Part shown: positions 1-64,000 of the stretch, piece by piece | How the letters are laid out: each line of letters starts with the position of its first letter | How positions within the stretch are numbered: the stretch's first letter is position 1 | Assembly (NCBI RefSeq): GCF_014695375.1 | Contig: NZ_JACJOG010000046.1 | Location: 1 to 64,000 of the forward strand | DNA: 64,000 bases | Source of the DNA: Coleofasciculus sp. FACHB-T130 | Lineage (GTDB): Bacteria; Cyanobacteriota; Cyanobacteriia; Cyanobacteriales; FACHB-T130 | Direction of reading: 5' to 3' | Notes under the pieces: model-generated | The model's input: the letters and a program-made list of their open reading frames with translations, nothing else | What the model was told of the DNA's origin: nothing | Databases searched by the model: none | Position numbers and translations under genes: made by a program

Positions 1-136
1 CAATCTCTACTCGACTTGAGACTAACATGCTCAGGCTCAATTAATTAGTTTTTTTTGATGTAGCTCTATCAGCCCCTATGCCACTACCTATAGCGTACCT
101 GCGTAAGTCCTGAGTTAGAGATTCTATTCCCGCCCG

Positions 137-186
137 CTCATTCATCCGTAACCTTCCCTCGCATCGACTTAATCTGCGATCGCTTA
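137..186 (-). pseudogene. arfB 3'-end fragment
   Basis: About 50 bp closely matches the 3' end and stop region of the intact arfB gene at 2717-3133. It lies just downstream of the methyltransferase gene at 221-955. Together with the remnant at 949-1225 it flanks that gene in direct orientation. It is too short to encode anything. Confidence 0.7.
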
Positions 187-220
187 AAGTCTTGATGGCT
201 GTCGGAACAATCGCCAAGAA

Positions 221-955
221 TCAAAGGTTGCTCATAGGCTTTCTGGCAATCAATGCAGCATGGGCATTGGGTAAAGCAAACTGACCATAACAACGCTGAA
301 TTTCGACTTGGTAGCCCACCTGTTGCAACATCGTGGCAATTTCTGCTGCTGCATATAGTTGCTGGCGATGAACCTCGTCATCTCGACGATAATCGTTTCC
401 TACTTGCCGAAAGGTAATGATTCGCCGAGTCAAGATGTGCTGTGAATCTTCCTGTTTTTCTACCAAAACAATCCAATCTTCGCCTTCAGTAAAGCTTTTG
501 AGTGGAGTTGCAGAAGTCAGCTGTCCGGGTTCTGCAATATCAAAGATAAAAACGCCTCCCGGCGTGAGAGCATCATAGATGCGTTGGAACACCTGGGTAA
601 GTGTTTGGTGGTCGGGGTCAAACAGGTAATTAAAACATTCACTAATCGAAATCACCGCATTACAGTCAGGAATTTCGACCTTGAACAATGAGCCTAGCTG
701 AAATTCAGCCATAGGAACTCGACAACGGGCAATCTCAATCATGTCAGCTGAGATATCAACTCCCAATACTTGGTAGCCTGTCCTAACCAACTCCTCAGCT
801 GACAAACCACTGCCACACCCCAAATCTACAATCAGTCCATCCTGAATGCCATGCTGTCTGAGAATTGCCAGAATTCCTGGCATTGCTCGCAGAACGTAAC
901 TCCTAAATCCGACATCGTGAATATAAGCAAGGTCTTTTCTGTACCACTCACTCAT
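221..955 (-). CDS. Class I SAM-dependent methyltransferase
   Basis: This 244 aa protein is a Rossmann-fold methyltransferase. The glycine-rich SAM loop VDLGCGSGLSAEELV lies near residue 43, followed by the acidic strand VLGVDISADMIEIA and a PGGVFIFDIAEPG motif. The substrate cannot be told from sequence. I chose the ATG at 955. The longer reading frame that runs upstream to 1117 is not a real N-terminus: it is the out-of-frame remains of arfB. The ATG overlaps the stop codon of that remnant (GATGAGTGAG), so the gene may once have followed an arfB copy with coupled translation. arfB 3' fragments sit on both sides, which points to insertion or recombination. The methyltransferase call is firm; the function is open. 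Confidence 0.85.
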   Translation of the reverse strand: MSEWYRKDLAYIHDVGFRSYVLRAMPGILAILRQHGIQDGLIVDLGCGSGLSAEELVRTGYQVLGVDISADMIEIARCRVPMAEFQLGSLFKVEIPDCNAVISISECFNYLFDPDHQTLTQVFQRIYDALTPGGVFIFDIAEPGQLTSATPLKSFTEGEDWIVLVEKQEDSQHILTRRIITFRQVGNDYRRDDEVHRQQLYAAAEIATMLQQVGYQVEIQRCYGQFALPNAHAALIARKPMSNL

Positions 956-1225
956 CCGTAACTTTTCCTCGCATCGTCTTAATCTGACTTCGCTTAGTTT
1001 TACTATCCAAACGCTTTCTTTGAGAACTACGAGTCGGTTTGCTGAGTTTACGGGGTTTGGGTAACGCGATAGCGAAGCGCAGATCGCATTCTTAATCAAG
1101 TCTTGCAATCGTTGCAACGCCTCTTCCCGATTCTGCTCCTAGCTACAGTGTTCTTGAGCCTTGATGACAATCACCCCTTCTTTGGTAATGCGCTGGTCGG
1201 AAAGCTTCAATAGCCGCTTTTTCTA
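949..1225 (-). pseudogene. Degenerate arfB copy (C-terminal two thirds)
   Basis: Read on the minus strand, this segment matches intact ArfB from the [15 protein letters not shown] region to the stop. It has an in-frame TAG where ArfB has an Arg codon (HRSQEQ becomes HCS-stop). A further shift follows where a CTGCGCTTCGCTATCGC repeat-like stretch sits. The GGQ-bearing N-terminal part is missing. It therefore cannot give a working peptidyl-tRNA hydrolase. Confidence 0.8.
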
Positions 1226-1226
1226 T

Positions 1227-1244
1227 TGACTGATTGTTCAGTCA
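1227..1244. promoter_or_regulatory. Probable TetR operator
   Basis: TGACTGA and TCAGTCA form a 7-bp inverted repeat with a 4-nt spacer, a common TetR/AcrR operator form. It lies about 110 bp upstream of the hydrolase-TetR operon, so the TetR protein encoded at 2109 probably binds here and represses its own operon. The palindrome is seen; the binding is inferred. Confidence 0.6.
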
Positions 1245-1353
1245 TAAATTATTCTAGAGATGAAACAATCGATCCTATCAGCCCAGGCTGTTGCTGGAAA
1301 ATCAGGCTGAAACGTTCATTGTGACTGTCCTACAAACCTGAAAGGAGACAGAC

Positions 1354-2103
1354 ATGGATTTGCATTACGAAGTTCAAGGTAAGGGTGAGGCGGTTGTGCT
1401 GATTCATAACGCAATGGCAGATTTGCGGGATTGGGAGTTCATTGCCCCGCAACTAGCCCAGACTTATCAGGTCATCACTTTTGACGGACGCGGTGCCGGA
1501 CAGTCACCCCCACTACTCAAACCTGCCCACTATGTTGAGGATTTGCGGCAGTTGCTTGACCATCTCAATCTCGATCGCGTGATTCTAGTTGGACATTCGA
1601 TCGGCGGTCAAATTGCGACCGATTTTGCCCTGGCTTATCCTGATAGAGTAACCAGGCTGGTGCTGGTGGCTCCGGGATTATCGGGCTTCCAGTTCTCACC
1701 CGATGTTCAACAATGGTACGCGCAAATCAATGCGGTAGCTCCAGATTTGGAAAAAATGGTTGAGGTGTTGTTGAACCATCCTGTGTACAGTGTCGTGATG
1801 TCCAGTCCACAGCGCGATCGCATAATTGAGATGACAACGCACAACATGAAACGGTCTTTTGAATGGAAAACCTATGAGATGCTCTGGCCACAGCCACCCG
1901 CCATTGATCGCTTAAGTGAGCTTCAAACCAAAACGCTGTTTATCATCGGCAAAAAGGATATGCCTGACCTTTTCAAGGTTGCCGAATTATTTCAACAGGT
2001 ACCCGACATTCACTTTGCCTACATTGAAGGAGCCGATCATATGCCTACATTCACTCATGCTGATGAGGTTTCGAGTCGGATCGTTCAATTTCTCAGTCGG
2101 TAG
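1354..2103 (+). CDS. Alpha/beta-fold hydrolase
   Basis: A 249 aa alpha/beta hydrolase. The nucleophile elbow GHSIGGQ puts the catalytic Ser near residue 82, the oxyanion strand reads VVLIHNAMAD, and EGADHMP near residue 229 supplies the His. The acid is probably one of the Asp residues in GKKDMPD. There is no signal peptide, so it is cytoplasmic. A good Shine-Dalgarno (AAAGGAGA) precedes the ATG. The TetR gene starts 5 bp after its stop, so the two form an operon, and a TetR-type palindrome lies upstream. This arrangement suggests a hydrolase induced by its substrate or by a xenobiotic. The exact substrate (ester, lactone or enol-lactone) is unknown. Confidence 0.85.
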   Translation: MDLHYEVQGKGEAVVLIHNAMADLRDWEFIAPQLAQTYQVITFDGRGAGQSPPLLKPAHYVEDLRQLLDHLNLDRVILVGHSIGGQIATDFALAYPDRVTRLVLVAPGLSGFQFSPDVQQWYAQINAVAPDLEKMVEVLLNHPVYSVVMSSPQRDRIIEMTTHNMKRSFEWKTYEMLWPQPPAIDRLSELQTKTLFIIGKKDMPDLFKVAELFQQVPDIHFAYIEGADHMPTFTHADEVSSRIVQFLSR

Positions 2104-2108
2104 AAGCC

Positions 2109-2702
2109 ATGCCACGTACCCCAGCAGAAAACGAGCGCATCCGTCAGGCAACGCGGGAGCAAATCTTGAAAACGGCGATGGATTTGTTCTTCACGAAAGG
2201 CTATCACGCCACGTCGATTGAAGATATCGCCAAACAAGCGCAGATTTCAAAGGGACTGCTTTACCACTACTTCAAGGGTAAAGAAGACGTTTTGGCAGCA
2301 ATGGTCGATGTGCGGCTCAACGATCTGCTGGTCGTCATGAATGCTGCCGTTGCAAAGTCAACGCCTGTTGAGCAAATTCGCCATGTTGCCGAAGGTGCGT
2401 TAGACGATGTGCGACGGCAACCGGAGGTTTTCCGATTTTATCTCAATCTGTTTACCCAACCCCGGCTCGACCCGATTGTGGCGAAATATAGCCAGAAGTT
2501 GATGGATGAGCAGGCAAAGCAGTTTGAAATCCAGACGCAGATGTTCAGCGAGTTGGGAGTTGCTAACCCAAGACAGCGATCGCTCTATTTTTCCTCGACG
2601 CTTCAGGGCATTATGCTGATGTTTTCAACTTATCCCAACACCTATCCGTTAGATGCGGTCAAGGCACAGGTGATTGCGGAGTTTTGTGGGGAGGAAGACT
2701 GA
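2109..2702 (+). CDS. TetR/AcrR family regulator
   Basis: A 197 aa repressor with the N-terminal TetR helix-turn-helix (TSIEDIAKQAQISKGLLYHYF, about residues 35-55) and an all-helical ligand domain without recognisable specificity. It follows the hydrolase gene by 5 bp. It probably autoregulates this operon through the inverted repeat at 1227-1244. It ends 15 bp before the stop of the convergent arfB gene. Confidence 0.85.
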   Translation: MPRTPAENERIRQATREQILKTAMDLFFTKGYHATSIEDIAKQAQISKGLLYHYFKGKEDVLAAMVDVRLNDLLVVMNAAVAKSTPVEQIRHVAEGALDDVRRQPEVFRFYLNLFTQPRLDPIVAKYSQKLMDEQAKQFEIQTQMFSELGVANPRQRSLYFSSTLQGIMLMFSTYPNTYPLDAVKAQVIAEFCGEED

Positions 2703-2716
2703 GTGTTCGCACCATC

Positions 2717-3133
2717 TCATTCATCCGTAACCTTTCCACGCATCGTTTTAATCTGACTTCGCTTAGTTTTGCTATCCAGACGCTTTCTTTGAGAACTCCG
2801 AGTTGGTTTGCTCCTTTTGCGTGGTTTGACGACTGCGATCGCACTTTTAATCAAGTCTTGCAATCGTTGCAATGCTTCTTCTCGATTTTGCTCTTGGCTA
2901 CGGTGTTCCTGTGCTTTGATGACAATGACACCTTCTTTAGTGATGCGTTGGTCGGAAAGCTTCAACAGCCGCTCTTTGTAGCGTTCAGGTAGTGAGGAAG
3001 CGATGATGTCAAAGCGCAGGTGAATGGCAGTTGCCACCTTATTTACATTTTGTCCCCCTGCCCCTTGCGATCGCACCGCACTCATCTCAATCTCATGCTC
3101 TGGAATACTTACGGTGTTAGAAATTTGCAGCAT
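2717..3133 (-). CDS. arfB: Alternative ribosome-rescue factor ArfB (peptidyl-tRNA hydrolase)
   Basis: A 138 aa class-I release-factor-like protein. The GGQ motif ([12 protein letters not shown]) places the catalytic GGQ at residues 26-28. The C-terminal tail is rich in Lys and Arg ([16 protein letters not shown]), as in the ArfB/YaeJ family, where it inserts into the empty mRNA channel of stalled ribosomes. The GGQ loop then releases the nascent peptide. Length is normal for the family. This is the only intact copy here; broken copies lie at 137-186, 949-1225 and 5111-5215. It is convergent with the TetR gene. Confidence 0.9.
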
Positions 3134-3402
3134 GATTGATTCGCTTGATTATAGACAGTGCAGCATTGCACAGAAATTGTTGCCCCGTTTCGCTTTATTG
3201 GTGCTGATTCCAGCATAAAGTAGTAGCCACGCCTCTAGCTCCCTCTCTAGCGGCAATATATCAAACACGAAGTTTTTAGTTCGCTACACCTAGAAACGTT
3301 AACTTTGTGCTGCAACTGGTTCCTCGACAACGCTTGAGTGCTTTCATACTGTTCATGCCATTGGCGATCGCGCACGTATAATTTGCACAACTGGAGGCTT
3401 TT

Positions 3403-4119
3403 ATGTCCCAATCTGATTTGGAATACCGCTTGCATTTAAGTTGGAATGCGAATGCTCGTGCTTGGACAAAAGCAGTCCGCGAGCAACTAATATCCAGTCG
3501 CCGCGTTGTGACTGATGCCGCCATTGTGGACGTTTTGGTGGCGCTGCAACCTCGCCGCGTGCTAGATGTTGGATGCGGTGAAGGTTGGCTGGTACGCGCA
3601 TTAAACGAACGCGGTATCCAAGCTTTTGGGGTAGATGGGAGTTCTGCTTTAGTTCAACAAGCTCAGGCAGCAGGTGGGGGTAAGTTTCGCACCCTCACCT
3701 ACGATCGGCTCGTCAACGATCCAAATCAACTCGATGGACTATACGATCTCGTCGTTTGTAACTTCTCAGTGTTAGGGGAAACCATTGTACCGCTGCTGGC
3801 TGCACTGGGTACAGTTCTAGCGCCTAATGGACACCTCGTTGTGCAGACGGTTCACCCGTGGAGTGCCTGTGGCGACACCGCCTACAAGGAGGGCTGGCGA
3901 ACCGAGCGCTTCACGAGCTTTGGCGAGGAGGAGTGGGAGCCAATGCCTTGGTATTTTCGGACTCTCAGTTCGTGGCTGACAGCTTTTAACCAAGCAAAGT
4001 TGCAGATACGCCAATGTATTGAACCACTTGAGCCAACAACGCAGCATCCTCTATCGCTTATTCTCGTGTCCTGCGTAGAAGAACAATTTAGAGGATCTCC
4101 CTTATATGATGAGAAATAG
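3403..4119 (+). CDS. Class I SAM-dependent methyltransferase
   Basis: A 238 aa methyltransferase with the SAM loop RVLDVGCGEGWLV at about residues 52-64, the acidic motif AFGVDGSSALV, and a later LVVCNFSVLGE strand. The C-terminal half carries VQTVHPWSACGD, as in small UbiE/Coq5-like methyltransferases. An AACTGGAGG Shine-Dalgarno lies 7 nt before the ATG. The next gene starts 26 bp downstream on the same strand. It is not closely similar to the methyltransferase at 221-955. The substrate is unknown. Confidence 0.85.
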   Translation: MSQSDLEYRLHLSWNANARAWTKAVREQLISSRRVVTDAAIVDVLVALQPRRVLDVGCGEGWLVRALNERGIQAFGVDGSSALVQQAQAAGGGKFRTLTYDRLVNDPNQLDGLYDLVVCNFSVLGETIVPLLAALGTVLAPNGHLVVQTVHPWSACGDTAYKEGWRTERFTSFGEEEWEPMPWYFRTLSSWLTAFNQAKLQIRQCIEPLEPTTQHPLSLILVSCVEEQFRGSPLYDEK

Positions 4120-4145
4120 TTGAGCAAGCCCCAGTTAGGTTAGTT

Positions 4146-4892
4146 GTGTTTACAACATCTCGTCTCATCTCAAACTGGCTCTTAGTTGCACTACCAATAG
4201 CCCTATGCGCTTGTACATCATCTGATGCTGTCGTTTCAACTCCAAAAAACGTAATTGAAGCCAAGCGACAATCCTTGCCACCATCCGTAAATAATGCTGA
4301 TAAACTCAACAGCATTCAAGAAGAACGTTACTCGCTTCTCATTCATCGAGTAGACAAGCGCTTGGAGGTACTCAATAACCAAAACGTTCCGATTTACAAG
4401 GCAACTATTGGTATTGGTAAGGGCGGACTCAAAGACAAACAAAATATGAATGACTTTGTTACTCCCACAGGCGAGATGAGTGTAGACTTGATTCTCTACA
4501 AAAAGTCTGAGTACAACCAAATTGCCCAAGATAACGTTAAGCGTTTTGTCAAAGTTACTCAGTATCGCAACTTAGTTAATCCTCAGCAAGGATTAGCTCA
4601 GCTATTCAAGAACATGAACCATCTTGACTTTGATGGGAACGGTAGCCCAGACAGTGCCTATGGAAATGGCTATATCGGACTCACTTCAACGACAAGCATC
4701 ACGGGTCCTAAAATGAGTACATTTCAGGGAACGCCCTACTGGTTCTCAATCGCACTTCATGGTACACCCAATCCGGAGAATATTGGTCAAGCTAACTCAG
4801 GTGGCTGCATCCATCTCGACTCAAACACATTGCAGCAGTTGATTGAGAAGGGTTGGGTGAAGTTAGGTACCAAAGTAACGATTATTGATTAA
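4146..4892 (+). CDS. L,D-transpeptidase-like lipoprotein (YkuD fold)
   Basis: A 248 aa exported protein. The N-terminus is a lipoprotein signal (hydrophobic stretch, then LCAC with lipid-modified Cys near residue 23). The C-terminal half has the YkuD signature: IALHGTPNPENIG followed by SGGCIHL, with the catalytic Cys near residue 221. Such enzymes cross-link peptidoglycan through meso-diaminopimelate or attach proteins to it. The start is GTG. Earlier blocks (YSLLIHRVDKRLEVL and YKATIGIGKGG) match the opening strands of the fold. It follows the methyltransferase gene closely, but a functional link is not obvious. Confidence 0.8.
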   Translation: MFTTSRLISNWLLVALPIALCACTSSDAVVSTPKNVIEAKRQSLPPSVNNADKLNSIQEERYSLLIHRVDKRLEVLNNQNVPIYKATIGIGKGGLKDKQNMNDFVTPTGEMSVDLILYKKSEYNQIAQDNVKRFVKVTQYRNLVNPQQGLAQLFKNMNHLDFDGNGSPDSAYGNGYIGLTSTTSITGPKMSTFQGTPYWFSIALHGTPNPENIGQANSGGCIHLDSNTLQQLIEKGWVKLGTKVTIID

Positions 4893-5110
4893 TGGATTGA
4901 CGTGGTTGTGTTTTCTGCGATCGCGGTAATGCTCTTTGTTCACAAATCAAGCTGACTATAAATAAGCTAGTTTTCCGCTAAACTTGCCCCTTCATAACTT
5001 ATTATTCGCGCCTTTGTATAGTTAGCTTCTGCAATTGGCATCGCACTCCGCACTTTTATACCTGAAGATTCGGCAGAAGTTTGTATTGATTGACTGCAAC
5101 TGCGCTCAGA

Positions 5111-5215
5111 AGTTGGTACCTTATTGACGTTTTGCCCGCCTGCCCCTTGAGAGGGCATTGCAATCATCTCAATCTCATACTCTGGGATACTCACCGTGTT
5201 AAAAATTTGTAGCAT
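5111..5215 (-). pseudogene. arfB N-terminal fragment
   Basis: The first 35 codons (MLQIFNTVSIPEYEIEMIA, then [13 protein letters not shown]) match the start of intact ArfB, including the GGQ loop. After that the frame enters unrelated sequence. No C-terminal tail is attached, so it is not functional. Confidence 0.8.
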
Positions 5216-5322
5216 AATTTAACAATTGTCCAGAGATGAGTCGCACCAGTCGTTGAGCAGATTTCGCTCTGATTCGCCTTTATTCATTATCTCCTGACAG
5301 ACAAAGTAAGGAAAGCAAGCCT

Positions 5323-7062
5323 ATGGATCGATTGAACTTCAATGTAGTCCAGCAGTTCTGGACGATCGCCAAGTCCTATTGGTCTGGGGATGAAAAATGG
5401 CAAGCCAGAGGGTTATTGCTGGGCGTAGTGCTGTTACTGCTGGCGTATACGGGATTGAGTGTAGTTCTCAACAACAAGCGAGGAGTACTGATTTCAGCCC
5501 TCTCAGCCCGTGATGAGCCACGCTTCTGGGAAACTGTCATCATTTTCATCGCTGTGTTGGTGATCTATGCACCATTGCTCGCAGGCTATACCTATCTGCG
5601 CGATCGCCTGAGTTTGCAATGGCGGAAATGGCTCACCCATCGATTCGTGGATAACTACTTTCGCGATCGCGCCTATTACAATCTGCATATCTCAGGCACT
5701 GAAATCGATAACCCAGATCAGCGGATTGCAGAGGATGTTAGGAGTTTTACCCAGGAATCTCTCACCTTTGTACTGGTGTTGGTGCAGTCTGTGCTGTCAA
5801 CGATCGCCTTCAGCAGCGTACTCTGGGGCATTTCTAAACCCCTGGTGTTGTTTCTGGTGCTGTATGCCCTAATTGGGACAGTAGTAACAACTTTTGTATT
5901 TGGTAAGCCGCTTGTCCGACTCAACTTTGAACAATTGAAGAGAGAAGCGAATCTCCGCTTTGGTTTGGTGCGGATTCGGGAGAATGCGGAAGCGATCGCA
6001 TTCTATCGAGGGGAAGAACAGGAGTCAAACCAAGTTAAGCATCGGTTCCTCGATGTGTTTGAGAACGTCAAACGCCTGCTGGTTTGGGAATTAAACTTAA
6101 ATGTTCTCACCAACGCTTATGAGTTCATCCCCTTCGTCCTGCCTGCCCTAGTTGTCGCACCCGCGATTTTTGCCGGGGAAATGGAGGTGGGTAAAGTTTC
6201 TGAGGCACAGGGGGCTTTTGTCCGCGTCTTTTTCTCGCTGAATGTTGTCGTTGCCCGCTTCCAGCAATTGACCACTTTTGGCGCTGGGATTAATCGTCTT
6301 TATACCTTTGCCCAGTTTTTAGAACAGGCAGAGGCAGATCGGGCATCCGATGAGCAACCCAGGATTCAGACGGTATCAGCAGATCGGCTGGCAGTCGAAC
6401 ATCTCAGCCTGCAAACTCCCAATTATCAGCGCACATTAGTAGAAGATTTGTCCATAGAGTTACCTGCTGCACAGGGACTTTTGGTGATGGGGCCAAGTGG
6501 TTGCGGTAAGAGTTCGCTGCTGAGAGCGATCGCAGGTTTGTGGGATTCTGGTACAGGGAAAATTGTTCGTCCTGAATCCGACGAGATCCTATTTTTGCCG
6601 CAACGTCCCTACATGGTGCTTGGTACTCTGCGCGATCAATTGCTGTATCCCAACACGCATCTTGAGGTTGACGACGAACACTTAAAGCAAGTGCTGGAAC
6701 AGGTGAATTTAGCAGGTTTAGACGAAAGATTTGGCGGCTTTGATGCCCAGGAGGATTGGGCAGATGTCCTCTCTTTGGGCGAACAACAACGGCTAACTTT
6801 CGCCCGGTTGCTGCTGAACAAACCCAACTACGCCATCCTAGATGAAGCAACTAGCGCCCTAGATTTGGATAACGAGGAACGGTTGTATCAACATTTGCAG
6901 GCAAAAGGGACTACTTTCTTAAGTGTGGGACATCGTGCTACGTTGGCAAATTATCATCAGTCATTGCTGGAACTCTCCCAGGATAGGACTTGGCAGCTTA
7001 AACAACCCCTAGCTCTTGTCGAAGAACAACCGGAGTTGTTGGAACTTCCATCGACTACCTAA
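5323..7062 (+). CDS. ABC transporter, fused permease and ATPase (SbmA/ABCD-like)
   Basis: A 579 aa half-transporter. Residues about 25-330 form a six-helix ABC_membrane_2 type domain, including the family-typical RWRKWLTHRF-like block (here QWRKWLTHRFVDNYF). The ATPase domain follows: Walker A GPSGCGKSS near residue 390, signature LSLGEQQRL near 484, Walker B YAILDEATSALD near 503, H-loop VGHR. Relatives include SbmA/BacA/YddA and peroxisomal ABCD transporters, which move peptides or acyl-CoA-like molecules; the substrate here is unknown. It probably works as a homodimer in the inner or thylakoid membrane. A decayed copy of its last 45 codons lies at 7590-7731. Confidence 0.88.
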   Translation: MDRLNFNVVQQFWTIAKSYWSGDEKWQARGLLLGVVLLLLAYTGLSVVLNNKRGVLISALSARDEPRFWETVIIFIAVLVIYAPLLAGYTYLRDRLSLQWRKWLTHRFVDNYFRDRAYYNLHISGTEIDNPDQRIAEDVRSFTQESLTFVLVLVQSVLSTIAFSSVLWGISKPLVLFLVLYALIGTVVTTFVFGKPLVRLNFEQLKREANLRFGLVRIRENAEAIAFYRGEEQESNQVKHRFLDVFENVKRLLVWELNLNVLTNAYEFIPFVLPALVVAPAIFAGEMEVGKVSEAQGAFVRVFFSLNVVVARFQQLTTFGAGINRLYTFAQFLEQAEADRASDEQPRIQTVSADRLAVEHLSLQTPNYQRTLVEDLSIELPAAQGLLVMGPSGCGKSSLLRAIAGLWDSGTGKIVRPESDEILFLPQRPYMVLGTLRDQLLYPNTHLEVDDEHLKQVLEQVNLAGLDERFGGFDAQEDWADVLSLGEQQRLTFARLLLNKPNYAILDEATSALDLDNEERLYQHLQAKGTTFLSVGHRATLANYHQSLLELSQDRTWQLKQPLALVEEQPELLELPSTT

Positions 7063-7228
7063 AGGGCGATGGCAGAAGCATCCCATTTGTGAAAAAATAC
7101 CTGGTGCTTGAAATAGCCAAGTCAATGGAAGCTGGCAAGCACAAGTCGAGAGATAAGCCAATCCATGACCATAGACATATCAAATCTAAGGTTTAAATCC
7201 CGTGCAGTTCGCTAAAGTTTAAAAAGAT

Positions 7229-7522
7229 ATGAATCGTATTGATGGAGAATCCAAATCCCAAATGATACCGCTGTGGAATAAATCTTTTAGTGCTTTTTGC
7301 TTGAGTCTGCTTGTGATGTTCGCAGGGAATATCGTTCTGATTGGTTGTGGTGAAGCCGCTAAAAATTCCGAACCTGTACAAGAATCGGAAAAAGAATCCA
7401 ACCAGGGTAATCAGGCTGATGATGACGATAACGAGGGGCAAGAGACCACTGGCTCATCCGATCAAAATGACGATGAGGAGAAGGATGGACAAGAGGAGAA
7501 GGATGGAGAAGATAAGGATTAG
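7229..7522 (+). CDS. Small acidic lipoprotein, unknown function
   Basis: A 97 aa protein, not recognised. A hydrophobic segment ends in VLIGCGEA, a lipobox with Cys near residue 40 (or 29 if translation starts at the second Met). The mature part is short, without predicted fold, and ends in a run rich in Asp and Glu (residues about 60-97). Such tails can bind divalent cations or basic proteins. It lies between the ABC transporter gene and a duplicated fragment of that gene's 3' end, so it may have arrived by the event that duplicated the tail. Confidence 0.5.
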   Translation: MNRIDGESKSQMIPLWNKSFSAFCLSLLVMFAGNIVLIGCGEAAKNSEPVQESEKESNQGNQADDDDNEGQETTGSSDQNDDEEKDGQEEKDGEDKD

Positions 7523-7589
7523 CAGTGGCGATTCACCTAGCGCGATCGCTTGATAGCCGCAGCCACCGATTCGCGTGTACTCTGAATTT

Positions 7590-7731
7590 ACACGCGAAAG
7601 GGACGACTTTTTTGAGTGTCGGGCATCACTCTACGTGGACAAATTACCATCAGTCTTTGCTGGAATCCCAGGCTCAAACGTGGCAGATTAAACAACCGCT
7701 AGCTCTGCTCAAACATGGCGAAAAGGAGTGA
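7590..7731 (+). pseudogene. Duplicated 3' end of the ABC transporter gene
   Basis: The translated segment HAKGTTFLSVGHHSTWTNYH, then QSLLESQAQTWQIKQPLAL, is a diverged copy of the C-terminus of the transporter at 5323-7062 (AKGTTFLSVGHRATLANYHQ and onward). Walker motifs are absent, so it is a remnant. Confidence 0.8.
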
Positions 7732-8395
7732 CATTTAGCTCCGCTCTCCAGTCTGCTAGTGGTTTTTCCCAAGCCTCTTCCCACTTCTGCCCTAGAAAGG
7801 GTTTTGCCCGATCCCCCAAATCGTAGCTCTGCTGAATGAGACGTACAAGCGGGTTTAAATCGCTGTTCATCTTGATCGTATTCAGGGTGATTGCGGCAAT
7901 CAACATCACTGCAAGGGGAGAGCGATTTTGCGCGAGCGTAAATGCTTGCAGCCCAATCTCTCCAACAGGATCGGTGCCAAATCCTGTCACGGTATGCCAA
8001 ATATCATGAGTTTGTCGCATACGCAGTGCTAAATAGCTTGTGTCATCTTGAAGTTCGACTTGGCGATAAAACTCTGGATCGAGGTTGGCTGCTCGCATAT
8101 GAGAGGCATAGGCAAAGCCTAACGAATCTTCAGGCAGCTTGAGTAACGCTTCTAAATTGGGAGTCGGTGCAATATATTGTTCTTCAAAAAGTTGAGCGAT
8201 TTCAGGATGGGACTTGAGATAGGTAATCGCGGCAGCAGAAACTTTATGGTTGGCTAAGGCAGCAGCAATATCAAAAACTGCCTCGATATCTGTTCCGTTA
8301 TCGATAAAGGCAAGGAAACCTTCCAAACCTTTCAGAAGTTCTGGAGTAACCGAGCGACTCCTATCAGCATTGATAATCGAGGGAGATTTTGACAT
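7709..8395 (-). CDS. Coq4-like protein
   Basis: A 228 aa protein of the Coq4 family. The signature HDxxH...E is present (THDIWHTVTGFGTDPVGEIG; His130, Asp131, His134, Glu146), which in Coq4 binds a zinc ion. In eukaryotes Coq4 acts in ubiquinone assembly and decarboxylation. Cyanobacteria make plastoquinone, so the role here is not settled. The ATG at 8395 has a GAAGG element 8 nt upstream and is preferred to the TTG at 8416. Its 3' end overlaps the ABC remnant by 23 bp on the opposite strand. Confidence 0.75.
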   Translation of the reverse strand: MSKSPSIINADRSRSVTPELLKGLEGFLAFIDNGTDIEAVFDIAAALANHKVSAAAITYLKSHPEIAQLFEEQYIAPTPNLEALLKLPEDSLGFAYASHMRAANLDPEFYRQVELQDDTSYLALRMRQTHDIWHTVTGFGTDPVGEIGLQAFTLAQNRSPLAVMLIAAITLNTIKMNSDLNPLVRLIQQSYDLGDRAKPFLGQKWEEAWEKPLADWRAELNVTPFRHV

Positions 8396-8722
8396 CGGGA
8401 AACCTTCGGTAATCAAAATGAACGAACCCTTGGCGGGATAATTTCACGTATCTGGCACGTATCTGGATCGAGACCCGCAGTTCTTAACCGTTCTGCCTGT
8501 TGTGCTGTCCTATACTCTAGCTGCGCTCGCTCTGTTGCGTTCGGCTTTTACCTCAGTTAACACGCAACTTCCTTGTGCATCATACTAGCGCAGCGACCGT
8601 CTGTTTAGGACTATTTTGTGGATTCTCGAATAGCCTGATTGCGACTATCTACGGGGCAAAGTTTTGTAGCAATTGAGCAGGAGCGAGATGCCTCCGGCAA
8701 GTTGCGCGGGATGCCAATTTAA

Positions 8723-9277
8723 TTACTTCGTAGTTCCCCGTGGGGCGCGTTCAGCATCTGTTCCAATCCACTGCTTAGAATTCACTACGGTATCGATTTT
8801 ATTTTCCAATTCTGTTAGTTGAGTCGGTGCATCAGGTGAAGGAAGGTAATGGTGTACTGTTTTTTGTTTCTTGCCGATTGTCAATGAGGTGATGGCAGAA
8901 GGTGCATCGGTGTGTCCACCTGTATAGCTGTCTTGAAGCTTGAAGTAATTGAGCTTTTGAAAGTCTGCAATGAGCTTTCTCGCTGCTGTTTTACTGATAG
9001 TTGTTGTTCGGGTGCCAGTCACTTTCACAAACCGTTTGCCCTCGTAAACCACCTTGCCATTGCCATAAACAGTGAGCTTATAAATGGGGCAAAAGCCAAA
9101 ACAGGCTGTCCGTTCGAGTGTCAGCGCAACTTGTGGTGAGACTTGTCGAGGTTGATTGAGTAGCCTTTGATTCGGAGTATTGGTTTCAGCAGCCAGGAAT
9201 GGGGAGTTAGGAATAGAGACACTTAGAACACTACTGGCTACACCGATTATTAGACTTAGAAGAAGTGGCGATCGCAT
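8723..9277 (-). CDS. Exported DUF6438 protein
   Basis: A 184 aa protein with an N-terminal signal peptide (MRSPLLLSLIIGVASSV, hydrophobic to about residue 20). The mature part matches the DUF6438 pattern: VALTLERTACFGFCPIYKLT with a CxxxC pair, then YGNGKVVYEG and a KLIADFQKLNYFKLQDSY block. The function of this family is unknown; members are probably periplasmic. It is followed by a 280-bp gap. Confidence 0.7.
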   Translation of the reverse strand: MRSPLLLSLIIGVASSVLSVSIPNSPFLAAETNTPNQRLLNQPRQVSPQVALTLERTACFGFCPIYKLTVYGNGKVVYEGKRFVKVTGTRTTTISKTAARKLIADFQKLNYFKLQDSYTGGHTDAPSAITSLTIGKKQKTVHHYLPSPDAPTQLTELENKIDTVVNSKQWIGTDAERAPRGTTK

Positions 9278-9620
9278 TATCGTTAGGCTCCAAATCAGAA
9301 AGATTCACTTAACTTCGAGTCTATTCGGCTGTTTCAGCTCTCAGTTCCCGGTTTCTAATTCAGAAACCAGAAGACGATGTAGGAATTTTCTATTTTTAGA
9401 CTAAATTATCGGCTATTGATGCAATCGGGAAATCATTGGTGTTCTCCGTAGAAGAGTTGAGTTCTTACACCGCAGTGCACCAGAGAACAACTCAGCTTTG
9501 ACAACTGAACGCACAGCGATATTTTCAAGGGGTACAGAAAGCAAGCGATCGCTTGTTTAGGCTCTAGAATTGGAAGCATCCAATGAGCGACTCCAACTCA
9601 TACATTGATTAGGAAACCCT

Positions 9621-9896
9621 ATGTCCTGCAAACACCTCAATGAAGTGACTCTGCAAAACCTAATCCATAAAGCCAACTATCCGGTGTTTCGCTGTGAAGA
9701 GTGCATGCGGATCAATGGTCGTTGGGTGCATCTTCGCATTTGTCAGACGTGCGGTAAGATGCTGTGTTGCGACTCGTCAGAACATCAGCATGCTCGTCGT
9801 CACTATGAGGAAACCGGACACACTGTAATCAGTTCAGCGGAGTTAGGAGAGCAATGGCTGTGGTGTTTTGTGGATGAACAGCAGAAGAATTATTGA
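9621..9896 (+). CDS. UBP-type zinc finger protein
   Basis: A 91 aa protein that is almost entirely a UBP-type zinc finger: CKHL near the start, CEEC, CQTCGKMLCC, then HQHARRHYEETGHTVI. The Cys/His spacing is that of zf-UBP, which in eukaryotes binds the ubiquitin C-terminus. Stand-alone bacterial versions are common but their ligand is unknown. The start follows TAGGAAACCCT. Confidence 0.8.
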   Translation: MSCKHLNEVTLQNLIHKANYPVFRCEECMRINGRWVHLRICQTCGKMLCCDSSEHQHARRHYEETGHTVISSAELGEQWLWCFVDEQQKNY

Positions 9897-10043
9897 AGAT
9901 GCGCTCAATTGGGGTATCTCCCCAACTTACAAGCAATTTTAAAGGAAGGCGATCGCATAATCCTTCCAAACACTAGATCGAAGAAGGAGCGATCGCCTTG
10001 ATGCTACGGGTTAGGATTTAGGGTAGGGCGTTCTGATTGAAGT

Positions 10044-10310
10044 ATGGCAAAGCAGGAAAATCCCCTTACGGGAGAAGCACTCATTAAGGAAGTCTGTCGG
10101 AGGATTCGGGTTGCCCGTAGCTACTGGGATGCTCATAAGAACGCTGCTTGTCGGGGAGAACGAGAGCGTGCTTTAGCTCTTTACAACACGCTGACGAAAG
10201 AACAAAAAGACCAGATTCCGCAGCAGTTGCGGGTGTGGCTTCGCTACCGCAGTGAGAAATACTTTGGCGCACACCGAACGCCACCCAAGTCAAAACGAAA
10301 GTCGAAGTAG
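10044..10310 (+). CDS. Conserved small basic protein, copy 1
   Basis: An 88 aa basic protein of unknown function. It has LTGEALIKEVCRRI, a YWDAH segment, and a C-terminal RVWLRYRSEKYFGAHR block, ending in a Lys/Arg tail. A paralogue nearly identical at the DNA level lies at 11171-11461. The two copies are direct repeats on either side of a toxin-antitoxin pair. No catalytic motif is visible; the charge suggests nucleic-acid binding, which is only a guess. Confidence 0.65.
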   Translation: MAKQENPLTGEALIKEVCRRIRVARSYWDAHKNAACRGERERALALYNTLTKEQKDQIPQQLRVWLRYRSEKYFGAHRTPPKSKRKSK

Positions 10311-10366
10311 TGTTTTCCTTGCATCTAGCCTTCCGTCTCTGGGTTCGCGATGCGACTGCGTCGCCA

Positions 10367-10813
10367 CTACGCTAACGCTTGGGGATGAACAACTACAATT
10401 TCATTGATGCCCCGGAAATCATTTGGGTTAAACGTCAGTAAATGCGTTACACCATGCGCCAACATCACGGCAACCAACCGGGCATCATGTACGCGCTTAC
10501 CCTGAAGTTGGTAGCTTGTCACCAGATTGAACCAGTGGGGGAATATTTGTGGCGTTTCCTCAAGCTGCGGAAACTGATTGAGAATCAGCTCGATTTCAGT
10601 ACGAGTTTGTTCGACACTCCATCCCAAGCCGTTAACTGTTGCGGGACGAGTTGCAACAACCCAAAATTCGATAATATTCTGACTGGTGATGTATAGTTGG
10701 TTGCCTCTTCCAAGAAGTCGGGTAACAGAGGCATCCGCTAATGCTTGCAAGGGTGAATTAGTATCGCTACTTCTTAGCAAAACATTGGTGTCCAACAAAT
10801 AAGTTGTCATCAA
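10367..10813 (-). CDS. VapC-like PIN-domain toxin
   Basis: A 148 aa PIN-domain RNase. The first acidic residue is in YLLDTNVLL (Asp8), the second in QNIIEFWVV, the third in VHDARLVA, and a Asn/Asp pair follows in TFNPNDF. These four positions hold Mg2+ in VapC toxins, which cut tRNA or rRNA. It overlaps the upstream antitoxin gene by 4 bp, the usual VapBC coupling. The module lies between two copies of the 88-96 aa gene. Confidence 0.85.
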   Translation of the reverse strand: MMTTYLLDTNVLLRSSDTNSPLQALADASVTRLLGRGNQLYITSQNIIEFWVVATRPATVNGLGWSVEQTRTEIELILNQFPQLEETPQIFPHWFNLVTSYQLQGKRVHDARLVAVMLAHGVTHLLTFNPNDFRGINEIVVVHPQALA

Positions 10814-11073
10814 TCGTAAATATTCTCCCGTCGCAAAGCTTCGTCTGGTAGATTAACTCCACCCTTATGACTTTGTACCCACTGGTGAAACCGTTCCGCC
10901 CGTTCTTCAGGCGTGGCGGTTGCCCAAAAGGGTTGCTCTGGGGGAACGGGGGAAAGGATTAAGCGATCGCTTTCCACCTCTACTACAAAGCGCCTATTAG
11001 ACCCAATTGCCTGTAAAATTTCGGCAGGTAGCTGTAAGGTGCCTGATTCACTCACTTCAACGATCAAAGACAT
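10810..11073 (-). CDS. VapB-like (AbrB-fold) antitoxin
   Basis: An 87 aa protein. The N-terminus (MSLIVEVSESGTLQLPAEIL) is a swapped-hairpin AbrB/MazE-like DNA-binding domain. The C-terminal part (ATPEERAERFHQWVQ) is the usual toxin-binding tail of this antitoxin type. It precedes the PIN toxin gene and overlaps it by 4 bp. I chose the ATG at 11073 because GGAGG lies about 10 nt upstream. It likely represses its own promoter together with the toxin. Confidence 0.8.
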   Translation of the reverse strand: MSLIVEVSESGTLQLPAEILQAIGSNRRFVVEVESDRLILSPVPPEQPFWATATPEERAERFHQWVQSHKGGVNLPDEALRRENIYD

Positions 11074-11170
11074 TGCGATCGCCTCCAAGGCATCAATAAG
11101 GTGTCTGTTTAGAGCTATTTTACTGATTCTTCAATAAGCTACGATCGCACCAGTCAGCTTTCATTGAATT

Positions 11171-11461
11171 ATGTCAAAGCAGGAAAATCCCCTCACAGGA
11201 GTTGCACTAATCAAGGAAGTCTGTCGGCGGATTCTGGTTGCCCGTAGCTACTGGGATGCTCATAATAATGCTGCTTGTCGGGGAGAACGCGTTAAGCGAA
11301 GCTATTCCGAAGGAAATCGCGCCTTAGCGCTTTACAACACGCTGACCAAAGAACAAAAAGACCAAATTCCGCAGCAGTTGCGGGTGTGGTTGCGCTACCG
11401 TAGTGAAAAATACTTTGGCGCACACCGAACGCCGCCCAAGTCGCAACGAAAGTCGAAATAG
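11171..11461 (+). CDS. Conserved small basic protein, copy 2 with inserted repeat
   Basis: A 96 aa paralogue of the protein at 10044. The two align end to end except for an in-frame extra segment after CRGER (VKRSYSEGN) that adds 8 residues. The DNA of that segment (GCGTTAAGCGAAGCTATTC and onward to CGAAGGAAATCGC) looks like a cyanobacterial small dispersed repeat. The frame stays open, so the protein may tolerate the insert. Function unknown. Confidence 0.65.
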   Translation: MSKQENPLTGVALIKEVCRRILVARSYWDAHNNAACRGERVKRSYSEGNRALALYNTLTKEQKDQIPQQLRVWLRYRSEKYFGAHRTPPKSQRKSK

Positions 11462-11527
11462 GATTGTGAGGGAAAGTGCGATCGCCGATTATTCAAAACA
11501 TTTGGCAAAAACTATTGAATCTTGAGA

Positions 11528-12481
11528 TTAATTAGAGTATCTCACAGTCCGAAGGTGACAACCAACATAACCGATAATTATCTTTCTTTGCTTATTTGGA
11601 AAGAAATAAATACGCCAACCAAACGATAATTTAGCGTGCCAACTGAAGACTCGCTCCTTACCATCGGGACAAAGAAACGTTCGTTCTTTGCTATACTTGG
11701 GATTCTGAAGTGTAACTTGGCTTTCTGGAGAAACATTTCTAAGGCTTTTTGGTTCAAAAGCTTCATCTGCCCAGCATTTGCAGTAGTCTTCAAGCTCTGA
11801 TAATCTATTTTTAACAAGCTGTAATATCGGGCTTTCAGCACCAAGACTCTGCAATTGTTCACTCACAGCTTTGCAGAATATCAGGTTGGGAAATAACTCA
11901 TCTTTGCGATTCCAGAGTTCCAACCCGTTAACAACTCTTGAGCGGATACGGTTGTTAATCCAATTAGAGTGTTCCTGTACATGGTTGCTACGACTCGCGT
12001 GGATAATTTCTAGCGGTTCATCAATTAAATCTTCATTTTCATCCAAGCGTTTGACTTCCAATTCTAAGCGGCTACAATCCCATCGGGCTTCTGAAATCAA
12101 GCTCACCGCAAGTGCATCAATTACTACAGCAAAGCCAAGTCCTTTTGCTTCTTCTCCTTGATGCCAAACCTGAGACAAATCAAAGTTGTCTTTAATTTCT
12201 TCAGCAACATCAGTCCAGAAGGGAGCTTTTGATGTGAGAGTTCTGAAGAAACTACGCTCTTCCCGATTTACCGTTGGATCGTTGCGCCAACGAGCTACCG
12301 GATAACCAGGTGCCAGTTCAATAGTGTTAATTTCATCCGAAGTGCGAAGTACTCGCTTCACGCCACTGGTAGTTGCTTGGCGTACAGTGCCAATCAGCTC
12401 TGACATTAATTGCTGTGCTGTTGGAATATCAGCAGCAGGAGTTCGCAGAGACAGTTCATTGAGTACCATCTCCAAATCCAT
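11528..12481 (-). CDS. Third gene of DUF262/ATPase cluster; RelE-like C-terminal segment
   Basis: A 317 aa protein without a family I can name. Most of it is helical and charged. The last 45 residues (FSWHAKLSFGWRIYFF, then KIIIGYVGCHLRT) resemble the beta-sheet core of RelE/HigB-type toxins, where a similar H-K-L...RIYF...IGYIG-HL pattern occurs in plasmid-style mRNA interferases. It starts 3 bp after the ATPase stop, so it is cotranscribed. A likely job is effector of the cluster, inferred only from the tail and context. Confidence 0.55.
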   Translation of the reverse strand: MDLEMVLNELSLRTPAADIPTAQQLMSELIGTVRQATTSGVKRVLRTSDEINTIELAPGYPVARWRNDPTVNREERSFFRTLTSKAPFWTDVAEEIKDNFDLSQVWHQGEEAKGLGFAVVIDALAVSLISEARWDCSRLELEVKRLDENEDLIDEPLEIIHASRSNHVQEHSNWINNRIRSRVVNGLELWNRKDELFPNLIFCKAVSEQLQSLGAESPILQLVKNRLSELEDYCKCWADEAFEPKSLRNVSPESQVTLQNPKYSKERTFLCPDGKERVFSWHAKLSFGWRIYFFPNKQRKIIIGYVGCHLRTVRYSN

Positions 12482-12484
12482 GTT

Positions 12485-13681
12485 TTAATCTCCTGCTGGT
12501 TCTAATAAAGCCTCCAAACTTTTATCCCACTCATCAAAGAAGCCTTCCGGCCATTGATCGATCCGTCCGTTGCGGTCAATGTGTGGTGAAACTACTTCAG
12601 TGAGAGCTTGCCCTTGTTTCTCTTGTCGCTGGAAGTAGTGCAGTTGGACATCTTTGGGGTTAAGCTTGCCGTCATGAACAGCAAGACGAATTCCATTTAA
12701 AACATGGTCGCTATGAGTTTCTATCACAACTTGAACGCCACAGCTAGCTGCAAGCGCCAACAACTCGCCCATTTTGGCTTGCCCTTTGGGATGGAGATGA
12801 GCTTCTGGGTTTTCAATTAGAATTAATGTGCCTGGAGGGGATGCAAGCACTGCTACAAGAATTGGTAAGGTGTAGGTGATTCCGAACCCAACATTGGTCG
12901 CACGATATTTGTTGCTAACCTCTTTTCCCATTTCAAACGAGTATTGCAAACTTATCAAATCAATATCTGTATTTGAGGTGAGGTGAATCCGTGTACCAGG
13001 GCTTATCTCTCCCATCCATGCCTCAACTTGGTCTTTCAGAGATAGCGACTTTGCTTGTGGATGGCTCAATTTATTAGTTTTCTCTCGCTCAGGACGCTCG
13101 AAAACCTGATCAACTGTCTTTGAACTTACTGGCTGATGCCCTACACTATTGATTTTCCAGTTGCCAAAAACTGAAAGGAAATGTGCGGTATGTTCACCTC
13201 TAGTACCAATCTGAAGATTCTGGCTTACGATGAAATCTGACATTTCAAAGACAGTCCGAGGACCCATGCGCTCTGCTTGAAGATAGTGAAAATAATCTCC
13301 AAAAAGACTAAAGTCATGTATTTTTTGAGATACTGGTGCAGCAATGCTGCGTAGAACATCTGCCTGTCGATCATATCCAAAGCGCCATTCCCACATTCTC
13401 TCTCCTCTATGCTCACCAGTAATTTTAAAACTAATTAAATCTTCCTTTGCTCCCTCAAAAAGAGCATCTTGAGCTGTACCAATATTAACTAAATTACCAT
13501 TTAGAGATAGACCTTTTCTTTGTAATAGTCTTTGTTGGTGAGACTGGCGCAATAGGAGTAAAGACTGTAGCACCGAAGACTTCCCCATACCATTAAGCCC
13601 AGATAGTAGAGTCAGTAACCTAAATTCAAGTAACTGGTCTTCAAAAGGTTTGAAATTTTTCAAATGCAGTGACTTTATCAT
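12485..13681 (-). CDS. AAA ATPase with DUF3696 C-terminus
   Basis: A 398 aa SMC/OLD-like ATPase. Walker A is LSGLNGMGKSSVLQSL near residue 28. Walker B is TLILIENPEAHLHP, followed by the QAKMGELLA signature helix, VVIETHSDHVLNGI (switch His), and a DUF3696-type end (VQLHYFQR). Such ATPases occur in phage-defence and toxin modules as sensors or DNA-end binders. Its start overlaps the DUF262 stop by 4 bp and it is followed after 3 bp by the 317 aa gene. A three-gene operon is therefore clear. Confidence 0.8.
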   Translation of the reverse strand: MIKSLHLKNFKPFEDQLLEFRLLTLLSGLNGMGKSSVLQSLLLLRQSHQQRLLQRKGLSLNGNLVNIGTAQDALFEGAKEDLISFKITGEHRGERMWEWRFGYDRQADVLRSIAAPVSQKIHDFSLFGDYFHYLQAERMGPRTVFEMSDFIVSQNLQIGTRGEHTAHFLSVFGNWKINSVGHQPVSSKTVDQVFERPEREKTNKLSHPQAKSLSLKDQVEAWMGEISPGTRIHLTSNTDIDLISLQYSFEMGKEVSNKYRATNVGFGITYTLPILVAVLASPPGTLILIENPEAHLHPKGQAKMGELLALAASCGVQVVIETHSDHVLNGIRLAVHDGKLNPKDVQLHYFQRQEKQGQALTEVVSPHIDRNGRIDQWPEGFFDEWDKSLEALLEPAGD

Positions 13682-14850
13682 GACAATACTGCCTCTATGA
13701 TATGTTCAATATCACTCATTCTACGCAATGCAATCTTGATATTTCCTTTACTACTATAAATAGGATTATCAAAGTTGCCATCATTAGTAAAATCTATGAT
13801 TTTTTGTTTTAAAACATCCTCTCTCTGCTTGAGCAGTTTAACTTGTTCTTCACTCAGCTTATGTAAATTAACAGACCAAGCTTCAAATAATGCTTTATTA
13901 AGTGGGTATCGTATTTCTTTTGATAATTTACGAAAAGCATCTTTACCAAAAATTTCAAAAGCTACGTTCATCAACCGCAGAAATTCATTTTCAAGTAATC
14001 TTATTTTCTCGTCAGACATATGATTGATCTCGACCATTGTTTTATCAAGTAATTTATTAAATGTTTTATTTTTCAAGACTTCGCCCTTAGAATTTATTAA
14101 AAATGTTAGAACTCTGAGAATACACTCACGGTCAGCCATTCTGTTAGCTTTAATCCCCTTATCAGTTGCTCTTTCAAATTCAACTGAAACAGCTAGTCTC
14201 TCTAGCAATTTTGTTGCTTTACCTTGATTTAAAGCATGACGTATCTCCTGGGCTGATAGAGCTACTGCACTTGTATTAATACGTTCAAAAATAGCCTGCT
14301 TAAATTCAGAAGGTGTACCTTTTTCAATCAGTATAACTGTGAGAGGTGTTTCTTCTATACGTCGCTGGTAATTACGTGGTATTTCATCATATATCTTGCC
14401 GTTAAATTGAGTAAAGGACTGTAAGCCAGTTAGCTTAAGTTGCTTATCTAGGATAAACTCTTTTAAAGTAGTTAGCCTTTGGAGACCATCTATAACTAAC
14501 CATTTAGCTTCATTAGTAGCATCAATGTAGAATGATGGTATTGGGATACGAATGAGAATGGACTCAATAAGTCTACTTTTAGCAATGTTATTCCAAACGG
14601 CTTGGCGTTGAAATTCAGGAGTCAAATCAATTTCATCAGACTTAATCTTTCTAACTATTAAGCCAATAGTTATTTGTTGAGTGTCAACCCTAATTTTAGT
14701 GGGGTCAAATGGCTCATCTATTTCCTCTTCTTCTGGCTCAACATCTTCTTCTCCTGATTCGCTCCAGATATTATCATCGATTTCAGTGTCTTCGTCCGGG
14801 AATTCTGTGTTTAGGTTCTTCAGCTCTGTCACGACGGTACTCCTTGGCAT
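13678..14850 (-). CDS. DUF262 protein (GmrSD/ParB-like nuclease-NTPase domain)
   Basis: A 390 aa protein. After an acidic N-terminus (residues 15-48 are rich in Glu and Asp) comes a DUF262 domain: LTPEFQRQAVWN, RLIESILIRIPIP, and the core motif LVIDGLQRLTTL. In GmrSD-type restriction enzymes this ParB-like domain is proposed to hydrolyse NTP and steer cleavage of modified DNA; here no GmrD/DUF1524 HNH part follows. The C-terminal half is helical. It is the first gene of a three-gene operon with an ATPase and a RelE-like-tailed protein. Confidence 0.8.
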   Translation of the reverse strand: MPRSTVVTELKNLNTEFPDEDTEIDDNIWSESGEEDVEPEEEEIDEPFDPTKIRVDTQQITIGLIVRKIKSDEIDLTPEFQRQAVWNNIAKSRLIESILIRIPIPSFYIDATNEAKWLVIDGLQRLTTLKEFILDKQLKLTGLQSFTQFNGKIYDEIPRNYQRRIEETPLTVILIEKGTPSEFKQAIFERINTSAVALSAQEIRHALNQGKATKLLERLAVSVEFERATDKGIKANRMADRECILRVLTFLINSKGEVLKNKTFNKLLDKTMVEINHMSDEKIRLLENEFLRLMNVAFEIFGKDAFRKLSKEIRYPLNKALFEAWSVNLHKLSEEQVKLLKQREDVLKQKIIDFTNDGNFDNPIYSSKGNIKIALRRMSDIEHIIEAVLS

Positions 14851-15009
14851 TAATACTTATTTACTTATCTGCTACCACAATTGAGTATTTGTTATATAAA
14901 ATATTTTAAGTTGCCTAGTGAATAGGAACCGCCTCAAGCCTCTGCTTTAGGTTCAAATTTCTGCCTTTTAGATAAATGATACAAACATTTGTATCAAGAA
15001 GATATTTTA

Positions 15010-15165
15010 TTACAAGGGTTCGGGTTCAGATTGTTCGTTTTGAGGATGTCTAATAAATGAGTCATCCTGAATACATCCGTAAAACTGTGAAACAGATTCA
15101 GCTTCAACACCTTTGGGCAGGGTAGTTTGATAGACAATGACAACCTCGATATCTGTATTTCTCAT
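15010..15165 (-). CDS. Possible small protein
   Basis: An open frame of 51 codons from ATG at 15165 (MRNTDIEVVIVYQTTLPKGV at the N-terminus, and FYGCIQDDSFIRHP later). Codon use looks normal. A stand-alone antitoxin-like protein or a truncated gene end are both possible. It is not recognised. The rest of the 14851-15337 gap shows only a short decayed reading frame near 15251-15335. Confidence 0.3.
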   Translation of the reverse strand: MRNTDIEVVIVYQTTLPKGVEAESVSQFYGCIQDDSFIRHPQNEQSEPEPL

Positions 15166-15337
15166 GTCAGGTAAATGAACCTTCTCTCATACCATCGCTA
15201 CCGATATGGGATTTTAGTGTGATGCTGTGCATAGTTCTCACTCCGCACCTACAAACTGATTTCCTCACCCAATTCTTGCAAAATTCCTTGCAACTGGGCT
15301 ATAGCCTCTTCTAGTTCCTCCAGTCCATATCACACAC

Positions 15338-15997
15338 CTACCAAGGCAGCATCTCTCCATTCGCGTGCCAAAAAGTGCCTGTGTTCTCCAGCGTCAACTC
15401 ATCAATTCGAGCCAACAACCCCTTCACCGACTCTTCCGGCGTAATGCCAGTAAAGTTCGTCATACGACTTTGAACTAAACCGGGATGGAGAATTGCCACT
15501 GCGATCGCACGGGGTTTGAGATCGAGAGATAGCGACCTGCCAGCCATCGACAACGCCACTTTAGACATCCGATAGCCATAGGAACTGCCAGAGGTATTGT
15601 CTGCAATTGACCCCATCCGACTTGTCATCAGCGCAATCTTGGAACCTGCTTTTAGAAGTGGCAATAGCGCATGAGTTACTCGTAAAGGCCCCAGCGCATT
15701 CACTTCAAACTGCTCTCGAATGCTCTCAAAATCCAAGTTTTCCAGCGTCACGCGCTTGATAATTCCGGCATTATTAATCAAAACATCGATTGGAGTGTTA
15801 CGAAGGCGATCGCGTAAATCAGCAACCGATGCATCAGAGGTAATATCAATCCCCTCCTCAACCTGCACCCCTAGCTGCTTCAACTCCTCAGAAGCACTGC
15901 GACAAATGGCAATTACTCGCTCTCCCCGCGCTTGCAGTTGGCGGCAATATTCGTAACCAATCCCCCGATTAGCACCCGTAACCAGATAAGTTGCCAT
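15338..15997 (-). CDS. Short-chain dehydrogenase/reductase
   Basis: A 219 aa SDR-family oxidoreductase. The NAD(P)-binding loop is TGANRGIGYEY, followed by NNAG and the catalytic Y-x3-K (SSYGYRMSK). An Arg after the first strand (ICRSA) suggests NADPH preference. The ATG at 15997 has GGGAG 6 nt upstream and is preferred to the upstream GTG-type start. Length is slightly short for the family but complete. Substrate unknown. Confidence 0.85.
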   Translation of the reverse strand: MATYLVTGANRGIGYEYCRQLQARGERVIAICRSASEELKQLGVQVEEGIDITSDASVADLRDRLRNTPIDVLINNAGIIKRVTLENLDFESIREQFEVNALGPLRVTHALLPLLKAGSKIALMTSRMGSIADNTSGSSYGYRMSKVALSMAGRSLSLDLKPRAIAVAILHPGLVQSRMTNFTGITPEESVKGLLARIDELTLENTGTFWHANGEMLPW

Positions 15998-16209
15998 GCG
16001 AACTCCCATGTCTTGATTAGAGGGACATTTCTAGACACTCATAGCCTATCTGAAACTGTCGCTTACCATCGTGTTCCAGAATGTTGCCGGGTGCGATAAT
16101 TACCCGGTCAAAATCCCCGGTGAGAATCGTGGAATTAGACTGCTTTAGCGCTTATCCTCCAACCTTCAGGCGGGGAATGAGCTTAAAGTATTTCAATTTT
16201 CCACCGTCG

Positions 16210-18090
16210 TCAGGTCGAGGATGGCTTGTAGCCCAACATTCGGAAGTAGAGTCCTTTTTGGGATAGAAGTTCATCATGAGTGCCTTCTTCGACAATCTCG
16301 CCCTCTTGCATGACAAAAATGCGATCGCAGTCTACGGCGGTTTCGAGTCGGTGTGTCACTAAGATAATGGTTCTTTTGCGACGCAGACGCTGGAGGGTTT
16401 CTATCACCCATTGCTCGTGCTTCAAATCCAGCGAACTCGTCGGTTCGTCGAGGATGAGGATCGGAGCCTTCGTCGCTAGCGCCCGCGCGATCGCTAAACG
16501 CTGCCGCTGTCCGCCGGAAAGGTTCTGTCCGCCCTCGCTGAGCATCGTATCGTACCGCTCCGGCAAGGCTTCGATGAACTCAGCCGCCCCGGATTCCACC
16601 GCCGCCTCCCGAATCTCTTGCAAGGTCGCTTCCTCGCAGCCGTAGGTAATATTTTCCGCAATCGTTCCGGGGAAAAGCGGACTGCCTTGCGTGACCAGCG
16701 CCATGTGTTTGCGGACATCGGCAACCTTAAGGGTGCGGATATCGAAACCGTCGAGTTGGACGCTGCCCCCTGTCGGGTCGTAGAAGCGCGGCAAGAGATT
16801 GAGCAGCGTGCTTTTTCCTGTGCCGCTTGGACCCAAAAACGCTACCATCTGACCCGGTTCAATAGTTGCATCGATTCCCCGTAACACGGGTCGCTCAGGG
16901 ATGTACTCAAAGCTTACGTTAGAAAGGGTTAGGGTGCGGGGATGGACGGGAAGCGATCGCGCATCAGGCTCGTCCTTGATGGTGGGTGGCTCGTCAATGA
17001 CCGTAAAGACGCGATCGCATGAGGCTACGAATGTCTGGATCTTGGTCGTGAACCCCAACACCCAACCGATTGGGTCCCAGAACTGATTAAGGTACGCCAA
17101 GAATACGATCAGATCGCCGAGGGTCAGGCCGTTCGGCACCTGGCGCAAAAACTGGTCGCGATAGACCAGATACCCTCCGTAGCCGAAGATTACCCCGCTT
17201 CCCAGAGCGAAGACGACCTGAACCGCGAGCGGATACAGGTTTTCCTGCCAATGGAGCCGCATGGAGGCAGCGACGCTGCGATCGACCACCCGCGTGAAGC
17301 GCCGCGACTCCGTCGCTTCTCGACGGAAAGACTGGATGAGTCCGATCAACTCTATCGCTTGTTGCATGGTTGAGGTCATGATCGCATCGGTCTGCTTCGA
17401 CTCAAACGCCCGACGCCGAATCCTTCCCTCGAAGTACCAGTTCGCGAGTAACAGAAGCGGCGTGAATGAAAGTGCGAACACGGTGAGAAGGACATGGCGC
17501 GACAGCATGATCCAGATCATCGCCGTCAGCGTCACCGATGCAGCGGTAGAGCCGATCAGCGTATCGATCACCCCCCAAGGGCCGAGGCTATCGTAGCTCA
17601 ACCGATAGATGGCGTCCCCCTGCGATCGCGAACCGTGCCAGCCGAGACTCAGCGCCTGCATTTTGTCGTAGAGTTCGGTGCGAACCCGCAAGGTTCCGTT
17701 GTACTGGATGCGGTAGTTCAACATCTTACGGAGCATCATGACGCTATCGCTCAGTATCCTGATGAGCATCGCCACGAACGCCATTCCGAAAATTTGGTTC
17801 AGCTTGCCTTCACCAAACGGGGCAAGAAACAGCCGATGAATCCAGTTAGGTTTTGGGGTGGGGGAGAGAACCGTATCAACTAGAATCGCCATAGGCCAAG
17901 CGTTGAGAAGGTTGCAAAGCACCGATGCCCCGATCAAAAATAAGAGCGTGACGATCAGCCAGAAGTCCCTGCGAAAGTAAGAAATAGACCGGAGGACGAT
18001 CCGCACCAACCAATGTTGGTATATTGACCGCTTCACCATTTTTGGCGGATTTTCCCGGCTTTTTAAAGATGCTTTGAGTGGAAAAGTCAT
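16210..18090 (-). CDS. ABC exporter, fused permease and ATPase
   Basis: A type IV (ABCB/MsbA-like) half-transporter of about 626 aa. Six membrane helices lie in the N-terminal half. The ATPase has Walker A GPSGTGKSTLLN, Q-loop VTQGSPLFPGTI, signature NLSGGQRQRLAIARAL, Walker B ILILDEPTSSLD and the H-loop VTHR. The start is uncertain: ATGs at 18090 and 18039 are both possible, and the open frame continues to a TTG at 18165. Relatives export lipids or peptides. The base composition is somewhat more GC-rich than neighbouring genes, which may mean transfer. Confidence 0.88.
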   Translation of the reverse strand: MTFPLKASLKSRENPPKMVKRSIYQHWLVRIVLRSISYFRRDFWLIVTLLFLIGASVLCNLLNAWPMAILVDTVLSPTPKPNWIHRLFLAPFGEGKLNQIFGMAFVAMLIRILSDSVMMLRKMLNYRIQYNGTLRVRTELYDKMQALSLGWHGSRSQGDAIYRLSYDSLGPWGVIDTLIGSTAASVTLTAMIWIMLSRHVLLTVFALSFTPLLLLANWYFEGRIRRRAFESKQTDAIMTSTMQQAIELIGLIQSFRREATESRRFTRVVDRSVAASMRLHWQENLYPLAVQVVFALGSGVIFGYGGYLVYRDQFLRQVPNGLTLGDLIVFLAYLNQFWDPIGWVLGFTTKIQTFVASCDRVFTVIDEPPTIKDEPDARSLPVHPRTLTLSNVSFEYIPERPVLRGIDATIEPGQMVAFLGPSGTGKSTLLNLLPRFYDPTGGSVQLDGFDIRTLKVADVRKHMALVTQGSPLFPGTIAENITYGCEEATLQEIREAAVESGAAEFIEALPERYDTMLSEGGQNLSGGQRQRLAIARALATKAPILILDEPTSSLDLKHEQWVIETLQRLRRKRTIILVTHRLETAVDCDRIFVMQEGEIVEEGTHDELLSQKGLYFRMLGYKPSST

Positions 18091-18458
18091 GGATGTGCTG
18101 GGTGACTCTAAGCAGAACAATGACACCAATTGGACAATTTCAGAGAGCCGGGGGTCAGAAATCAACTTTGGTTTTTAACCCCTTGAAAGACGATTCAAAA
18201 CTCCTGAAACCCTTGAAAAATTCTAGGTTAGGTAGGACGTAAGCGTAGGCGCGTTCATGCCGTAAGACTTGCCAGTTCAAACAAGCATCAATCAGTTGGG
18301 TGAATCAACTGGGTGATGTGCGATCGCAAATTGCTTTGTTAAGGTCGGGCTGTTGTAGCTGTTATGACGGCAACATTTGCGTATACAACTGCCGTCTTAC
18401 TGGATTGTATCGGCGAGTCATAAAGTTTTTGTCCTACCTGAGCTATATACCTATCTAT

Positions 18459-19559
18459 ATGAAAAATCTCAAGCAATTGTCTTGGAAAAACGCGCTCGCT
18501 CTGGCTGTTATGGCAACAGTTGCCACAGGCGCGATCGCTAAACTCCCGTCAACAGCCCAACCCTCAACCCAACCCAGCTCAACAACACCGACAACCTCTA
18601 ACTCCAGAGACTTTGCGCCAATCTACAATTTAAGCGGGCATAACAGCGATGTTACTTTTCTAACCTTCAATACGAATAGTCAAGTCCTGGTCAGCCATAG
18701 CCCTGGTACGGCAATCAAGCTGTGGAACCTCAAAACAGGTAAGCTGCTGCGTACCCTGAATGAAAAAGTATATGCCGCCGGTGTCGTTGCAATTACTCCC
18801 GATACCCAAACCTTGGTGACTGTTGACCGTAAGGCACAGGATAATGACAAAACGATTAAGGTGTGGAATCTGAAAACGAATAAACTTCTTCGCACCTTGA
18901 ACGGTCATTCACAACCAGTCAATCACCTTGAAATCAGTGCCGATGGGCAAACTTTAGTCAGTGCCAGTAATGACAAGAAAGTGTTGGTGTGGAACCTGAA
19001 AACAGGCAAACGGCTACAGACTATCAATCCCCAATCAACCCCGATTCGGTCGATTGCCCTCAGCCCAAACAGTCAGATACTCGCGACTGGCGGTGGAGAA
19101 TATGTGGATCAAAATACCAGTACGGACACCAGCATTCAGCTATGGGATCTCAAGACAGGAAAACTGCTGGGTACTCTCGAAGGACAGACTAGCCCAATTA
19201 GTTCCATTGCGATCGCTCCCGATGGGCAGACGCTTGTCAGCGTTGCAGATTCCATCAAGATATGGAACTTGAGAACAAAGCAGCTTCTCCACACCTTACC
19301 CGGAGGTTCCGCTTCCATTTCAATTAGCCCTGATGGACAGAAGCTGGTTACGGCTGCTTGGGATCACTCAGTCAAGTTGTGGAATTTGCGGACTGGAACG
19401 CTACTTAAAACACTGTTTGAGCCTTCTATTAACGACCAAAATCTTGGTCGCATATACACAACCAGTATTTCCTTTAGCCCGGATGGCAAAACGATTGCCA
19501 TCGGTTCTGGGGGTGTTTTGTCCACTTTTGGAATCAGTGTTTTGCGGGGGTCTTTTTGA
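18459..19559 (+). CDS. Exported WD40-repeat protein
   Basis: A 366 aa protein starting at the ATG at 18459 (MKNLKQLSWKNALALAVMAT), which begins a signal peptide ending near AIA. At least six WD40 repeats follow, each with the form GH...ISADGQTLVSASNDKKVLVWNL or a variant, and repeated LKTGKLLRTL turns. The fold would be a beta-propeller outside the cytoplasm, used for protein interaction. The last repeat is cut short (SVLRGSF at the C-terminus). The longer open frame that starts at 18300 lacks coding character in its first 53 codons. Confidence 0.8.
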   Translation: MKNLKQLSWKNALALAVMATVATGAIAKLPSTAQPSTQPSSTTPTTSNSRDFAPIYNLSGHNSDVTFLTFNTNSQVLVSHSPGTAIKLWNLKTGKLLRTLNEKVYAAGVVAITPDTQTLVTVDRKAQDNDKTIKVWNLKTNKLLRTLNGHSQPVNHLEISADGQTLVSASNDKKVLVWNLKTGKRLQTINPQSTPIRSIALSPNSQILATGGGEYVDQNTSTDTSIQLWDLKTGKLLGTLEGQTSPISSIAIAPDGQTLVSVADSIKIWNLRTKQLLHTLPGGSASISISPDGQKLVTAAWDHSVKLWNLRTGTLLKTLFEPSINDQNLGRIYTTSISFSPDGKTIAIGSGGVLSTFGISVLRGSF

Positions 19560-19604
19560 AGTGCCGAGCGCTTTTTAATCAGTTACCGTCATCAAAGCAA
19601 TTCA

Positions 19605-21317
19605 TCAAAACGGTGTCTTTGTTTGTAAATGCAAAGGTTGTCCAGATTGCGGATGCACAAAGCGAAGTTCTCTAGCGTGCAGATGTAACCGACTGACAGT
19701 TGCACGACATCCATAAAGGCGATCGCCTAATATCGTTACCCCAAGCCCTTGCGAATCGGCTGCGTGAACCCGTAGCTGATGGGTGCGTCCGGTTAGGGGG
19801 ATAAACTCTATGCGAGTCCAATCGCCTTCCCTGGCGATAACTTGGAAGCGAGTCAAGCTAGGTTTACCGCGTTCATCGACTTTCTGATAAGGACGATTTT
19901 CTGGATCTCCCCATAAAGGGAGTGCGATCTCACCTTGCTCAATTGTCACAGAACCGGAAAGTAAGGCTTCGTAAACCTTGTAAACTTGCCGCTGCTGAAA
20001 CTGCTGACTCATCTGGCGATGGGTTTGGCGATCGCGTGCCAGCAAGAGAATACCAGATGTTTCTCGATCCAGACGATGCACAGATGCGATCGCCATGCCA
20101 TCCGGTAACAGATGACGCAAGCGACTGAGGACGCTATCAAAGGTGTGGTGATAACGACCAGGTACTGATAGGAACCCTGCGGGTTTGTTCACCGCAATCA
20201 GCCATTCATCTTCATAAACAATGGGAACCTCTCCCCAAAGCCCTCCCCTAATAGGGGAGGGGCTTTCCCCCTCCTGTGCCCCCCTCTTTTTAAAGGGGGG
20301 CACGGGGGGAGGCAAAGGGGGGGAGGCTTCCCATCCTGATAGTAAAAACCCCATCAGTGGCTGACAGCGTTCAGCACAGGCTCCATAAAATGCTCCCTGC
20401 ATTTTGTCACCATCGGCTGAGGATGACCCCCACCAAAACTCTGCCATTGCCAGCGGTTTCAGTCCATGCGTTGCCGCATAGTGCAGCAGCTTAGGGGCGC
20501 AACAGTCTCCGGTTCCAGTGGGCATCGAACCTCCTGGCATCAATTCCTGCAACGATAGAGACTCTCCTGCAAAATTCGTCAGGCTATACGCCGCGTGCAT
20601 CTGAGTCTGCAATTCGCGGGATAGTTCTTTGCGCTGTTGTTTAAGTTCGCGCATCCGTGCTTGGGTTGCTTCAATCAATTCCTTGAGTGGCTGCAACACT
20701 TCATTCTGCTGGCGTTTGAGCATTCGTCGCTCAATTCCATGCTGACGACTTTCTTCGTCAAGTTCTTCGAGGGCAATCGTTAGCGCCTCTCCAGTCAGCG
20801 TTTCGCAGAGTAGCTGACGTTTTCGGTGTCGTTGCTGCTTGCATTCTTGATGGCGATCGCTCATTTCTTGCAACTGCTGTGCAAACTTGCGAGACAGGGT
20901 TTCGTACTGCTGCCATTCTGGAAGTTGCTTTAGGGTAATCAATTCCTGCTTAATCGCCTCCAGTTGGGCTAAAGTGCAAGCTTCTTCTAGGGCAACTTCA
21001 TCTCGTCCCGGAATTGGCGGCACCCAGCCCTCACTTGTACGATTACCATTGAGAAGACCGGAGAAAGCTTTAAGTATCTGTTGTTCGCCATTCGGCAGTT
21101 CAACCAGCAGGATGCCATACATCTTGCCTTCATCAGAATAAGGATCGTTGTTGGCAAGGTGTTCCATTAAACTTCTAGCGATCGCTTCTGCTTCCGGAGT
21201 GCGGGGTAGTCTCAGTAGTTCACCACTTTGAGGACAGCGCCCTTCATACCAATAGTTTTGAATACCTTTGGCAACCTCTGTAGATAGTCTCTCGCGGGTA
21301 TCTATTTTCTCATGCAC
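19605..21317 (-). CDS. RluA-family pseudouridine synthase with long N-terminal extension
   Basis: A 570 aa protein. The C-terminal third is an RluA-type pseudouridine synthase: IVYEDEWLIAVNKPAGFLSV, then ASVHRLDRETSGILLLARDR with the catalytic Asp in HRLDRETSG, and LTGRTHQLRVH. The N-terminal 300 residues form a coiled-coil-rich extension found in a group of cyanobacterial and proteobacterial homologues. Between them a Pro/Gly-rich stretch (PPLPPPVPPFKKRGAQEG and onward) is encoded by an inverted-repeat element inserted in frame at about 20225-20325. The target is rRNA or tRNA uridine. Confidence 0.85.
   Translation of the reverse strand: MHEKIDTRERLSTEVAKGIQNYWYEGRCPQSGELLRLPRTPEAEAIARSLMEHLANNDPYSDEGKMYGILLVELPNGEQQILKAFSGLLNGNRTSEGWVPPIPGRDEVALEEACTLAQLEAIKQELITLKQLPEWQQYETLSRKFAQQLQEMSDRHQECKQQRHRKRQLLCETLTGEALTIALEELDEESRQHGIERRMLKRQQNEVLQPLKELIEATQARMRELKQQRKELSRELQTQMHAAYSLTNFAGESLSLQELMPGGSMPTGTGDCCAPKLLHYAATHGLKPLAMAEFWWGSSSADGDKMQGAFYGACAERCQPLMGFLLSGWEASPPLPPPVPPFKKRGAQEGESPSPIRGGLWGEVPIVYEDEWLIAVNKPAGFLSVPGRYHHTFDSVLSRLRHLLPDGMAIASVHRLDRETSGILLLARDRQTHRQMSQQFQQRQVYKVYEALLSGSVTIEQGEIALPLWGDPENRPYQKVDERGKPSLTRFQVIAREGDWTRIEFIPLTGRTHQLRVHAADSQGLGVTILGDRLYGCRATVSRLHLHARELRFVHPQSGQPLHLQTKTPF
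20225..20325. repeat. Palindromic repeat element inside the pseudouridine synthase gene
   Basis: Two inverted repeats lie side by side: CCCTCCCCTAATAGGGGAGGG and, after a short spacer, a CCCCCCTCTTTTTAAAGGGGGG-like stem. Such purine/pyrimidine-rich hairpins are dispersed repeats in filamentous cyanobacteria. Here the element is read through in frame as a Pro-rich linker. Confidence 0.7.
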
Positions 21318-21459
21318 CGATGATTACTCCAGCAACGCCGACAACAAAAAGACCCACAATAAGAATCTGCCATGCGGTTGGGAGCTTTTGCAGTTTAATG
21401 GCTTTGTTACAAATTAAAAAGTTGCACATTGCCTCTAGTCATCTATTTAAAAGCAGTTC

Positions 21460-22167
21460 CTAAATAACCGCTGCAACCTTGGCAGTATCACTTATTAAGT
21501 GTCCATCTTCCATGTGAACAATGCGATCGGCAATATCCAAAATGCGGTTGTCATGAGTCACCAGTAGAATGGTGCAACCTTGTTCTTTTGCTAGTGTTTG
21601 CATCAGGCTAACGACTTCACGACCGGATTTGCTATCGAGAGCAGCAGTCGGTTCGTCAGCAAGAATTAGTTTGGGATGGCTTACCAAGGCGCGGGCGATC
21701 GCTACCCGTTGCTTTTGTCCACCCGACAGATCGGCAGGATAGTAGTTGATCCGATTTCCCAATCCTACCTGTTCTAGCATTTCGGCTGAGCGCTGGCGCA
21801 TCTGGTGTGGAGAAATATCCCTGTGCAACTCTAAGCCCATCTTGACGTTCTGGAGTGCCGTTAAGCTACCGTGCAAGTTGTGCGCCTGAAAGATATAACC
21901 ATTGTGCCGTCGCGCTTGTACCAGTGCTGTCGGATTTGCACCACAGAGTTCTTGTCCTAACACCTTGAGACTACCCGATTGGGCAGATCGCAGTCCACCA
22001 ACTAAAGTAAGCAGTGTGGTTTTGCCGGAACCAGAAGGGCCGGTCATGATGATAATCTCGCCAGCATTGATTTCTAAACTGATGTCAAATAAAACTTGTT
22101 TGCGTAGTTGACCTTGACCAAAGTAGTGATCGAGGTTGTGAATAGAGATGACAGGTTGAAGAGACAT
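21460..22167 (-). CDS. devA: DevA-like ABC transporter ATPase
   Basis: A 235 aa MacB/DevA-type ATPase. Walker A is GPSGSGKTTLLTLVGGL, the signature is DLSGGQKQRVAIARAL, Walker B is LILADEPTAALDSKSG, and the H-loop is VTHDNRI. It is the last gene of a devB-devC-devA cluster with 12 bp to devC. In Anabaena DevBCA, together with TolC, exports glycolipids of the heterocyst envelope; related clusters in cyanobacteria export other compounds under stress. The TetR gene and operators upstream suggest induction by a ligand rather than by HetR. Confidence 0.85.
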   Translation of the reverse strand: MSLQPVISIHNLDHYFGQGQLRKQVLFDISLEINAGEIIIMTGPSGSGKTTLLTLVGGLRSAQSGSLKVLGQELCGANPTALVQARRHNGYIFQAHNLHGSLTALQNVKMGLELHRDISPHQMRQRSAEMLEQVGLGNRINYYPADLSGGQKQRVAIARALVSHPKLILADEPTAALDSKSGREVVSLMQTLAKEQGCTILLVTHDNRILDIADRIVHMEDGHLISDTAKVAAVI

Positions 22168-22179
22168 AATAATATAAAC

Positions 22180-23352
22180 CTAAAACATATCAGCCGGGTC
22201 AGCGGATTGCAATTTGCGGGTAGCGATCGCTCCAGAAAGGGTACACATCACCATCGTTAACATCAACACGAAAATTCCTCGCGCCACAGTCATGTACAGA
22301 GGCAAATTCGTCGCATTACGAGTCAGGCGATACAATCCTGCGGAAATGGCAATACTAGGGATAAAGCCGATGATTGCCAAGATAACGGCTTCTTCAAACA
22401 CCACCATGAGTAGGTAGCGATTGCGATAGCCCATTGCCTTGAAAGTGGCGTATTCTCCCATGTGTGCATTCACATCTGTTGAGAGAACTTGGTAGACGAT
22501 GATGACGCCAACAATGAAGCCCATTGTCACGCCCAAGTTAAAAATAAATCCAATCGGTGTATTCTTTGCCCAGTAGCTTCTTTCAAACTCGATAAATTCC
22601 TGCCGAGTCAAAACCTGAACATCATTCGGCAAGTGTGCTTTCAAAGCTTGTACCGTTTGCACTGGATCGGTTCCGGGTTGCAGTTGCAGTAAGCCGACGC
22701 TGACGCTGCTTGCCTGTCTGCGGGGAAACAGCCGCAGAAAGTTTTGGTCGCTAGTAACCAGGTGTCCGTCTGCACCAAAGGAAGACCCGATGCGAATTTT
22801 GCCAGCAACGGTAACACTATGGCGCTCAATTTCTGTCTTCAGTGGCTGGTTTTGTTCGAGTTGCGCGATCGCTGCTTTGTAGTCTCCACGGCTACCGCTG
22901 TCAAACAAAACTGTGTTAGGCAGCTTAATCAGGTTTAATTGTTGGTTAATGTCTGGTTGCTCAAAGACTGAGCTGTTAGGGTCAAATCCCAACATCAGCA
23001 TACTGGTTTCGCGCTGGGTGGTCGGATGCTTCCAGTTCACCATGTTGGCGTAGAGTGCTTCCGCAGACTGAACGCCTGGAATATCCATCGACTGGTACAA
23101 ACGCCGTCGCGGGAAGGACGACATATTTGATAGATTGCGAGCTTGAGGGCTGAGCAGAACGACATCGGCGCGAACGCTATTGTGGACTAAAACGGCACTG
23201 TTGAATAGCGCACTCTGAAACCCCAACTGCATCAACATCAAGACATCTGCAAACACAACACCGGCACACGCTACGACCAGTTTTCCTTTTTGATGACTCA
23301 GTTGCAGCCATCCTAACGGTGTCCGGCGTTGGAGTTGTTGGAAGCCAATCAT
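22180..23352 (-). CDS. devC: DevC-like ABC transporter permease
   Basis: A 390 aa permease with an N-terminal membrane helix (KLVVACAGVVFADVLMLMQL), a large periplasmic loop of about 200 residues, and three C-terminal helices in an FtsX-like domain. This is the DevC/MacB-like topology. Its ATG overlaps the devB stop by 4 bp, so translation is coupled. It would form a dimer with two DevA subunits and dock the DevB adaptor. Confidence 0.85.
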   Translation of the reverse strand: MIGFQQLQRRTPLGWLQLSHQKGKLVVACAGVVFADVLMLMQLGFQSALFNSAVLVHNSVRADVVLLSPQARNLSNMSSFPRRRLYQSMDIPGVQSAEALYANMVNWKHPTTQRETSMLMLGFDPNSSVFEQPDINQQLNLIKLPNTVLFDSGSRGDYKAAIAQLEQNQPLKTEIERHSVTVAGKIRIGSSFGADGHLVTSDQNFLRLFPRRQASSVSVGLLQLQPGTDPVQTVQALKAHLPNDVQVLTRQEFIEFERSYWAKNTPIGFIFNLGVTMGFIVGVIIVYQVLSTDVNAHMGEYATFKAMGYRNRYLLMVVFEEAVILAIIGFIPSIAISAGLYRLTRNATNLPLYMTVARGIFVLMLTMVMCTLSGAIATRKLQSADPADMF

Positions 23353-24545
23353 AATTCAATGACCACCTTAACTTGCTGATTGGTTAGTCGGGCAGCCTTG
23401 CTACTTGAGCCTGCATCCAGACGGATTTTTACTTCTACAATGCGCCCATCAATATTGGCGGACGGATCGCTATTTACAATGTCTTGGCGCAGCACTTTGT
23501 AGCCAACCTGTTCGACAGTACCGATGAGTTCGCTGTCAATCGAGTCACTGCTCACCTGCGCCGTTTGTCCTGGACGGATTTTCTTGATGTCACTCTGATA
23601 AACCTCTGCAATCGCAAACATCTGCTGCGTTCGCCCAATTTCGGCAATCCCGTCATTGCTAATTAGTTCGCCAGGACGGGTGTAGATTTTGAGGATTTGA
23701 CCATCTTGAGGTGATCGCACGGATGCCTGCTCTAAGTTTGCTTTGGCTTGCTCAACGGCTGCTAAGGCTTGTCTGACATCGGCTTGGGCTACCTGCACAT
23801 CTACTGGACGCACCTCTGCAATTCGATCCAGGGTGGCGCGGGCTTCATTCAGTTGCTGTTGGCGAGAATTCCGAGTGCGATCGCGGGCAGCTTGCGCTTC
23901 TTGGAGTTGCTTTTGGGCAGTTGTCAGTGTCAGTCGCTTACTATCGCGCTGGGATGCCGAAACCGCTCCGTTCTGGTAAAGCAATGCGTAGCGCTGATAC
24001 TCCACCTGTGCATTTTGCACTTCCGCTTCCAGACGGGCAATGGTAGCGGCTTGCGCGTTCAAGTCGCCGACACGTTCAGCTTCTAGTTGGGCAATCTGGG
24101 AGCGTTGCGCCTGGATTTCGCCCGTCTTGGCTCCCGCACGCACCTGCTCCAGTTTGGCTTGGGCAACTCGCACCTGTTCTTGTGCCTGCATTACAGATGC
24201 CTGGAGGCGATCGCGACTGTTGAGTATCGCAATTGCTTGTCCTTTGCGAACGCGATCGCCTTCCTTGACTAACAGTTGATCTACTCGATTCCCCTCAGCA
24301 GATGTTGGTGCAGAAAGCGCGATCGCTTCCCCTTCTGGCTCTAGCCGTCCCAACGCCGTCACGGTTTTGATTTGGGGCGTACTGATCGCTGTGGATGGGG
24401 TCGTACTGGATTGCTGGATACGCCCCGCCCAAACGGTATATGCCATCACTCCACCTGTTGCCAAGGTTGCAGCGATCGCCAGCAGAGTCAGTGGTCGAGA
24501 AAGACGTTTAGAGGATGGATTACCTGCTGCCACTTCTTGCATCAT
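23349..24545 (-). CDS. devB: DevB-like periplasmic adaptor (HlyD family)
   Basis: A 398 aa membrane fusion protein. One N-terminal helix (LLAIAATLATGGVMAYTVW) is followed by a lipoyl half-domain (VTALGRLEPEGEAIALSAP), a long coiled-coil hairpin (residues about 110-270) and a barrel-sandwich return (VRSPQDGQILKIYTRPGE). This is the standard DevB arrangement. It is the first gene of the operon; two operators lie just upstream. Confidence 0.85.
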   Translation of the reverse strand: MMQEVAAGNPSSKRLSRPLTLLAIAATLATGGVMAYTVWAGRIQQSSTTPSTAISTPQIKTVTALGRLEPEGEAIALSAPTSAEGNRVDQLLVKEGDRVRKGQAIAILNSRDRLQASVMQAQEQVRVAQAKLEQVRAGAKTGEIQAQRSQIAQLEAERVGDLNAQAATIARLEAEVQNAQVEYQRYALLYQNGAVSASQRDSKRLTLTTAQKQLQEAQAARDRTRNSRQQQLNEARATLDRIAEVRPVDVQVAQADVRQALAAVEQAKANLEQASVRSPQDGQILKIYTRPGELISNDGIAEIGRTQQMFAIAEVYQSDIKKIRPGQTAQVSSDSIDSELIGTVEQVGYKVLRQDIVNSDPSANIDGRIVEVKIRLDAGSSSKAARLTNQQVKVVIEL

Positions 24546-24576
24546 CTGTCAGATTCCCCAGTTCTAGGAAGGCACT

Positions 24577-24595
24577 AAACTAAACGGTTTAGTTT
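24577..24595. promoter_or_regulatory. TetR operator 1 of devBCA
   Basis: AAACTAAACGGTTTAGTTT is a perfect 19-bp inverted repeat centred on G24586. It lies 32 bp upstream of the devB start and is repeated 29 bp further on. It is most likely bound by the divergent TetR protein. Confidence 0.8.
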
Positions 24596-24607
24596 TCATG
24601 CAACTAA

Positions 24608-24622
24608 ACTAAACGGTTTAGT
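24608..24622. promoter_or_regulatory. TetR operator 2 of devBCA
   Basis: ACTAAACGGTTTAGT is a 15-bp palindrome with the same core as operator 1. The centres are 29 bp apart, close to three helical turns, which suits two dimers on the same face. It lies between devB and the tetR gene and could control both promoters. Confidence 0.8.
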
Positions 24623-24711
24623 ACAATAACGTCAAGGGAGTCCTGAAAATTCTCTAGAACTCCTCAAAGCGAATACCCCTAGAATGACTGTGACAATCAG
24701 ATCAGGAATGA

Positions 24712-25329
24712 ATGAGACGGACGAAGATGACGGAACCGAAGCAGGATGGGTTAGCAGAGAAAGCCGAACAGATATTGACAGGCGCAATGCAAGAGTTTCT
24801 GGTGCATGGCTATGCCGCGACTAGCATGGATCGGGTGGCGAAGACGGCTGGCGTATCCAAACCAACGGTTTACACCTACTTTCAAGATAAAGAAGGACTG
24901 TTCACTGCCCTCGTCCAACGGTTTGCTCAAAGAAAGTTTTCCATCATCCAACGTTTTCTGCCGTCGGAAGGAGATGCTTTCGTGGTGCTGCGGCAGCTAT
25001 TAACGAAGGCACTGAATGAGATCATTTGCGATGGTGAAGAAATTGCCCTGTTGCGGCTAATTATTGGCGAGTCTGGACGCTTTCCCGAACTGGCGCAAAT
25101 CTTTGTTCGCACGTTGGTAAAACCGGGCGTTGAAACATTGAGCCAGTATCTGGCATCGAGTCCAAACTTAAAGATTGCCGATCCCGAAGCAACCGCACGT
25201 ATTTTTTTAGGTGCATTAGTTCATTTCATGATGGTACAGAAAATGCTTCACGGTCAGGATATTCTGCCGATGGAGAGCGATCGCCTGATCGATAGCTTAA
25301 TGAATCTTCTCAAGGAATCCGAAGCTTGA
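24712..25329 (+). CDS. TetR family regulator of devBCA
   Basis: A 205 aa TetR-family repressor, divergent from devBCA. The helix-turn-helix is YAATSMDRVAKTAGVSKPTV, residues about 36-55, followed by YTYFQDKEGLF. The C-terminal domain fits the TetR_C_11/AefR-like type. Two palindromes in the 166-bp intergenic region are its probable sites. The start could also be the ATG 9 bp downstream. Confidence 0.85.
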   Translation: MRRTKMTEPKQDGLAEKAEQILTGAMQEFLVHGYAATSMDRVAKTAGVSKPTVYTYFQDKEGLFTALVQRFAQRKFSIIQRFLPSEGDAFVVLRQLLTKALNEIICDGEEIALLRLIIGESGRFPELAQIFVRTLVKPGVETLSQYLASSPNLKIADPEATARIFLGALVHFMMVQKMLHGQDILPMESDRLIDSLMNLLKESEA

Positions 25330-25562
25330 GCGGAGTTGATATTAGCAACGGTTTGCACATCCTTGTCACCCCGAACAGTTGATGACAGTTCGGGGACTAC
25401 CGATTGAGTTGTGGGCAAATATCTAGATATGCGATCGCCACAAATTTACCAACTGGAAAACCGCTTCCAGGCGTTGCAATCCGCATTAGCGATCGTTCAA
25501 CCCGAAATTACTTTCACTACCACAACGATCGACCCTTGAATGGCATTCCTCTGATTCCATTT

Positions 25563-25970
25563 TCAACCTTGATTTATTGCACTAGGTTCCATGTAGACAA
25601 GTTCCCAAATGTGGCTATCTAAATCTTGAAACCCATGTGCGTACATAAAACCGTGGTCTTGTGGTTCATTGTAAGTTGATCCACCAGCGGCGACTGCCTT
25701 GCGAACCATTTCATCGACTTTTTCTCGGCTGTCAGAAGATAAGCAAACCAGGACTTCTGTGCTTTTGGTTGCATCACAAATTTCTTTCGGAGTAAACGTC
25801 TTAAATTTGTCGTGAGTTAATAGCATCACGAAGATGTCATCGCTGACAATCATGCAAGTCGCCGTTTCATCAGTAAATTGAGCGTTAAAACTGAAGCCAA
25901 GTTTCGTAAAAAACTCAACAGACTGATTCAGGTCTTTTACAGGCAGATTCACGAAAATTTTAGTAGCCAT
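25563..25970 (-). CDS. VOC-family (glyoxalase/bleomycin-resistance-like) protein
   Basis: A 135 aa protein made of two beta-alpha-beta-beta-beta units: ATKIFVNLPVKDLNQSVEFF and HGFQDLDSHIWELVYMEP at the end. The Glu in WELVYM is the usual metal-binding residue of the family. AGGAG lies 6 nt before the ATG at 25970. Members act as lyases, dioxygenases or drug-binding proteins; this subgroup (MATKIFVNLPVKDL type) is not assigned. An IS630 element begins 31 bp upstream. Confidence 0.8.
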   Translation of the reverse strand: MATKIFVNLPVKDLNQSVEFFTKLGFSFNAQFTDETATCMIVSDDIFVMLLTHDKFKTFTPKEICDATKSTEVLVCLSSDSREKVDEMVRKAVAAGGSTYNEPQDHGFMYAHGFQDLDSHIWELVYMEPSAINQG

Positions 25971-26001
25971 ATTTTCTCCTTTTGAGAGTTCATTGCATAT
26001 A

Positions 26002-27016
26002 CAGCAGATTGCAGGTATATAGAGTACATTGAGGTCAGTGCATGAACAGGTAGAATGAAACCTTACTCCATCGACTTTCGAGAAAAAGTAGTCAAAGCAT
26101 ACGAACAAGAAAACACATCGATTAGGAAATTAGCAACCAGATTTGATGTGAGCAAAGCCTTTGTACAGAGACTGCTCAAACAAAAGAAAATCAAAGGTCA
26201 CGTAAAACCAGAAAAGCAGGGTGGAAGCCTGAAAAGTGAATTATACGGATACTCAACTCAACTTGCTCAAATGGTGAAGGAACATCCAGACGCAACACTA
26301 TCAGAATATTGTGAATACTGGGGAGACACTCACAACCATTGGGTCAGCACCAGCACGATGTGCCGTGCCTTGAAAAAGCAGCAACTGACGCTAAAAAAAA
26401 GACGCTACGCAGCAGTCAATGTGCCACAGACCGAGTACAAAAGCTCAGAGGTGAATATTGGGAGCAAGTTAAGGATGTAGACCCAGAGAACCTCGTGTTT
26501 CCGGACGAAATGGGCGTTTTATTGGGTTTGACAAGAACTCATGCTCGTTCCTCTCATGGAAGTAGAGTATACGATTTAAAACCGTTTTATCGAGGTGCAA
26601 AGATTACGGTTATCGGAGCAATCAGCTCTCAAAAAGTTGTAGCTTTAATGACTCTCAATGGCTCGATGGATGGAGCGGCTTTTGAAGTCTTTATTACAAA
26701 GTGCTTGGTGCCTCAATTGTGGTCGGGTGCTGTGGTTGTCATGGATAACCTTCCTGCCCACAAGCTAGCGGCGATTGCTCCTCTGATTCAAGCTGTTGGT
26801 GCAAACGTTCTTAATTGATCACCCTACTCTCCAGATTTCAACCCGATTGAGCTTTGGTGGTCACACCTTAAGTCTTTTTTACGACAGTTCTCTCCAACCA
26901 CAACAAAAATGGTTGATACTTTGCTTGCTACTGCACTTGATTTAGTCAATCCAAAACACCTACGCAACTGGTTCACAAACTGCTGCTACTGTACTTCATG
27001 AACTTGCAATCTGCTG
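26002..27016 (+). mobile_element. IS630-family insertion sequence
   Basis: The terminal inverted repeats CAGCAGATTGCAGG and its near match at the right end (TTGCAATCTGCTG read on +) bound an element of about 1015 bp. A TA dinucleotide flanks each end (26000-26001 and 27017-27018), the target duplication expected for IS630/Tc1. It carries a transposase in two frames that also has an internal stop. Confidence 0.85.
26055..27001 (+). pseudogene. IS630 transposase, two frames, nonsense-mutated
   Basis: The first frame (26055-26480) encodes the helix-turn-helix domain (KPYSIDFREKVVKAYEQEN). A run of eight A then G at 26393-26401 is a normal site for -1 programmed frameshifting in IS630. The second frame then continues with the DDE domain: VFPDEMG, VVMDNLPAHK, and YSPDFNPIELWW. 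A TGA at 26816-26818 lies between the second Asp and the final Glu, so even the frameshifted protein is cut short. Without read-through the element is inactive. Confidence 0.8.
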
Positions 27017-27108
27017 TATGGAAGTATCGGCAAGACGATACTAATGTTCCGCTTGAGCCGTTTCACAAAAGACCACCAGTTGACTGTCTCATGGGTGGTA
27101 AAGGAGAC

Positions 27109-27606
27109 TCAAGCCGTCGCCAAGAACTCATCAAGGCAGTCAAAGCTGGAGTTCCACCCGCCAATAACCCCCATCTCCTCATGCTTCCGGCGGTCTTCAG
27201 CAGACTCATGCACAATGCGGAGTGTGAGCTTGGTCTTGCCGTCCAAATCCTCGAAAAGCACCGTCATCACCATTCCTTTTGGCAGATCTGCGTTCACGAC
27301 CTTTTCAAAGCCTTCATCAAATTCATCAGTGGTAACAATCCGTTCAAGAGGCACGATTTCGCGGAAGACACCTTTGCCTGGGTACTCTGTGCCGTCTGGG
27401 CCAATCATGACGTAGCGAGATTTACCGCCTGGACGCAGATCCAGCTCAGTCACCTTGGTTGTGAAGCCTTTCGGCCCCCACCACTGCGCTACGTGTTCCG
27501 GGTCAGTCCACGCCTTGAACACCAGTTCGCGGGGTGCGTTGAAGACGCGGGTAATGACGATCTCGCGATCGCTTTGAGCATCAATGGAATCATTTTTATT
27601 GCCCAT
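27109..27606 (-). CDS. AHSA1/SRPBCC domain protein
   Basis: A 165 aa START-like protein: ITRVFNAPRELVFKAWTDPE, VAQWWGPKGFTT, and MVMTVLFEDLDGKTKLTLR. The fold has a hydrophobic cavity; substrates are unknown. It overlaps the preceding ArsR gene by 11 bp, a very common pairing in which the ArsR protein regulates the AHSA1 gene. The ATG at 27606 with CAGGAGAAACA upstream is chosen over the longer frame. Confidence 0.82.
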   Translation of the reverse strand: MGNKNDSIDAQSDREIVITRVFNAPRELVFKAWTDPEHVAQWWGPKGFTTKVTELDLRPGGKSRYVMIGPDGTEYPGKGVFREIVPLERIVTTDEFDEGFEKVVNADLPKGMVMTVLFEDLDGKTKLTLRIVHESAEDRRKHEEMGVIGGWNSSFDCLDEFLATA

Positions 27607-27940
27607 CTTGTTTCTCCTGGGTTTGTAACTCGTGCAGGTAATCATCCAGCCGATCAAGTCTCTCTTCCCAAAATTGGCGATATTGCTCGATCCAATCCAT
27701 TGCGTCCTTGAGTGGCTCCGCTTTGATCTGGCAGGGTCGCCATTGAGCCTCCCGACCCCGCGCGATCAGTCCGGCACGCTCCAGCACCTTGAGATGCTTG
27801 GAGATGGCAGGAAGGCTCATCTCAAAGGGTTCTGCTAACTCCGTGACCGATGCCTCACCCTTGGCGAGGTGAGCCAGGATGGCACGCCGGGTGGGATCGG
27901 CAAGGGCGGCAAAGGTGACGCTCAGTTGATCGGAAGACAC
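27596..27940 (-). CDS. ArsR-family repressor
   Basis: A 114 aa winged-helix repressor: FAALADPTRRAILAHL, VTELAEPFEMSLPAISKHLK and VLERAGLIARGREAQWR. It lacks the metal-binding CVC motif of ArsR proper and belongs to the group paired with SRPBCC genes. It overlaps the following AHSA1 gene. An AACCGTTCAGTTAATTAAC stretch just upstream may hold its operator. Confidence 0.82.
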   Translation of the reverse strand: MSSDQLSVTFAALADPTRRAILAHLAKGEASVTELAEPFEMSLPAISKHLKVLERAGLIARGREAQWRPCQIKAEPLKDAMDWIEQYRQFWEERLDRLDDYLHELQTQEKQDGQ

Positions 27941-28127
27941 TTGTATTTAACCGTTCAGTTAATTAACTACGAGGTTAAATAAACTGTCCAAGAATGTCAA
28001 GTGCTGATTTAAGCGATCGCTTGAAGTAGTACATTGCAGTAGGGTATGCCCTGACAGTCGCTGTCATGCTGGGATAGAAGCAGGGCTGGATTTCAATGAT
28101 TTGTTATGTACACCGCAATCGTTCATG

Positions 28128-29033
28128 CTAAGGATTTTGAGTCAATTCCTTAACGAGAGATTCAGCACCTTTATTCATCTGTTCTTCGTTTTCACGTCTT
28201 AATCGAGAATATAGCCAGTCGAAAATCAATGGGCTGCGACGACGGTTATCGTAAATTTGAGTTTGCAAGCTGTATGATTCTATCTCAAGGTCTTGCTGCG
28301 TAAGCCTTTTACTGATTGCTTTGTGTACAAGAATTTCTGCATTCTCCTGCAATCTATCAAGTCTAGCCGCAGCTTCGTTATGTTCAGTGTATTGACGCAG
28401 CCCTACAACAAAAGCGGGTGTCAAGGGTGCTAAAATAGCCAACAAAAACTTTTCAAGAGTTAGACCCCCAACTAAACCAATCAAAAATACAATAATGGAT
28501 AGAGTAATTAAAATAATAACTATCCACTTCGAGTAGCGACGTCGCAGTTTAGCATCCCACCAAATGTTAGAACGTTGGCAAATGATTCGGGCTTCGTGAA
28601 TCGGTAATTTTTCAACACTAATTGGATACCAATTTTGGAGATTAGAATAGTTTTTATTTTTACGCTTAAATCTGTTAGACGCATCAACAATTGTTTCTGT
28701 TTCGACACGAATTCCAGAGTTTAGACTTGCCCAATTGAATTGGAGAACTTCACAATCAAACATTTGTTGAATCTTTGCGGCTTTTTCTTGAGTAGACTTT
28801 TGTAAACGTGAAAAAATTAAAAGTTCTAGAAGCGTGGCAATAATCCCCCACAAGCCAGCATAAACAGCTAATTTAGGTAATCTTGCAACTAAGATAGACC
28901 ATGTAATTACTATTGGAACTCCAATAACTACACTAATAATTTGCATTTTTTTTGCATCAGAGTAAAGCTGGCGTTGTGCAGCTAATAGCTCTAACTTACG
29001 TTGATTGTTTTGTTCTTTAGGAATATTATTCAT
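28128..29033 (-). CDS. S-4TM pore-forming effector of CBASS
   Basis: A 301 aa membrane protein: two helices near residues 34-75 (VVIGVPIVITWSILV and VYAGLWGIIATLLELLIF), then two near 170-215 (WIVIILITLSIIVFLIG and LLAILAPLTPAFVVGL). This four-helix layout, with the N-terminal QRQLYSDAKKMQ, matches the S-4TM effector family. In CBASS it opens the membrane when it senses a cyclic nucleotide, killing the infected cell. It follows the CD-NTase gene by 35 bp. Confidence 0.8.
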   Translation of the reverse strand: MNNIPKEQNNQRKLELLAAQRQLYSDAKKMQIISVVIGVPIVITWSILVARLPKLAVYAGLWGIIATLLELLIFSRLQKSTQEKAAKIQQMFDCEVLQFNWASLNSGIRVETETIVDASNRFKRKNKNYSNLQNWYPISVEKLPIHEARIICQRSNIWWDAKLRRRYSKWIVIILITLSIIVFLIGLVGGLTLEKFLLAILAPLTPAFVVGLRQYTEHNEAAARLDRLQENAEILVHKAISKRLTQQDLEIESYSLQTQIYDNRRRSPLIFDWLYSRLRRENEEQMNKGAESLVKELTQNP

Positions 29034-29068
29034 GAATACTAATCTCCATTTTTGATTTAGGTAGTTAT

Positions 29069-30070
29069 TTACGTATAACTAGGAAATTTTGAGCCAAATA
29101 TATTACTCCACATTGCAATGGAAGATTTATGAGCATTTTGAGTTTCTAGTTCCCTAGCTTCCAAAGCTTTTGTGTAGTCGGCATAAGCCCTTTTTGAAAT
29201 TTTAGTTTGCTCTTCATAAGTTTGTTTGTTAATATTCCCTTGAATTTCTTTAGGGTCGCTGACCTGATAGAAAATCGCGCCGTGAATATATAGCAAGACT
29301 TTTGCAACCTCTAAATCTACATATTTCGATGTTTTTGTATACTCCGTAGAGTAGAAGTCCAATATCATGTTCTCAATTAAATATGAAGGCATTGATGGCA
29401 TTGTTTGTCTTTTATTCCAATACTTCATTAATCTGATTACATTCAATACATTGCCATCGTGAAACTGATTGATCTCAGTTACTCTTTGCCTATCAATTCT
29501 TGGATCAGTTTTTTTCCAATGTCCCTGACCATCTGGAATAAGGTAGTAATCTTTATTAAGCCAATCCTTTTGTGTAAAAAAGCAAGGCACAAGATCGAAG
29601 TTCCAAGGATAGCTCTTTAGATTGAGAGTCGCAGCCTCCATATCACGACTGATTTCAGCTTTCTCATACTGTGGAACTTGATTAAGCAGGCTTATAAACT
29701 TATTGATAATTTTTCGTGAACTAAGAATATTTGTGTTGTCATAGCAAAGTGCTTTTAGCCTATACTCAGAATCAGAGATATGAATCTCAATCCTATCTGT
29801 GAATTCATTGTAAACACCTCCTTCCGCACTCAAAGCAATCATCATATCAATGTCATCAAGCTCTCTTTTTTTAGTACGTCTAGCAAATGAACCAAAAAAT
29901 ATATCTTTTTCTGAGTATAACCTTGGAAATTTGCCATCTTTGCTTGGAAACAAATGAATTTGAGATAGAAGCCAATCTCTACTACTTCTAGCTGATTTAG
30001 TTTCATCTGGCTCTAGGTTGACGTAATCTTTTAAGAAAACATCGAAAGCTTCGTTAACGGTTTTAACCAT
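29069..30070 (-). CDS. CD-NTase (SMODS nucleotidyltransferase) of CBASS
   Basis: A 333 aa cGAS/DncV-like nucleotidyltransferase. The catalytic site is FFGSFARRTKKRELDDIDMM (GS motif plus DxD: Asp in DIDMM), with the third acidic residue likely in NFDLVPCF. It would make a cyclic di- or oligonucleotide on phage infection and activate the S-4TM protein encoded next. No Cap2/Cap3 or HORMA/TRIP13 genes are present, so this is a minimal type I CBASS. Confidence 0.85.
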   Translation of the reverse strand: MVKTVNEAFDVFLKDYVNLEPDETKSARSSRDWLLSQIHLFPSKDGKFPRLYSEKDIFFGSFARRTKKRELDDIDMMIALSAEGGVYNEFTDRIEIHISDSEYRLKALCYDNTNILSSRKIINKFISLLNQVPQYEKAEISRDMEAATLNLKSYPWNFDLVPCFFTQKDWLNKDYYLIPDGQGHWKKTDPRIDRQRVTEINQFHDGNVLNVIRLMKYWNKRQTMPSMPSYLIENMILDFYSTEYTKTSKYVDLEVAKVLLYIHGAIFYQVSDPKEIQGNINKQTYEEQTKISKRAYADYTKALEARELETQNAHKSSIAMWSNIFGSKFPSYT

Positions 30071-30465
30071 TTTTATTAAGGTTTATTGGGACTCAGAAAG
30101 TGATCCACAAATGATGTTTCCTTCTATTTACAAACGCCAAATGTGGAATTTCTGAGATTCTAACTCTTGAATGAGTACATGCGTACTATTGAGGAGTAGG
30201 GATAACCGTACTAAGCAACCAACATTGTTTGTGAAGACAATTTCTTCGGGTCTGCCTACAATAGGCTACAGACCTAGTTGCAAGTCCTTTCTTTGCCCTT
30301 CGCTTGTATGATTTTTCCTCCTTGGTAAGCTTCTAGAACTCAATCCAACCAGCGATTCGCCTTACAACTAAGGCGGAGAGTATGTTCGTGGATTCCCCCT
30401 CCGATCGCCAACGCCGTGAAGATGTTGCGCTGGTGTTCAAATTTTGAGGATGGGAGAATTTCACG
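30071..30465. other. Gap without recognised gene
   Basis: About 400 bp between the CBASS operon and the divergent MFS gene. It must hold both promoters. I see no convincing coding frame, tRNA or repeat family. Confidence 0.4.
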
Positions 30466-31644
30466 ATGTCATTGGACAGTAAAAACAAAACGACCAGGAC
30501 TGTCATTTTGTTAACGATGATCTTCCTGGTGATTGAATTATTAGACGAACTGGTGGATGGAGTCCGGGGTGCTGCGTATCCATTGATTCGCAATGACCTG
30601 CATCTTTCTTACCTGCAAGTGGGGCTGTTGCTGACGATACCCAACACGGTCAGCAGCCTGATAGAGCCAATTTTGGGAATCTGGGGAGATATTGGTCAAC
30701 GACGGCAATTGATTTTGGGGGGAGGTGTTGGGTTTGCGATCGCATTACTCCTCATCTCCCTTAGCTATAACTTTTCCTGGTTGTTAGCAGCCTTTGTGCT
30801 TTTTTATCCTGCATCCGGTGCCTTTGTCAGTCTTTCCCAGGCGACGCTGATGGACATAGAACCGACTCGCCACGAACAAAATATGGCACGGTGGGCATTG
30901 GCGGGTTCTGTCGGTAATGTCCTTGGGCCTTTGGCTTTAGCGAGTGCGATCGCATTCCATCAAAGTTGGCGGAGTGTGTTTTTACTATTGGCGATACTGA
31001 CGGGATTACTTGTAGGAATGTTGTGGCAGTATCCAATCGCAACTCCAACGGCATCCTCTGATATTGATCAACCCACGCACAGCTTCAAAGATGGCATCCG
31101 TTATGCCATCCAAAGCTTAAAACGAGGTAACGTGTTGCGTTGGTTAACGTTGTTGCAATTTTCCGATTTAATGCTGGATGTTTTGAGTGGCTTTTTGGCA
31201 CTATATTTCGTAGATGTCGTGGGTGTAAACAACACGCAGGCGAGTTTCGCTCTCACAGTCTGGTTAGGGTTTGGTTTACTAGGAGATTTTCTCCTGATTC
31301 CCTTACTCGAACGAGTGCAAGGACTTGCTTATTTGAAGGTTAGCGCTATCCTTGTTTTGTGTCTTTATCCAGCTTTTTTGCTTGTACCCAATATCAATCT
31401 CAAGCTGGTCATTCTTTGCTTTCTGGGCCTCCTTAATTCCGGATGGTACTCTATTCTCCAGGGGCAATTGTACACAGCGATGCCGGGGCAGAGCGGAACC
31501 GTCATGACGCTCAACAACCTGGCAGGTTTTGTGGGGGGGTTAGCTCCGTTTGCACTGGGTTTGGTTGCTCAACAGTATGGTTTGCAGCCGACGATGTGGA
31601 TATTACTTGCAGCACCCATTGCCTTACTAATTGCGCTTTTTTAA
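30466..31644 (+). CDS. MFS transporter
   Basis: A 392 aa major facilitator protein with about twelve membrane helices. The conserved loop 2-3 segment reads GIWGDIGQRRQLIL. The fold is complete to the helix ending LAAPIALLIALF. The family resembles drug or sugar-phosphate-type MFS of cyanobacteria; the substrate is unknown. TGGGAGAATTTCACG precedes the ATG. It stands alone on its strand. Confidence 0.82.
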   Translation: MSLDSKNKTTRTVILLTMIFLVIELLDELVDGVRGAAYPLIRNDLHLSYLQVGLLLTIPNTVSSLIEPILGIWGDIGQRRQLILGGGVGFAIALLLISLSYNFSWLLAAFVLFYPASGAFVSLSQATLMDIEPTRHEQNMARWALAGSVGNVLGPLALASAIAFHQSWRSVFLLLAILTGLLVGMLWQYPIATPTASSDIDQPTHSFKDGIRYAIQSLKRGNVLRWLTLLQFSDLMLDVLSGFLALYFVDVVGVNNTQASFALTVWLGFGLLGDFLLIPLLERVQGLAYLKVSAILVLCLYPAFLLVPNINLKLVILCFLGLLNSGWYSILQGQLYTAMPGQSGTVMTLNNLAGFVGGLAPFALGLVAQQYGLQPTMWILLAAPIALLIALF

Positions 31645-31740
31645 ATCCTTTACCACTGGCAGGCGTTGCATCCATTTCGCACTCTTGCCACTGGTAAAGA
31701 ATAGGATTGTACCAACGGGCGTGTATTTGCAATTTAGGGG

Positions 31741-31857
31741 ATGTTCCCGTTACCCACAGCTCAACTGGTTAACACGATCGTTGATCGGGCGATCGCTATC
31801 CAAGAACTACAAGCTGCTCTCAAAATTATTGCCACCTTACAGCAGCAGTTTCACTAA
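31741..31857 (+). CDS. Possible short peptide or gene fragment
   Basis: A frame of 38 codons (MFPLPTAQLVNTIVDRAIAI, then QELQAALKIIATLQQQFH) with amphipathic helical character. It may be the end of a broken gene rather than a real peptide. Not recognised. Confidence 0.25.
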   Translation: MFPLPTAQLVNTIVDRAIAIQELQAALKIIATLQQQFH

Positions 31858-31924
31858 TAATTTTACAGTCAAAACTAGAGCTGATTGAGGGATTGATTCA
31901 TCTAATCTAGTTTTAAAGACTAGA

Positions 31925-33241
31925 TTACACAATCGGAAGCGTTACCACAAACTCTGTGCCTCGTCCCCATTCAGAATTGACTTCGAGCGTTCCTCCGTGC
32001 TTTTCAACAATAATTTGATGAGCAATCGTTAATCCTAAACCTGTTCCTTTTCCAACAGGTTTAGTCGTGAATAGATGGTCAAAAATGCGTTGCTTGATAT
32101 CTTTCGTCATCCCCATGCCATTATCTGCAATTCGGACTGCAACCTGATGTTCATCTTTCATTTCAGTTTGAACAATAATATGGTTGGGATTTTCTTTAAT
32201 CGCTTCATAGGTGTGACCCAAGTTCGCTTCTTCCACTGCGTCGATTGCATTTGCCAAAATATTCATAAATACCTGATTGAGTTGTCCTAAATAACACTCA
32301 ACTTTAGGAATTTCACCATAATTTTTAATGATTTGAATTGCTGGACGATAATTCTGAGCTTTCAAACGATGTTGCAAAATCATCAAGGTACTCTCAAGTC
32401 CCTCATGGATGTCAACTGATACCTTGTAATCTACATCAGCACGGGAGAATGTTCTAAGGGATGTACTAATGTTGCGAATTCTATCGATTCCTGTATGCAT
32501 AGATAAGAACATTTTTGGTAAATCTTCTAGAAGATATTCAAGATCAATCTCTTCCGCTTTTTGTTCAATTTCTATGCCAGGATTTGGAAACTTGGCTTGA
32601 TAAAGACGTATATAATCAACCGCATCTTTAACAGCAAGACTCGCTTGCTCTAAATTGCCATAAATACAACCAACTGGATTATTAATCTCATGAGCAATGC
32701 CAGAAACTAACTGACCAATTGTAGACAGTTTTTCATTTTGAATTAATTGCAATTGTGTTTTTTTTAGTTCTTGTAACGTGCAGGTTAGTTCGGCTGTGCG
32801 TTTTTGAACAATTTCCTCAAGTTCTTGCTTTTGTTGTTCAAGTTCTAAGCTCAAACGGCGAATTTTTAAATGGGTTTGAATCCGAGCAAGTGCTTCTTCA
32901 TGACGGAAGGGTTTTGTAATATAATCTACTGCTCCTAAATGTAATCCCTTCACTTTGTCTGTGGTATCTGTCAGCGCCGTCATAAAAATTACTGGAATGT
33001 TTTTTGTAGACGGATCGAGCTGCAATTTACGGCAGGTTTCAAACCCATCAATTCCTGGCATCTGGACATCTAGCAAAATCAAGTCTGGCGGATAGTTCTT
33101 AGCTTGCTCAATTCCACTAAAACCATCCATTTCTACCAAAACTTCATAGCCAGATGAACCCAAGGCGTTATATAATAATTCTAGATTAGTTGGATTATCA
33201 TCAACCACTAAAACGATTTCGCGATCGGAATTAAATAACAT
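31925..33241 (-). CDS. Response regulator-histidine kinase hybrid
   Basis: A 438 aa protein. Residues 1-125 are a receiver domain (VLVVDDNPTN; phospho-acceptor Asp58 in LILLDVQMPG; Lys in YITKPF). A coiled coil of about 50 residues leads to a histidine kinase: phospho-acceptor His in LVSGIAHEINNPVG, N box NILANAIDAVEEA, G boxes IADNGMGMT and GKGTGLGL. The fused input receiver suggests it accepts phosphate from another kinase, probably the hybrid kinase encoded 58 bp upstream. The output partner is not in the window. Confidence 0.88.
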   Translation of the reverse strand: MLFNSDREIVLVVDDNPTNLELLYNALGSSGYEVLVEMDGFSGIEQAKNYPPDLILLDVQMPGIDGFETCRKLQLDPSTKNIPVIFMTALTDTTDKVKGLHLGAVDYITKPFRHEEALARIQTHLKIRRLSLELEQQKQELEEIVQKRTAELTCTLQELKKTQLQLIQNEKLSTIGQLVSGIAHEINNPVGCIYGNLEQASLAVKDAVDYIRLYQAKFPNPGIEIEQKAEEIDLEYLLEDLPKMFLSMHTGIDRIRNISTSLRTFSRADVDYKVSVDIHEGLESTLMILQHRLKAQNYRPAIQIIKNYGEIPKVECYLGQLNQVFMNILANAIDAVEEANLGHTYEAIKENPNHIIVQTEMKDEHQVAVRIADNGMGMTKDIKQRIFDHLFTTKPVGKGTGLGLTIAHQIIVEKHGGTLEVNSEWGRGTEFVVTLPIV

Positions 33242-33299
33242 TTTATAACTGCTCCTTTTTTGACTATTGGTTTATTCATGAAGATGAAATACGGGGCAA

Positions 33300-35690
33300 T
33301 TAACCTACAGTTTCTAGAAGGAATTTGCGAATTTTGTGAATATTAAATTCTTTCACTAACAAACTTAATTTGTTGGCAAACGGCTGATAACTTTCATCTA
33401 GTTGGGCAAGTCTTTCCAGTTCTTGTTGGATGCCTTTGATTTGTCCTCGCTTGGCATATTCCAGTAGGCTCGACAGTTCAGATAGGGGTGGCACAGCGAG
33501 TTCGGTTGGGGTTGCGTTTGCGAAGGGCGTTGCGATCGCACGTTCAACAGGTTTTGCCTCGGCATAAATCCAGTCCAGGTGCAGATGTTTTGCCAAGAGG
33601 CGATATAGTTCCTCGACTTGCACGGGTTTAGCCAGAAAATCGTTGCCGCCTGCGGCAAGGCTTTTACGGCGATCGGCATCATACACGCTTGCCGATGACA
33701 CAAGGACTGGCAAATCTTTTAACGTTTCTGACTGGCGCAGCAGCGCGAGCAAATCCCAACCATTCAGGGTAGGCATGATCAGGTCAGTAATGATTAAATC
33801 TGGTTGAACTTGATGCGCCTTTTCCAACCCCTCCCGTCCGTTGCTGGCTTCAATGACGGTGAATCCCAACGGTTGCAGCAAGTTAACCATGACCGAGCGA
33901 TTTTCCCATCGATCGTCCACAATCAAAATGCTTTTGCGATCGCCCGAATAACCAGAAATTCGCCCCCTGGAAATGTTGCTTACTATTGAGTTCGTCGAGA
34001 AAGCACACTCGATCTCAAACTCAAAGGTACTACCGACCTTCGGTAAGCTCTTAACGTGGATGTCTCCTCCCATCATCTCGACAATTTTTTTGGCGATCGC
34101 AAGTCCCAATCCAGTCCCCTCCGCTTGTCGCTTGGTATCGCCAACCTGCTCAAAGGGGAGGAAAATTTGCTCTAGTTGTTCGGGTAACATCCCAATACCC
34201 GTGTCTTCAACCGCAAAGCGAAGCTTCGCGAACGCTGGTTGCTGCCGATTTTCAGTCACCTCCACTCGGAATGTCACGCTACCGGCATCGGTGAATTTAA
34301 TCGCATTGCCCAAGAGGTTCAGCAACACTTGCCGCAAGCGTTTCTCGTCAGTTGCGATCGCTATGGGCAAATTATCGGGTGGCTGATAAATGAACTGAAT
34401 GCCTTTTTGCTCGGCGCGAATGCGGCAAATTTCCTCGACTCCTTGCAGGAAGCCAGGTAGATGTAAATCGCTCAAATGCAGTTCCATCTTACGCGCTTCG
34501 ATTTTAGAGAGATCGAGTACGTCTTCGATCAGCGTTAGCAAATGAGAGCCGCAATTATAGATAATGTCGATGCCGTGTTGTTGCTGTTCGGTAAGATTGG
34601 GGGCAGCAGAAAGAACTTGAGCATACCCCAGAACACCGTTAAGGGGAGTGCGTAGTTCGTGGCTCATGTTGGCAAGAAATTCACTTTTCGCTTGGTTGGC
34701 AACTTCGGCAGAATTTTTCGCCTCATTGAGTTCAGTCGTCCGTTCTTCAACTCGTTGCTCTAATTGATCATTCGCTTGCCGAAGTTTTCTTTCTGCCTTA
34801 CGGTTTTCATTCGTCACCGCAGAGATGACAAATGTGGTGATAGCAATGACACAAATAAACGATTGCAGCAGGATCAGCGATTCGTTGGGAGTGGCTTGCT
34901 TGGCGAACGAGCCGAAGCCGCGAACGGTTCCAAAAACTGCGATCGCTGACACAATTAGCACGAGTAGCGTTGATACCCGCGCTTCAAACCGAAATGCCGC
35001 CCAAATCAGGGGGGGAATTACCATGTATTCGATTGGGTATCCTCCCGAAAAGGCAATATGATCGAGCGCGATTACCCAGACCAATACAAATACAAATTCG
35101 AGAATTTGTTGCTTGTCGAATTTTTTAAATTCAGATTTTTGCCACCATGCCAGCAATAGGGGTGTAACGACCAAAATTCCCGTGGTGTCTGATGCCAACC
35201 AGGTTCGACACACTTCTGCAAATGCTGTCCAGGGCGCAATCCCACTGGTGCAAAGCGTGACGGCAGCCAAGAGGGAACTAATCAGGGGGGTGGGGATAGT
35301 CAGGATGATAAATTTAAAAACATCTTGCGATCGCTCTAAAAAATTGTGGCGTTTGATATAACGATTAATTAAAAAAGTCCCGCTGAATGGAGTGAGCAGG
35401 TTGACAGCGGGAATAATCAGACTGATTAAAAGATTGTTTGGGAAAAAAAGAATATGACTAACAATGAAATCACTCACAAATAAAATAGGCCAGACGCGAT
35501 AGCCTAGTAGCAGCATCGCTGCCAAAAAGACACCGAGTGAAGGCCAAAATACGGAGGCACCATTTACAAAGGTCGTGGATAATCCTACGTATCCTAAATA
35601 GAGGTGAACAATCGGAATTACCAGCGCTGCTGTCAAAAAAGTGCGATCGAGTTTAACTGGGAATTTCTGCGTTATCGACATCGGCTGCAT
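33300..35690 (-). CDS. Hybrid sensor kinase with MASE1 membrane sensor
   Basis: A 796 aa kinase. Residues about 12-300 form a MASE1 membrane sensor with some eight helices ([18 protein letters not shown] and others). Then come a coiled coil, HisKA ([20 protein letters not shown]), HATPase ([24 protein letters not shown]) and a receiver domain ([17 protein letters not shown]). A C-terminal helical segment could be an Hpt-like tail but lacks the clear HxxKG motif. I chose the ATG at 35690 because GGAGACAGGAA lies just upstream. It probably acts with the next gene; the signal is unknown. Confidence 0.88.
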
Positions 35691-35910
35691 TTCCTGTCTC
35701 CGCGCACAGACCATAAGAGCAGCAAACTTCTAGGAAGGCTGCTACCCTTATAGTGCCCAAATTGAATTTGAAGTTAACAGCGGGTGAGATTGAGTTGGTG
35801 CCCGTGCGATCGCAAATTAACTGGCGTTATGGTGACAAAGTATGTCCATCTGAATATTGACCCCTGCAAGGTCTAGGGCTAGTATATCCATAGTTTATTG
35901 TCTCAATCTC

Positions 35911-35994
35911 ATGCTTCCACAGCAGCAATCTCTACACCACTCCACTAGCCGACTACTAGGGCTAGGGCTGCTGCTGCGCCTTGGGCGCAACTAA
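35911..35994 (+). CDS. Leucine-rich leader peptide (leuL-like)
   Basis: A 27-codon frame (MLPQQQSLHHSTSRLLGLGL, then LLRLGRN) with nine Leu codons, seven of them packed within ten codons just before the stop. CTA, often a rare codon, is used three times in that run (35953-35964). It ends directly at a hairpin followed by six T. This is the layout of a ribosome-sensed attenuator, and a 2-isopropylmalate synthase gene lies downstream. No strong Shine-Dalgarno is visible. Seen directly; the regulation is inferred. Confidence 0.6.
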   Translation: MLPQQQSLHHSTSRLLGLGLLLRLGRN

Positions 35995-36000
35995 TTTTTT
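35975..36000 (+). terminator. Attenuator-like hairpin before leuA
   Basis: TGCGCC and GGCGCA form a 6-bp GC stem with a TTG loop (35975-35989). ACTAA and then six T follow. The upstream CAGCAGC at 35919-35925 can pair with GCTGCTG at 35967-35973 and so compete with this stem. The 5-nt gap before the T run makes it an imperfect terminator. Confidence 0.5.
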
Positions 36001-36099
36001 ACCACTTAAACCAAGTTTTTCCCTTTCAAGCCTCAACCTCCTTGCCTACGCGGGCAAGTGCGGCATTGCCATTCATTCACCAATTTTTTGGAGATTTTT

Positions 36100-36255
36100 A
36101 TGCGACTTCATACAGCACTTGAGATGTTACTGCGACTGTTGATGGGTTGTCAGGATGGGTCTGCGTCGCAACCTGGCAACTCCTTGTTTAACTCGATTGC
36201 GATCGCCACAGCATCTCACAAACCCCAAAAATATAGGAAACATCGATCGTGTTGA
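36100..36255 (+). CDS. Small ORF overlapping the leuA start
   Basis: A 51-codon frame with a good Shine-Dalgarno (TTTTGGAGATTTTT before ATG). It starts [17 protein letters not shown], with six Leu codons in the first 14. Its stop overlaps the GTG start of the next gene (GTGTTGA), so translation may be coupled. It may be a second leader peptide or simply a coupling ORF. Confidence 0.4.
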
Positions 36256-37949
36256 AGCATCCCGGAACCAAATATCGTTCATTTGCCCCAATTAACTTAC
36301 CCGACCGCACCTGGCCCTCGAAAACCATTACCAATCCTCCCATCTGGCTCAGTACCGATTTGCGCGATGGCAATCAGGCACTAATCGAGCCGATGCACGT
36401 TGAACGCAAGTTACGTCTGTTCAAGCTTTTAGTCGAGATTGGGTTTCAAGAAATCGAAGTTGCATTTCCCTCCGCTTCACAAACTGACTTTGATTTCGTC
36501 CGCCGCCTGATCGAGCAGCAATTAATACCCGATAACGTCACAATCCAGGTTTTAACCCCTGCCCGCGAACATCTAATTCGTCGTAGCTTTGAAGCATTGC
36601 AAGGTGCAAAACGAGCGATCGTGCATCTTTACAACGCCACCTCTCCAGTCTTCCGCCGCACTGTCTTTAATCTCGATCGCGCGGGCACTATCGAGATGGC
36701 AACATCCGCAGCGCAACTGATGAACGAACTTGCCGCAGCGCAACCGGAGACTGATTGGTATTTCCAATACTCGCCGGAAACCTTTACGGCGACTGAACTG
36801 GATTTTGCTAAAGATATTTGCGATGCCGTTCTGGATGTTTGGCAACCCACACCGCAGCACATGGCAATTATCAATTTGCCTGCAACCGTTGAAGTTGCAA
36901 CGCCTAATATATTCGCAGATCAAGTTGAGTGGATGCATCGTAACTTGGCGCGACGGGATAGCGTAATTTTGTGCGTCCATCCCCACAACGATCGCGGTTG
37001 TGGGGTTGCAGCAGCAGAACTGGCGCAGATGGCAGGTGCGGATCGAGTTGAAGGCTGTCTATTTGGCAATGGCGAACGCACTGGAAATGTGGATCTAGTG
37101 ACGCTGGCGCTGAACCTCTACACCCAAGGCATCCATCCCGGTTTGGATTTTTCTGATATCAACATGGTGGCGAGAACGGTGGAGGATTGCACGCAATTGC
37201 CAATTCATCCCCGCCATCCGTATGTTGGGGATTTGGTATTTACTGCCTTTTCTGGTTCTCACCAAGATGCGATCAAGAAAGGCTTGGCGGTACAGGAATC
37301 GGATGGAATCTGGGAAGTTCCGTATCTGCCACTCGATCCAACCGATGTGGGACGCAGCTACGAATCTGTGATTCGGGTGAATAGCCAATCGGGTAAGGGT
37401 GGCATTACTTTCTTGCTAGAACGGGATTACAGCCTGGTATTGCCCCGCAGGTTGCAAATCGAGTTTAGCCAAGTGGTGCAAAGGGCAATGGATGCTTCCG
37501 GGCAGGAAATGTCTGCAACGGATCTGTGGCAACTATTCGAGCAAGAATATTTGCAGGCAGTATCGCCGTTTAAGTACCTCTCTCACCACTTGTCGGAAAC
37601 AGACAGCGATGAACAAGCGATCGCAGTATCGCTAGAGATGAAGGGGAATCGTATTTCGCTTGCTGGAAAAGGCAACGGCCCTATTGATGCATTCCTAAAG
37701 GCGCTAAATCTTGGCATTCGCATCGATCGTTACGACGAACACTCACTCAGCCAGGGTAGCAATGCGTCTGCGATCGCTTATGTTGAGGTTGCTGGCGATC
37801 GCTTCCCTGGTTCTTTCTACGGCGTTGGCATCCACTCCAATATTGTCACGGCATCGTTACTCGCTGTTCTGGGTGCGGTTAACCGTGCTTGGCAGAAATT
37901 TGATTCAGAAACTCAAATCCAGGTATTACAAAGCTTTGAGTCGGTTTAA
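36249..37949 (+). CDS. leuA: 2-isopropylmalate synthase (LeuA type 2)
   Basis: A 566 aa enzyme that condenses 2-oxoisovalerate with acetyl-CoA, the first step of leucine synthesis. The N-terminal TIM barrel starts with the DRE-TIM signature [32 protein letters not shown] holds the metal-binding His residues, and [11 protein letters not shown] follows. The C-terminal region (residues about 430-566) is the LeuA dimer/leucine-feedback domain. This long form is of the actinobacterial and fungal type, not the shorter form usual in cyanobacteria, so it may be a second, acquired copy. The start is GTG. A leucine-rich leader and hairpin lie upstream; two hairpins lie downstream. Confidence 0.9.
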
Positions 37950-38064
37950 GCCTGATTTTTGAGTAAGAGCGATCGCCGATCCACTTCAATATATGTCAGA
38001 AGGTGTATAGCAAAATTATGTCTTTAGCAACATGATGTAAGTGTGAGGAGTGAAAGTTATAGCG

Positions 38065-38110
38065 AAAAGCCCTTGGAGTCGAAACACGGAAAGACGCCCT
38101 TGGGCTTTTT
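38065..38110 (+). terminator. Terminator-like hairpin after leuA
   Basis: AAAAGCCC and GGGCTTTT(T) can pair across a 29-nt loop and end in five T. It lies 116 bp after the leuA stop. Confidence 0.5.
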
Positions 38111-38185
38111 AGCGTTTTTTGGCTAAAACTTGCCCCGCACGGCTACGAATTACACATCGTATTATCGAAAACTGGGTATAAAGTC

Positions 38186-38208
38186 CCGCCCCGATCGGGC
38201 GGCTTTTT
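38186..38208 (+). terminator. Second terminator-like hairpin
   Basis: CCGCCC and GGGCGG form a compact stem around CGATC and are followed by CTTTTTG. It lies between leuA and the NudC-type gene and would shield the latter from read-through. Confidence 0.6.
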
Positions 38209-38288
38209 GTATGATGCTGTATGCGATCGCAATGATACGATGAAGGCGACTGCCTCCGGCAGGCTACGCGATCGCACTCTACTCGGAT

Positions 38289-39107
38289 ATGTATCGAACT
38301 TTCATCCCTAGCATTGCTCCACCTCCAGTACAATCTGAACCTGCGTGGTGGTTCACCTTTGTCGGGAATCAGCTGTTGGTTCGACGGGAAGGGACACTCA
38401 GCACAATTCCCACCCTCATCAGTTTGGCAGAGATTGGCTTGGTGCCCGTGCGATCGCAATTTCTTGGCACCCTGGACGATAGACCTTGTTACTCGGCGGA
38501 ACTAGGGAAAGATGCCGTGATAGCCGATGGCATGACTTTGCAAGGACTGCGCGAATTGTACGGCACCTTAGACGAAGACTTGTATGCGCTCAGCAGTCGT
38601 GCGATTCAGATTATGGAATGGGATCGCACCCATCAGTATTGCGGACAGTGTGCGGCTCCCACAACCCAATTACCCAACGAACGTGCCAAGCGTTGTCCTA
38701 AGTGTGGGTTAGTCAATTATCCTCGCCTCTCGCCTGCGGTGATTGTACTTATTTCTCGTGGTGAGGACATATTATTGGCTCGCGCTTCTCGGTTTCCCGC
38801 AGGAATGTACGGTTTGATTGCTGGATTTGTCGAACCGGGAGAATCACTCGAAGAAACAATCGTGCGCGAAGTCCGAGAGGAAGTTGGGATTGAAGTTAAG
38901 GATATTCGCTATTTTGGTTCGCAACCTTGGCCTTTTCCGAACTCACTGATGATTGGATTCACAGCTATCTATGCGAGTGGTGATATTATCATTAACCCAC
39001 AAGAATTGGAGGATGCTGCTTGGTTTAGTAAAGACAACCTACCGTTGATTCCTCCTAAACTGAGCATCGCCCGAACACTTCTCGACTGGTTTGTTTCTAC
39101 GGATTAA
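38289..39107 (+). CDS. nudC: NADH pyrophosphatase NudC
   Basis: A 272 aa Nudix enzyme. Domain order is typical: an N-terminal NudC domain, a zinc ribbon (CGQCAAPT and CPKCGLVNYPRLSP) and a Nudix box (GFVEPGESLEETIVREVREE with a following VGIE). The SQPWPFPNSLMIGF segment is the NudC-specific SQPWPFP motif. It splits NADH to NMNH and AMP and can remove NAD caps from RNA. Length and motifs are complete. It starts with ATG behind a HIP1 site and stands alone. Confidence 0.9.
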   Translation: MYRTFIPSIAPPPVQSEPAWWFTFVGNQLLVRREGTLSTIPTLISLAEIGLVPVRSQFLGTLDDRPCYSAELGKDAVIADGMTLQGLRELYGTLDEDLYALSSRAIQIMEWDRTHQYCGQCAAPTTQLPNERAKRCPKCGLVNYPRLSPAVIVLISRGEDILLARASRFPAGMYGLIAGFVEPGESLEETIVREVREEVGIEVKDIRYFGSQPWPFPNSLMIGFTAIYASGDIIINPQELEDAAWFSKDNLPLIPPKLSIARTLLDWFVSTD

Positions 39108-39221
39108 GCGATTCGAGTCTGTAATAAAAGAAGCGATCGCACTGTTCATTCTCTACATCCAGAGCGTGCGATCGCTATTGGCAAAAATCAAGACATTGAA
39201 ATAAGTTCAACAATAATATCT

Positions 39222-39818
39222 TCAGGTGCTTACTTCTACTGACTCAAACTCAATTTTGTCATATATATCTGCAAGCGTTATTTGAAAAGAAAGGGAATTT
39301 AGAGATACTATTTCATTGGCATCGTCATACTCAGTAAATGTCCAGCGTTTTTGCTCTGTTTTGAAGTATTGCTCAATGTGCATCGTGTATTGGTCAATTA
39401 AGATATATTCTTGAAAACTGGGAATAGTACGATAAGCGGTAAATTTTGCGTCTTTGTCATAACTTCTAGTAGATGCTGACAACACTTCAGCAATCATCAA
39501 AGGGTTAGTAATGGTGTCTCGCCGTCCTTCTTGTAATTGCAATTCACCCTGAACTACCATGACATCTGGATAAGTATAGATACGTTTTCTAGGAATCCAG
39601 AGACGCTGATCGGTGACGAATACTCGATAAGGTTGACGCTTGAGTGCAAAATTGAGCGCGCCACTTAGGTTAAGCGCAATTTGATTGTGATTAGGGGTTC
39701 CGCCAGTCATCAGGGCAATTTCACCATTGATATATTCATGCCGTTCTTCTGAGTTAACCTCAAAATCAAGATATTCTTCAGGTGTGTAAATTTTTTTATC
39801 TTCAGCTTGCATAATCAT
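39222..39818 (-). CDS. Uma2-family (DUF820) putative endonuclease
   Basis: A 198 aa protein of the Uma2 family, greatly expanded in cyanobacteria. It has YTPEEYLDFEVNSEERHEY, INGEIALMTGGTPNHN, YPDVMVVQGE and PLMIAEVLSASTRSYD, which contain the restriction-endonuclease-fold acidic and Lys/Gln positions. Biological function is unknown; they are often linked to mobile DNA. No partner gene is adjacent. Confidence 0.85.
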   Translation of the reverse strand: MIMQAEDKKIYTPEEYLDFEVNSEERHEYINGEIALMTGGTPNHNQIALNLSGALNFALKRQPYRVFVTDQRLWIPRKRIYTYPDVMVVQGELQLQEGRRDTITNPLMIAEVLSASTRSYDKDAKFTAYRTIPSFQEYILIDQYTMHIEQYFKTEQKRWTFTEYDDANEIVSLNSLSFQITLADIYDKIEFESVEVST

Positions 39819-40097
39819 TGTTTCTAAGTTTGAAAATTACACTATTGGGATAAGCCTTCTGGCTAAGTCGGTAAATAAATTATGACAAACTGAATGTTTG
39901 GTTATTGTCCCAGTTTCAATCTTGAGCGATCGCACTGTTAATCCTCTACATCCAGAGTGTGCGATCGCGCTAGCTTAGTTATTCTGGCTAGGCTCTGATA
40001 GAATTTACTCACAAAGCGCTAAAATTATAGGTGCTAGAAGCAAGCTCTAAGCCTTTCTTACTCCAATACACTTACTCCATCTAAACTGGAGGGAAAG

Positions 40098-41213
40098 ATG
40101 GCACAAGCCCAAAATCTACCACCGAAACCAGAAATCACCGATAAGCAAAAAGAAGCGGCGGAAGCAGAAATTCGGGAACAGCGAAAGCCTTTTGACTACA
40201 ATACGAAAGAGTACCCAATCGAATTGCTTGTTCAGAAGTACCTAGACGGAAGAGACGATGACGCTAACGAATTGTTCATACCAGATTACCAACGAGAATT
40301 GGTTTGGGATGATGTAAGGCAATCAAAATTCATTGAATCTGTGCTTCTAGGATTACCAACGCCTTACATTCTCGTGGCTGAAGTTGCTGAAGATAAAAAT
40401 AAGGTGCGTTTTGAAATCATAGACGGTACACAACGTATTCGTACTCTAGCAAGGTTCCTAAACAATGAGCTGAGGCTGGCAGGATTAGAGAAGTTAGAAA
40501 AGCTCAATGGTTTTACATTCGCTGATTTGCCCTTACCTAGACAAAGGCGCTTTAAACGTGAATCAATAAGATTAGTCGAAATCACGATCAGGTCCAATGA
40601 GGAAGTAAGGCGAGATATCTATGAAAGACTTAATAAAGATATTTGGGAACGAGTTAACCTTGGTAGCGTAACTTTCAATGATATGGAGGTGCGCGTTAAT
40701 ATATTACGCGGACCACTTATTGATTTAATTGATGAGCTATCTAAGAGTCCGAAATTTCATAAGTTGTGTTCATTTTCAGAGGCTCTTATTCGTAGACGTG
40801 AACCTGAAGAGTTCGTACTGCGGTTTTTCGCTTATTTAAATAACTATAAAAACTTTGAGCGGCAGGTAACTCAATTCCTTACTAATTACCTAAAAGAAAA
40901 TAATAATGAATCGCTTGATCGTGAAGGAATGCGTATCGAATTTCAGATGATGCTTGATTTTGTAGAAAAATACTTTCCCTATGGATTTCAGAAAGGGATA
41001 AAACGAACTATCACTCCTCGAATTCGGTTTGAGGCAATTTCTGTAGGTGTTGCACTTGCCTTAAGGGAAAAGAGCGATCTTATGCCAACCTCAATAGAGT
41101 GGCTTGATTCGCGAGAATTCAAAGAATACACGACCTTGGATGTAAGCAACTCCAGACTTAAAGTAATTCGGCGTATTGAATTCGTGCGCGATCAACTTCT
41201 CAGTAAATTATGA
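40098..41213 (+). CDS. DUF262 protein, second type
   Basis: A 371 aa protein with a DUF262 domain: FIPDYQRELVWDDVRQSKFI, then ESVLLGLPTPYILV and the core motif FEIIDGTQRIRTLARF. The rest is helical. It is only distantly similar to the DUF262 protein at 13678. GGAGGGAAAG precedes the ATG. The next gene (HEPN) starts 4 bp before its stop, so the two are translationally coupled. Together they look like a nuclease or toxin pair once associated with a cytosine methyltransferase, whose remnant lies just beyond. Confidence 0.8.
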   Translation: MAQAQNLPPKPEITDKQKEAAEAEIREQRKPFDYNTKEYPIELLVQKYLDGRDDDANELFIPDYQRELVWDDVRQSKFIESVLLGLPTPYILVAEVAEDKNKVRFEIIDGTQRIRTLARFLNNELRLAGLEKLEKLNGFTFADLPLPRQRRFKRESIRLVEITIRSNEEVRRDIYERLNKDIWERVNLGSVTFNDMEVRVNILRGPLIDLIDELSKSPKFHKLCSFSEALIRRREPEEFVLRFFAYLNNYKNFERQVTQFLTNYLKENNNESLDREGMRIEFQMMLDFVEKYFPYGFQKGIKRTITPRIRFEAISVGVALALREKSDLMPTSIEWLDSREFKEYTTLDVSNSRLKVIRRIEFVRDQLLSKL

Positions 41214-41908
41214 CTAGCGCATTATTTCAGGACTTCAATGAACGCTCTAGAGAGGTGAGCAAATATTTTATTTTTTTGAAGAGCTTGGAGCAAAAAACTA
41301 CTAAATTAAGTATGGAAAGTAAGGGAGGAAGCTTAAAAATACGAGAAATTGACCCTGAGTTAATAAAAACTTTAAAAGCAAGTGGTTTTCTGTTGCTCTA
41401 TAACTTAGTGGAGGCAACAATGCGAAACGCGATTGAAGCAATATTTGATGAACTTCGAGGTAAAGAGGTTTCCTACGATCAAATTAGGCCTGAGCTTAAG
41501 AAAATTGTCCTCAAAAACCTAAAGAAGCGAGATCCCGGAAAAATTTTTTCAAGCATAAGCGATATTGCGCTTGATATTATTACTGCCGGATTTGATAAAC
41601 AAGATATCTTTTCAGGCAATATTGATGGGAAGAAAATAAGAGAAACAGCGACTGAATACGGATTTTCACACCTGACTGACTATGCTAAAACAGCAGATGG
41701 AAGTGATTTATTAACTATTAAGTCAAACAGGAATGATCTAGCACACGGCATTAAGTCTTTTGCAGAGGTAGGACGAGATAAAACCGCAGATGAGCTTTTA
41801 GAAATCCAGAAGAAGGTTGTCAGGTATCTAAAACAGATACTGCAAAATATTGAGCAATATTTATCTAATCAAGAATACTTAAATTCATTCCCCGGTGGTA
41901 CTCCTTAG
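41210..41908 (+). CDS. MAE_28990/MAE_18760-like HEPN protein
   Basis: A 232 aa protein. The HEPN RNase motif is SNRNDLAHGIKSF (Arg-x4-His) near residue 180, preceded by helices such as FLLLYNLVEATMRNAIEAIF. It fits the HEPN family often found beside DUF262 and cytosine methyltransferases in cyanobacteria. HEPN proteins of this type cut RNA during defence. Its TAG stop overlaps the stop of the convergent methyltransferase remnant (TTAG). Confidence 0.8.
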   Translation: MTSALFQDFNERSREVSKYFIFLKSLEQKTTKLSMESKGGSLKIREIDPELIKTLKASGFLLLYNLVEATMRNAIEAIFDELRGKEVSYDQIRPELKKIVLKNLKKRDPGKIFSSISDIALDIITAGFDKQDIFSGNIDGKKIRETATEYGFSHLTDYAKTADGSDLLTIKSNRNDLAHGIKSFAEVGRDKTADELLEIQKKVVRYLKQILQNIEQYLSNQEYLNSFPGGTP

Positions 41909-42070
41909 GTAAACGGCTCTAGATGATTTAAGATACTTTGAGCAATAACTTGACCCAGTTTCACAGGAACAGCATTTCTAATTAATCGCCCTATAAGATC
42001 AAAAACCACTGGTTCATCAGGAGCTACGAACTCATACTCTGCTGGAAAAGTTTGTAATTTTATGCGAACT
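41905..42070 (-). pseudogene. C-terminal remnant of a DNA cytosine-5 methyltransferase
   Basis: Read on the minus strand, LQTFPAEYEFVAPDE then FDLIGRLIRNAVPVKLGQVI and AQSIL match the end of C5-cytosine methyltransferases (the FP...F and the IGNAVPP...A block). The catalytic PCQ domain is gone; upstream lies only repeat DNA. The gene has been cut off by repeats or a deletion, leaving its convergent HEPN partner. Confidence 0.7.
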
Positions 42071-42086
42071 GACGAGTCAGTGCAAC

Positions 42087-42174
42087 GCGATCGCATCCTT
42101 GCTAAATTTTGGCTGCACGTAAAAGAGCGATCGCATCCTTGCTAAATTTTGGCTGCACGTAAAAGAGCGATCGC
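42087..42174. repeat. Tandem 40-bp repeat bounded by HIP1 sites
   Basis: Two perfect copies of a 40-bp unit (GCGATCGCATCCTTGC, TAAATTTTGGCTGCACGT, AAAAGA) lie in tandem and end in a third HIP1 octamer. Diverged single copies are at 43016-43062 and 45197-45244. Confidence 0.9.
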
Positions 42175-42192
42175 CTATTATCTAGTCTAAGT

Positions 42193-42516
42193 TTAAGCAG
42201 TTGCAGCGGTTTGCTCTTCAGAGAGAAATGCTAGAACAATTCGCTCTCTTGGAATGCCTGCGGCGATTAAGTCTTTGGTGATTCCCTGTTCCATCCCGTC
42301 ATACTCCACCCAAACCTTACCCTCACGCAGAGTCACATAAATCAAATTTCCCCTAACTCTTCGTCCTCTATCCCAACCCACTTGCATCAGTGCATAGCGG
42401 TTTTGCGTGTCGTCAAATACCGTGTCGAGACGAATATCACCGTGAGAAGGCTTGAACTGGGCGTATCGTTGAATTACTTGCTTTACAATGTCCCGTTCTT
42501 GAGTGGTGGTATCCAT
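42193..42516 (-). CDS. xisI: XisI family protein
   Basis: A 107 aa protein matching XisI: IVKQVIQRYAQFKPSHGDI, LDTVFDDTQNRYALMQVGWD, and RVRGNLIYVTLREGKVWVEY, then GIPRERIVLAF. In Anabaena XisH and XisI are needed for XisF-driven excision of the fdxN element. Here no element or recombinase is present, and such solitary XisH/XisI pairs are common in cyanobacteria. It overlaps xisH by 34 bp. Confidence 0.88.
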   Translation of the reverse strand: MDTTTQERDIVKQVIQRYAQFKPSHGDIRLDTVFDDTQNRYALMQVGWDRGRRVRGNLIYVTLREGKVWVEYDGMEQGITKDLIAAGIPRERIVLAFLSEEQTAATA

Positions 42517-42947
42517 TGCTTCACCTCTTGCGCCGCTACATCTACAATAAGCAATTTCATCGGTAACTCACGCCTCACCAACTCACCAATCGGTTCGCTG
42601 AAAATCCCGTCGAAGGTTGTGTCTGCAATAGCGAGATACAATTCACGATCTGGATCGACCTGTTCAAGTAGAAGTCGATAAAGAACATATTGACCAATCG
42701 CTTGCTCCAAATCAGCAATTGCCGAATTGCCTCGAAACTCCTTAATTTCAACAGCGATTCGACTGCTGCCGCGTCTGGCACCAATGAATCGCCCTGCAAT
42801 ACCGCTGACGGCATCTAATCTTGCTGCTAAGTCGATAAACAGAAATCGCTCACCATAGGATATGACATAGGGATCGTCCGTGATTTCCCAACCCTCTTTG
42901 ATGAGAGCTTGCCTGATGATGTTATGGATCGCATCTCGTTGAGGCAT
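42483..42947 (-). CDS. xisH: XisH family protein
   Basis: A 154 aa protein of the XisH family, which has a restriction-endonuclease-like fold: AIHNIIRQALIKEGWEITDD, IDLAARL, IAVEIKEFRGNSAIADLEQA, and GQYVLYRLLL. The Glu and Lys of VEIKEF fit a nuclease ExK. It pairs with the overlapping xisI. The real role outside fdxN excision is unknown. Confidence 0.88.
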   Translation of the reverse strand: MPQRDAIHNIIRQALIKEGWEITDDPYVISYGERFLFIDLAARLDAVSGIAGRFIGARRGSSRIAVEIKEFRGNSAIADLEQAIGQYVLYRLLLEQVDPDRELYLAIADTTFDGIFSEPIGELVRRELPMKLLIVDVAAQEVKQWIPPLKNGTL

Positions 42948-43015
42948 GACTTAATCGGTCACAAGCCGCATGACTAGCTTATGGTACGCTACGCGAACTG
43001 ACTTGTCAGCGCAAC

Positions 43016-43062
43016 GCGATCGCATTCTTTCTAAATTTTGACTGCACGTAGAAGCGCGATCG
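43016..43062. repeat. Dispersed copy of the 40-bp repeat
   Basis: GCGATCGCATTCTTTC then TAAATTTTGACTGCACGT and a closing HIP1 octamer, a diverged copy of the 42087-42174 unit. It is preceded by the GCGAACTGACTTGTCAGCGC palindromic repeat. Confidence 0.8.
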
Positions 43063-43111
43063 CATCCTCAAACAAATGCAAGCGATCGCTCTTCGTGGAA
43101 GATTTCCTGTC

Positions 43112-43555
43112 TTATCTTACGCTCACCTGACGCTTGAATACCGTCTCACTTAACCAACCACTATTCGGGTATTCGTGGATTACTTCAACCTGGTACTTGC
43201 CAGGGGTAAGCTTGTTAAGATTAGCTTCATAGCGGAAATTGCCGACCATGAGGATACATCCACCAGTCTCACGTGGACGGATGGTAACGCGCACTGTTAC
43301 TTTCTTGCCTTTGCGTTCCGCCGCACCGCTGAGCTTCTGGCAAGGAGTTGAGGCAGATAAGTCTGTACGAACCGTAATATTTCCCGCACCACCTTTTGCA
43401 CTCACCAAAGGACGTTCTAACACTTGTCCAGGCGTACCCGGCTGAACGATGAAACGAAACCAGTCAGCTTGAGAAGGGGTGTTCGTTGAGGACACATTTA
43501 AGGGATTGGACGCCAAAAAAGAAGCGAATACACTGGCGAGTAGCAGAGTCTTCAT
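43112..43555 (-). CDS. Exported protein, tandem copy 1
   Basis: A 147 aa protein with a signal peptide (MKTLLLASVFASFLASNPLN). The mature part is beta-rich: DWFRFIVQPGTPGQVLERPL, KKVTVRVTIRPRETGGCILM, and LTPGKYQVEVIHEYPNSGWL. It has two Cys (in PCQKL and GGCIL), probably a disulphide. The family is not recognised; an immunoglobulin-like fold is possible. A close copy lies at 43752. Confidence 0.7.
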   Translation of the reverse strand: MKTLLLASVFASFLASNPLNVSSTNTPSQADWFRFIVQPGTPGQVLERPLVSAKGGAGNITVRTDLSASTPCQKLSGAAERKGKKVTVRVTIRPRETGGCILMVGNFRYEANLNKLTPGKYQVEVIHEYPNSGWLSETVFKRQVSVR

Positions 43556-43751
43556 GGTCGGTTGCTATTAATAAAAGGAAAAAGATGGGAGCGTGCGATG
43601 CTTTAACCTTTATGACACTCAGCATCACTTCTCAGTTCCCTTCAACAGCGATCGCATTCATCACCCGCACTTGCGATCGCAACCTCAAACAAACTTGCGC
43701 GAACTGACTTGTCAGCGCAACGCGATCGCTCTTGGTGGAAGATTTACTGTC

Positions 43752-44192
43752 TTATCTTACGCTCACCTTACGCTTGAATACTGTTCCACTTGGCCAACCA
43801 TTATTCACATAATCGTGGATTACTTCAACCTGGTACTTGCCAGGGGTAAGCTTGTTAAGAGTAGCTTCATAGCGAAAATTGCCGATTGTGGCGATACATC
43901 CACCCTCAGGTTGACGGATGGTAACGCGCACTGTTACTTTCTTTCCTTTGCGTTCCGCCGCACCGCTGAGCTTCTGGCAAGGATCTGATGCAGATAGGTC
44001 TGCACGAATTACAATACTTCCCGCGCCACCTTTTGCACTCACCAAAGGACGTTCTAACGCTTGCCCTGACGTACGTGGTTGAGCAATGAAACGAAACCAG
44101 TCTGCTTGAGAAGGCGTGTTCGTTGAGGACACATTCAAGGGATTAGACGCCAAAATAGAAGCGAATACACTGGCGAGTAGCAGAGTCTTCAT
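43752..44192 (-). CDS. Exported protein, tandem copy 2
   Basis: A 146 aa paralogue of the protein at 43112, highly similar along its length, including the signal peptide and both Cys. Upstream flanks of both genes, with the HIP1 sites and the GAACTGACTTGTCAGCGC palindrome, are also near-identical. The duplication therefore copied a unit of about 640 bp recently. Function unknown. Confidence 0.7.
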   Translation of the reverse strand: MKTLLLASVFASILASNPLNVSSTNTPSQADWFRFIAQPRTSGQALERPLVSAKGGAGSIVIRADLSASDPCQKLSGAAERKGKKVTVRVTIRQPEGGCIATIGNFRYEATLNKLTPGKYQVEVIHDYVNNGWPSGTVFKRKVSVR

Positions 44193-44428
44193 GATCGGTT
44201 TCTATTAATAAAAGAAAAAAGATTGGAGCGTGCCATGCTTTAACCTGTATGACACTCAGCATGACTTCTCAGTTCCCTTCAACAGCGATCGCATTCATCA
44301 CCCGCACTTGCGATCGTAACCTCAAATAAACTTGCGCGAACTGACTTGTCAGCGCAACGCGATCGCTCCATCACGGTGCCATCAATTTCATGCAACCATA
44401 CCAAATAGGTTTCGAGTAGTTGAGCCGC

Positions 44429-45067
44429 ATGAAATACAACTGGATAAAAATTCTGCGCTGGTTTGCGATTGGAGTTCTCATTACTTTAGCAATCTGGCTG
44501 CTCAACAAATATGGGATTGAGCAAGTTCGAGAACAGGTGGATCGGTTTGGCATCTGGGCACCCGCGATCGTGTTTGGGCTGCGCTTTACCAGTATCATCG
44601 TGCCAGTGCTTCCAGGTACTGCTTACGCGATTTTAGCAGGAGGTCTGTTTGGGTTCGCTCAAGGATTGCTAGTCGTTGCGTTGGCAGATTTAGCCTCCTG
44701 TACGTTCAATTTCTATATTGCTCGTCGTTACGGACGAGGTTTAGTAGAGCGATTTGTCGGTCAGCAATTTATGGAAAAAGTCGATCGCCTCGCTCAACAA
44801 CATTTAGAAGGCAACTTTTTCCTGATGACGGGTCTTTTGATGACCGGACTGTTTGATTTTGTCGCTTATGCTGCCGGAATGACTACAATGCGTTGGCAAA
44901 GCTATTTCTTAGCCCTTATCGTCAGCATTCTGATTGCCAAACCGCTTTGGGTCGCTGCTGGCGCTGGAATCTTTGAAGGCAGTCGGTTACTCTTAGGGTT
45001 TGCGATCCTCGGAGCATTCGGCATCGGCATCGTCACCGCTGTTGTCCAACGCCAGTCGAAGCAATGA
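44429..45067 (+). CDS. TVP38/TMEM64 family membrane protein
   Basis: A 212 aa membrane protein of the DedA/VTT (SNARE-associated) superfamily. It has the F-x-x-R motif region GLRFTSIIVPVLPGTAYAIL and a central glycine-rich AGGLFGFAQGLLVV, with about five helices. Family members flip or shuttle phospholipids between leaflets. A TTG 9 bp upstream could also serve as start. Confidence 0.8.
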   Translation: MKYNWIKILRWFAIGVLITLAIWLLNKYGIEQVREQVDRFGIWAPAIVFGLRFTSIIVPVLPGTAYAILAGGLFGFAQGLLVVALADLASCTFNFYIARRYGRGLVERFVGQQFMEKVDRLAQQHLEGNFFLMTGLLMTGLFDFVAYAAGMTTMRWQSYFLALIVSILIAKPLWVAAGAGIFEGSRLLLGFAILGAFGIGIVTAVVQRQSKQ

Positions 45068-45196
45068 CGATCGGCTAGGTGCTGCATGGCAGCGATCCGA
45101 TAAACGCGATCGCAACCTCATACAAACAGAGCGAACTAACAACTCAGCGCTAAGCTAACGCCTCGCTTCGCTGTTTTCATCCCCAAAGGGCTGTAC

Positions 45197-45244
45197 GCGA
45201 TCGCATCCTTGCTAAATTTTGGCTGCACGTAGAAGCGCGATCGC
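45197..45244. repeat. Dispersed copy of the 40-bp repeat
   Basis: Third location of the unit seen at 42087. It again lies between HIP1 octamers and follows a GCTAAGCTAACGCCTCGC/TTCGCTGTTTTCATCCCC-type small repeat, which also occurs at 51735-51790. Confidence 0.8.
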
Positions 45245-45324
45245 CTGTCGTTATAGTTTGAGTTTAGGCAGTTGCGGTAATCTTGCTCCAACTATAATTG
45301 GACAAAAGGCTCTCAGGTAAAGAC

Positions 45325-45711
45325 ATGACTACAGTCGCTATCTTGCCAGTATCTGATGCCAATGGCGAGAGGCTTTATCGAGCGATTGCGCTTGGCGCAC
45401 GCTACGCGAACGCAGGTGATAAGCAATCAACAGGTAAAACCGCAGGTGAAGCGCTCGATGCGTTAACTGCTCAGTTAGAAGGTAGCGAATCGGGTACGTT
45501 ACTGCTTATCCAGAGTTTTCGTCCTGACTGGTTTTTTAGTGCTGGGGAGCAACAGCGTTTATCAGAGTTGATGAGTTTGTGGCGAACAGCACGCGATCGC
45601 GGACAGGTGCTACCTCCAGAACAACAAGCAGAGCTAGATAAACTTGTTGAAGCTGAATTAAAAGCAGCCACAGCCCGAACAGCAGCTTTGGTGCAACAAC
45701 TGAGTCAATAA
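45325..45711 (+). CDS. Conserved protein paired with HNH nuclease
   Basis: A 128 aa protein starting at the ATG at 45325 (MTTVAILPVSDANGERLYRA). The N-terminal half has a small beta-rich part (LLLIQSFRPDWFFS); the C-terminal half is a helical hairpin (LSELMSLWRTARDRGQ and LPPEQQAELDKLVEAELKAA). The family is not recognised. It is directly followed by an HNH nuclease gene in another frame, so it may guide or inhibit that enzyme. Confidence 0.65.
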   Translation: MTTVAILPVSDANGERLYRAIALGARYANAGDKQSTGKTAGEALDALTAQLEGSESGTLLLIQSFRPDWFFSAGEQQRLSELMSLWRTARDRGQVLPPEQQAELDKLVEAELKAATARTAALVQQLSQ

Positions 45712-46109
45712 ACCCTTTCTATACTCTAGTCGCTGATCACGCTGCTCATCGATGTGAATATTGTTATGCTCCAGAGCTAGTTTTCAACTTCCCGTTTGAA
45801 GTCGAACATATTGTCCCTCTTTACCGAGGCGGCGCTGATGCTGAATTCAATTTAGCTCTCGCTTGTCGCTCCTGCAATCTTCGGAAAGGAACTCGCATCA
45901 GTGGAATCGATCCTGAATCCGGTACGGAAGTTCGTCTGTTTAACCCAAGGCAAGACCAATGGGACGACCATTTCCAAGTAGACAGCGATTCTGGAACGCT
46001 TGTGGGAAAAACGCCCATTGCAAGAGTAACAATTGCTTGTTTAGAAATAAATAGTCAAGCACAAGTAACGGCGCGGCAGCTATGGATTCGTCTAAGTTTA
46101 TTTCCTTAA
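45708..46109 (+). CDS. HNH endonuclease lacking a canonical start
   Basis: About 133 codons are open from 45708. The sequence contains YTLVADHAAHRCEYC, FEVEHIVPLYRGGADAEFNL, and ACRSCNLRKGTRISG: the two CxxC pairs and the HNH core (His in VEHIVP, Asn in EFNL) are intact. It ends in ARQLWIRLSLFP, as in other cyanobacterial HNH proteins. No ATG, GTG or TTG lies in frame before the domain; the frame overlaps the end of the preceding gene. Either an unusual start (ATA at 45708 or ATT near 45657), a -1 frameshift, or loss of the start codon must apply. Confidence 0.65.
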   Translation: MNPFYTLVADHAAHRCEYCYAPELVFNFPFEVEHIVPLYRGGADAEFNLALACRSCNLRKGTRISGIDPESGTEVRLFNPRQDQWDDHFQVDSDSGTLVGKTPIARVTIACLEINSQAQVTARQLWIRLSLFP

Positions 46110-46265
46110 CACTACCTATATCGTCATGGGTGAAAAGCTGAACGGCTAGCTTATAGTAAGCTATGCGAATTGACAAGTCAGGGCAACGCGATCGCATATT
46201 AACCCTAAGAATCGCTTGAGAATTTACTCACAAATTTCCCATAGAGAAAACACATTTAAATAGTA

Positions 46266-46299
46266 GTGGGGCAGCGATTATAAATAATCGCTGCCCCAC
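46266..46299 (-). terminator. Strong hairpin after fasciclin gene
   Basis: A perfect 16-bp stem (GTGGGGCAGCGATTAT with its complement) and a 2-nt loop. It starts 29 bp beyond the stop of the fasciclin gene on the minus strand. There is no long T run, but the stem is strong. Confidence 0.65.
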
Positions 46300-46327
46300 A
46301 CAGAGTATTCACTATTTCTTGCGTTAC

Positions 46328-46732
46328 TTACGCAGGAAGCAATACTGTGTCAATGACGTGGATGACACCATTATCAGCAGCAACATCCGCTGTTGCAACT
46401 GTTGCATCATTCACTTTGACGCCACCATTGGAAGCATCAATTTTCACATCTGAACCCTGAACGGTAGTAGCTGACTTCAGCTTAACTACGTCAGATGCCA
46501 TCACTTTGCCGGAAACAACATGATAGGTCAGGATTTGCTTAAGCTTCGGAATATCTTGAAGCAAAGAATCTACTGTACCTGCGGGAAGTTTAGCGAAAGC
46601 TTCATCAGTAGGCGCAAACACAGTGAAGGGACCAGCGCCTTGCAGTGTATCAACCAAACCAGCAGCTTTGACGGCAGCAACTAGGGTGTTAAATGAACCA
46701 GCCTGAACGGCGGTATCAACGATATTAGCCAA
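46328..46732 (-). CDS. Fasciclin-domain protein
   Basis: A 134 aa protein that is a single FAS1 domain: [40 protein letters not shown], and [18 protein letters not shown], then [16 protein letters not shown]1 domains mediate adhesion. No signal peptide is visible at the N-terminus ([14 protein letters not shown]), so location is unclear; this short form is very common in cyanobacteria. A strong hairpin follows the gene. Confidence 0.88.
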
Positions 46733-47301
46733 GTTTTTTACCTAGTTTTTTGTCTCTTGTTAACAACTATAAAGTTTATTTTAATAAATTGTCTGTACCT
46801 TTAGGCATATCCCCAATTTGTTGAGTCGAGAGCCACACAAATACTAGATATCGTTTATACTAACAAAGTCATAGATTTGATTTAGGTTAAGTTGAGTTTA
46901 TGCAAAAGTTATAGGATAAACTTCAACTTTATTGAAGAAGATTACTGAGCGTTTTTGTAACAATAATTACTGAGAGAGCCTACATTACTGCAAATGCAGT
47001 CGAGGCACCAGTCTCTCATATTTTTAATATAAATTCATGTAGTTTTATTCTACTCTTGCTAGACTAACTTGCTCGGCTGCATTTAGCAAATGTAAAACAC
47101 TGGAAACCTGAAGCAGCGATTCAGCGAAAGCAGATTTTCGGTTCTGTATTTTCTGTTCTGTAAGAGTAAGTGTGATTAGGCAAAGCCCAGCGCCTGTCTG
47201 AAGAGATGCCGAAAGCTGCTAAGCGCGATCGCATACTTCCCTCAGATGAAGCCTAGATCGTTGCTTGCACTAAAGGACTCTCAAAGATTTCCGTACCCAT
47301 A
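46733..47301. other. Long gap without recognised gene
   Basis: About 570 bp upstream of the fasciclin gene. It is AT-rich to about 47090, then contains one HIP1 site. I see no convincing gene, tRNA or repeat family; it may be a long regulatory leader. Confidence 0.4.
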
Positions 47302-47335
47302 GAAAAGCACCGCAAGGTAAATTGCGGTGCTTTTC
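47302..47335 (-). terminator. Intrinsic terminator
   Basis: GAAAAGCACCGCAA and TTGCGGTGCTTTTC form a 14-bp perfect stem with loop GGTAAA. It lies 13 bp after the stop of the gene at 47348 (minus strand) and ends in a T-rich tail in that direction. Confidence 0.8.
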
Positions 47336-47347
47336 CTTCACTTGTCC

Positions 47348-47761
47348 TTATTTATCAGATGCAAGAAGCTCTGATACCGCTGCGTGTGCTAACACAACGC
47401 CCGGTTCGCGTTGGAAAGCATTGTAGTATTTCCGGGCAAATTCATTGCCTAGCTCTGACGGCGTCAGCAGCGTGCGGGCATTGGTAATCAGATTTTGGAT
47501 ATCATCCAGCGATACAGGTTCATCGCTAGAGAGCATTTCATCAATTTGCACAACCAGCTCAGAAAGGCGATGCAGCCACGCAAATTGTTCGTGCTCAATC
47601 ACGAGTTTCAGGAGTTCTGTGTTGGATACCCGTCCGCGCACCTGTTCGTAAGTGATGCGTTCTGTGTCAAGCAACATCCGGTGGAGGTGCAGCAATTTGT
47701 TCCGCAGATCGCGCAGATATTGATGTTGATGTATTCGTTGTAGCAGTGTGTTAGAAGTCAA
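47348..47761 (-). CDS. Conserved helical protein downstream of pirin
   Basis: A helical protein of about 137 aa (LLQRIHQHQYLRDLRNKLLH, ERITYEQVRGRVSNTELLKL, and HEQFAWLHRLSELVVQIDEM). It belongs to a widespread uncharacterised bacterial family with an EQFAWLRPLSELIV-like core. I favour the TTG start at 47761 with GGAGG about 10 nt upstream; the longer frame from 47806 overlaps the pirin gene. It is cotranscribed with pirin. Confidence 0.65.
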   Translation of the reverse strand: MTSNTLLQRIHQHQYLRDLRNKLLHLHRMLLDTERITYEQVRGRVSNTELLKLVIEHEQFAWLHRLSELVVQIDEMLSSDEPVSLDDIQNLITNARTLLTPSELGNEFARKYYNAFQREPGVVLAHAAVSELLASDK

Positions 47762-48644
47762 TGGAACCCATCCTCCCGTTACGATAATCTTCAATTGCTT
47801 GAACAATTTCTGCTTGGGTATTCATTACGAATGGCCCGTAGCGGACAACTGGCTCGTTTAGCGGTACACCTGCAATGAGCAACACGTCCAATGGCGATCG
47901 CGCATCCGATGGATTTGAAATTGCTACTTCCTCACCATCTTGTGCAAACAACACCATCTGCCCATCTCCTGCGCGTTCCTTGTCTGCACCAAACAAACCT
48001 TCTCCATCTAGCACGTATGTAAAGGCATTGTATTCTTTTGGCACAGGCTGAACCACTGTTCCGCCCGGTTGGAGCGTGAAGTGCAGGTACATTATCGGAG
48101 TCTGCGTTGCGATGGCTGCTTTCGCTCCCAGCGCTTCTCCAGCGATCGCTTTTACCGTTACCAAGCCATCATCAGTCTGAGCAGTGGGAATTTGCTCCGC
48201 CGAGATTTCCTGATAACGAGGTTTCATCATCTTGTCCCGCCGAGGCAGATTTACCCAAAGTTGCAGTCCGTGAAGCCGTCCGCCAGTCCGAGCAAATTCC
48301 CGCTCTGGCATTTCTGAATGGACAACACCGGCTCCTGCTGTCATCCACTGCACATCACCAGCACCCAACTGTCCTGCATGACCCTGTGAATCTTTGTGTT
48401 CCAAGCGCCCCTCAAGGACATAGGAAACCGTCTCAAAGCCCCGATGGGGATGATCCGGCGCTCCTTTTGCTTGACCCGGCTCAATATCAACCGGCCCTAA
48501 TTCATCAAGGAGGAGGAAGGGGTCGAAGTGGGAAAAGGTGCTTTTGGGGAATGGGCGGCGCACAAGCATCCCTTCACCTTCCAGCGTTTCGACACTGTTA
48601 ATGATGCCTGCAACCGTTCGCATCGTTCGTATTTGAGTCGTCAT
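47751..48644 (-). CDS. Pirin-family protein
   Basis: A 297 aa bicupin. The pirin signature is complete: FDPFLLLDELGPVDI, GAPDHPHRGFETVSYVLEGR, LEHKDSQGH, and GDVQWMTAGAGVVHSEMP with the His/His/His/Glu metal site. Some pirins have quercetin 2,3-dioxygenase activity, others act in redox sensing. The ATG at 48644 has AAGGAGACAG upstream. It is divergent from a PadR regulator gene, with a palindrome in between. Confidence 0.88.
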   Translation of the reverse strand: MTTQIRTMRTVAGIINSVETLEGEGMLVRRPFPKSTFSHFDPFLLLDELGPVDIEPGQAKGAPDHPHRGFETVSYVLEGRLEHKDSQGHAGQLGAGDVQWMTAGAGVVHSEMPEREFARTGGRLHGLQLWVNLPRRDKMMKPRYQEISAEQIPTAQTDDGLVTVKAIAGEALGAKAAIATQTPIMYLHFTLQPGGTVVQPVPKEYNAFTYVLDGEGLFGADKERAGDGQMVLFAQDGEEVAISNPSDARSPLDVLLIAGVPLNEPVVRYGPFVMNTQAEIVQAIEDYRNGRMGSIDF

Positions 48645-48835
48645 CAACTGTCTCCTTGATGCCTTAGTTATCAGTTTAATCAGAACCCTGGTAAAGAATA
48701 TGCGGATAACCAGCACTTGCAGAGTATGAAAGTCTATCTAGATCGGGTCATAAACCCCGGTCGGCAAGAAGCTGATGCCTTTAGGTTCTTTGTCGGAGCA
48801 AACCATCATTCATCTCGTTTACTTTGATTGCTCCT

Positions 48836-48855
48836 ATATATGATTGATCATATAT
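48836..48855. promoter_or_regulatory. Probable PadR operator
   Basis: ATATATGATTGATCATATAT is a 20-bp inverted repeat (9-bp arms, TG spacer). It lies in the divergent promoter region between pirin and padR. PadR repressors bind ATGT/ATGA-type palindromes of this length. Confidence 0.6.
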
Positions 48856-48916
48856 TAGCATAAGATCGTAAGTAACCAATAGAGCTTCCACTACTTCATT
48901 CTTCGGAAAACCGTCT

Positions 48917-49453
48917 ATGTCTCTAGCACACGCAATTCTGGGTTTACTTCAGCAAGAAGAGAGGACGGGTTACGACTTGAAAACCAGCTGCTTCGATCGA
49001 TGTATTGCTCACTTGTGGCCCGCAGACCAAGCACAAATCTACAGAACCCTCGATAAACTGGTTGGGCAAGGGTGGATTACCTGTACTTTAGAGATTCAGA
49101 GCGATCGCCCAAATCGCAAAGTTTACAGCGTGACGGAGGCAGGGCAAGCCGAATTAATCCGATGGCTGCAATGTCCTCAGCCCTTGCCAACCGTGCGAGA
49201 TCCCTTACTCGTGCAGTTGCATTTTGCGGCGCAGTTACCCGATGAAGCTATCCTTCAACTTTTAGAGGAGCAACTAGCCGCACGCCGCCAAAAGCTCTCT
49301 GAGTGTGAAAATATTGACTTGCCAACCCTGAGCGATCGCTCTGCGAGCCGCGAGCAGATTCTGCAACGGCTCGGACTAGAATTAGCGATTCGCAGAGAAC
49401 AAACTTACATTGATTGGCTCAAGACTGCTATAGAAGCGATCGGGAACGCATAA
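48917..49453 (+). CDS. PadR-family regulator
   Basis: A 178 aa repressor. The winged helix is LAHAILGLLQQEERTGYDLK and IYRTLDKLVGQGWITCTLEI, followed by RKVYSVTEAGQAELIRWL. A C-terminal Vir-like helical domain serves dimerisation. The divergent pirin operon and the palindrome between them are its likely targets, as in phenolic- or oxidative-stress circuits. Confidence 0.85.
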   Translation: MSLAHAILGLLQQEERTGYDLKTSCFDRCIAHLWPADQAQIYRTLDKLVGQGWITCTLEIQSDRPNRKVYSVTEAGQAELIRWLQCPQPLPTVRDPLLVQLHFAAQLPDEAILQLLEEQLAARRQKLSECENIDLPTLSDRSASREQILQRLGLELAIRREQTYIDWLKTAIEAIGNA

Positions 49454-49457
49454 TGAA

Positions 49458-49646
49458 TCAACTAGAGGTAAAAACCAACGCCTCTATCTCGTCTTCCACT
49501 TCGCTAATCAGATCCTGCAATTGCCACCAATCGCAAGATTCCCTCGGTATCTGCTTTTGTTGTTCCAAAAGCTCGGAAAGCTGTGCATTTAACCGCTTGA
49601 ATTCAGCAGCAATCCATTGAATCTTCATTTGACGGGCATCGGTCAT
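49458..49646 (-). CDS. Small coiled-coil protein
   Basis: A 62 aa helical protein (MKIQWIAAEFKRLNAQLSEL, then QDLISEVEDEIEAL). It is convergent with padR, 4 bp apart. Heptad-like Leu spacing suggests a short coiled coil. It is probably real but has no known function. Confidence 0.45.
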   Translation of the reverse strand: MTDARQMKIQWIAAEFKRLNAQLSELLEQQKQIPRESCDWWQLQDLISEVEDEIEALVFTSS

Positions 49647-50224
49647 AACTCTGAATTCCCTTTACTGTGATTCTTCTTACAGGTTTGAATCAGTTAAACG
49701 GGAAAAATCACTCTAGTAAGTACACTATCCAAACAAGTCCACCCAAAATTGCTAAATTTCTTGATCAAAGGCAGACTCTAATCCTTTTCGGATAAGGTAC
49801 GAGCTTGCCTAAACTCCCTTGAAAAAGGGAGAAAATATCCTTCTTTTTAAAAACGGTAGTGAGAATCCTGATTTCTCCCCGCTACTCCTTGCAAAGAGAA
49901 AAAATAGCTTCTTTTTTCAAGCGATCGTATAGGCGGCTGCGCTCAGTCATTCCTGTGCGATGCGATCGCTCCCTTGGCAGAGTTTGGGGGTATCTGATGT
50001 GTAGCCTCACCAAAGGAGAAGAGGATTAGCCAAAAAACAGCAAATATCGGTTTCTTTTTTCCGAACTAAAATCCTTGCTCTATAAGGATTTTAGAACTTA
50101 TCGGGAAAGCATAGGCTTTCTAGCGCTTCGGGAAACACAGTAATTTGAAGTGAAGATACCTATTACTGACCCAAAAGCGTAGTTATCAAGAATGCACTCA
50201 CTCAATTTTGGAAAAAACTCAAAC
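49647..50224. other. Gap with hairpins
   Basis: About 580 bp. CTCCC and GGGAG pair around TTGAAAAA near 49811-49828, and two HIP1 sites follow near 49920-49975. No coding frame is convincing. Confidence 0.35.
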
Positions 50225-51097
50225 ATGAAAAATTTGACCAAGACAATTGCATTCACTATTTGCTCTCTCTGGCTTGTGAGTTGTGGTAACTCGCTTCCCA
50301 ATGCTTCTCAGCAAAATCAACCAAATAACGCCCCAGAAACGAAGGCGGATTCTTCTAATAAAGCTCAAACAGATAGCGAAGTCAAAGCTAATTCTTCTAA
50401 TAAATCTCAAACGAATACCGAAATTAGCACTGATTCTTCTAATAAAACTCAAACGAATACCCAAGTTAAACGCGATAAAAATAAGCAAGTTTCAACCAAG
50501 CAGCCAACCATTGGTACCGTCACAAGCATGGTACAGGGCGACCTCAAATGCTACATCACCCTAGTGGATGAAAACAGAATTGAGAGGAATGTGGGCGCAT
50601 CATTTGAAGTCTGCGAACAAGAAAAAACTTTCTTGAATAAGAAAGTTCGTAACTCTTATGAAATCCTCTCTGTTAATGATTGTGAAAGCATCGAACCTTG
50701 CGGCAAAAGCAAACAAGAATCTCTCATAACCAAAATGGAGATTATCGATGATGGAAACTCTCAAGCTCCAACTGACTCACAAACTCTCAGTAATGGTGAG
50801 TGGACAATAACGGTTGGTAATGCAAAATCTTGGTCAGGAGTCAATGGAACGGGAAATCTTAGCTACCGTGGTTGTGATGCTAATGGAAAATGCATCAATT
50901 TAACTGGAGGTAAAATCACTTGCCGGGATGGAAGTTGCACCACAGGCTGGGCGAATGGGGATTATTTTTACATTCTTGAGACACCAATCAGCAATCCCGA
51001 TCAGCCTGAAGGAGCTGACTCTTCAACAATCTTAACCGTAAAGAAAGGAGCTGAGGTAATCCTAACAGCTAAAGGATTGAAAGCCGTATCTCCCTAA
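50225..51097 (+). CDS. Lipoprotein with Ser/Asn/Lys repeats
   Basis: A 290 aa lipoprotein. The signal ends with LWLVSCGNSL (Cys near residue 20). Residues about 35-85 contain four imperfect copies of a DSSNKAQTDSEVKA-like 14-residue repeat. The C-terminal half is beta-rich with several Cys pairs (GDLKCYITLVDENRIERNVG; KITCRDGSCTTGWANGDYFY). The ATG at 50225 is chosen because the signal peptide begins there. Not recognised; the repeat segment may span the periplasm or the cell wall. Confidence 0.65.
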   Translation: MKNLTKTIAFTICSLWLVSCGNSLPNASQQNQPNNAPETKADSSNKAQTDSEVKANSSNKSQTNTEISTDSSNKTQTNTQVKRDKNKQVSTKQPTIGTVTSMVQGDLKCYITLVDENRIERNVGASFEVCEQEKTFLNKKVRNSYEILSVNDCESIEPCGKSKQESLITKMEIIDDGNSQAPTDSQTLSNGEWTITVGNAKSWSGVNGTGNLSYRGCDANGKCINLTGGKITCRDGSCTTGWANGDYFYILETPISNPDQPEGADSSTILTVKKGAEVILTAKGLKAVSP

Positions 51098-51254
51098 CAA
51101 TTCTCCCAACACAAAGTTGAGTTATAAACTGTTATTTCTAGCTTGAGTTTTAGGGAAAAGAACGCAAGGAGAAAGCGCTAGTATGCCAAAGATTTACCAA
51201 GGGCATTGGCATACTAGCAAACCTTGCAGAAGGAAAGGCTTGTGGGAGCAATTA

Positions 51255-51431
51255 TTAAATAATCGCGCTGATGATGAGCGCTACTGCAAGTGCGTAACAA
51301 AAAATAGCTGTAGCGCGATCGCCAATTCTATGTCTGATTTGGAGTGTCTTACGAGTTTGCCAAAACCAACTAGGTTTTGTGTAGGTGACAAAAACGAGAA
51401 AAATGGCTGTAACTAAATAAATGGGGTTCAT
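51255..51431 (-). CDS. Small membrane protein
   Basis: A 58 aa protein with two hydrophobic segments: NPIYLVTAIFLVFVTYTK at the start and AIFCYALAVALIISAII at the end, with a basic loop between (QTRKTLQIRHRIGDR). This looks like a helical hairpin of the inner membrane. Unknown function. The opposite-strand frame at 51183 has no coding character. Confidence 0.45.
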   Translation of the reverse strand: MNPIYLVTAIFLVFVTYTKPSWFWQTRKTLQIRHRIGDRATAIFCYALAVALIISAII

Positions 51432-51443
51432 CTCAAGCCACAC

Positions 51444-51951
51444 TCCGTTAGCCGTGACATATAGACGCGATCGCTCTTTAAAAAAACCATCTCAAAGACT
51501 TCAACCGTAAAATCCCAAATTCCGGAGTTCTTGTGCAATCGCCAGAAACCTCGTCCAGCCTTCAATAGCGTGTAGTCGCAATCCTAGCATTTGAATGGTG
51601 AGCTAACCCTTCAGATACCCGACTCCGTAAGAGTTTTCGGGTATCTCGCCTTCAGGAATCATTTAGGGGCGCTAGAGTACAAATAAATTGTTGTTAGTGG
51701 CTACTGGCAAGGACGCGAACTGACAAGTCAGCGTTAGGCTAACGCCTCGCTTCGCTGTTTTCATGCCCAAAGGGCTGTACGCGATCGCTGCCAGTCTTCT
51801 ACCATCCAAAATTTGAAATCTAAAATCTAAAATGGTATAAGCAGGCTGAGTTTTAACAAAAATGTAGTTTATTGTGACAACAATTTGCTACACTCCAACT
51901 TCTGAAGTTCAAATAAACACAGATTGAGCGAATGCGGAAGGGGGTCGTGAA
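51444..51951. other. Gap with repeats and a decayed frame
   Basis: Near 51510-51595 (minus strand) a 29-codon remnant reads LGLRLHAIEGWTRFLAIAQE, then LRNLGFYG. Small dispersed repeats follow at 51715-51790 (GCGAACTGACAAGTCAGCG; CTAACGCCTCGCTTCGC). Confidence 0.4.
51613..51646. terminator. Terminator-like hairpin
   Basis: AGATACCCGA and TCGGGTATCT form a 10-bp perfect stem around a 14-nt loop. No T run follows on either strand. Confidence 0.4.
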
Positions 51952-53184
51952 GTGGCTGATGATGAACACACACTAAACGAAGAACAGATTCATCTGAGGG
52001 ACTTTTCCTGGTCTTTCTGGTTCACTTTGCCTCTCTATCCTTTTGGCAGTCGGCGGACTATTCGCAAAGAAGTTGTTCAGGATACAGTCTGGACTTTTGA
52101 CCAGCTTCAGGGCATCTTCTACGTTGTCGTGCCGATTCGCATGACAGTCGTTAAGCTAGATGAAGGGGGTTTGCTCGTCTATGCGCCTGTTGCGCCGACT
52201 CCTGAGTGTATCCGGCTTGTCAAAGAATTGGTAGCAGAACACGGAGATGTCAAGTACATCATCCTACCCACGATTTCTGGACTAGAACACAAAGTCTTTG
52301 TGGGTCCCTTTGCTAGATGTTTTCCGCTTGCACAGGTTTTTGTGGCTCCTTCTCAGTGGAGTTTTCCCCTCAATCTCCCCCTCAGTTGGCTGGGTTTGCC
52401 TTCCAAACGCACTCAGGTACTTCCACAAGACAGCAGCACTACCCCCTTTGCCAACCAGTTTGACTACGCGATACTAGGTCCCATCTACCTGGGACCGGGT
52501 AAGTTCGCGGAAGTTGCATTTTTTCACAAGCGATCGCGCACGCTACTTGTAACCGATTCGGTAATTTCCATACCAGAAGATCCGCCTGCAATTGTCCAAT
52601 TAGATCCCTATCCTTTGCTGTTCCATGCCAAGGAGCAGGCATCTGATATCGTTGCCAACACTCAGGCAAATCGCCGGAAGGGATGGCAGCGCATCTCCCT
52701 ATTTACTTTGTACTTCCAACCAGGCGTACTAGAAGTCCCAAAATGGGGTGAAGTGTTTCGCAATGCTCTCAAAGCACCGGAACGTTCTAAGAAAGCTTAT
52801 TTCGGTTTGTTTCCCTTTAGATGGAAGCCAGATTGGAAGCGGTCGTTCGATGCGCTGCGAGGAGATGGTCGTCTGTTTGTGGCACCAATTCTACAAACTT
52901 TGATTCTCAACCGCGCACCCAAAGAAACCATCGAATGGGCAGATAAGGTAGCAAGTTGGGACTTTCAGCGAATTATTCCCTGCCATTTTGACTCGCCAAT
53001 TCAAGCAGAATCGCATCAGTTTCGACAAGCATTCTCCTTCTTAGAAAAGCACCCTTCTCAAGGTGCAGGATTGTTCGGCAGTAGCACTTATCCCTTACCA
53101 GAGCAAGATTTTCAACTGCTCAAGGTATTGGATAAAGGTTTGAATAAGCTTGGCATCGTACCACCAGCAAAGGAAAAGGTATAG
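51952..53184 (+). CDS. DUF4336 protein
   Basis: A 410 aa protein of the DUF4336 family, which has a metallo-beta-lactamase-like fold. Recognisable blocks are SFWFTLPLYPFGSRRTIRKE, MTVVKLDEGGLLVYAPVAPT, KYIILPTISGLEHKVFVGPF and IIPCHFDSPIQA. The usual HxHxDH metal motif is not evident. The family is frequent in cyanobacteria and plastids, without a known reaction. The start is GTG. The next gene begins 11 bp downstream. Confidence 0.75.
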   Translation: MADDEHTLNEEQIHLRDFSWSFWFTLPLYPFGSRRTIRKEVVQDTVWTFDQLQGIFYVVVPIRMTVVKLDEGGLLVYAPVAPTPECIRLVKELVAEHGDVKYIILPTISGLEHKVFVGPFARCFPLAQVFVAPSQWSFPLNLPLSWLGLPSKRTQVLPQDSSTTPFANQFDYAILGPIYLGPGKFAEVAFFHKRSRTLLVTDSVISIPEDPPAIVQLDPYPLLFHAKEQASDIVANTQANRRKGWQRISLFTLYFQPGVLEVPKWGEVFRNALKAPERSKKAYFGLFPFRWKPDWKRSFDALRGDGRLFVAPILQTLILNRAPKETIEWADKVASWDFQRIIPCHFDSPIQAESHQFRQAFSFLEKHPSQGAGLFGSSTYPLPEQDFQLLKVLDKGLNKLGIVPPAKEKV

Positions 53185-53195
53185 GACAAAGAGCA

Positions 53196-53711
53196 ATGCG
53201 TAAAGTTATCCTGTTCATTGCATCCAGTTTAGACGGTTATATTGCGCGACAGTCTGGCGACATTGACTGGTTATTTACAGACCAAGATTACGGCTATTCA
53301 GAATTCTTCGCCAGTGTTGATACTCTTCTGATGGGTAGGAAGACTTACGAGCAAGTGCTGACTTTCGGTGAGTATCCTTACAAAGGTGTAAAAAGCTATG
53401 TGTTTACAAAAAATCCTCTCTTTCCAGCAGATAGCAATGCTGAAGTTATCAGGGAAGACATCACGGAATTTGTAGAGCAATTGCGTCAGGTAGATGGAAA
53501 GAATATCTGGTTAGTTGGCGGATCTCAACTGACTCATGCCTTGATGAGTCAGAACCTAGTAGATGAGCTAATTCTTTCAATACATCCAACGATATTGGGT
53601 GAAGGAATTCCATTATTTGATAATGGAACAATTTCTCAATCTTTGAATCTTACTAAATGTCAAACTTATGATTCTGGTCTTGTGCAACTGTCTTATGATG
53701 TAGTGCATTAA
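53196..53711 (+). CDS. Dihydrofolate-reductase-like (RibD C-terminal) protein
   Basis: A 171 aa protein: VILFIASSLDGYIARQSGDI, TLLMGRKTYEQVLTFG, NIWLVGGSQLTHALMSQNLV and DELILSIHPTILGEGIPLF. This is the YyaP/YwjB-type RibD-C family, NADPH-binding reductases of unknown substrate that are distinct from real FolA. It probably forms an operon with the DUF4336 gene (11 bp apart). Confidence 0.85.
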   Translation: MRKVILFIASSLDGYIARQSGDIDWLFTDQDYGYSEFFASVDTLLMGRKTYEQVLTFGEYPYKGVKSYVFTKNPLFPADSNAEVIREDITEFVEQLRQVDGKNIWLVGGSQLTHALMSQNLVDELILSIHPTILGEGIPLFDNGTISQSLNLTKCQTYDSGLVQLSYDVVH

Positions 53712-53783
53712 AGTGAGTAAATGGCAATAGAAATCGATGCGCTGTTTCAATTCTTGCTGCAATGCAAATTGGCACAGGTTTTA

Positions 53784-55121
53784 TCAACGCTTGATTCCTT
53801 TAAATCGTTCTTGCGCTGTTTTAAACGCTTCTTGCATCACAGACTGAATTTTCTGAGGATCGGGTTTTTTACCCCCCATTAAGTCACCGAAATAGACGCA
53901 GGCACCTTCGCCTAATGACCAGGTGTAGGCAGCTGCCCAGGAAGCAGCGATCGCGCTCCCAAAACCCGGTAAGAATTTAATTAACTCCCGTCCGATTGCC
54001 CGTGCTAAAAAGCCACTGGCGATCGCGCTAACGACCCCCCCCGCCTGCGATGGACTCAGGGTTTGCCCGTACAATTTTCCTAACAAACCGACCATTGAGA
54101 CTTGCAAGGCAGTTAGGACAGGCATGGTGGCAAATGGCAACGGTACCGCCTCAATCGCGGCTGCCATGATGGAAAATGCCAACATATAACGGCGTCCAAC
54201 ATCTCGGTAGAGGTTGCCAATTTGTTCGCTAGCGCCCTTATCTAATAATTGATAAATCGCCCGCGCTTCCGCTTCTGGTAGGAGGTCTGCCAAGGTATCT
54301 CGCAGCGCCTCTAAGCCATAAAATACCGGCGTGTAACCATCTTCTTCCAGGGTGAAGTCAATCATAACGGAGCGATCGCACACTCCGGCAAACGCTTGTT
54401 GAATGGCACCGAAAGCTCGGTTAACCTCCTCATAATCGGGTGGATAAGCGGGATGATCGTTAGTACCGGGAGGATAAACCTCATGCAAGCAGGTGACAGC
54501 TAGCAGACAAGGAATATCTGGATACTGCTGACGCAGCTGAGTCGTAATCTGTCGCAGTGTGTCGGTTGCAAAATCATTGATTTTGACTGTCAGAATAAGA
54601 ATTCGGGCAGAACGACTCTCCTGTTCCAAATCGCCAACCAATTCTTTAACGATCGCCTGAGTGTCCTGATTTACATCTCCTAGCCCGACCGTATCTGTAA
54701 AAATGAGTAACGGCACATCGCTCGAAGGATAAGCATACCGTTCCGTGTGTTGCGTGTGAGGGCGAAATCCCTGACCGACAATCTCAGCAGAAACGCCTGT
54801 CAGCCCCCGCACAATCGAACTTTTCCCCGCTTGAGGTTTCCCAATCAAAAGGGCTTCTGTCGTGGGGAGTTCAGCTCGAACCGTCTCCAAAATCTCTGCA
54901 ACCCGGTCTTCGCTGACACTAAACCACCCAACAGTCTTTTGTGCCACTTGTTCTACAGGTAGCAGTTGCCTCAAACGTGCGGTTGCGTCGTTCCAAACAC
55001 CCGCAATGCGGTTTTTGGGAGAATCATTGACCGACTCAGTCGTCACAGCATCCGTTGGTTCGCTAGGTTGCTGAGAATCCATTGACGACGAATCAGCATC
55101 ACGTTGCTCAGTCATAGACAT
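53784..55121 (-). CDS. GTPase with DUF697 membrane domain
   Basis: A 445 aa protein. The G domain has G1 LLIGKPQAGKSSIVRG near residue 92, G3 FTDTVGLGD, and a possible G4 ACLHEV-like region. The C-terminal part (residues about 320-440) is a DUF697 hydrophobic domain (FATMPVLTALQVSMVGLLGK and onward). This type of GTPase acts at membranes and is common in cyanobacteria; the role is unknown. It is divergent from the metallophosphoesterase gene 187 bp away. Confidence 0.82.
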   Translation of the reverse strand: MSMTEQRDADSSSMDSQQPSEPTDAVTTESVNDSPKNRIAGVWNDATARLRQLLPVEQVAQKTVGWFSVSEDRVAEILETVRAELPTTEALLIGKPQAGKSSIVRGLTGVSAEIVGQGFRPHTQHTERYAYPSSDVPLLIFTDTVGLGDVNQDTQAIVKELVGDLEQESRSARILILTVKINDFATDTLRQITTQLRQQYPDIPCLLAVTCLHEVYPPGTNDHPAYPPDYEEVNRAFGAIQQAFAGVCDRSVMIDFTLEEDGYTPVFYGLEALRDTLADLLPEAEARAIYQLLDKGASEQIGNLYRDVGRRYMLAFSIMAAAIEAVPLPFATMPVLTALQVSMVGLLGKLYGQTLSPSQAGGVVSAIASGFLARAIGRELIKFLPGFGSAIAASWAAAYTWSLGEGACVYFGDLMGGKKPDPQKIQSVMQEAFKTAQERFKGIKR

Positions 55122-55308
55122 TAAAACGGCGGATAGATTCAGATTACATCGTGTCTATCTTCTAGACTACAAGCAAGCTACTCGTCGCTCTCGCCGATCG
55201 GAAAACTAATATAAACCGATAGAAGCCTTCTGCGAACGCAGGCAGGTACAATCAGCATGCAGTGGGACGAGCAACGAGGGCACAGAGAAATCTGGGAGTA
55301 AAGCAGCT

Positions 55309-56883
55309 ATGCAATTTGTATCCGATCCACCGATCTCGGTCAAAATCCGTAAGATGAACGAAAGAGTGCGATGGCTTGCACCGAGTCTTGTGGACAGAGG
55401 AATCGATCAAACCCGGATGGTTTTAGACGATGGCGCTTCTGACACTCCGGAGTTCTCATTTTTAGTCGTGGGAGATAGCGGCTCCGGCTCCTATCGAGGA
55501 TACAACCCCCAACGACAAATCGCAGAACTCATGCTTGCCCACCGCGAACAGAGCCGTTTCGTGTTGCACACCGGCGACGTGATCTATCTGGTTGGCTCCA
55601 GCGAATACTACCTAAAAAACTTTATTTCTCCCTACCGAGAGTTTTTGGTAGGAGGCGATCGCCCGGAACGCATTGCCTACGATCAAATGGTCTTCAATAT
55701 GCCGTTCTTGCCGGTGCCAGGGAACCACGATTACTATGACCTACCCTTTATCTATGGTTTAATCGCCCAGGCTTCGCTGCCCTTACGCCGCCTGCTGCGC
55801 TCTCAGTTAGACTTGGACATTGGCTGGCACGGTTCGGGTCAAGGGAATGCCTATGCACGAGCGTTTCTTGACTACCTCAAAGCGTTCAATAGCGAGAGCG
55901 AATTGGCTCGTCATCTAGATCGTCATTACACTGCCAAGACGGATACAGGTCGCTGTCTTTCTTATCAACCGGGACGCTTCACCCGCTTACCTAACCGCTA
56001 TTACACGTTTCGCAGCGGTGGAATTGATTTCTTTGCACTCGATTCAAATACTTTCAATGCGCCAATCCCCCTGCCAACGACTCAAGAGGGGGACGACTAC
56101 CGTAGCGAATTAGAAAATCGTCGGTCTGACTTGGAACGGCAGAAACTTCAAATCATGGAAGCCTCAGCTCTACTGAGTTCCGGGCGACCCGAAGAGGCTG
56201 AACAGCTGGATGACAATCAAGCCAAACTAGAGCAAATCGACGAACTTTTGATTGACATCAACAAGCAACTGGCAGCCGACGAAACGACAGTCACTGATTT
56301 CGAGCAGCTGGACTGGTTGAGGCAAAGGCTGATTGAATCTTGGAATACCGCCGAGGTGCGCGGGCGGGTCATTTATTTCCACCATCCCCCCTATGTTACA
56401 GAGGCGACGAAGTGGCACCAGGCGCAAACTTTAGCAGTTCGTCAGCGTCTCCGCCGGGTGTTAGATGCGGTGAAGCAAGCAGTCGGAAACGAGGCGGAGG
56501 GGCGTCCGCTGGTCGATCTGATTCTGAACGGTCACGCTCACTGTCTGGAATATCTCCAAACTGGCGATACCGGATACGGTGACTCCAATATCAATTGGAT
56601 CGTTTGTGGTGGCAGCGGTCACAGTCTCCGCCGTCAGCGGTCTGAGGGAGCAGAATTGACGGAGAATTTTGGGGGAATCAAGGGCGGTGACACCCGCTTG
56701 GTGGCAAAATCGCTGCTTTTTGTCGGTCGTCATGGTCAGGGGTTGCAGAAGCGACGACCTTACTCATTTTTGCGAATTGATGTCTTTGACGGTCGCCCTC
56801 CGAAGTTCAAAGTCCGACCGTTTATCGCTGAGCGATCGCGGCGAGAGTGGAGTAATAGCGAGATTGAAGCGTTTTCAATCTAA
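55309..56883 (+). CDS. Calcineurin-like metallophosphoesterase
   Basis: A 524 aa phosphoesterase. Metal-site motifs appear in order: FLVVGDSGSGS, VLHTGDVIYLVG, PVPGNHDYYD, IYFHHPPY and DLILNGHAHCLEYLQ. The first motif is GDSG rather than DxH, as in the purple-acid-phosphatase-like group. A charged insertion (residues about 260-335, LENRRSDLERQKLQIMEASA and onward) is predicted to be a coiled coil. There is no signal peptide. Substrate unknown. Confidence 0.82.
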   Translation: MQFVSDPPISVKIRKMNERVRWLAPSLVDRGIDQTRMVLDDGASDTPEFSFLVVGDSGSGSYRGYNPQRQIAELMLAHREQSRFVLHTGDVIYLVGSSEYYLKNFISPYREFLVGGDRPERIAYDQMVFNMPFLPVPGNHDYYDLPFIYGLIAQASLPLRRLLRSQLDLDIGWHGSGQGNAYARAFLDYLKAFNSESELARHLDRHYTAKTDTGRCLSYQPGRFTRLPNRYYTFRSGGIDFFALDSNTFNAPIPLPTTQEGDDYRSELENRRSDLERQKLQIMEASALLSSGRPEEAEQLDDNQAKLEQIDELLIDINKQLAADETTVTDFEQLDWLRQRLIESWNTAEVRGRVIYFHHPPYVTEATKWHQAQTLAVRQRLRRVLDAVKQAVGNEAEGRPLVDLILNGHAHCLEYLQTGDTGYGDSNINWIVCGGSGHSLRRQRSEGAELTENFGGIKGGDTRLVAKSLLFVGRHGQGLQKRRPYSFLRIDVFDGRPPKFKVRPFIAERSRREWSNSEIEAFSI

Positions 56884-57127
56884 GTTTTTGTAGGATAAGC
56901 GATCGCTCTAGGGTCAGTGACCCTCGATTTTGTCTTGCGTCAGTGCTATCTGCCAGGGAACCATCCACCAGGGGATGAGCGATCGCACATCCCATACTAC
57001 AGCCTGCAATTCCTTATATATATAGATGGCTTGGCAAAATGTCAGGCATAAAACTTAAGCTCAGTCAGGAGTTTGGGTAGGTTTCCTGCATCCTTGCAAA
57101 ATTCCCAAAATATTTTTCCCCAACCCC

Positions 57128-57157
57128 TTGACACTCTTTGTAGTATTTATGTAGTAT
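57128..57157 (+). promoter_or_regulatory. Candidate promoter upstream of the tRNA array
   Basis: TTGACA at 57128-57133, an 18-nt spacer, then TAGTAT at 57152-57157, running into TATAAATATATTG. It is the best sigma-70-like match in the 700 bp before the array. Confidence 0.45.
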
Positions 57158-57207
57158 AAATATATTGAAAGAGGGGAAGAGACAAAAACCTCTAACCCAA
57201 AAAAGTC

Positions 57208-57408
57208 ATGATGTTACTTTACATCCAACGAATCAATAAAGGCTGGCATCCGCCAGAATCCTTTGAGGTGCAGCATCAGCCTACTTCCCAAAAATCTGAA
57301 GTAGATACTGAACAAGCGGATAATACACACCTCACTCAAACCAAAACTGCTGAATCTAGGCGTAATACCCAACAGGTTTATTACCTAGAAAGGCGATTAT
57401 TTCTGTAA
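57208..57408 (+). CDS. Small ORF in the array leader
   Basis: A 66 codon frame (MMLLYIQRINKGWHPPESFE and onward) between the candidate promoter and the tRNA genes. It is polar, with no known domain. It could be a small protein cotranscribed with the array or only leader sequence. Confidence 0.3.
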   Translation: MMLLYIQRINKGWHPPESFEVQHQPTSQKSEVDTEQADNTHLTQTKTAESRRNTQQVYYLERRLFL

Positions 57409-57430
57409 ATATTTTCCATCTTTTTCTGAA

Positions 57431-57446
57431 CCTTGAAAACTGAATA
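57431..57446 (+). promoter_or_regulatory. rRNA-spacer-like motif before the array
   Basis: GAACCTTGAAAACTGAATA resembles the GAACCTTGAAAACTGCATA element that, as I recall, sits in cyanobacterial 16S-23S spacers. It would fit an antitermination or processing signal for a stable-RNA operon. Based on memory of such spacers. Confidence 0.35.
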
Positions 57447-57496
57447 AGAAATCACCTATTTAACGATTGATACTGTGCATTTTTAATTAAGCACAG

Positions 57497-57552
57497 ACAT
57501 CTCAAGTGGGGGAATAGCCTAGCAAGCAATGCCCCCCACAGCCCGGAGATGT
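57497..57552 (+). ncRNA. Structured leader element before tRNA-Asp
   Basis: Two nested perfect stems: ACATCTC with GAGATGT (outer, 7 bp) and GTGGGGG with CCCCCAC (inner, 7 bp). It is followed 31 nt later by the first tRNA and may be a processing or antitermination structure. Confidence 0.5.
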
Positions 57553-57583
57553 AACACGTTTGTAGCAAGATTGCTGAATTGAT

Positions 57584-57657
57584 GAGGCTGTAACTCAGTT
57601 GCGTAGAGTGCTTGTCTGTCGAACAAGATGTCGCGGGTTCAAGTCCCGTCAGCCTCG
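57584..57657 (+). tRNA. tRNA-Asp (GTC)
   Basis: Acceptor GAGGCTG/CAGCCTC, anticodon loop CTGTCGA, canonical T-loop TTCAAGT. No unusual feature. First gene of the array. Confidence 0.95.
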
Positions 57658-57701
57658 TTCAGCAAATAGAGATAAAAATTCTTAATCTCATCTCGCTACA
57701 A

Positions 57702-57774
57702 GGTCCCATCGTCTAAGCGGCTAGGACACAGTGCTTTCAATACTGGAATACGGGTTCAAACCCCGTTGGGACTA
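57702..57774 (+). tRNA. tRNA-Glu (TTC)
   Basis: Anticodon loop CTTTCAA on stem CAGTG/TACTG; acceptor GGTCCCA/TGGGACT has a G:U first pair. Confidence 0.92.
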
Positions 57775-57827
57775 TGGGGCGATTTAGTATCTGTTTCTTT
57801 CAGATTGTAAATTGCCCAAATCGCCGA

Positions 57828-57901
57828 GGTCGAGTCGCCAAGAGGCTTAAGGCGTCTCTCTGCAAAAGAGAAATTCGTGGGTTCAAATCCCACCTCGACC
57901 T
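57828..57901 (+). tRNA. tRNA-Cys (GCA)
   Basis: Acceptor GGTCGAG/CTCGACC with discriminator T73, as required for Cys; anticodon loop CTGCAAA. Confidence 0.93.
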
Positions 57902-57907
57902 CTCAAA

Positions 57908-57980
57908 GGGAGTATAGCTCAATTGGCAGAGCAGGCGGCTCTTAACCGTATGGTTGCAGGTTCGAGTCCTGCTACTCCCA
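57908..57980 (+). tRNA. tRNA-Lys (CTT)
   Basis: Acceptor GGGAGTA/TACTCCC; loop CTCTTAA gives anticodon CTT. Discriminator A. Confidence 0.92.
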
Positions 57981-58002
57981 CTGCCCTGAAGACTGCAATC
58001 GA

Positions 58003-58075
58003 GGGAGTATAGCTCAGGTGGTAGAGCAGCCTTCTCATAAGAGGCTCGTCGTAGGTTCAATTCCTACTACTCCTA
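58003..58075 (+). tRNA. tRNA-Met (CAT)
   Basis: Loop CTCATAA; acceptor GGGAGTA/TACTCCT. Elongator Met or lysidine-type Ile cannot be told apart from sequence alone. Confidence 0.9.
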
Positions 58076-58080
58076 CTCAA

Positions 58081-58175
58081 AGCCTCATCGTCTAGCGGTT
58101 TAGGACATCGCCCCCTCAAGGCGAGTACAAGGGTACCCTTCGAGAAGGCTTCGCCTACAAATCCCTTTGGGGCTA
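58081..58175 (+). tRNA. tRNA-Glu (CTC), T-loop interrupted by a repeat
   Basis: Acceptor AGCCTCA/TGGGGCT, loop CCCTCAA (CTC). About 22 bp (ACCCTTCGAGAAGGCTTCGC) lie inside the T-loop between AAGGGT and ACAAATCCCTT. Without the insert a normal T-arm would form. Confidence 0.8.
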
Positions 58176-58178
58176 TCT

Positions 58179-58262
58179 GGAGAGGTGGCTGAATGGTAAA
58201 AGCGCTTTTCTGCTAAAGAAGTTTGGGGCAACCCATTGCAGGTTCGAGTCCTGTCCTCTCCG
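58179..58262 (+). tRNA. tRNA-Ser (GCT)
   Basis: Loop CTGCTAA; long variable arm TTTGGGGCAACCCATT as expected for Ser; acceptor GGAGAGG/CCTCTCC, discriminator G. Confidence 0.93.
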
Positions 58263-58274
58263 CCTTTTTCATTT

Positions 58275-58357
58275 GGGTCGGCTCGCCTATTAGGGTGGGC
58301 AGCGGTCTGTAAAACCGCCGCTTTTATGCATTGCAGGTGCGAATCCTGCCCGACCCA
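58275..58357 (+). tRNA. tRNA-Tyr (GTA)
   Basis: Loop CTGTAAA; long variable arm; acceptor GGGTCGG/CCGACCC; T-loop TGCGAAT. Confidence 0.93.
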
Positions 58358-58402
58358 TTGGACTTTGGATTTTTAATTTTAGATTCAAAGTTCAAATCGT
58401 AT

Positions 58403-58474
58403 GTGGGGATGGTGTAATTGGCAACATCTCGATCTCCAAAATCGATGATCTGAGTTCAAATCTCAGTCCCCGCG
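58403..58474 (+). tRNA. tRNA-Trp (CCA)
   Basis: Loop CTCCAAA; acceptor GTGGGGA/TCCCCGC, discriminator G, and an encoded CCA follows. Confidence 0.9.
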
Positions 58475-58479
58475 CCATT

Positions 58480-58573
58480 GAGAGCGTCGTTTAACTGGAT
58501 AAACTCTCTGTCTACGAAACCGTAGCTTGCTTCCCGGAGGGTAGACGTGGGGGTTCAAGTTCCTCCGCTCTCG
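58480..58573 (+). tRNA. tRNA-Arg (ACG), enlarged variable region
   Basis: Acceptor GAGAGCG/CGCTCTC; loop CTACGAA. The anticodon stem has mismatches. The variable region is about 25 nt long and contains GCTTGCTTCCCGGAGGG, which looks like an inserted small repeat. Confidence 0.75.
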
Positions 58574-58580
58574 TCAACTT

Positions 58581-58666
58581 GGAGAGGTGGTCGAGTGGCT
58601 TAAGGCGCAGACTTGGAAAGTCTGATTAGGTTTTACCTAACGCAGGTTCAAATCCTGTCCTCTCCG
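58581..58666 (+). tRNA. tRNA-Ser (GGA)
   Basis: Loop TTGGAAA; long variable arm GATTAGGTTTTACCTAAC; acceptor GGAGAGG/CCTCTCC. Confidence 0.93.
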
Positions 58667-58675
58667 TTGAAACTT

Positions 58676-58750
58676 CCCCCGGTAGCTCAGTTGGTAGTTA
58701 GCGCCTGTTTGAAGCACAGGAGGTCGTCAGTTCGATTCTGACCTGGGGGG
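58676..58750 (+). tRNA. tRNA-Phe (GAA)
   Basis: Loop TTGAAGC on stem CCTGT/ACAGG; acceptor CCCCCGG/CTGGGGG. The D-arm has two extra T (GGTAGTTAGC) and the discriminator is G instead of A. Confidence 0.85.
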
Positions 58751-58757
58751 CTGTCGT

Positions 58758-58829
58758 TGCCTTGTAGCTCAGTGGAAGAGCAGTCGCCTGTTAAGCGAAC
58801 GGTCGTAGGTTCAATCCCTACCAGGGCAG
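58758..58829 (+). tRNA. tRNA-Asn (GTT)
   Basis: Loop CTGTTAA; acceptor TGCCTTG/CAGGGCA; discriminator G. Confidence 0.92.
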
Positions 58830-58837
58830 CCTTTCAT

Positions 58838-58909
58838 TGCCGAGTGGACGAATAGCAAGTCGCATAACTCTGAATTATGAAGTTGTAGGTGCGAATCCTA
58901 CCTCGGCAT
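58838..58909 (+). tRNA. tRNA-Gln (CTG)
   Basis: Loop CTCTGAA on stem CATAA/TTATG; acceptor TGCCGAG/CTCGGCA. Confidence 0.92.
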
Positions 58910-58913
58910 TTAT

Positions 58914-58986
58914 TGGGGAGTCGCCTAATGGCATGGCACCGCTCTTTGAAAGCGGAAAAATGCAGGTTCAAGCCCTGCCTCCCCAG
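58914..58986 (+). tRNA. tRNA-Gln (TTG)
   Basis: Loop CTTTGAA; acceptor TGGGGAG/CTCCCCA; discriminator G. Confidence 0.93.
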
Positions 58987-59016
58987 TTCTGCCCCTGAGA
59001 AGGCAGCTTTCATCAC

Positions 59017-59092
59017 GCTCCTGTAGCCCAATTGGAAGTAGGCGGCTGTCTCAAAAACAGTCTATGTGTGAGTTCGAGTCTCACCGGGAGCA
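59017..59092 (+). tRNA. tRNA with Leu anticodon CAA, class I form
   Basis: Acceptor GCTCCTG/CGGGAGC, discriminator A; loop CTCAAAA. The variable region is only about 6 nt (CTATGT), not the long arm of normal tRNA-Leu. Confidence 0.85.
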
Positions 59093-59101
59093 TCAAAACT
59101 C

Positions 59102-59177
59102 GCTCCTGTAGCCCAATTGGAAGTAGGCGGCTGTCTTAAAAACAGTCTATGTGTGGGTTCAAATCCCACCAGGAGCA
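59102..59177 (+). tRNA. tRNA with Leu anticodon TAA, class I form
   Basis: Near-duplicate of the preceding gene with loop CTTAAAA. Short variable region, and no group I intron, although cyanobacterial tRNA-Leu(TAA) often has one. Confidence 0.85.
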
Positions 59178-59181
59178 TTAA

Positions 59182-59256
59182 CGGGGTGTGGCGCAGCTTG
59201 GCTAGCGCGGCAGCTTTGGGAGCTGAAGGTCGCAGGTTCAAATCCTGCCACCCCGA
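59182..59256 (+). tRNA. tRNA-Pro (TGG)
   Basis: Loop TTTGGGA; acceptor CGGGGTG/CACCCCG; discriminator A. Confidence 0.93.
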
Positions 59257-59259
59257 TTT

Positions 59260-59333
59260 ACCCCTGTGATGCAACAGGTAGACATACTTTGTTGAGTGCA
59301 AAGTTTATGCTGGTTCGATCCCAGCCAGGGGTA
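59260..59333 (+). tRNA. tRNA with Leu anticodon GAG, class I form
   Basis: Acceptor ACCCCTG/CAGGGGT; loop TTGAGTG on stem CTTTG/CAAAG; variable region about 5 nt. Discriminator A. Confidence 0.8.
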
Positions 59334-59373
59334 TTGGGTGTTAAAGCCCGAATACGAATAGACCAATCATTTT

Positions 59374-59448
59374 GCCCCTGTAGCCCAATTGGCACGAGGC
59401 GCTTCGCTTAGAACGAAGAGGTTGCTGGTTCAAGTCCAGTCAGGGGCA
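59374..59448 (+). tRNA. tRNA with Leu anticodon TAG, class I form
   Basis: Acceptor GCCCCTG/CAGGGGC; loop CTTAGAA on CTTCG/CGAAG; short variable region (AGGTT). Discriminator A. Confidence 0.85.
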
Positions 59449-59457
59449 TTGGTGCGA

Positions 59458-59533
59458 TGCGGGTGAAGTAGCCAGGGTAGGCTTGGAGGTCTCATAAGCC
59501 TCTTATCAGCAGGTTCAACTCCTGCCCCCGCCA
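59458..59533 (+). tRNA. tRNA-Met (CAT), second, initiator-like
   Basis: Loop CTCATAA on GAGGT/GCCTC; encoded CCA. The first acceptor pair is a mismatch (T1 x C72), as in initiator tRNAs, but position 7 also mispairs and the anticodon stem lacks three G:C pairs. Subtype uncertain. Confidence 0.75.
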
Positions 59534-59540
59534 CCAAATT

Positions 59541-59612
59541 GCAGGCGTGGTGCAATGGCAAGCATAGAAGTTTCGTAATCTTCTGATGCGAGTTCAACTC
59601 TCGCCGCCTGCT
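59541..59612 (+). tRNA. tRNA-Thr (CGT)
   Basis: Loop TTCGTAA; acceptor GCAGGCG/CGCCTGC; discriminator T. Confidence 0.88.
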
Positions 59613-59616
59613 TCAA

Positions 59617-59736
59617 GCAGATGTGGCGTAACCGGAAACATAAGGGCATGGTAGGCCCTTGATGTGTGTACCCTAGCCTTCGGTAACGGCTAACGCCGAA
59701 CGGGAACGCTGACGCGAACAACCCCCGCCGTCTGCT
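59617..59736 (+). tRNA. tRNA-Thr (GGT), T-arm split by about 48 bp
   Basis: Acceptor GCAGATG/CGTCTGC; loop ATGGTAG on AGGGC/GCCCT. A repeat (CCCTAGCCTTCGGTAACGG, CTAACGCCGAACGGG and more) interrupts the T-arm around 59671-59718. Confidence 0.7.
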
Positions 59737-59744
59737 TTCTGATT

Positions 59745-59816
59745 GCAGGTGTGGTGTTAATGGCAACACAGCAGCCTTGTAAACTGCCTATGCGAGTTCG
59801 AGTCTCGCCATCTGCT
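59745..59816 (+). tRNA. tRNA-Thr (TGT)
   Basis: Loop CTTGTAA; acceptor GCAGGTG/CATCTGC; discriminator T. Confidence 0.92.
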
Positions 59817-59997
59817 TGGGTGTGGCTATGCTAACAGTCTATTTTTTGAGTTTAAAGAGGAGGGAAATATGACAACGATGACGGTTACAGATGCTTTAGC
59901 TCACTTCTTCTCTATATCTTGTTGAACTGAATGGCATGGCTAAAATGCAGAGGCTAATCGTCTGTTAATTTTGTGCTAACGAATTAGAGCAGAAATC

Positions 59998-60843
59998 ATG
60001 AGGCGGATTGCGATCGCTCAAGACACGCTAGAAATTCTCGAAGCAGGCTACTACTACTCCCCTGAAGGTAAACAGGTCGATATTGGTCAAGGATTGGTAT
60101 CCTGTCTTGCTCAGACAAAATACTACGAACCCGATACCCTCTCAACTATCAAACAAAACGTTCTCTCTAGCTCTCCTCAATTCTCAAATATAGAATTTGA
60201 GGTTAGGAATGAGACAACTCTGATGGGAGCAGAACGCATAACGCGATCGCAAAACTTTCAAAAAATTGCCGTTCTCAATTTTGCTTCTGCTAAAAACCCT
60301 GGAGGTGGATTTCTCAAAGGCGCTCAAGCCCAAGAAGAGAGTCTGGCGCGTAGTTCGGCACTTTATAAAAGCCTGTTAAAATGCCCCGAATACTACGATT
60401 TCCATCGTTCTCAGCGATCGCTCCTATACTCCGATCGCATCATCTACTCACCCGGTTGTCCAATCTTCCGAAAAGATGATGGAACGCTTTTAGAGAAACC
60501 TTTTCTGGTTGATTTCATAACAAGTCCAGCTCCTAATGCTGGTGCCATTTGGAGAAACCAACCCAAGGATGCTGAAAAAATACCCGAAGTTCTGTATAGT
60601 CGCGGTGCAAAATTGTTGAGCTTAGCTGTTTACTATGGATGCGATGCTCTAGTTTTAGGGGCTTGGGGATGTGGGGTATTTAAAAATGAGCCATCAATGG
60701 TTGCCCAAATGTTTGCAGATTTCTTATTACCCAACGGTCAATTTTGGGGGAGATTCAAAAGCGTTCTATTTTCTGTACTTGACTCTTCTAAAGAAAGCAG
60801 AATATTTGGAGAATTTCAAAGTCGATTTTCATCAGAAAAATAG
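59998..60843 (+). CDS. Bacterial-type poly(ADP-ribose) glycohydrolase (TIGR02452/DUF2263)
   Basis: A 281 aa macrodomain-type protein. The PARG signature GGG-x(8)-QEE is present as NPGGGFLKGAQAQEESLARS (GGG near 102-104, QEE near 112-114). The family blocks MGAERITRSQ, VLNFASAKNPGG, and LVLGAWGCGVFKNEP near the end are also present. Such enzymes strip ADP-ribose from proteins or nucleic acids. The gene sits inside the tRNA array on the same strand, 181 bp after tRNA-Thr and 52 bp before tRNA-Gly. It may be cotranscribed and act against ADP-ribosylating toxins, or on modified tRNA or rRNA; this is inference. Confidence 0.85.
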   Translation: MRRIAIAQDTLEILEAGYYYSPEGKQVDIGQGLVSCLAQTKYYEPDTLSTIKQNVLSSSPQFSNIEFEVRNETTLMGAERITRSQNFQKIAVLNFASAKNPGGGFLKGAQAQEESLARSSALYKSLLKCPEYYDFHRSQRSLLYSDRIIYSPGCPIFRKDDGTLLEKPFLVDFITSPAPNAGAIWRNQPKDAEKIPEVLYSRGAKLLSLAVYYGCDALVLGAWGCGVFKNEPSMVAQMFADFLLPNGQFWGRFKSVLFSVLDSSKESRIFGEFQSRFSSEK

Positions 60844-60895
60844 GATTCCCTCACAACTAGAATCAACGCCTCAAGCAGTTTCAGATTTTAGATAT

Positions 60896-60967
60896 GCGGA
60901 TATGGTGCAATGGCTAGCACATTAGCCTTCCAAGCTTATGATACGGGTTCGAGTCCCGTTGTCCGCT
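60896..60967 (+). tRNA. tRNA-Gly (TCC)
   Basis: Loop CTTCCAA; acceptor GCGGATA/TGTCCGC; discriminator T. Confidence 0.93.
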
Positions 60968-60978
60968 CTGTTAAATAT

Positions 60979-61050
60979 GCGGGTGTGATGTAGCGGCTAG
61001 CATCTGAGTGCGCCACACTCAGCGCATGGGTTCAAATCCCATCACTCGCT
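60979..61050 (+). tRNA. tRNA-Gly (GCC), C at position 33
   Basis: Acceptor GCGGGTG/CACTCGC; stem TGAGT/ACTCA; loop GCGCCAC has C instead of the near-universal T33. Confidence 0.8.
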
Positions 61051-61055
61051 TTCGT

Positions 61056-61127
61056 AGTCCTGTAGCTCAATGGTGGAGCGTTTGCCTTACAAGCAAGGGG
61101 TTGCGGGTTCAAATCCTGCCAGGACTA
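61056..61127 (+). tRNA. tRNA-Val (TAC)
   Basis: Loop CTTACAA; acceptor AGTCCTG/CAGGACT; encoded CCA. Confidence 0.92.
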
Positions 61128-61139
61128 CCAATTTAGATT

Positions 61140-61212
61140 GCCTCCATAGCTCAGGGGAAAGAGCAGCACTCTTCTAAAGTGATTGTCCTAGGTTCAAATC
61201 CTAGTGGAGGCG
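61140..61212 (+). tRNA. tRNA-Arg (TCT)
   Basis: Loop CTTCTAA; acceptor GCCTCCA/TGGAGGC; discriminator G. Confidence 0.92.
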
Positions 61213-61226
61213 CTGGTTTAACGCTT

Positions 61227-61250
61227 CTTAATTTAAGGAGGTGAATTAAG
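61227..61250 (+). ncRNA. Hairpin presenting an extended Shine-Dalgarno
   Basis: CTTAATT and AATTAAG form a 7-bp stem; the loop is TAAGGAGGTG. AAGGAGGTGA is the complement of the TCACCTCCTT end of 16S rRNA. No start codon of a real ORF follows at a useful distance. Confidence 0.7.
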
Positions 61251-61316
61251 TTGGTTTGTTGATATTTTGCAATTACGGCGATCGCATCTTGCGTGACCCA
61301 ATCACTAGAGCCTACA

Positions 61317-61340
61317 TACTTTAGTACGAGAGGAAAAGTA
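61317..61340 (+). ncRNA. Sarcin-ricin loop mimic
   Basis: The 12-nt universal loop AGTACGAGAGGA (E. coli 23S 2654-2665) is exact. It is closed by TACTTT/AAAGTA, a fully paired stem unlike the CTCC/GGAG stem of bacterial 23S. Confidence 0.8.
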
Positions 61341-61387
61341 ACGCTGTTCAAACACAGCGGGCGTTTGAGAACGAGGAGTGCGAAGAA

Positions 61388-61444
61388 CCCGGCAGGTTGG
61401 CTTCAAGGTAGCCATCCTTTAAAGAGTGTGTAACAACTCATCGG
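61388..61444 (+). ncRNA. GTPase-associated-centre mimic
   Basis: Aligns with E. coli 23S 1051-1108 over its length. GTTGGCTT, AGCCATC, TTTAAAGA and GTAA are kept. Closing stem CCGG/TCGG and inner stem GAGT/ACTC differ in sequence from 23S yet still pair. Confidence 0.75.
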
Positions 61445-61530
61445 CGGAGTCCCTCTAGTAACTGAGAAAACGCAAAATGCTCTGATAACTTGCACGCGAG
61501 AATGCGATCGCATTCAACAACACAAAACAC

Positions 61531-61604
61531 GGGTCTGTAGCTCAATTGGTAGAGCATCTACCTTGCAAGTAGAAAGATGTCAGTTCGATTCTGACCAGTA
61601 TCCA
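61531..61604 (+). tRNA. tRNA-Ala (TGC), acceptor mismatched
   Basis: Loop CTTGCAA on TCTAC/GTAGA; T-loop normal. The 5' acceptor GGGTCTG pairs poorly with CAGTATC, with mismatches at 3:70 and 4:69, so the Ala G3:U70 signal is absent. Confidence 0.7.
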
Positions 61605-61613
61605 CCAAATTTA

Positions 61614-61687
61614 GGGGTCATAGCTCAAAAGGCACGAGCGCTTGCTTTGCACGCAAGAGGTTAGGAGTTCGATTCTCCTTGACTCCA
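61614..61687 (+). tRNA. tRNA-Ala (TGC)
   Basis: Loop TTTGCAC on CTTGC/GCAAG; acceptor GGGGTCA/TGACTCC keeps the G3:U70 identity pair; discriminator A. Confidence 0.88.
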
Positions 61688-61691
61688 TCAT

Positions 61692-61766
61692 GGTGTCTGA
61701 AGCCAAAGCGGTAGCGGCGCTGGTTTGTGGAACCAGTCATAGCGGGTTCGATTCCCGTCAGACACC
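61692..61766 (+). tRNA. tRNA-His (GTG)
   Basis: Loop TTGTGGA; acceptor GTGTCTG/CAGACAC with encoded G-1 paired to C73, the His identity element. Confidence 0.93.
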
Positions 61767-61773
61767 CCTGAAT

Positions 61774-61859
61774 GGAAGCTGCTGCCGAGAGGACGGCAAC
61801 CTGTCTCGAACACAGGAGTGCAGTGAATAACTGTAGGGGTTCGACTCCTCCAGCTTCCG
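61774..61859 (+). tRNA. tRNA-Ser (CGA)
   Basis: Loop CTCGAAC; long variable arm; acceptor GGAAGCT/AGCTTCC; discriminator G. Confidence 0.92.
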
Positions 61860-61870
61860 TTATTCAACTC

Positions 61871-61957
61871 GGAAGATGCCGCCGAATGGACGGCAAGCGG
61901 CCTTGAAAACCGTGGTACGGCAGTGATGTCGTAGGGGTTCGATTCCTCCATCTTCCT
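61871..61957 (+). tRNA. tRNA-Ser (TGA)
   Basis: Loop CTTGAAA; long variable arm; acceptor GGAAGAT/ATCTTCC; discriminator T rather than G. Confidence 0.88.
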
Positions 61958-61961
61958 TTGT

Positions 61962-62033
61962 CCACTGGAGGCTGAAAAGCGAAGCACCGTGCTGATAACG
62001 CGGCTATAGAAGGGGCAGTACCTTCCCAGTGGA
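61962..62033 (+). tRNA. tRNA-Ile-like (GAT), non-canonical D- and T-loops
   Basis: Acceptor CCACTGG/CCAGTGG; loop CTGATAA on CCGTG/CGCGG. The T-loop is GGCAGTA on GAAGG/CCTTC and the D-loop GAAAAGCGA lacks GG, so the usual D-T contact cannot form. Confidence 0.65.
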
Positions 62034-62036
62034 TTT

Positions 62037-62106
62037 CCCTCTGCCAACGGAATAGGATCTGGTGCTACGAACGCCGGACTTGATGGTTCGACTCCATCCA
62101 GAGGGG
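62037..62106 (+). tRNA. tRNA-Arg-like (ACG), reduced D-arm
   Basis: Acceptor CCCTCTG/CAGAGGG; loop CTACGAA on TGGTG/CGCCG; T-arm normal. The D-arm is poorly paired. 70 nt. Confidence 0.65.
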
Positions 62107-62109
62107 TTT

Positions 62110-62178
62110 CCCTTGCCTGCGGGATGCAGACCTAGCCCTCCGAAGGCTGGCGACCAAGTTCGACTCTTGGGCGAGGGG
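62110..62178 (+). tRNA. tRNA-Arg (CCG), mini D-loop
   Basis: Acceptor CCCTTGC/GCGAGGG; loop CTCCGAA; T-loop TTCGACT. The D-arm is CTGC/GCAG with a 5-nt loop (GGGAT). Confidence 0.7.
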
Positions 62179-62182
62179 TTAT

Positions 62183-62277
62183 TCCGGGATAGCTCAATAG
62201 CAGAGTTCGCGGCTGTTAACCGCGTTGTTGTAGGTACTCTCCCTTGAAGGCTGTGCCTACAAGTCCTACTCCCGGAG
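62183..62277 (+). tRNA. tRNA-Asn (GTT), T-loop interrupted by a repeat
   Basis: Acceptor TCCGGGA/TCCCGGA; loop CTGTTAA on CGCGG/CCGCG; encoded CCA. About 23 bp (ACTCTCCCTTGAAGGCTGTG) are inserted between GTAGGT and ACAAGTCCTAC. Confidence 0.8.
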
Positions 62278-62287
62278 CCAATTTTCA

Positions 62288-62364
62288 CCCGTGTCCTAAC
62301 AGACAAAGCATACACACTCGGCTGTTAACCGACAAAACCAAATGCTTTTTCGACTTGCACGGGA
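62288..62364 (+). tRNA. Degenerate tRNA, Asn-like anticodon (GTT)
   Basis: Acceptor CCCGTGT/GCACGGG; loop CTGTTAA on TCGG/CCGA. D- and T-arms are poorly formed (T-arm CAA...TTG with extra bases). Possibly a decayed gene. Confidence 0.45.
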
Positions 62365-62372
62365 TAAAACTT

Positions 62373-62441
62373 CCCTTACCTGCTGGATGCAGACTTATTC
62401 CTCCTAAGAATGGTAGCCAAGTTCGACTCTTGGGTAAGGGG
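62373..62441 (+). tRNA. tRNA-Arg (CCT), mini D-loop
   Basis: Acceptor CCCTTAC/GTAAGGG; loop CTCCTAA; D-arm CTGC/GCAG with loop TGGAT. Same build as the CCG gene at 62110. Confidence 0.7.
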
Positions 62442-62445
62442 TTAA

Positions 62446-62517
62446 TGCCAGATAGCTCAATGGCGGAGCAAGCGGCTGTTAACCGCAAGGTTGTGGGTTC
62501 GACCCCCACTCTGGCAG
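62446..62517 (+). tRNA. tRNA-Asn (GTT)
   Basis: Acceptor TGCCAGA/TCTGGCA; loop CTGTTAA; canonical arms; discriminator G. Confidence 0.93.
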
Positions 62518-62529
62518 TTTCATTTGTGC

Positions 62530-62601
62530 GGGTGGTTGGCATATCGGCTGTGCAGCTGGCTTTTAACCAGCACCAGATAGGTTCAACTCCTATACCACCC
62601 A
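62530..62601 (+). tRNA. tRNA-Lys (TTT)
   Basis: Acceptor GGGTGGT/ACCACCC; loop CTTTTAA on GCTGG/CCAGC; discriminator A. Confidence 0.92.
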
Positions 62602-62607
62602 TTATTT

Positions 62608-62679
62608 CCACTGGAGACCGAAAAGCGAGGTGCAATGCTTACAACATTGCTGTAGGAGGGGCAGTACCTCCCCGGTGGA
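62608..62679 (+). tRNA. tRNA-Val-like (TAC), non-canonical D- and T-loops
   Basis: Acceptor CCACTGG/CCGGTGG; loop CTTACAA on CAATG/CATTG. T-loop GGCAGTA on GGAGG/CCTCC and D-loop GAAAAGCGA, as in the Ile-like gene at 61962. Confidence 0.65.
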
Positions 62680-62745
62680 CTGATTAATGAAATTTTGACT
62701 GTTGAGTTTTAGGTTCAAGACGGCTGACACAGGTTTCTCAAGACT

Positions 62746-62854
62746 GCTAATTATCCATTAGTTACGCTACTACTCTAGTCAGGGTATCCTTTGGGGAGGG
62801 CAACTTACAGATAAGTGTGTTAAACCGTTCGATGCGGTTCAATAGATAATTAGC
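62746..62854 (+). ncRNA. Structured RNA at the end of the array
   Basis: GCTAATTATC and GATAATTAGC form a perfect 10-bp stem enclosing about 90 nt. Inside lie ACTTA/TAAGT and AACCG/CGGTT hairpins, the latter with a T-loop-like TTCGATG loop. Confidence 0.5.
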
Positions 62855-62887
62855 GTATCAAAAAAAAATCAGAAAAATTATTAAGTA

Positions 62888-63820
62888 ATGCTGAAACTGA
62901 ATTTGCTGCAAAATGGCTATCACAGCCTTTATCACGCAGTTGAACATTTAGAGTTAGCGGAGCAATCTGTTGATTTTGGCAAAGAATATGACGAAGATGG
63001 TTTTGTCTCATGGAGAGATGAGAAAGGCTGTCTAAAATCTTGGGGAGGAGAGCTTTTTACTAAGCCTCCAAATACTTATCACTACAAGTTTGCAATCTTG
63101 CATCTCATACAAGCACTTGAACTGATTATTAAGGGATACATATATCAGCAGAATCCTAATGATGTCTTCCGAAATAAATCCAGAACCTACACTATTGGGC
63201 TGCCAGATGCCCTAAACAAGCTCATAGCTCTCGAACCATCACTTCTTTCACCACAACAAGTAGCTCTAATCCAGCAGGCAAAAGATATACGTAATGCAAT
63301 TGAGCATTATATGTTTAGCTTTAGATTGGAGGAAGCGCGTGCTGTTTCTCTAGATTTCCTATCCCTGTGTAATTACTTAACCTATCGACTTTTTGGTGTG
63401 ACGCTCACCGAAGAATGGAGTTGGGAACCTTGGACAAATGATTTTGATCCAATTGTGGAGACTTTAGGTGGTTTACTTGCTGAACTTGGTTCAGCAGGCA
63501 CAGAGTCAAAGGAGGAAGTTGCTAAACTTTGGTCTTCCCGCAATGCAAAAGACACTATTTACCTATGTATGAATTGTGGAACCCGTAGTGCATCGATTTT
63601 ACAAGGTACCTGTGTTGTCTGTGGCGAAGTCACTGATGAAGAAGTGGGTAACTTAATAGATGAGCTGGAAGAAATTTCCACTCATATAAACCAACTGCGT
63701 GAAATAAGTATTAAACTCCGAGAAAAAGGTATTGAGCTGCCTTCTGAGATGAGTCAATTATTAGATGGTAATGGTGAAGCATTCTTAAACGAAGATGAAG
63801 ATGAGGAGGAGTACACCTAA
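62888..63820 (+). CDS. HEPN-like protein with zinc ribbon
   Basis: A 310 aa protein. Helices in the N-terminal half include FAILHLIQALELIIKGYI and the HEPN-type motif AKDIRNAIEHYMF (Arg-x4-His near residue 135). A zinc ribbon follows (CMNCGTR near 227 and CVVCGE near 245), then a charged coiled coil and an acidic tail (NEDEDEEEYT). HEPN enzymes often cut tRNA or mRNA. The gene lies 208 bp after the last tRNA of the array on the same strand. It could be the attacker, or a protector, of the array system; not determined. Confidence 0.55.
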   Translation: MLKLNLLQNGYHSLYHAVEHLELAEQSVDFGKEYDEDGFVSWRDEKGCLKSWGGELFTKPPNTYHYKFAILHLIQALELIIKGYIYQQNPNDVFRNKSRTYTIGLPDALNKLIALEPSLLSPQQVALIQQAKDIRNAIEHYMFSFRLEEARAVSLDFLSLCNYLTYRLFGVTLTEEWSWEPWTNDFDPIVETLGGLLAELGSAGTESKEEVAKLWSSRNAKDTIYLCMNCGTRSASILQGTCVVCGEVTDEEVGNLIDELEEISTHINQLREISIKLREKGIELPSEMSQLLDGNGEAFLNEDEDEEEYT

Positions 63821-63887
63821 CACTTTGCTGTATTGGACAGCTAGTGTCGTCCTAGTTTCCATTACTAGATGATAAGGAGGTTAGGTT

Positions 63888-63983
63888 TTGGATGTTACAC
63901 AAATGCTGAAAAATGCAGAAAATTCATTATGGGACTTCATAAATAATGTGCTGCAACAGAAGTGCGATCGCTCATCGTCATAG
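63888..63983 (+). CDS. Possible truncated gene start
   Basis: TTG at 63888 follows AAGGAGGTTAGG. The frame (LDVTQMLKNAENSLWDFINN and onward) is open for 31 codons and ends in a HIP1 site. It looks like the first part of a broken gene. Confidence 0.25.
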   Translation: MDVTQMLKNAENSLWDFINNVLQQKCDRSSS

Positions 63984-64000
63984 CTTGAGTTAATGCAAGG

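Follow-up and report, generated by a model that had tools for sequence, protein, structure and literature searches.

The stretch of Coleofasciculus sp. FACHB-T130 DNA analysed here (64,000 nucleotides, referred to as the window) contains a 27-codon leucine-rich ORF, ORF1, which, as sequence comparison and folding models suggest, probably acts as leader peptide in a ribosome-mediated transcription attenuator controlling a second leuA gene, one of the long form. An earlier note had proposed a leucine leader and attenuator at this site, a proposal supported by the conserved leucine codons, the promoter-like site, the hairpins and the genomic linkage described below. ORF1 occupies 35911..35994 of the forward strand, with an ATG at 35911 and a TAA stop at 35992-35994 (direct reading and ORF list; the list has the frame begin further upstream, at a TTG at 35857), and encodes the peptide MLPQQQSLHHSTSRLLGLGLLLRLGRN. 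The length of 27 codons and the nine leucine codons given earlier were both correct on direct reading, and a GC hairpin and T-run are both present at the end of the ORF. CTA codons number four (codons 8, 15, 16 and 18) rather than three, and the distance from the stop to leuA, previously put at about 250 bp, is 254 nt.

The downstream gene encodes a 2-isopropylmalate synthase of 566 amino acids (36249..37949, forward strand; TIGR00970 at 785.9 bits, the cut-off being 697.4) and starts with a GTG at 36249. The genome also carries three relatives that are more distant, the best of which is a short form with 27% identity. In a quick tree of 54 rows plus the window, from which proteins of less than 480 amino acids and loci L001 and L005-L008 were excluded, the long LeuA proteins of cyanobacteria form a single group (support 100) adjoining proteobacterial sequences.

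Conservation of the leader ORF and linkage to long-form leuA

Among 264 ATG-initiated ORFs of 20-40 amino acids in the window, ORF1 alone contains at least 33% leucine. The binomial probability of at least nine leucines among 26 residues is 0.0019, so the composition of the peptide by itself is unconvincing; it is conservation in relatives that makes ORF1 more than chance. Long-leuA loci were drawn from one genome for each of 84,980 species, 80 being kept of 181 confirmed, and a search of 40 relatives contributed four more (L005-L008), giving 85 loci with the window. The ORF1 count covers 64 of these (the window, the four from relatives and 59 from the species-wide set); the 21 others bear proteobacterial labels and were inspected separately. 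ORF1 is present in 60 of the 64 loci, in 58 distinct sequences. Three of the misses (L048, L075, L094) have at most 310 nt of upstream sequence, and the fourth (L079, labelled Moraxellaceae) shows weak likeness only. The leader ORF and its leucine run, whose conservation in relatives the earlier note had named as a check, are therefore both retained.

The consensus is close to MFxKQLSLxxxSSLLLGLGLLLRLGRK/N. Leucine occurs at codons 8, 15, 16, 18, 20, 21, 22 and 24 in 52, 51, 44, 57, 60, 60, 58 and 50 of the 60 ORFs, respectively, with synonymous variation, while the end of the peptide is variable even as the leucine codons and helices are kept. Leucine codons total 217 CTG, 203 CTA, 86 CTT, 45 CTC, 30 TTG and 12 TTA. 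This corresponds to 34% CTA and 7% TTR. The yardstick, a set of 35 long ORFs from the window, gives 11.7% and 38%; it represents a single species, the leaders many. ORF1 is thus a conserved leader ORF enriched in codons for the amino acid that would regulate it. It has no Shine-Dalgarno sequence in the window, and an SD-like motif precedes it in just 3 of the 60 loci. A pattern scan identified a sigma-70-like promoter, TTGACC-17-TAGTAT (35857..35885, forward strand), the -10 element of which ends 25 nt 5' of the ATG. The pattern TGAC-N16-22-TAnnnT is found 5' of ORF1 in 48 of the 59 loci with enough sequence, where 1.7 would be expected from mononucleotide shuffles. The scan, which spanned 35300-36600, gave no further promoter-like site on the forward strand from there to 36600; this includes 36000-36600, where a promoter, as the earlier note had recognised, would have counted against an attenuator.

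A sequence-only model of ORF1 (R1) was built on an alignment (A1) of 53 of the 58 distinct sequences, without L053, L055, L058, L059 and L081; no structure was included because RNAalifold gave no consensus pair on A1, a blank that we think reflects misaligned hairpin variants. Searched against 388 genomes of the class, R1 gives 56 matches at E ≤ 1e-6, and tblastn on their surroundings places a long leuA downstream of 55. The exception (L135) comes from a 3.4 kb contig that carries no long leuA. In one of the 55, from genome G285 (L145, 1295-2219), the leader is present and the long leuA is matched in pieces (query 1-69 and 318-560). Conversely, a long leuA is detected at E ≤ 1e-100 in 62 of the 388 genomes, and R1 matches 55 of these 62 at E ≤ 1e-6, in G289 on a contig other than that of its long leuA. 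Weaker R1 matches with a recognisable ORF occur in G112 and G174, and G235 has a diverged leucine-rich ORF with a hairpin and T-run. The long-leuA match in G123 and G312 does not begin until residue 127 or 128, probably because the contig ends there, and G284 offers 310 nt of upstream sequence. No leader was seen in the intact upstream region of G059, the LeuA of which is 56% identical. Conservation across loci, together with this linkage, rules out a chance leucine run. None of 26 short-form leuA loci matches R1 at E ≤ 0.05.

At E ≤ 0.01, R1 matches 135 of the 388 genomes, the matches above E = 1e-6 being mostly partial. Where the surroundings of such weaker matches were checked, a long leuA was found at L171, L172 and L178 and none at L170, L173, L177 and L179. 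Weak matches also appear in long-leuA loci with proteobacterial labels (L097 2846-2880, L086 2716-2775, L079 2760-2799 and L092 2876-2931), where ORF1-like ends with hairpins lie 5' of the gene; in another such locus, L108, the weak match is on the opposite strand.

Alternative RNA structures and modelled ribosome positions

Three structures are predicted within ORF1, all on the forward strand. The 1:2 hairpin has an inner helix, P1 (35945..35965), pairing segment 1 (CUAGCC, 35945-35950) with segment 2 (GGCUAG, 35960-35965). P1 is paired in 90.5% of alignment cells, and four of its six pairs are changed on both sides. One pair is UA in 22 rows, CG in 18 and UG in 5, the CTA/CTG change at Leu-18 going with the partner base; Ser-13 is encoded by AGC in 50 of 52 serines. 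The outer helix, P0 (35921..35975), pairs 35921-35927 with 35969-35975 in the fold and was counted as 35922-35926 with 35967-35971. Its pairs (GCAGC:GCUGC) are formed in 87% of cells and none is changed on both sides. The earlier note had read CAGCAGC:GCTGCTG as an antiterminator, placing GCTGCTG correctly at 35967 and CAGCAGC one nucleotide too early (it starts at 35920, not 35919). We reject this role, as the pairing belongs to P0, on the outside of the 1:2 hairpin, barely overlaps the terminator and shows no double-sided change.

The terminator-like hairpin (3:4) consists of TGCGCC-TTG-GGCGCA at 35975-35989 (-8.7 kcal/mol) and a T-run at 35995-36000, the whole spanning 35975..36000. The stop codon of ORF1 sits between the two, and the 5 nt separating stem from T-run make this a less than ideal intrinsic terminator. 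The hairpin alone is also weak evidence, because a pattern scan of 35300-36600 finds three terminator-like sites where 1.3 are expected. A TGC...GCA hairpin is found in 48 of the 60 loci, in several stem variants and with a poor T-run in some. The 12 loci missing this type include nine from Calothrix or Dulcicalothrix, and four of the 12 have another hairpin before a T-run. For P0, P1 and the terminator together, 30 cells carry double-sided changes, compared with 11.4 in shuffles, and the covariation score is 0.167 compared with 0.130; no shuffle of 500 reaches either value, the shuffles being of a kind that ignores relatedness. Neither the count of double-changed pairs (5, with 4.6 in shuffles) nor the count of pair types (18, with 19.1 in shuffles) exceeds the shuffled level.

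The predicted antiterminator (2:3; 35962..35984) pairs 35962-35971 with 35976-35984. RNA begun at segment 2 folds as this structure (-15 kcal/mol) rather than as the terminator (-8.7 kcal/mol). Five pairs of the antiterminator core were tested and show no covariation beyond shuffles.

The effect of ribosome position was modelled with folds limited to the RNA that lies 3' of a ribosome whose edge is 14 nt past the start of the A-site codon. For the window, the free RNA has a terminator probability of about 0.6. The terminator is favoured with the ribosome at codons 4 to 8, the antiterminator at codons 9-13, and the terminator again at codons 14-18; at codon 19, the last computed, the ribosome covers part of the stem and neither structure forms. 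The model was applied to 46 of the 60 loci, leaving out two duplicates, four hand-named loci without a usable hairpin and eight without a TGC-type hairpin. Averaged over these orthologues, the probability of the terminator is 0.85 when the ribosome edge is 36 nt short of the stem, falls to 0.23 at 24 nt and is back at 0.88 at 6 nt. All three states (terminator, antiterminator, terminator) are seen in 35 of the 46, so that folding predicts mutually exclusive hairpins set by ribosome position. The dip amounts to 0.54; ten codon-order shuffles abolish it (-0.08 to 0.04), and ten synonymous resamplings weaken it (0.22 to 0.38). As synonymous resampling retains about half of the dip, part of the switch signal is due to the peptide. 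At offsets of 12-15, a stall at Leu-8 in the window species fails to reach the modelled antitermination window by 2-5 nt. An early leucine codon falls inside the modelled window in 26 of the 46 loci at an offset of 14 (25 to 31 over offsets of 12-17), a ribosome stalled at Leu 15, 16 or 18 favours termination in the model, and all 46 loci have some leucine codon whose stalled ribosome would cover 3 nt or more of the terminator arm.

Pathway logic suggests that read-through would occur on leucine shortage. When leucyl-tRNA is plentiful, the 1:2 and 3:4 hairpins would form, or the moving ribosome would cover segment 2 (codons 14-18), and transcription would terminate. When it is scarce, a ribosome held at an early leucine (codon 8; in relatives also 7 and 9-12) would mask segment 1, allowing 2:3 to form and RNA polymerase to read through. 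A stall at Leu 20-22 or 24 would place the ribosome on the terminator itself, also permitting read-through. Because ORF1 runs through the terminator, a nearby unstarved ribosome would be expected to block it as well.

This last feature invites a coupling-type control of opposite sign, like that of pyrBI, in which a ribosome close behind RNA polymerase blocks the in-ORF terminator and starvation at codons 15-18 frees it, giving less leuA when leucine is scarce. The location of the terminator inside ORF1 and the modelled preference for termination with ribosomes at codons 14-18 are both in keeping with such control, but for leuA the outcome would be anti-homeostatic, and the conserved switch between alternative structures is left unexplained; we regard this control as quite improbable. 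ORF1 might instead be a gene in its own right, for a small protein or an sRNA, that has a promoter and terminator of its own and merely lies beside leuA. The promoter-like site would fit, as would a stop-to-leuA distance that ranges from 135 to 839 nt across loci. However, the linkage to long leuA is tight, the peptide ends vary while leucine codons and helices are constant, and the switch exceeds shuffles, all of which make an independent gene very unlikely.

A second leucine-rich leader

A further leucine-rich leader ORF, ORF2, which the earlier note had overlooked, lies between ORF1 and leuA (36100..36255, forward strand), preceded by a Shine-Dalgarno GGAG at 36090..36093 (direct reading). 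Its peptide ends in ...RSC and its stop overlaps the leuA GTG. Relatives have M-x-L-H...LLRLxxGCQ in common. The alignment (A2) comprises 26 of 35 distinct stretches, without L040, L077, L079, L082, L091, L098, L100, L103 and L107, and in all 26 rows CGACT, with its Arg CGA codon, is invariant. RNAalifold on 26 rows gives a conserved stem of 11 pairs inside the ORF (36144..36182; 36144-36154 with 36172-36182), three of which are changed on both sides. A candidate pseudoknot helix (36166..36202) would pair TCGCAA (36166-36171) with TTGCGA (36197-36202); a 5-mer match of this kind is present in 29 of 35 evaluable loci, compared with 9.7 expected from mononucleotide shuffles, two more loci being not evaluable.

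By eye, ORF2 stops within or just past the 5' arm of the stem in Calothrix locus L047 and in Cupriavidus loci, and the stem is kept. In L047 (2868-2978) a TAG in the 5' arm cuts the ORF, and the stem still pairs through double-sided changes, which suggests selection on the RNA rather than on the end of the peptide. A model of the element (R2) gives 26 matches in 25 of the 388 class genomes at E ≤ 0.001. Long leuA follows on the same contig in 23 of the 26, and the matches in G289 (C89), G312 (C64) and G123 (C78) are on contigs other than those of the detected leuA.

ORF2 probably adds a second leucine-dependent step, and our guess is that it acts on leuA translation. The two leaders may tentatively be read as a two-stage sensor on one mRNA, in which the attenuator is followed by a second leucine leader on a pseudoknot that is translationally coupled to leuA. 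The attenuator stage of such a sensor would have two antitermination windows, one from masking of segment 1 at the early leucines and one from occlusion of the terminator at Leu 20-24. We know of no other system with a tandem leucine-leader design. The pseudoknot-like element could also be the main leucine sensor, with ORF1 setting just the basal read-through. The Shine-Dalgarno sequence, the overlap with the leuA start, the conserved stem and the probable pseudoknot all speak for such a role, yet R2 is found in only 25 of the 388 genomes (E ≤ 0.001) compared with 56 with ORF1 (E ≤ 1e-6), and the Nodosilinea group, for instance, has ORF1 and no R2 match, so this division of labour appears rather unlikely.

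Comparison with known leaders and genomic surroundings

In enterobacteria, leuL is a leucine-rich leader ORF with alternative 1:2, 2:3 and 3:4 RNA structures that targets leuA; the stop codon precedes the terminator, and a ribosome finishing there frees it. The proposed ORF1 attenuator resembles this system (RF00512) in its leucine-rich ORF, in its alternative structures and in its target. It differs in the form of leuA and in the phylum, and in that ORF1 of the window and of most relatives runs through the terminator hairpin. The region has no match to the Rfam Leu_leader (RF00512) or to the Rfam T-box family, which rules out identity with a known Rfam leader or T-box. The C. glutamicum ilvBNC leader is reportedly made without a ribosome binding site (the title of a study by Morbach in 2000), a property it would share with ORF1.

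The Rfam amino-acid leaders, with RF00512 as the Leu leader, are analysed in PMC3766115, and actinobacterial leuA leaders are described in PMC8079986 and PMC4046766, the first of these two giving S. lividans LeuL1 as MRFGLLLLSCRGEGL. In the actinobacterial ilvB leaders, as outlined in Seliverstov 2005 (PMC1262725), a short ORF with branched-chain codons overlaps a terminator hairpin with a U-run. ORF1 overlaps its terminator hairpin in the same manner, whereas the target of those leaders is ilvB.

ORF2, in turn, resembles the actinobacterial LEU element outlined in the same source: it is a leader ORF with a leucine run before leuA, with a following stem and a candidate pseudoknot, and by eye a comparable loop-to-downstream pairing is seen in actinobacterial loci L186-L188. 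No LEU-like leader was seen in Streptomyces locus L189. At E ≤ 0.05, R2 has no match in actinobacterial loci L186-L189 or in the Cupriavidus loci, and homology between ORF2 and the LEU element is therefore not detected. Inspection of the window by eye did not reveal pairing of the leucine run with the leuA Shine-Dalgarno sequence, a LEU element trait, and unlike the LEU element, ORF2 usually overlaps leuA.

According to a 2016 paper (PMC4833913), there are no reliable data on an attenuation mechanism in cyanobacteria. We recognised no cyanobacterial leu attenuator among the titles and abstract openings of open-licence literature, and older subscription work may hold one. If the attenuator reading of ORF1, for which the comparative support is strong, is correct, leucine sensing by ribosome stalling reaches the cyanobacteria, a phylum where such control is not yet established, and transcription-translation coupling becomes testable there. 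The two-stage reading, if correct, would likewise extend ribosome-mediated attenuation to this phylum.

Two other RNA features lie on the same strand further downstream. A Cyano-1 RNA (RF01701, 48.5 bits) is located at 38037-38114, shortly 3' of leuA. ARAGORN predicts 36 clustered tRNA genes at 57583-62601, 28 of which match at the Rfam gathering score; the cluster includes four tRNA-Leu genes, with anticodons caa, taa, gag and tag.
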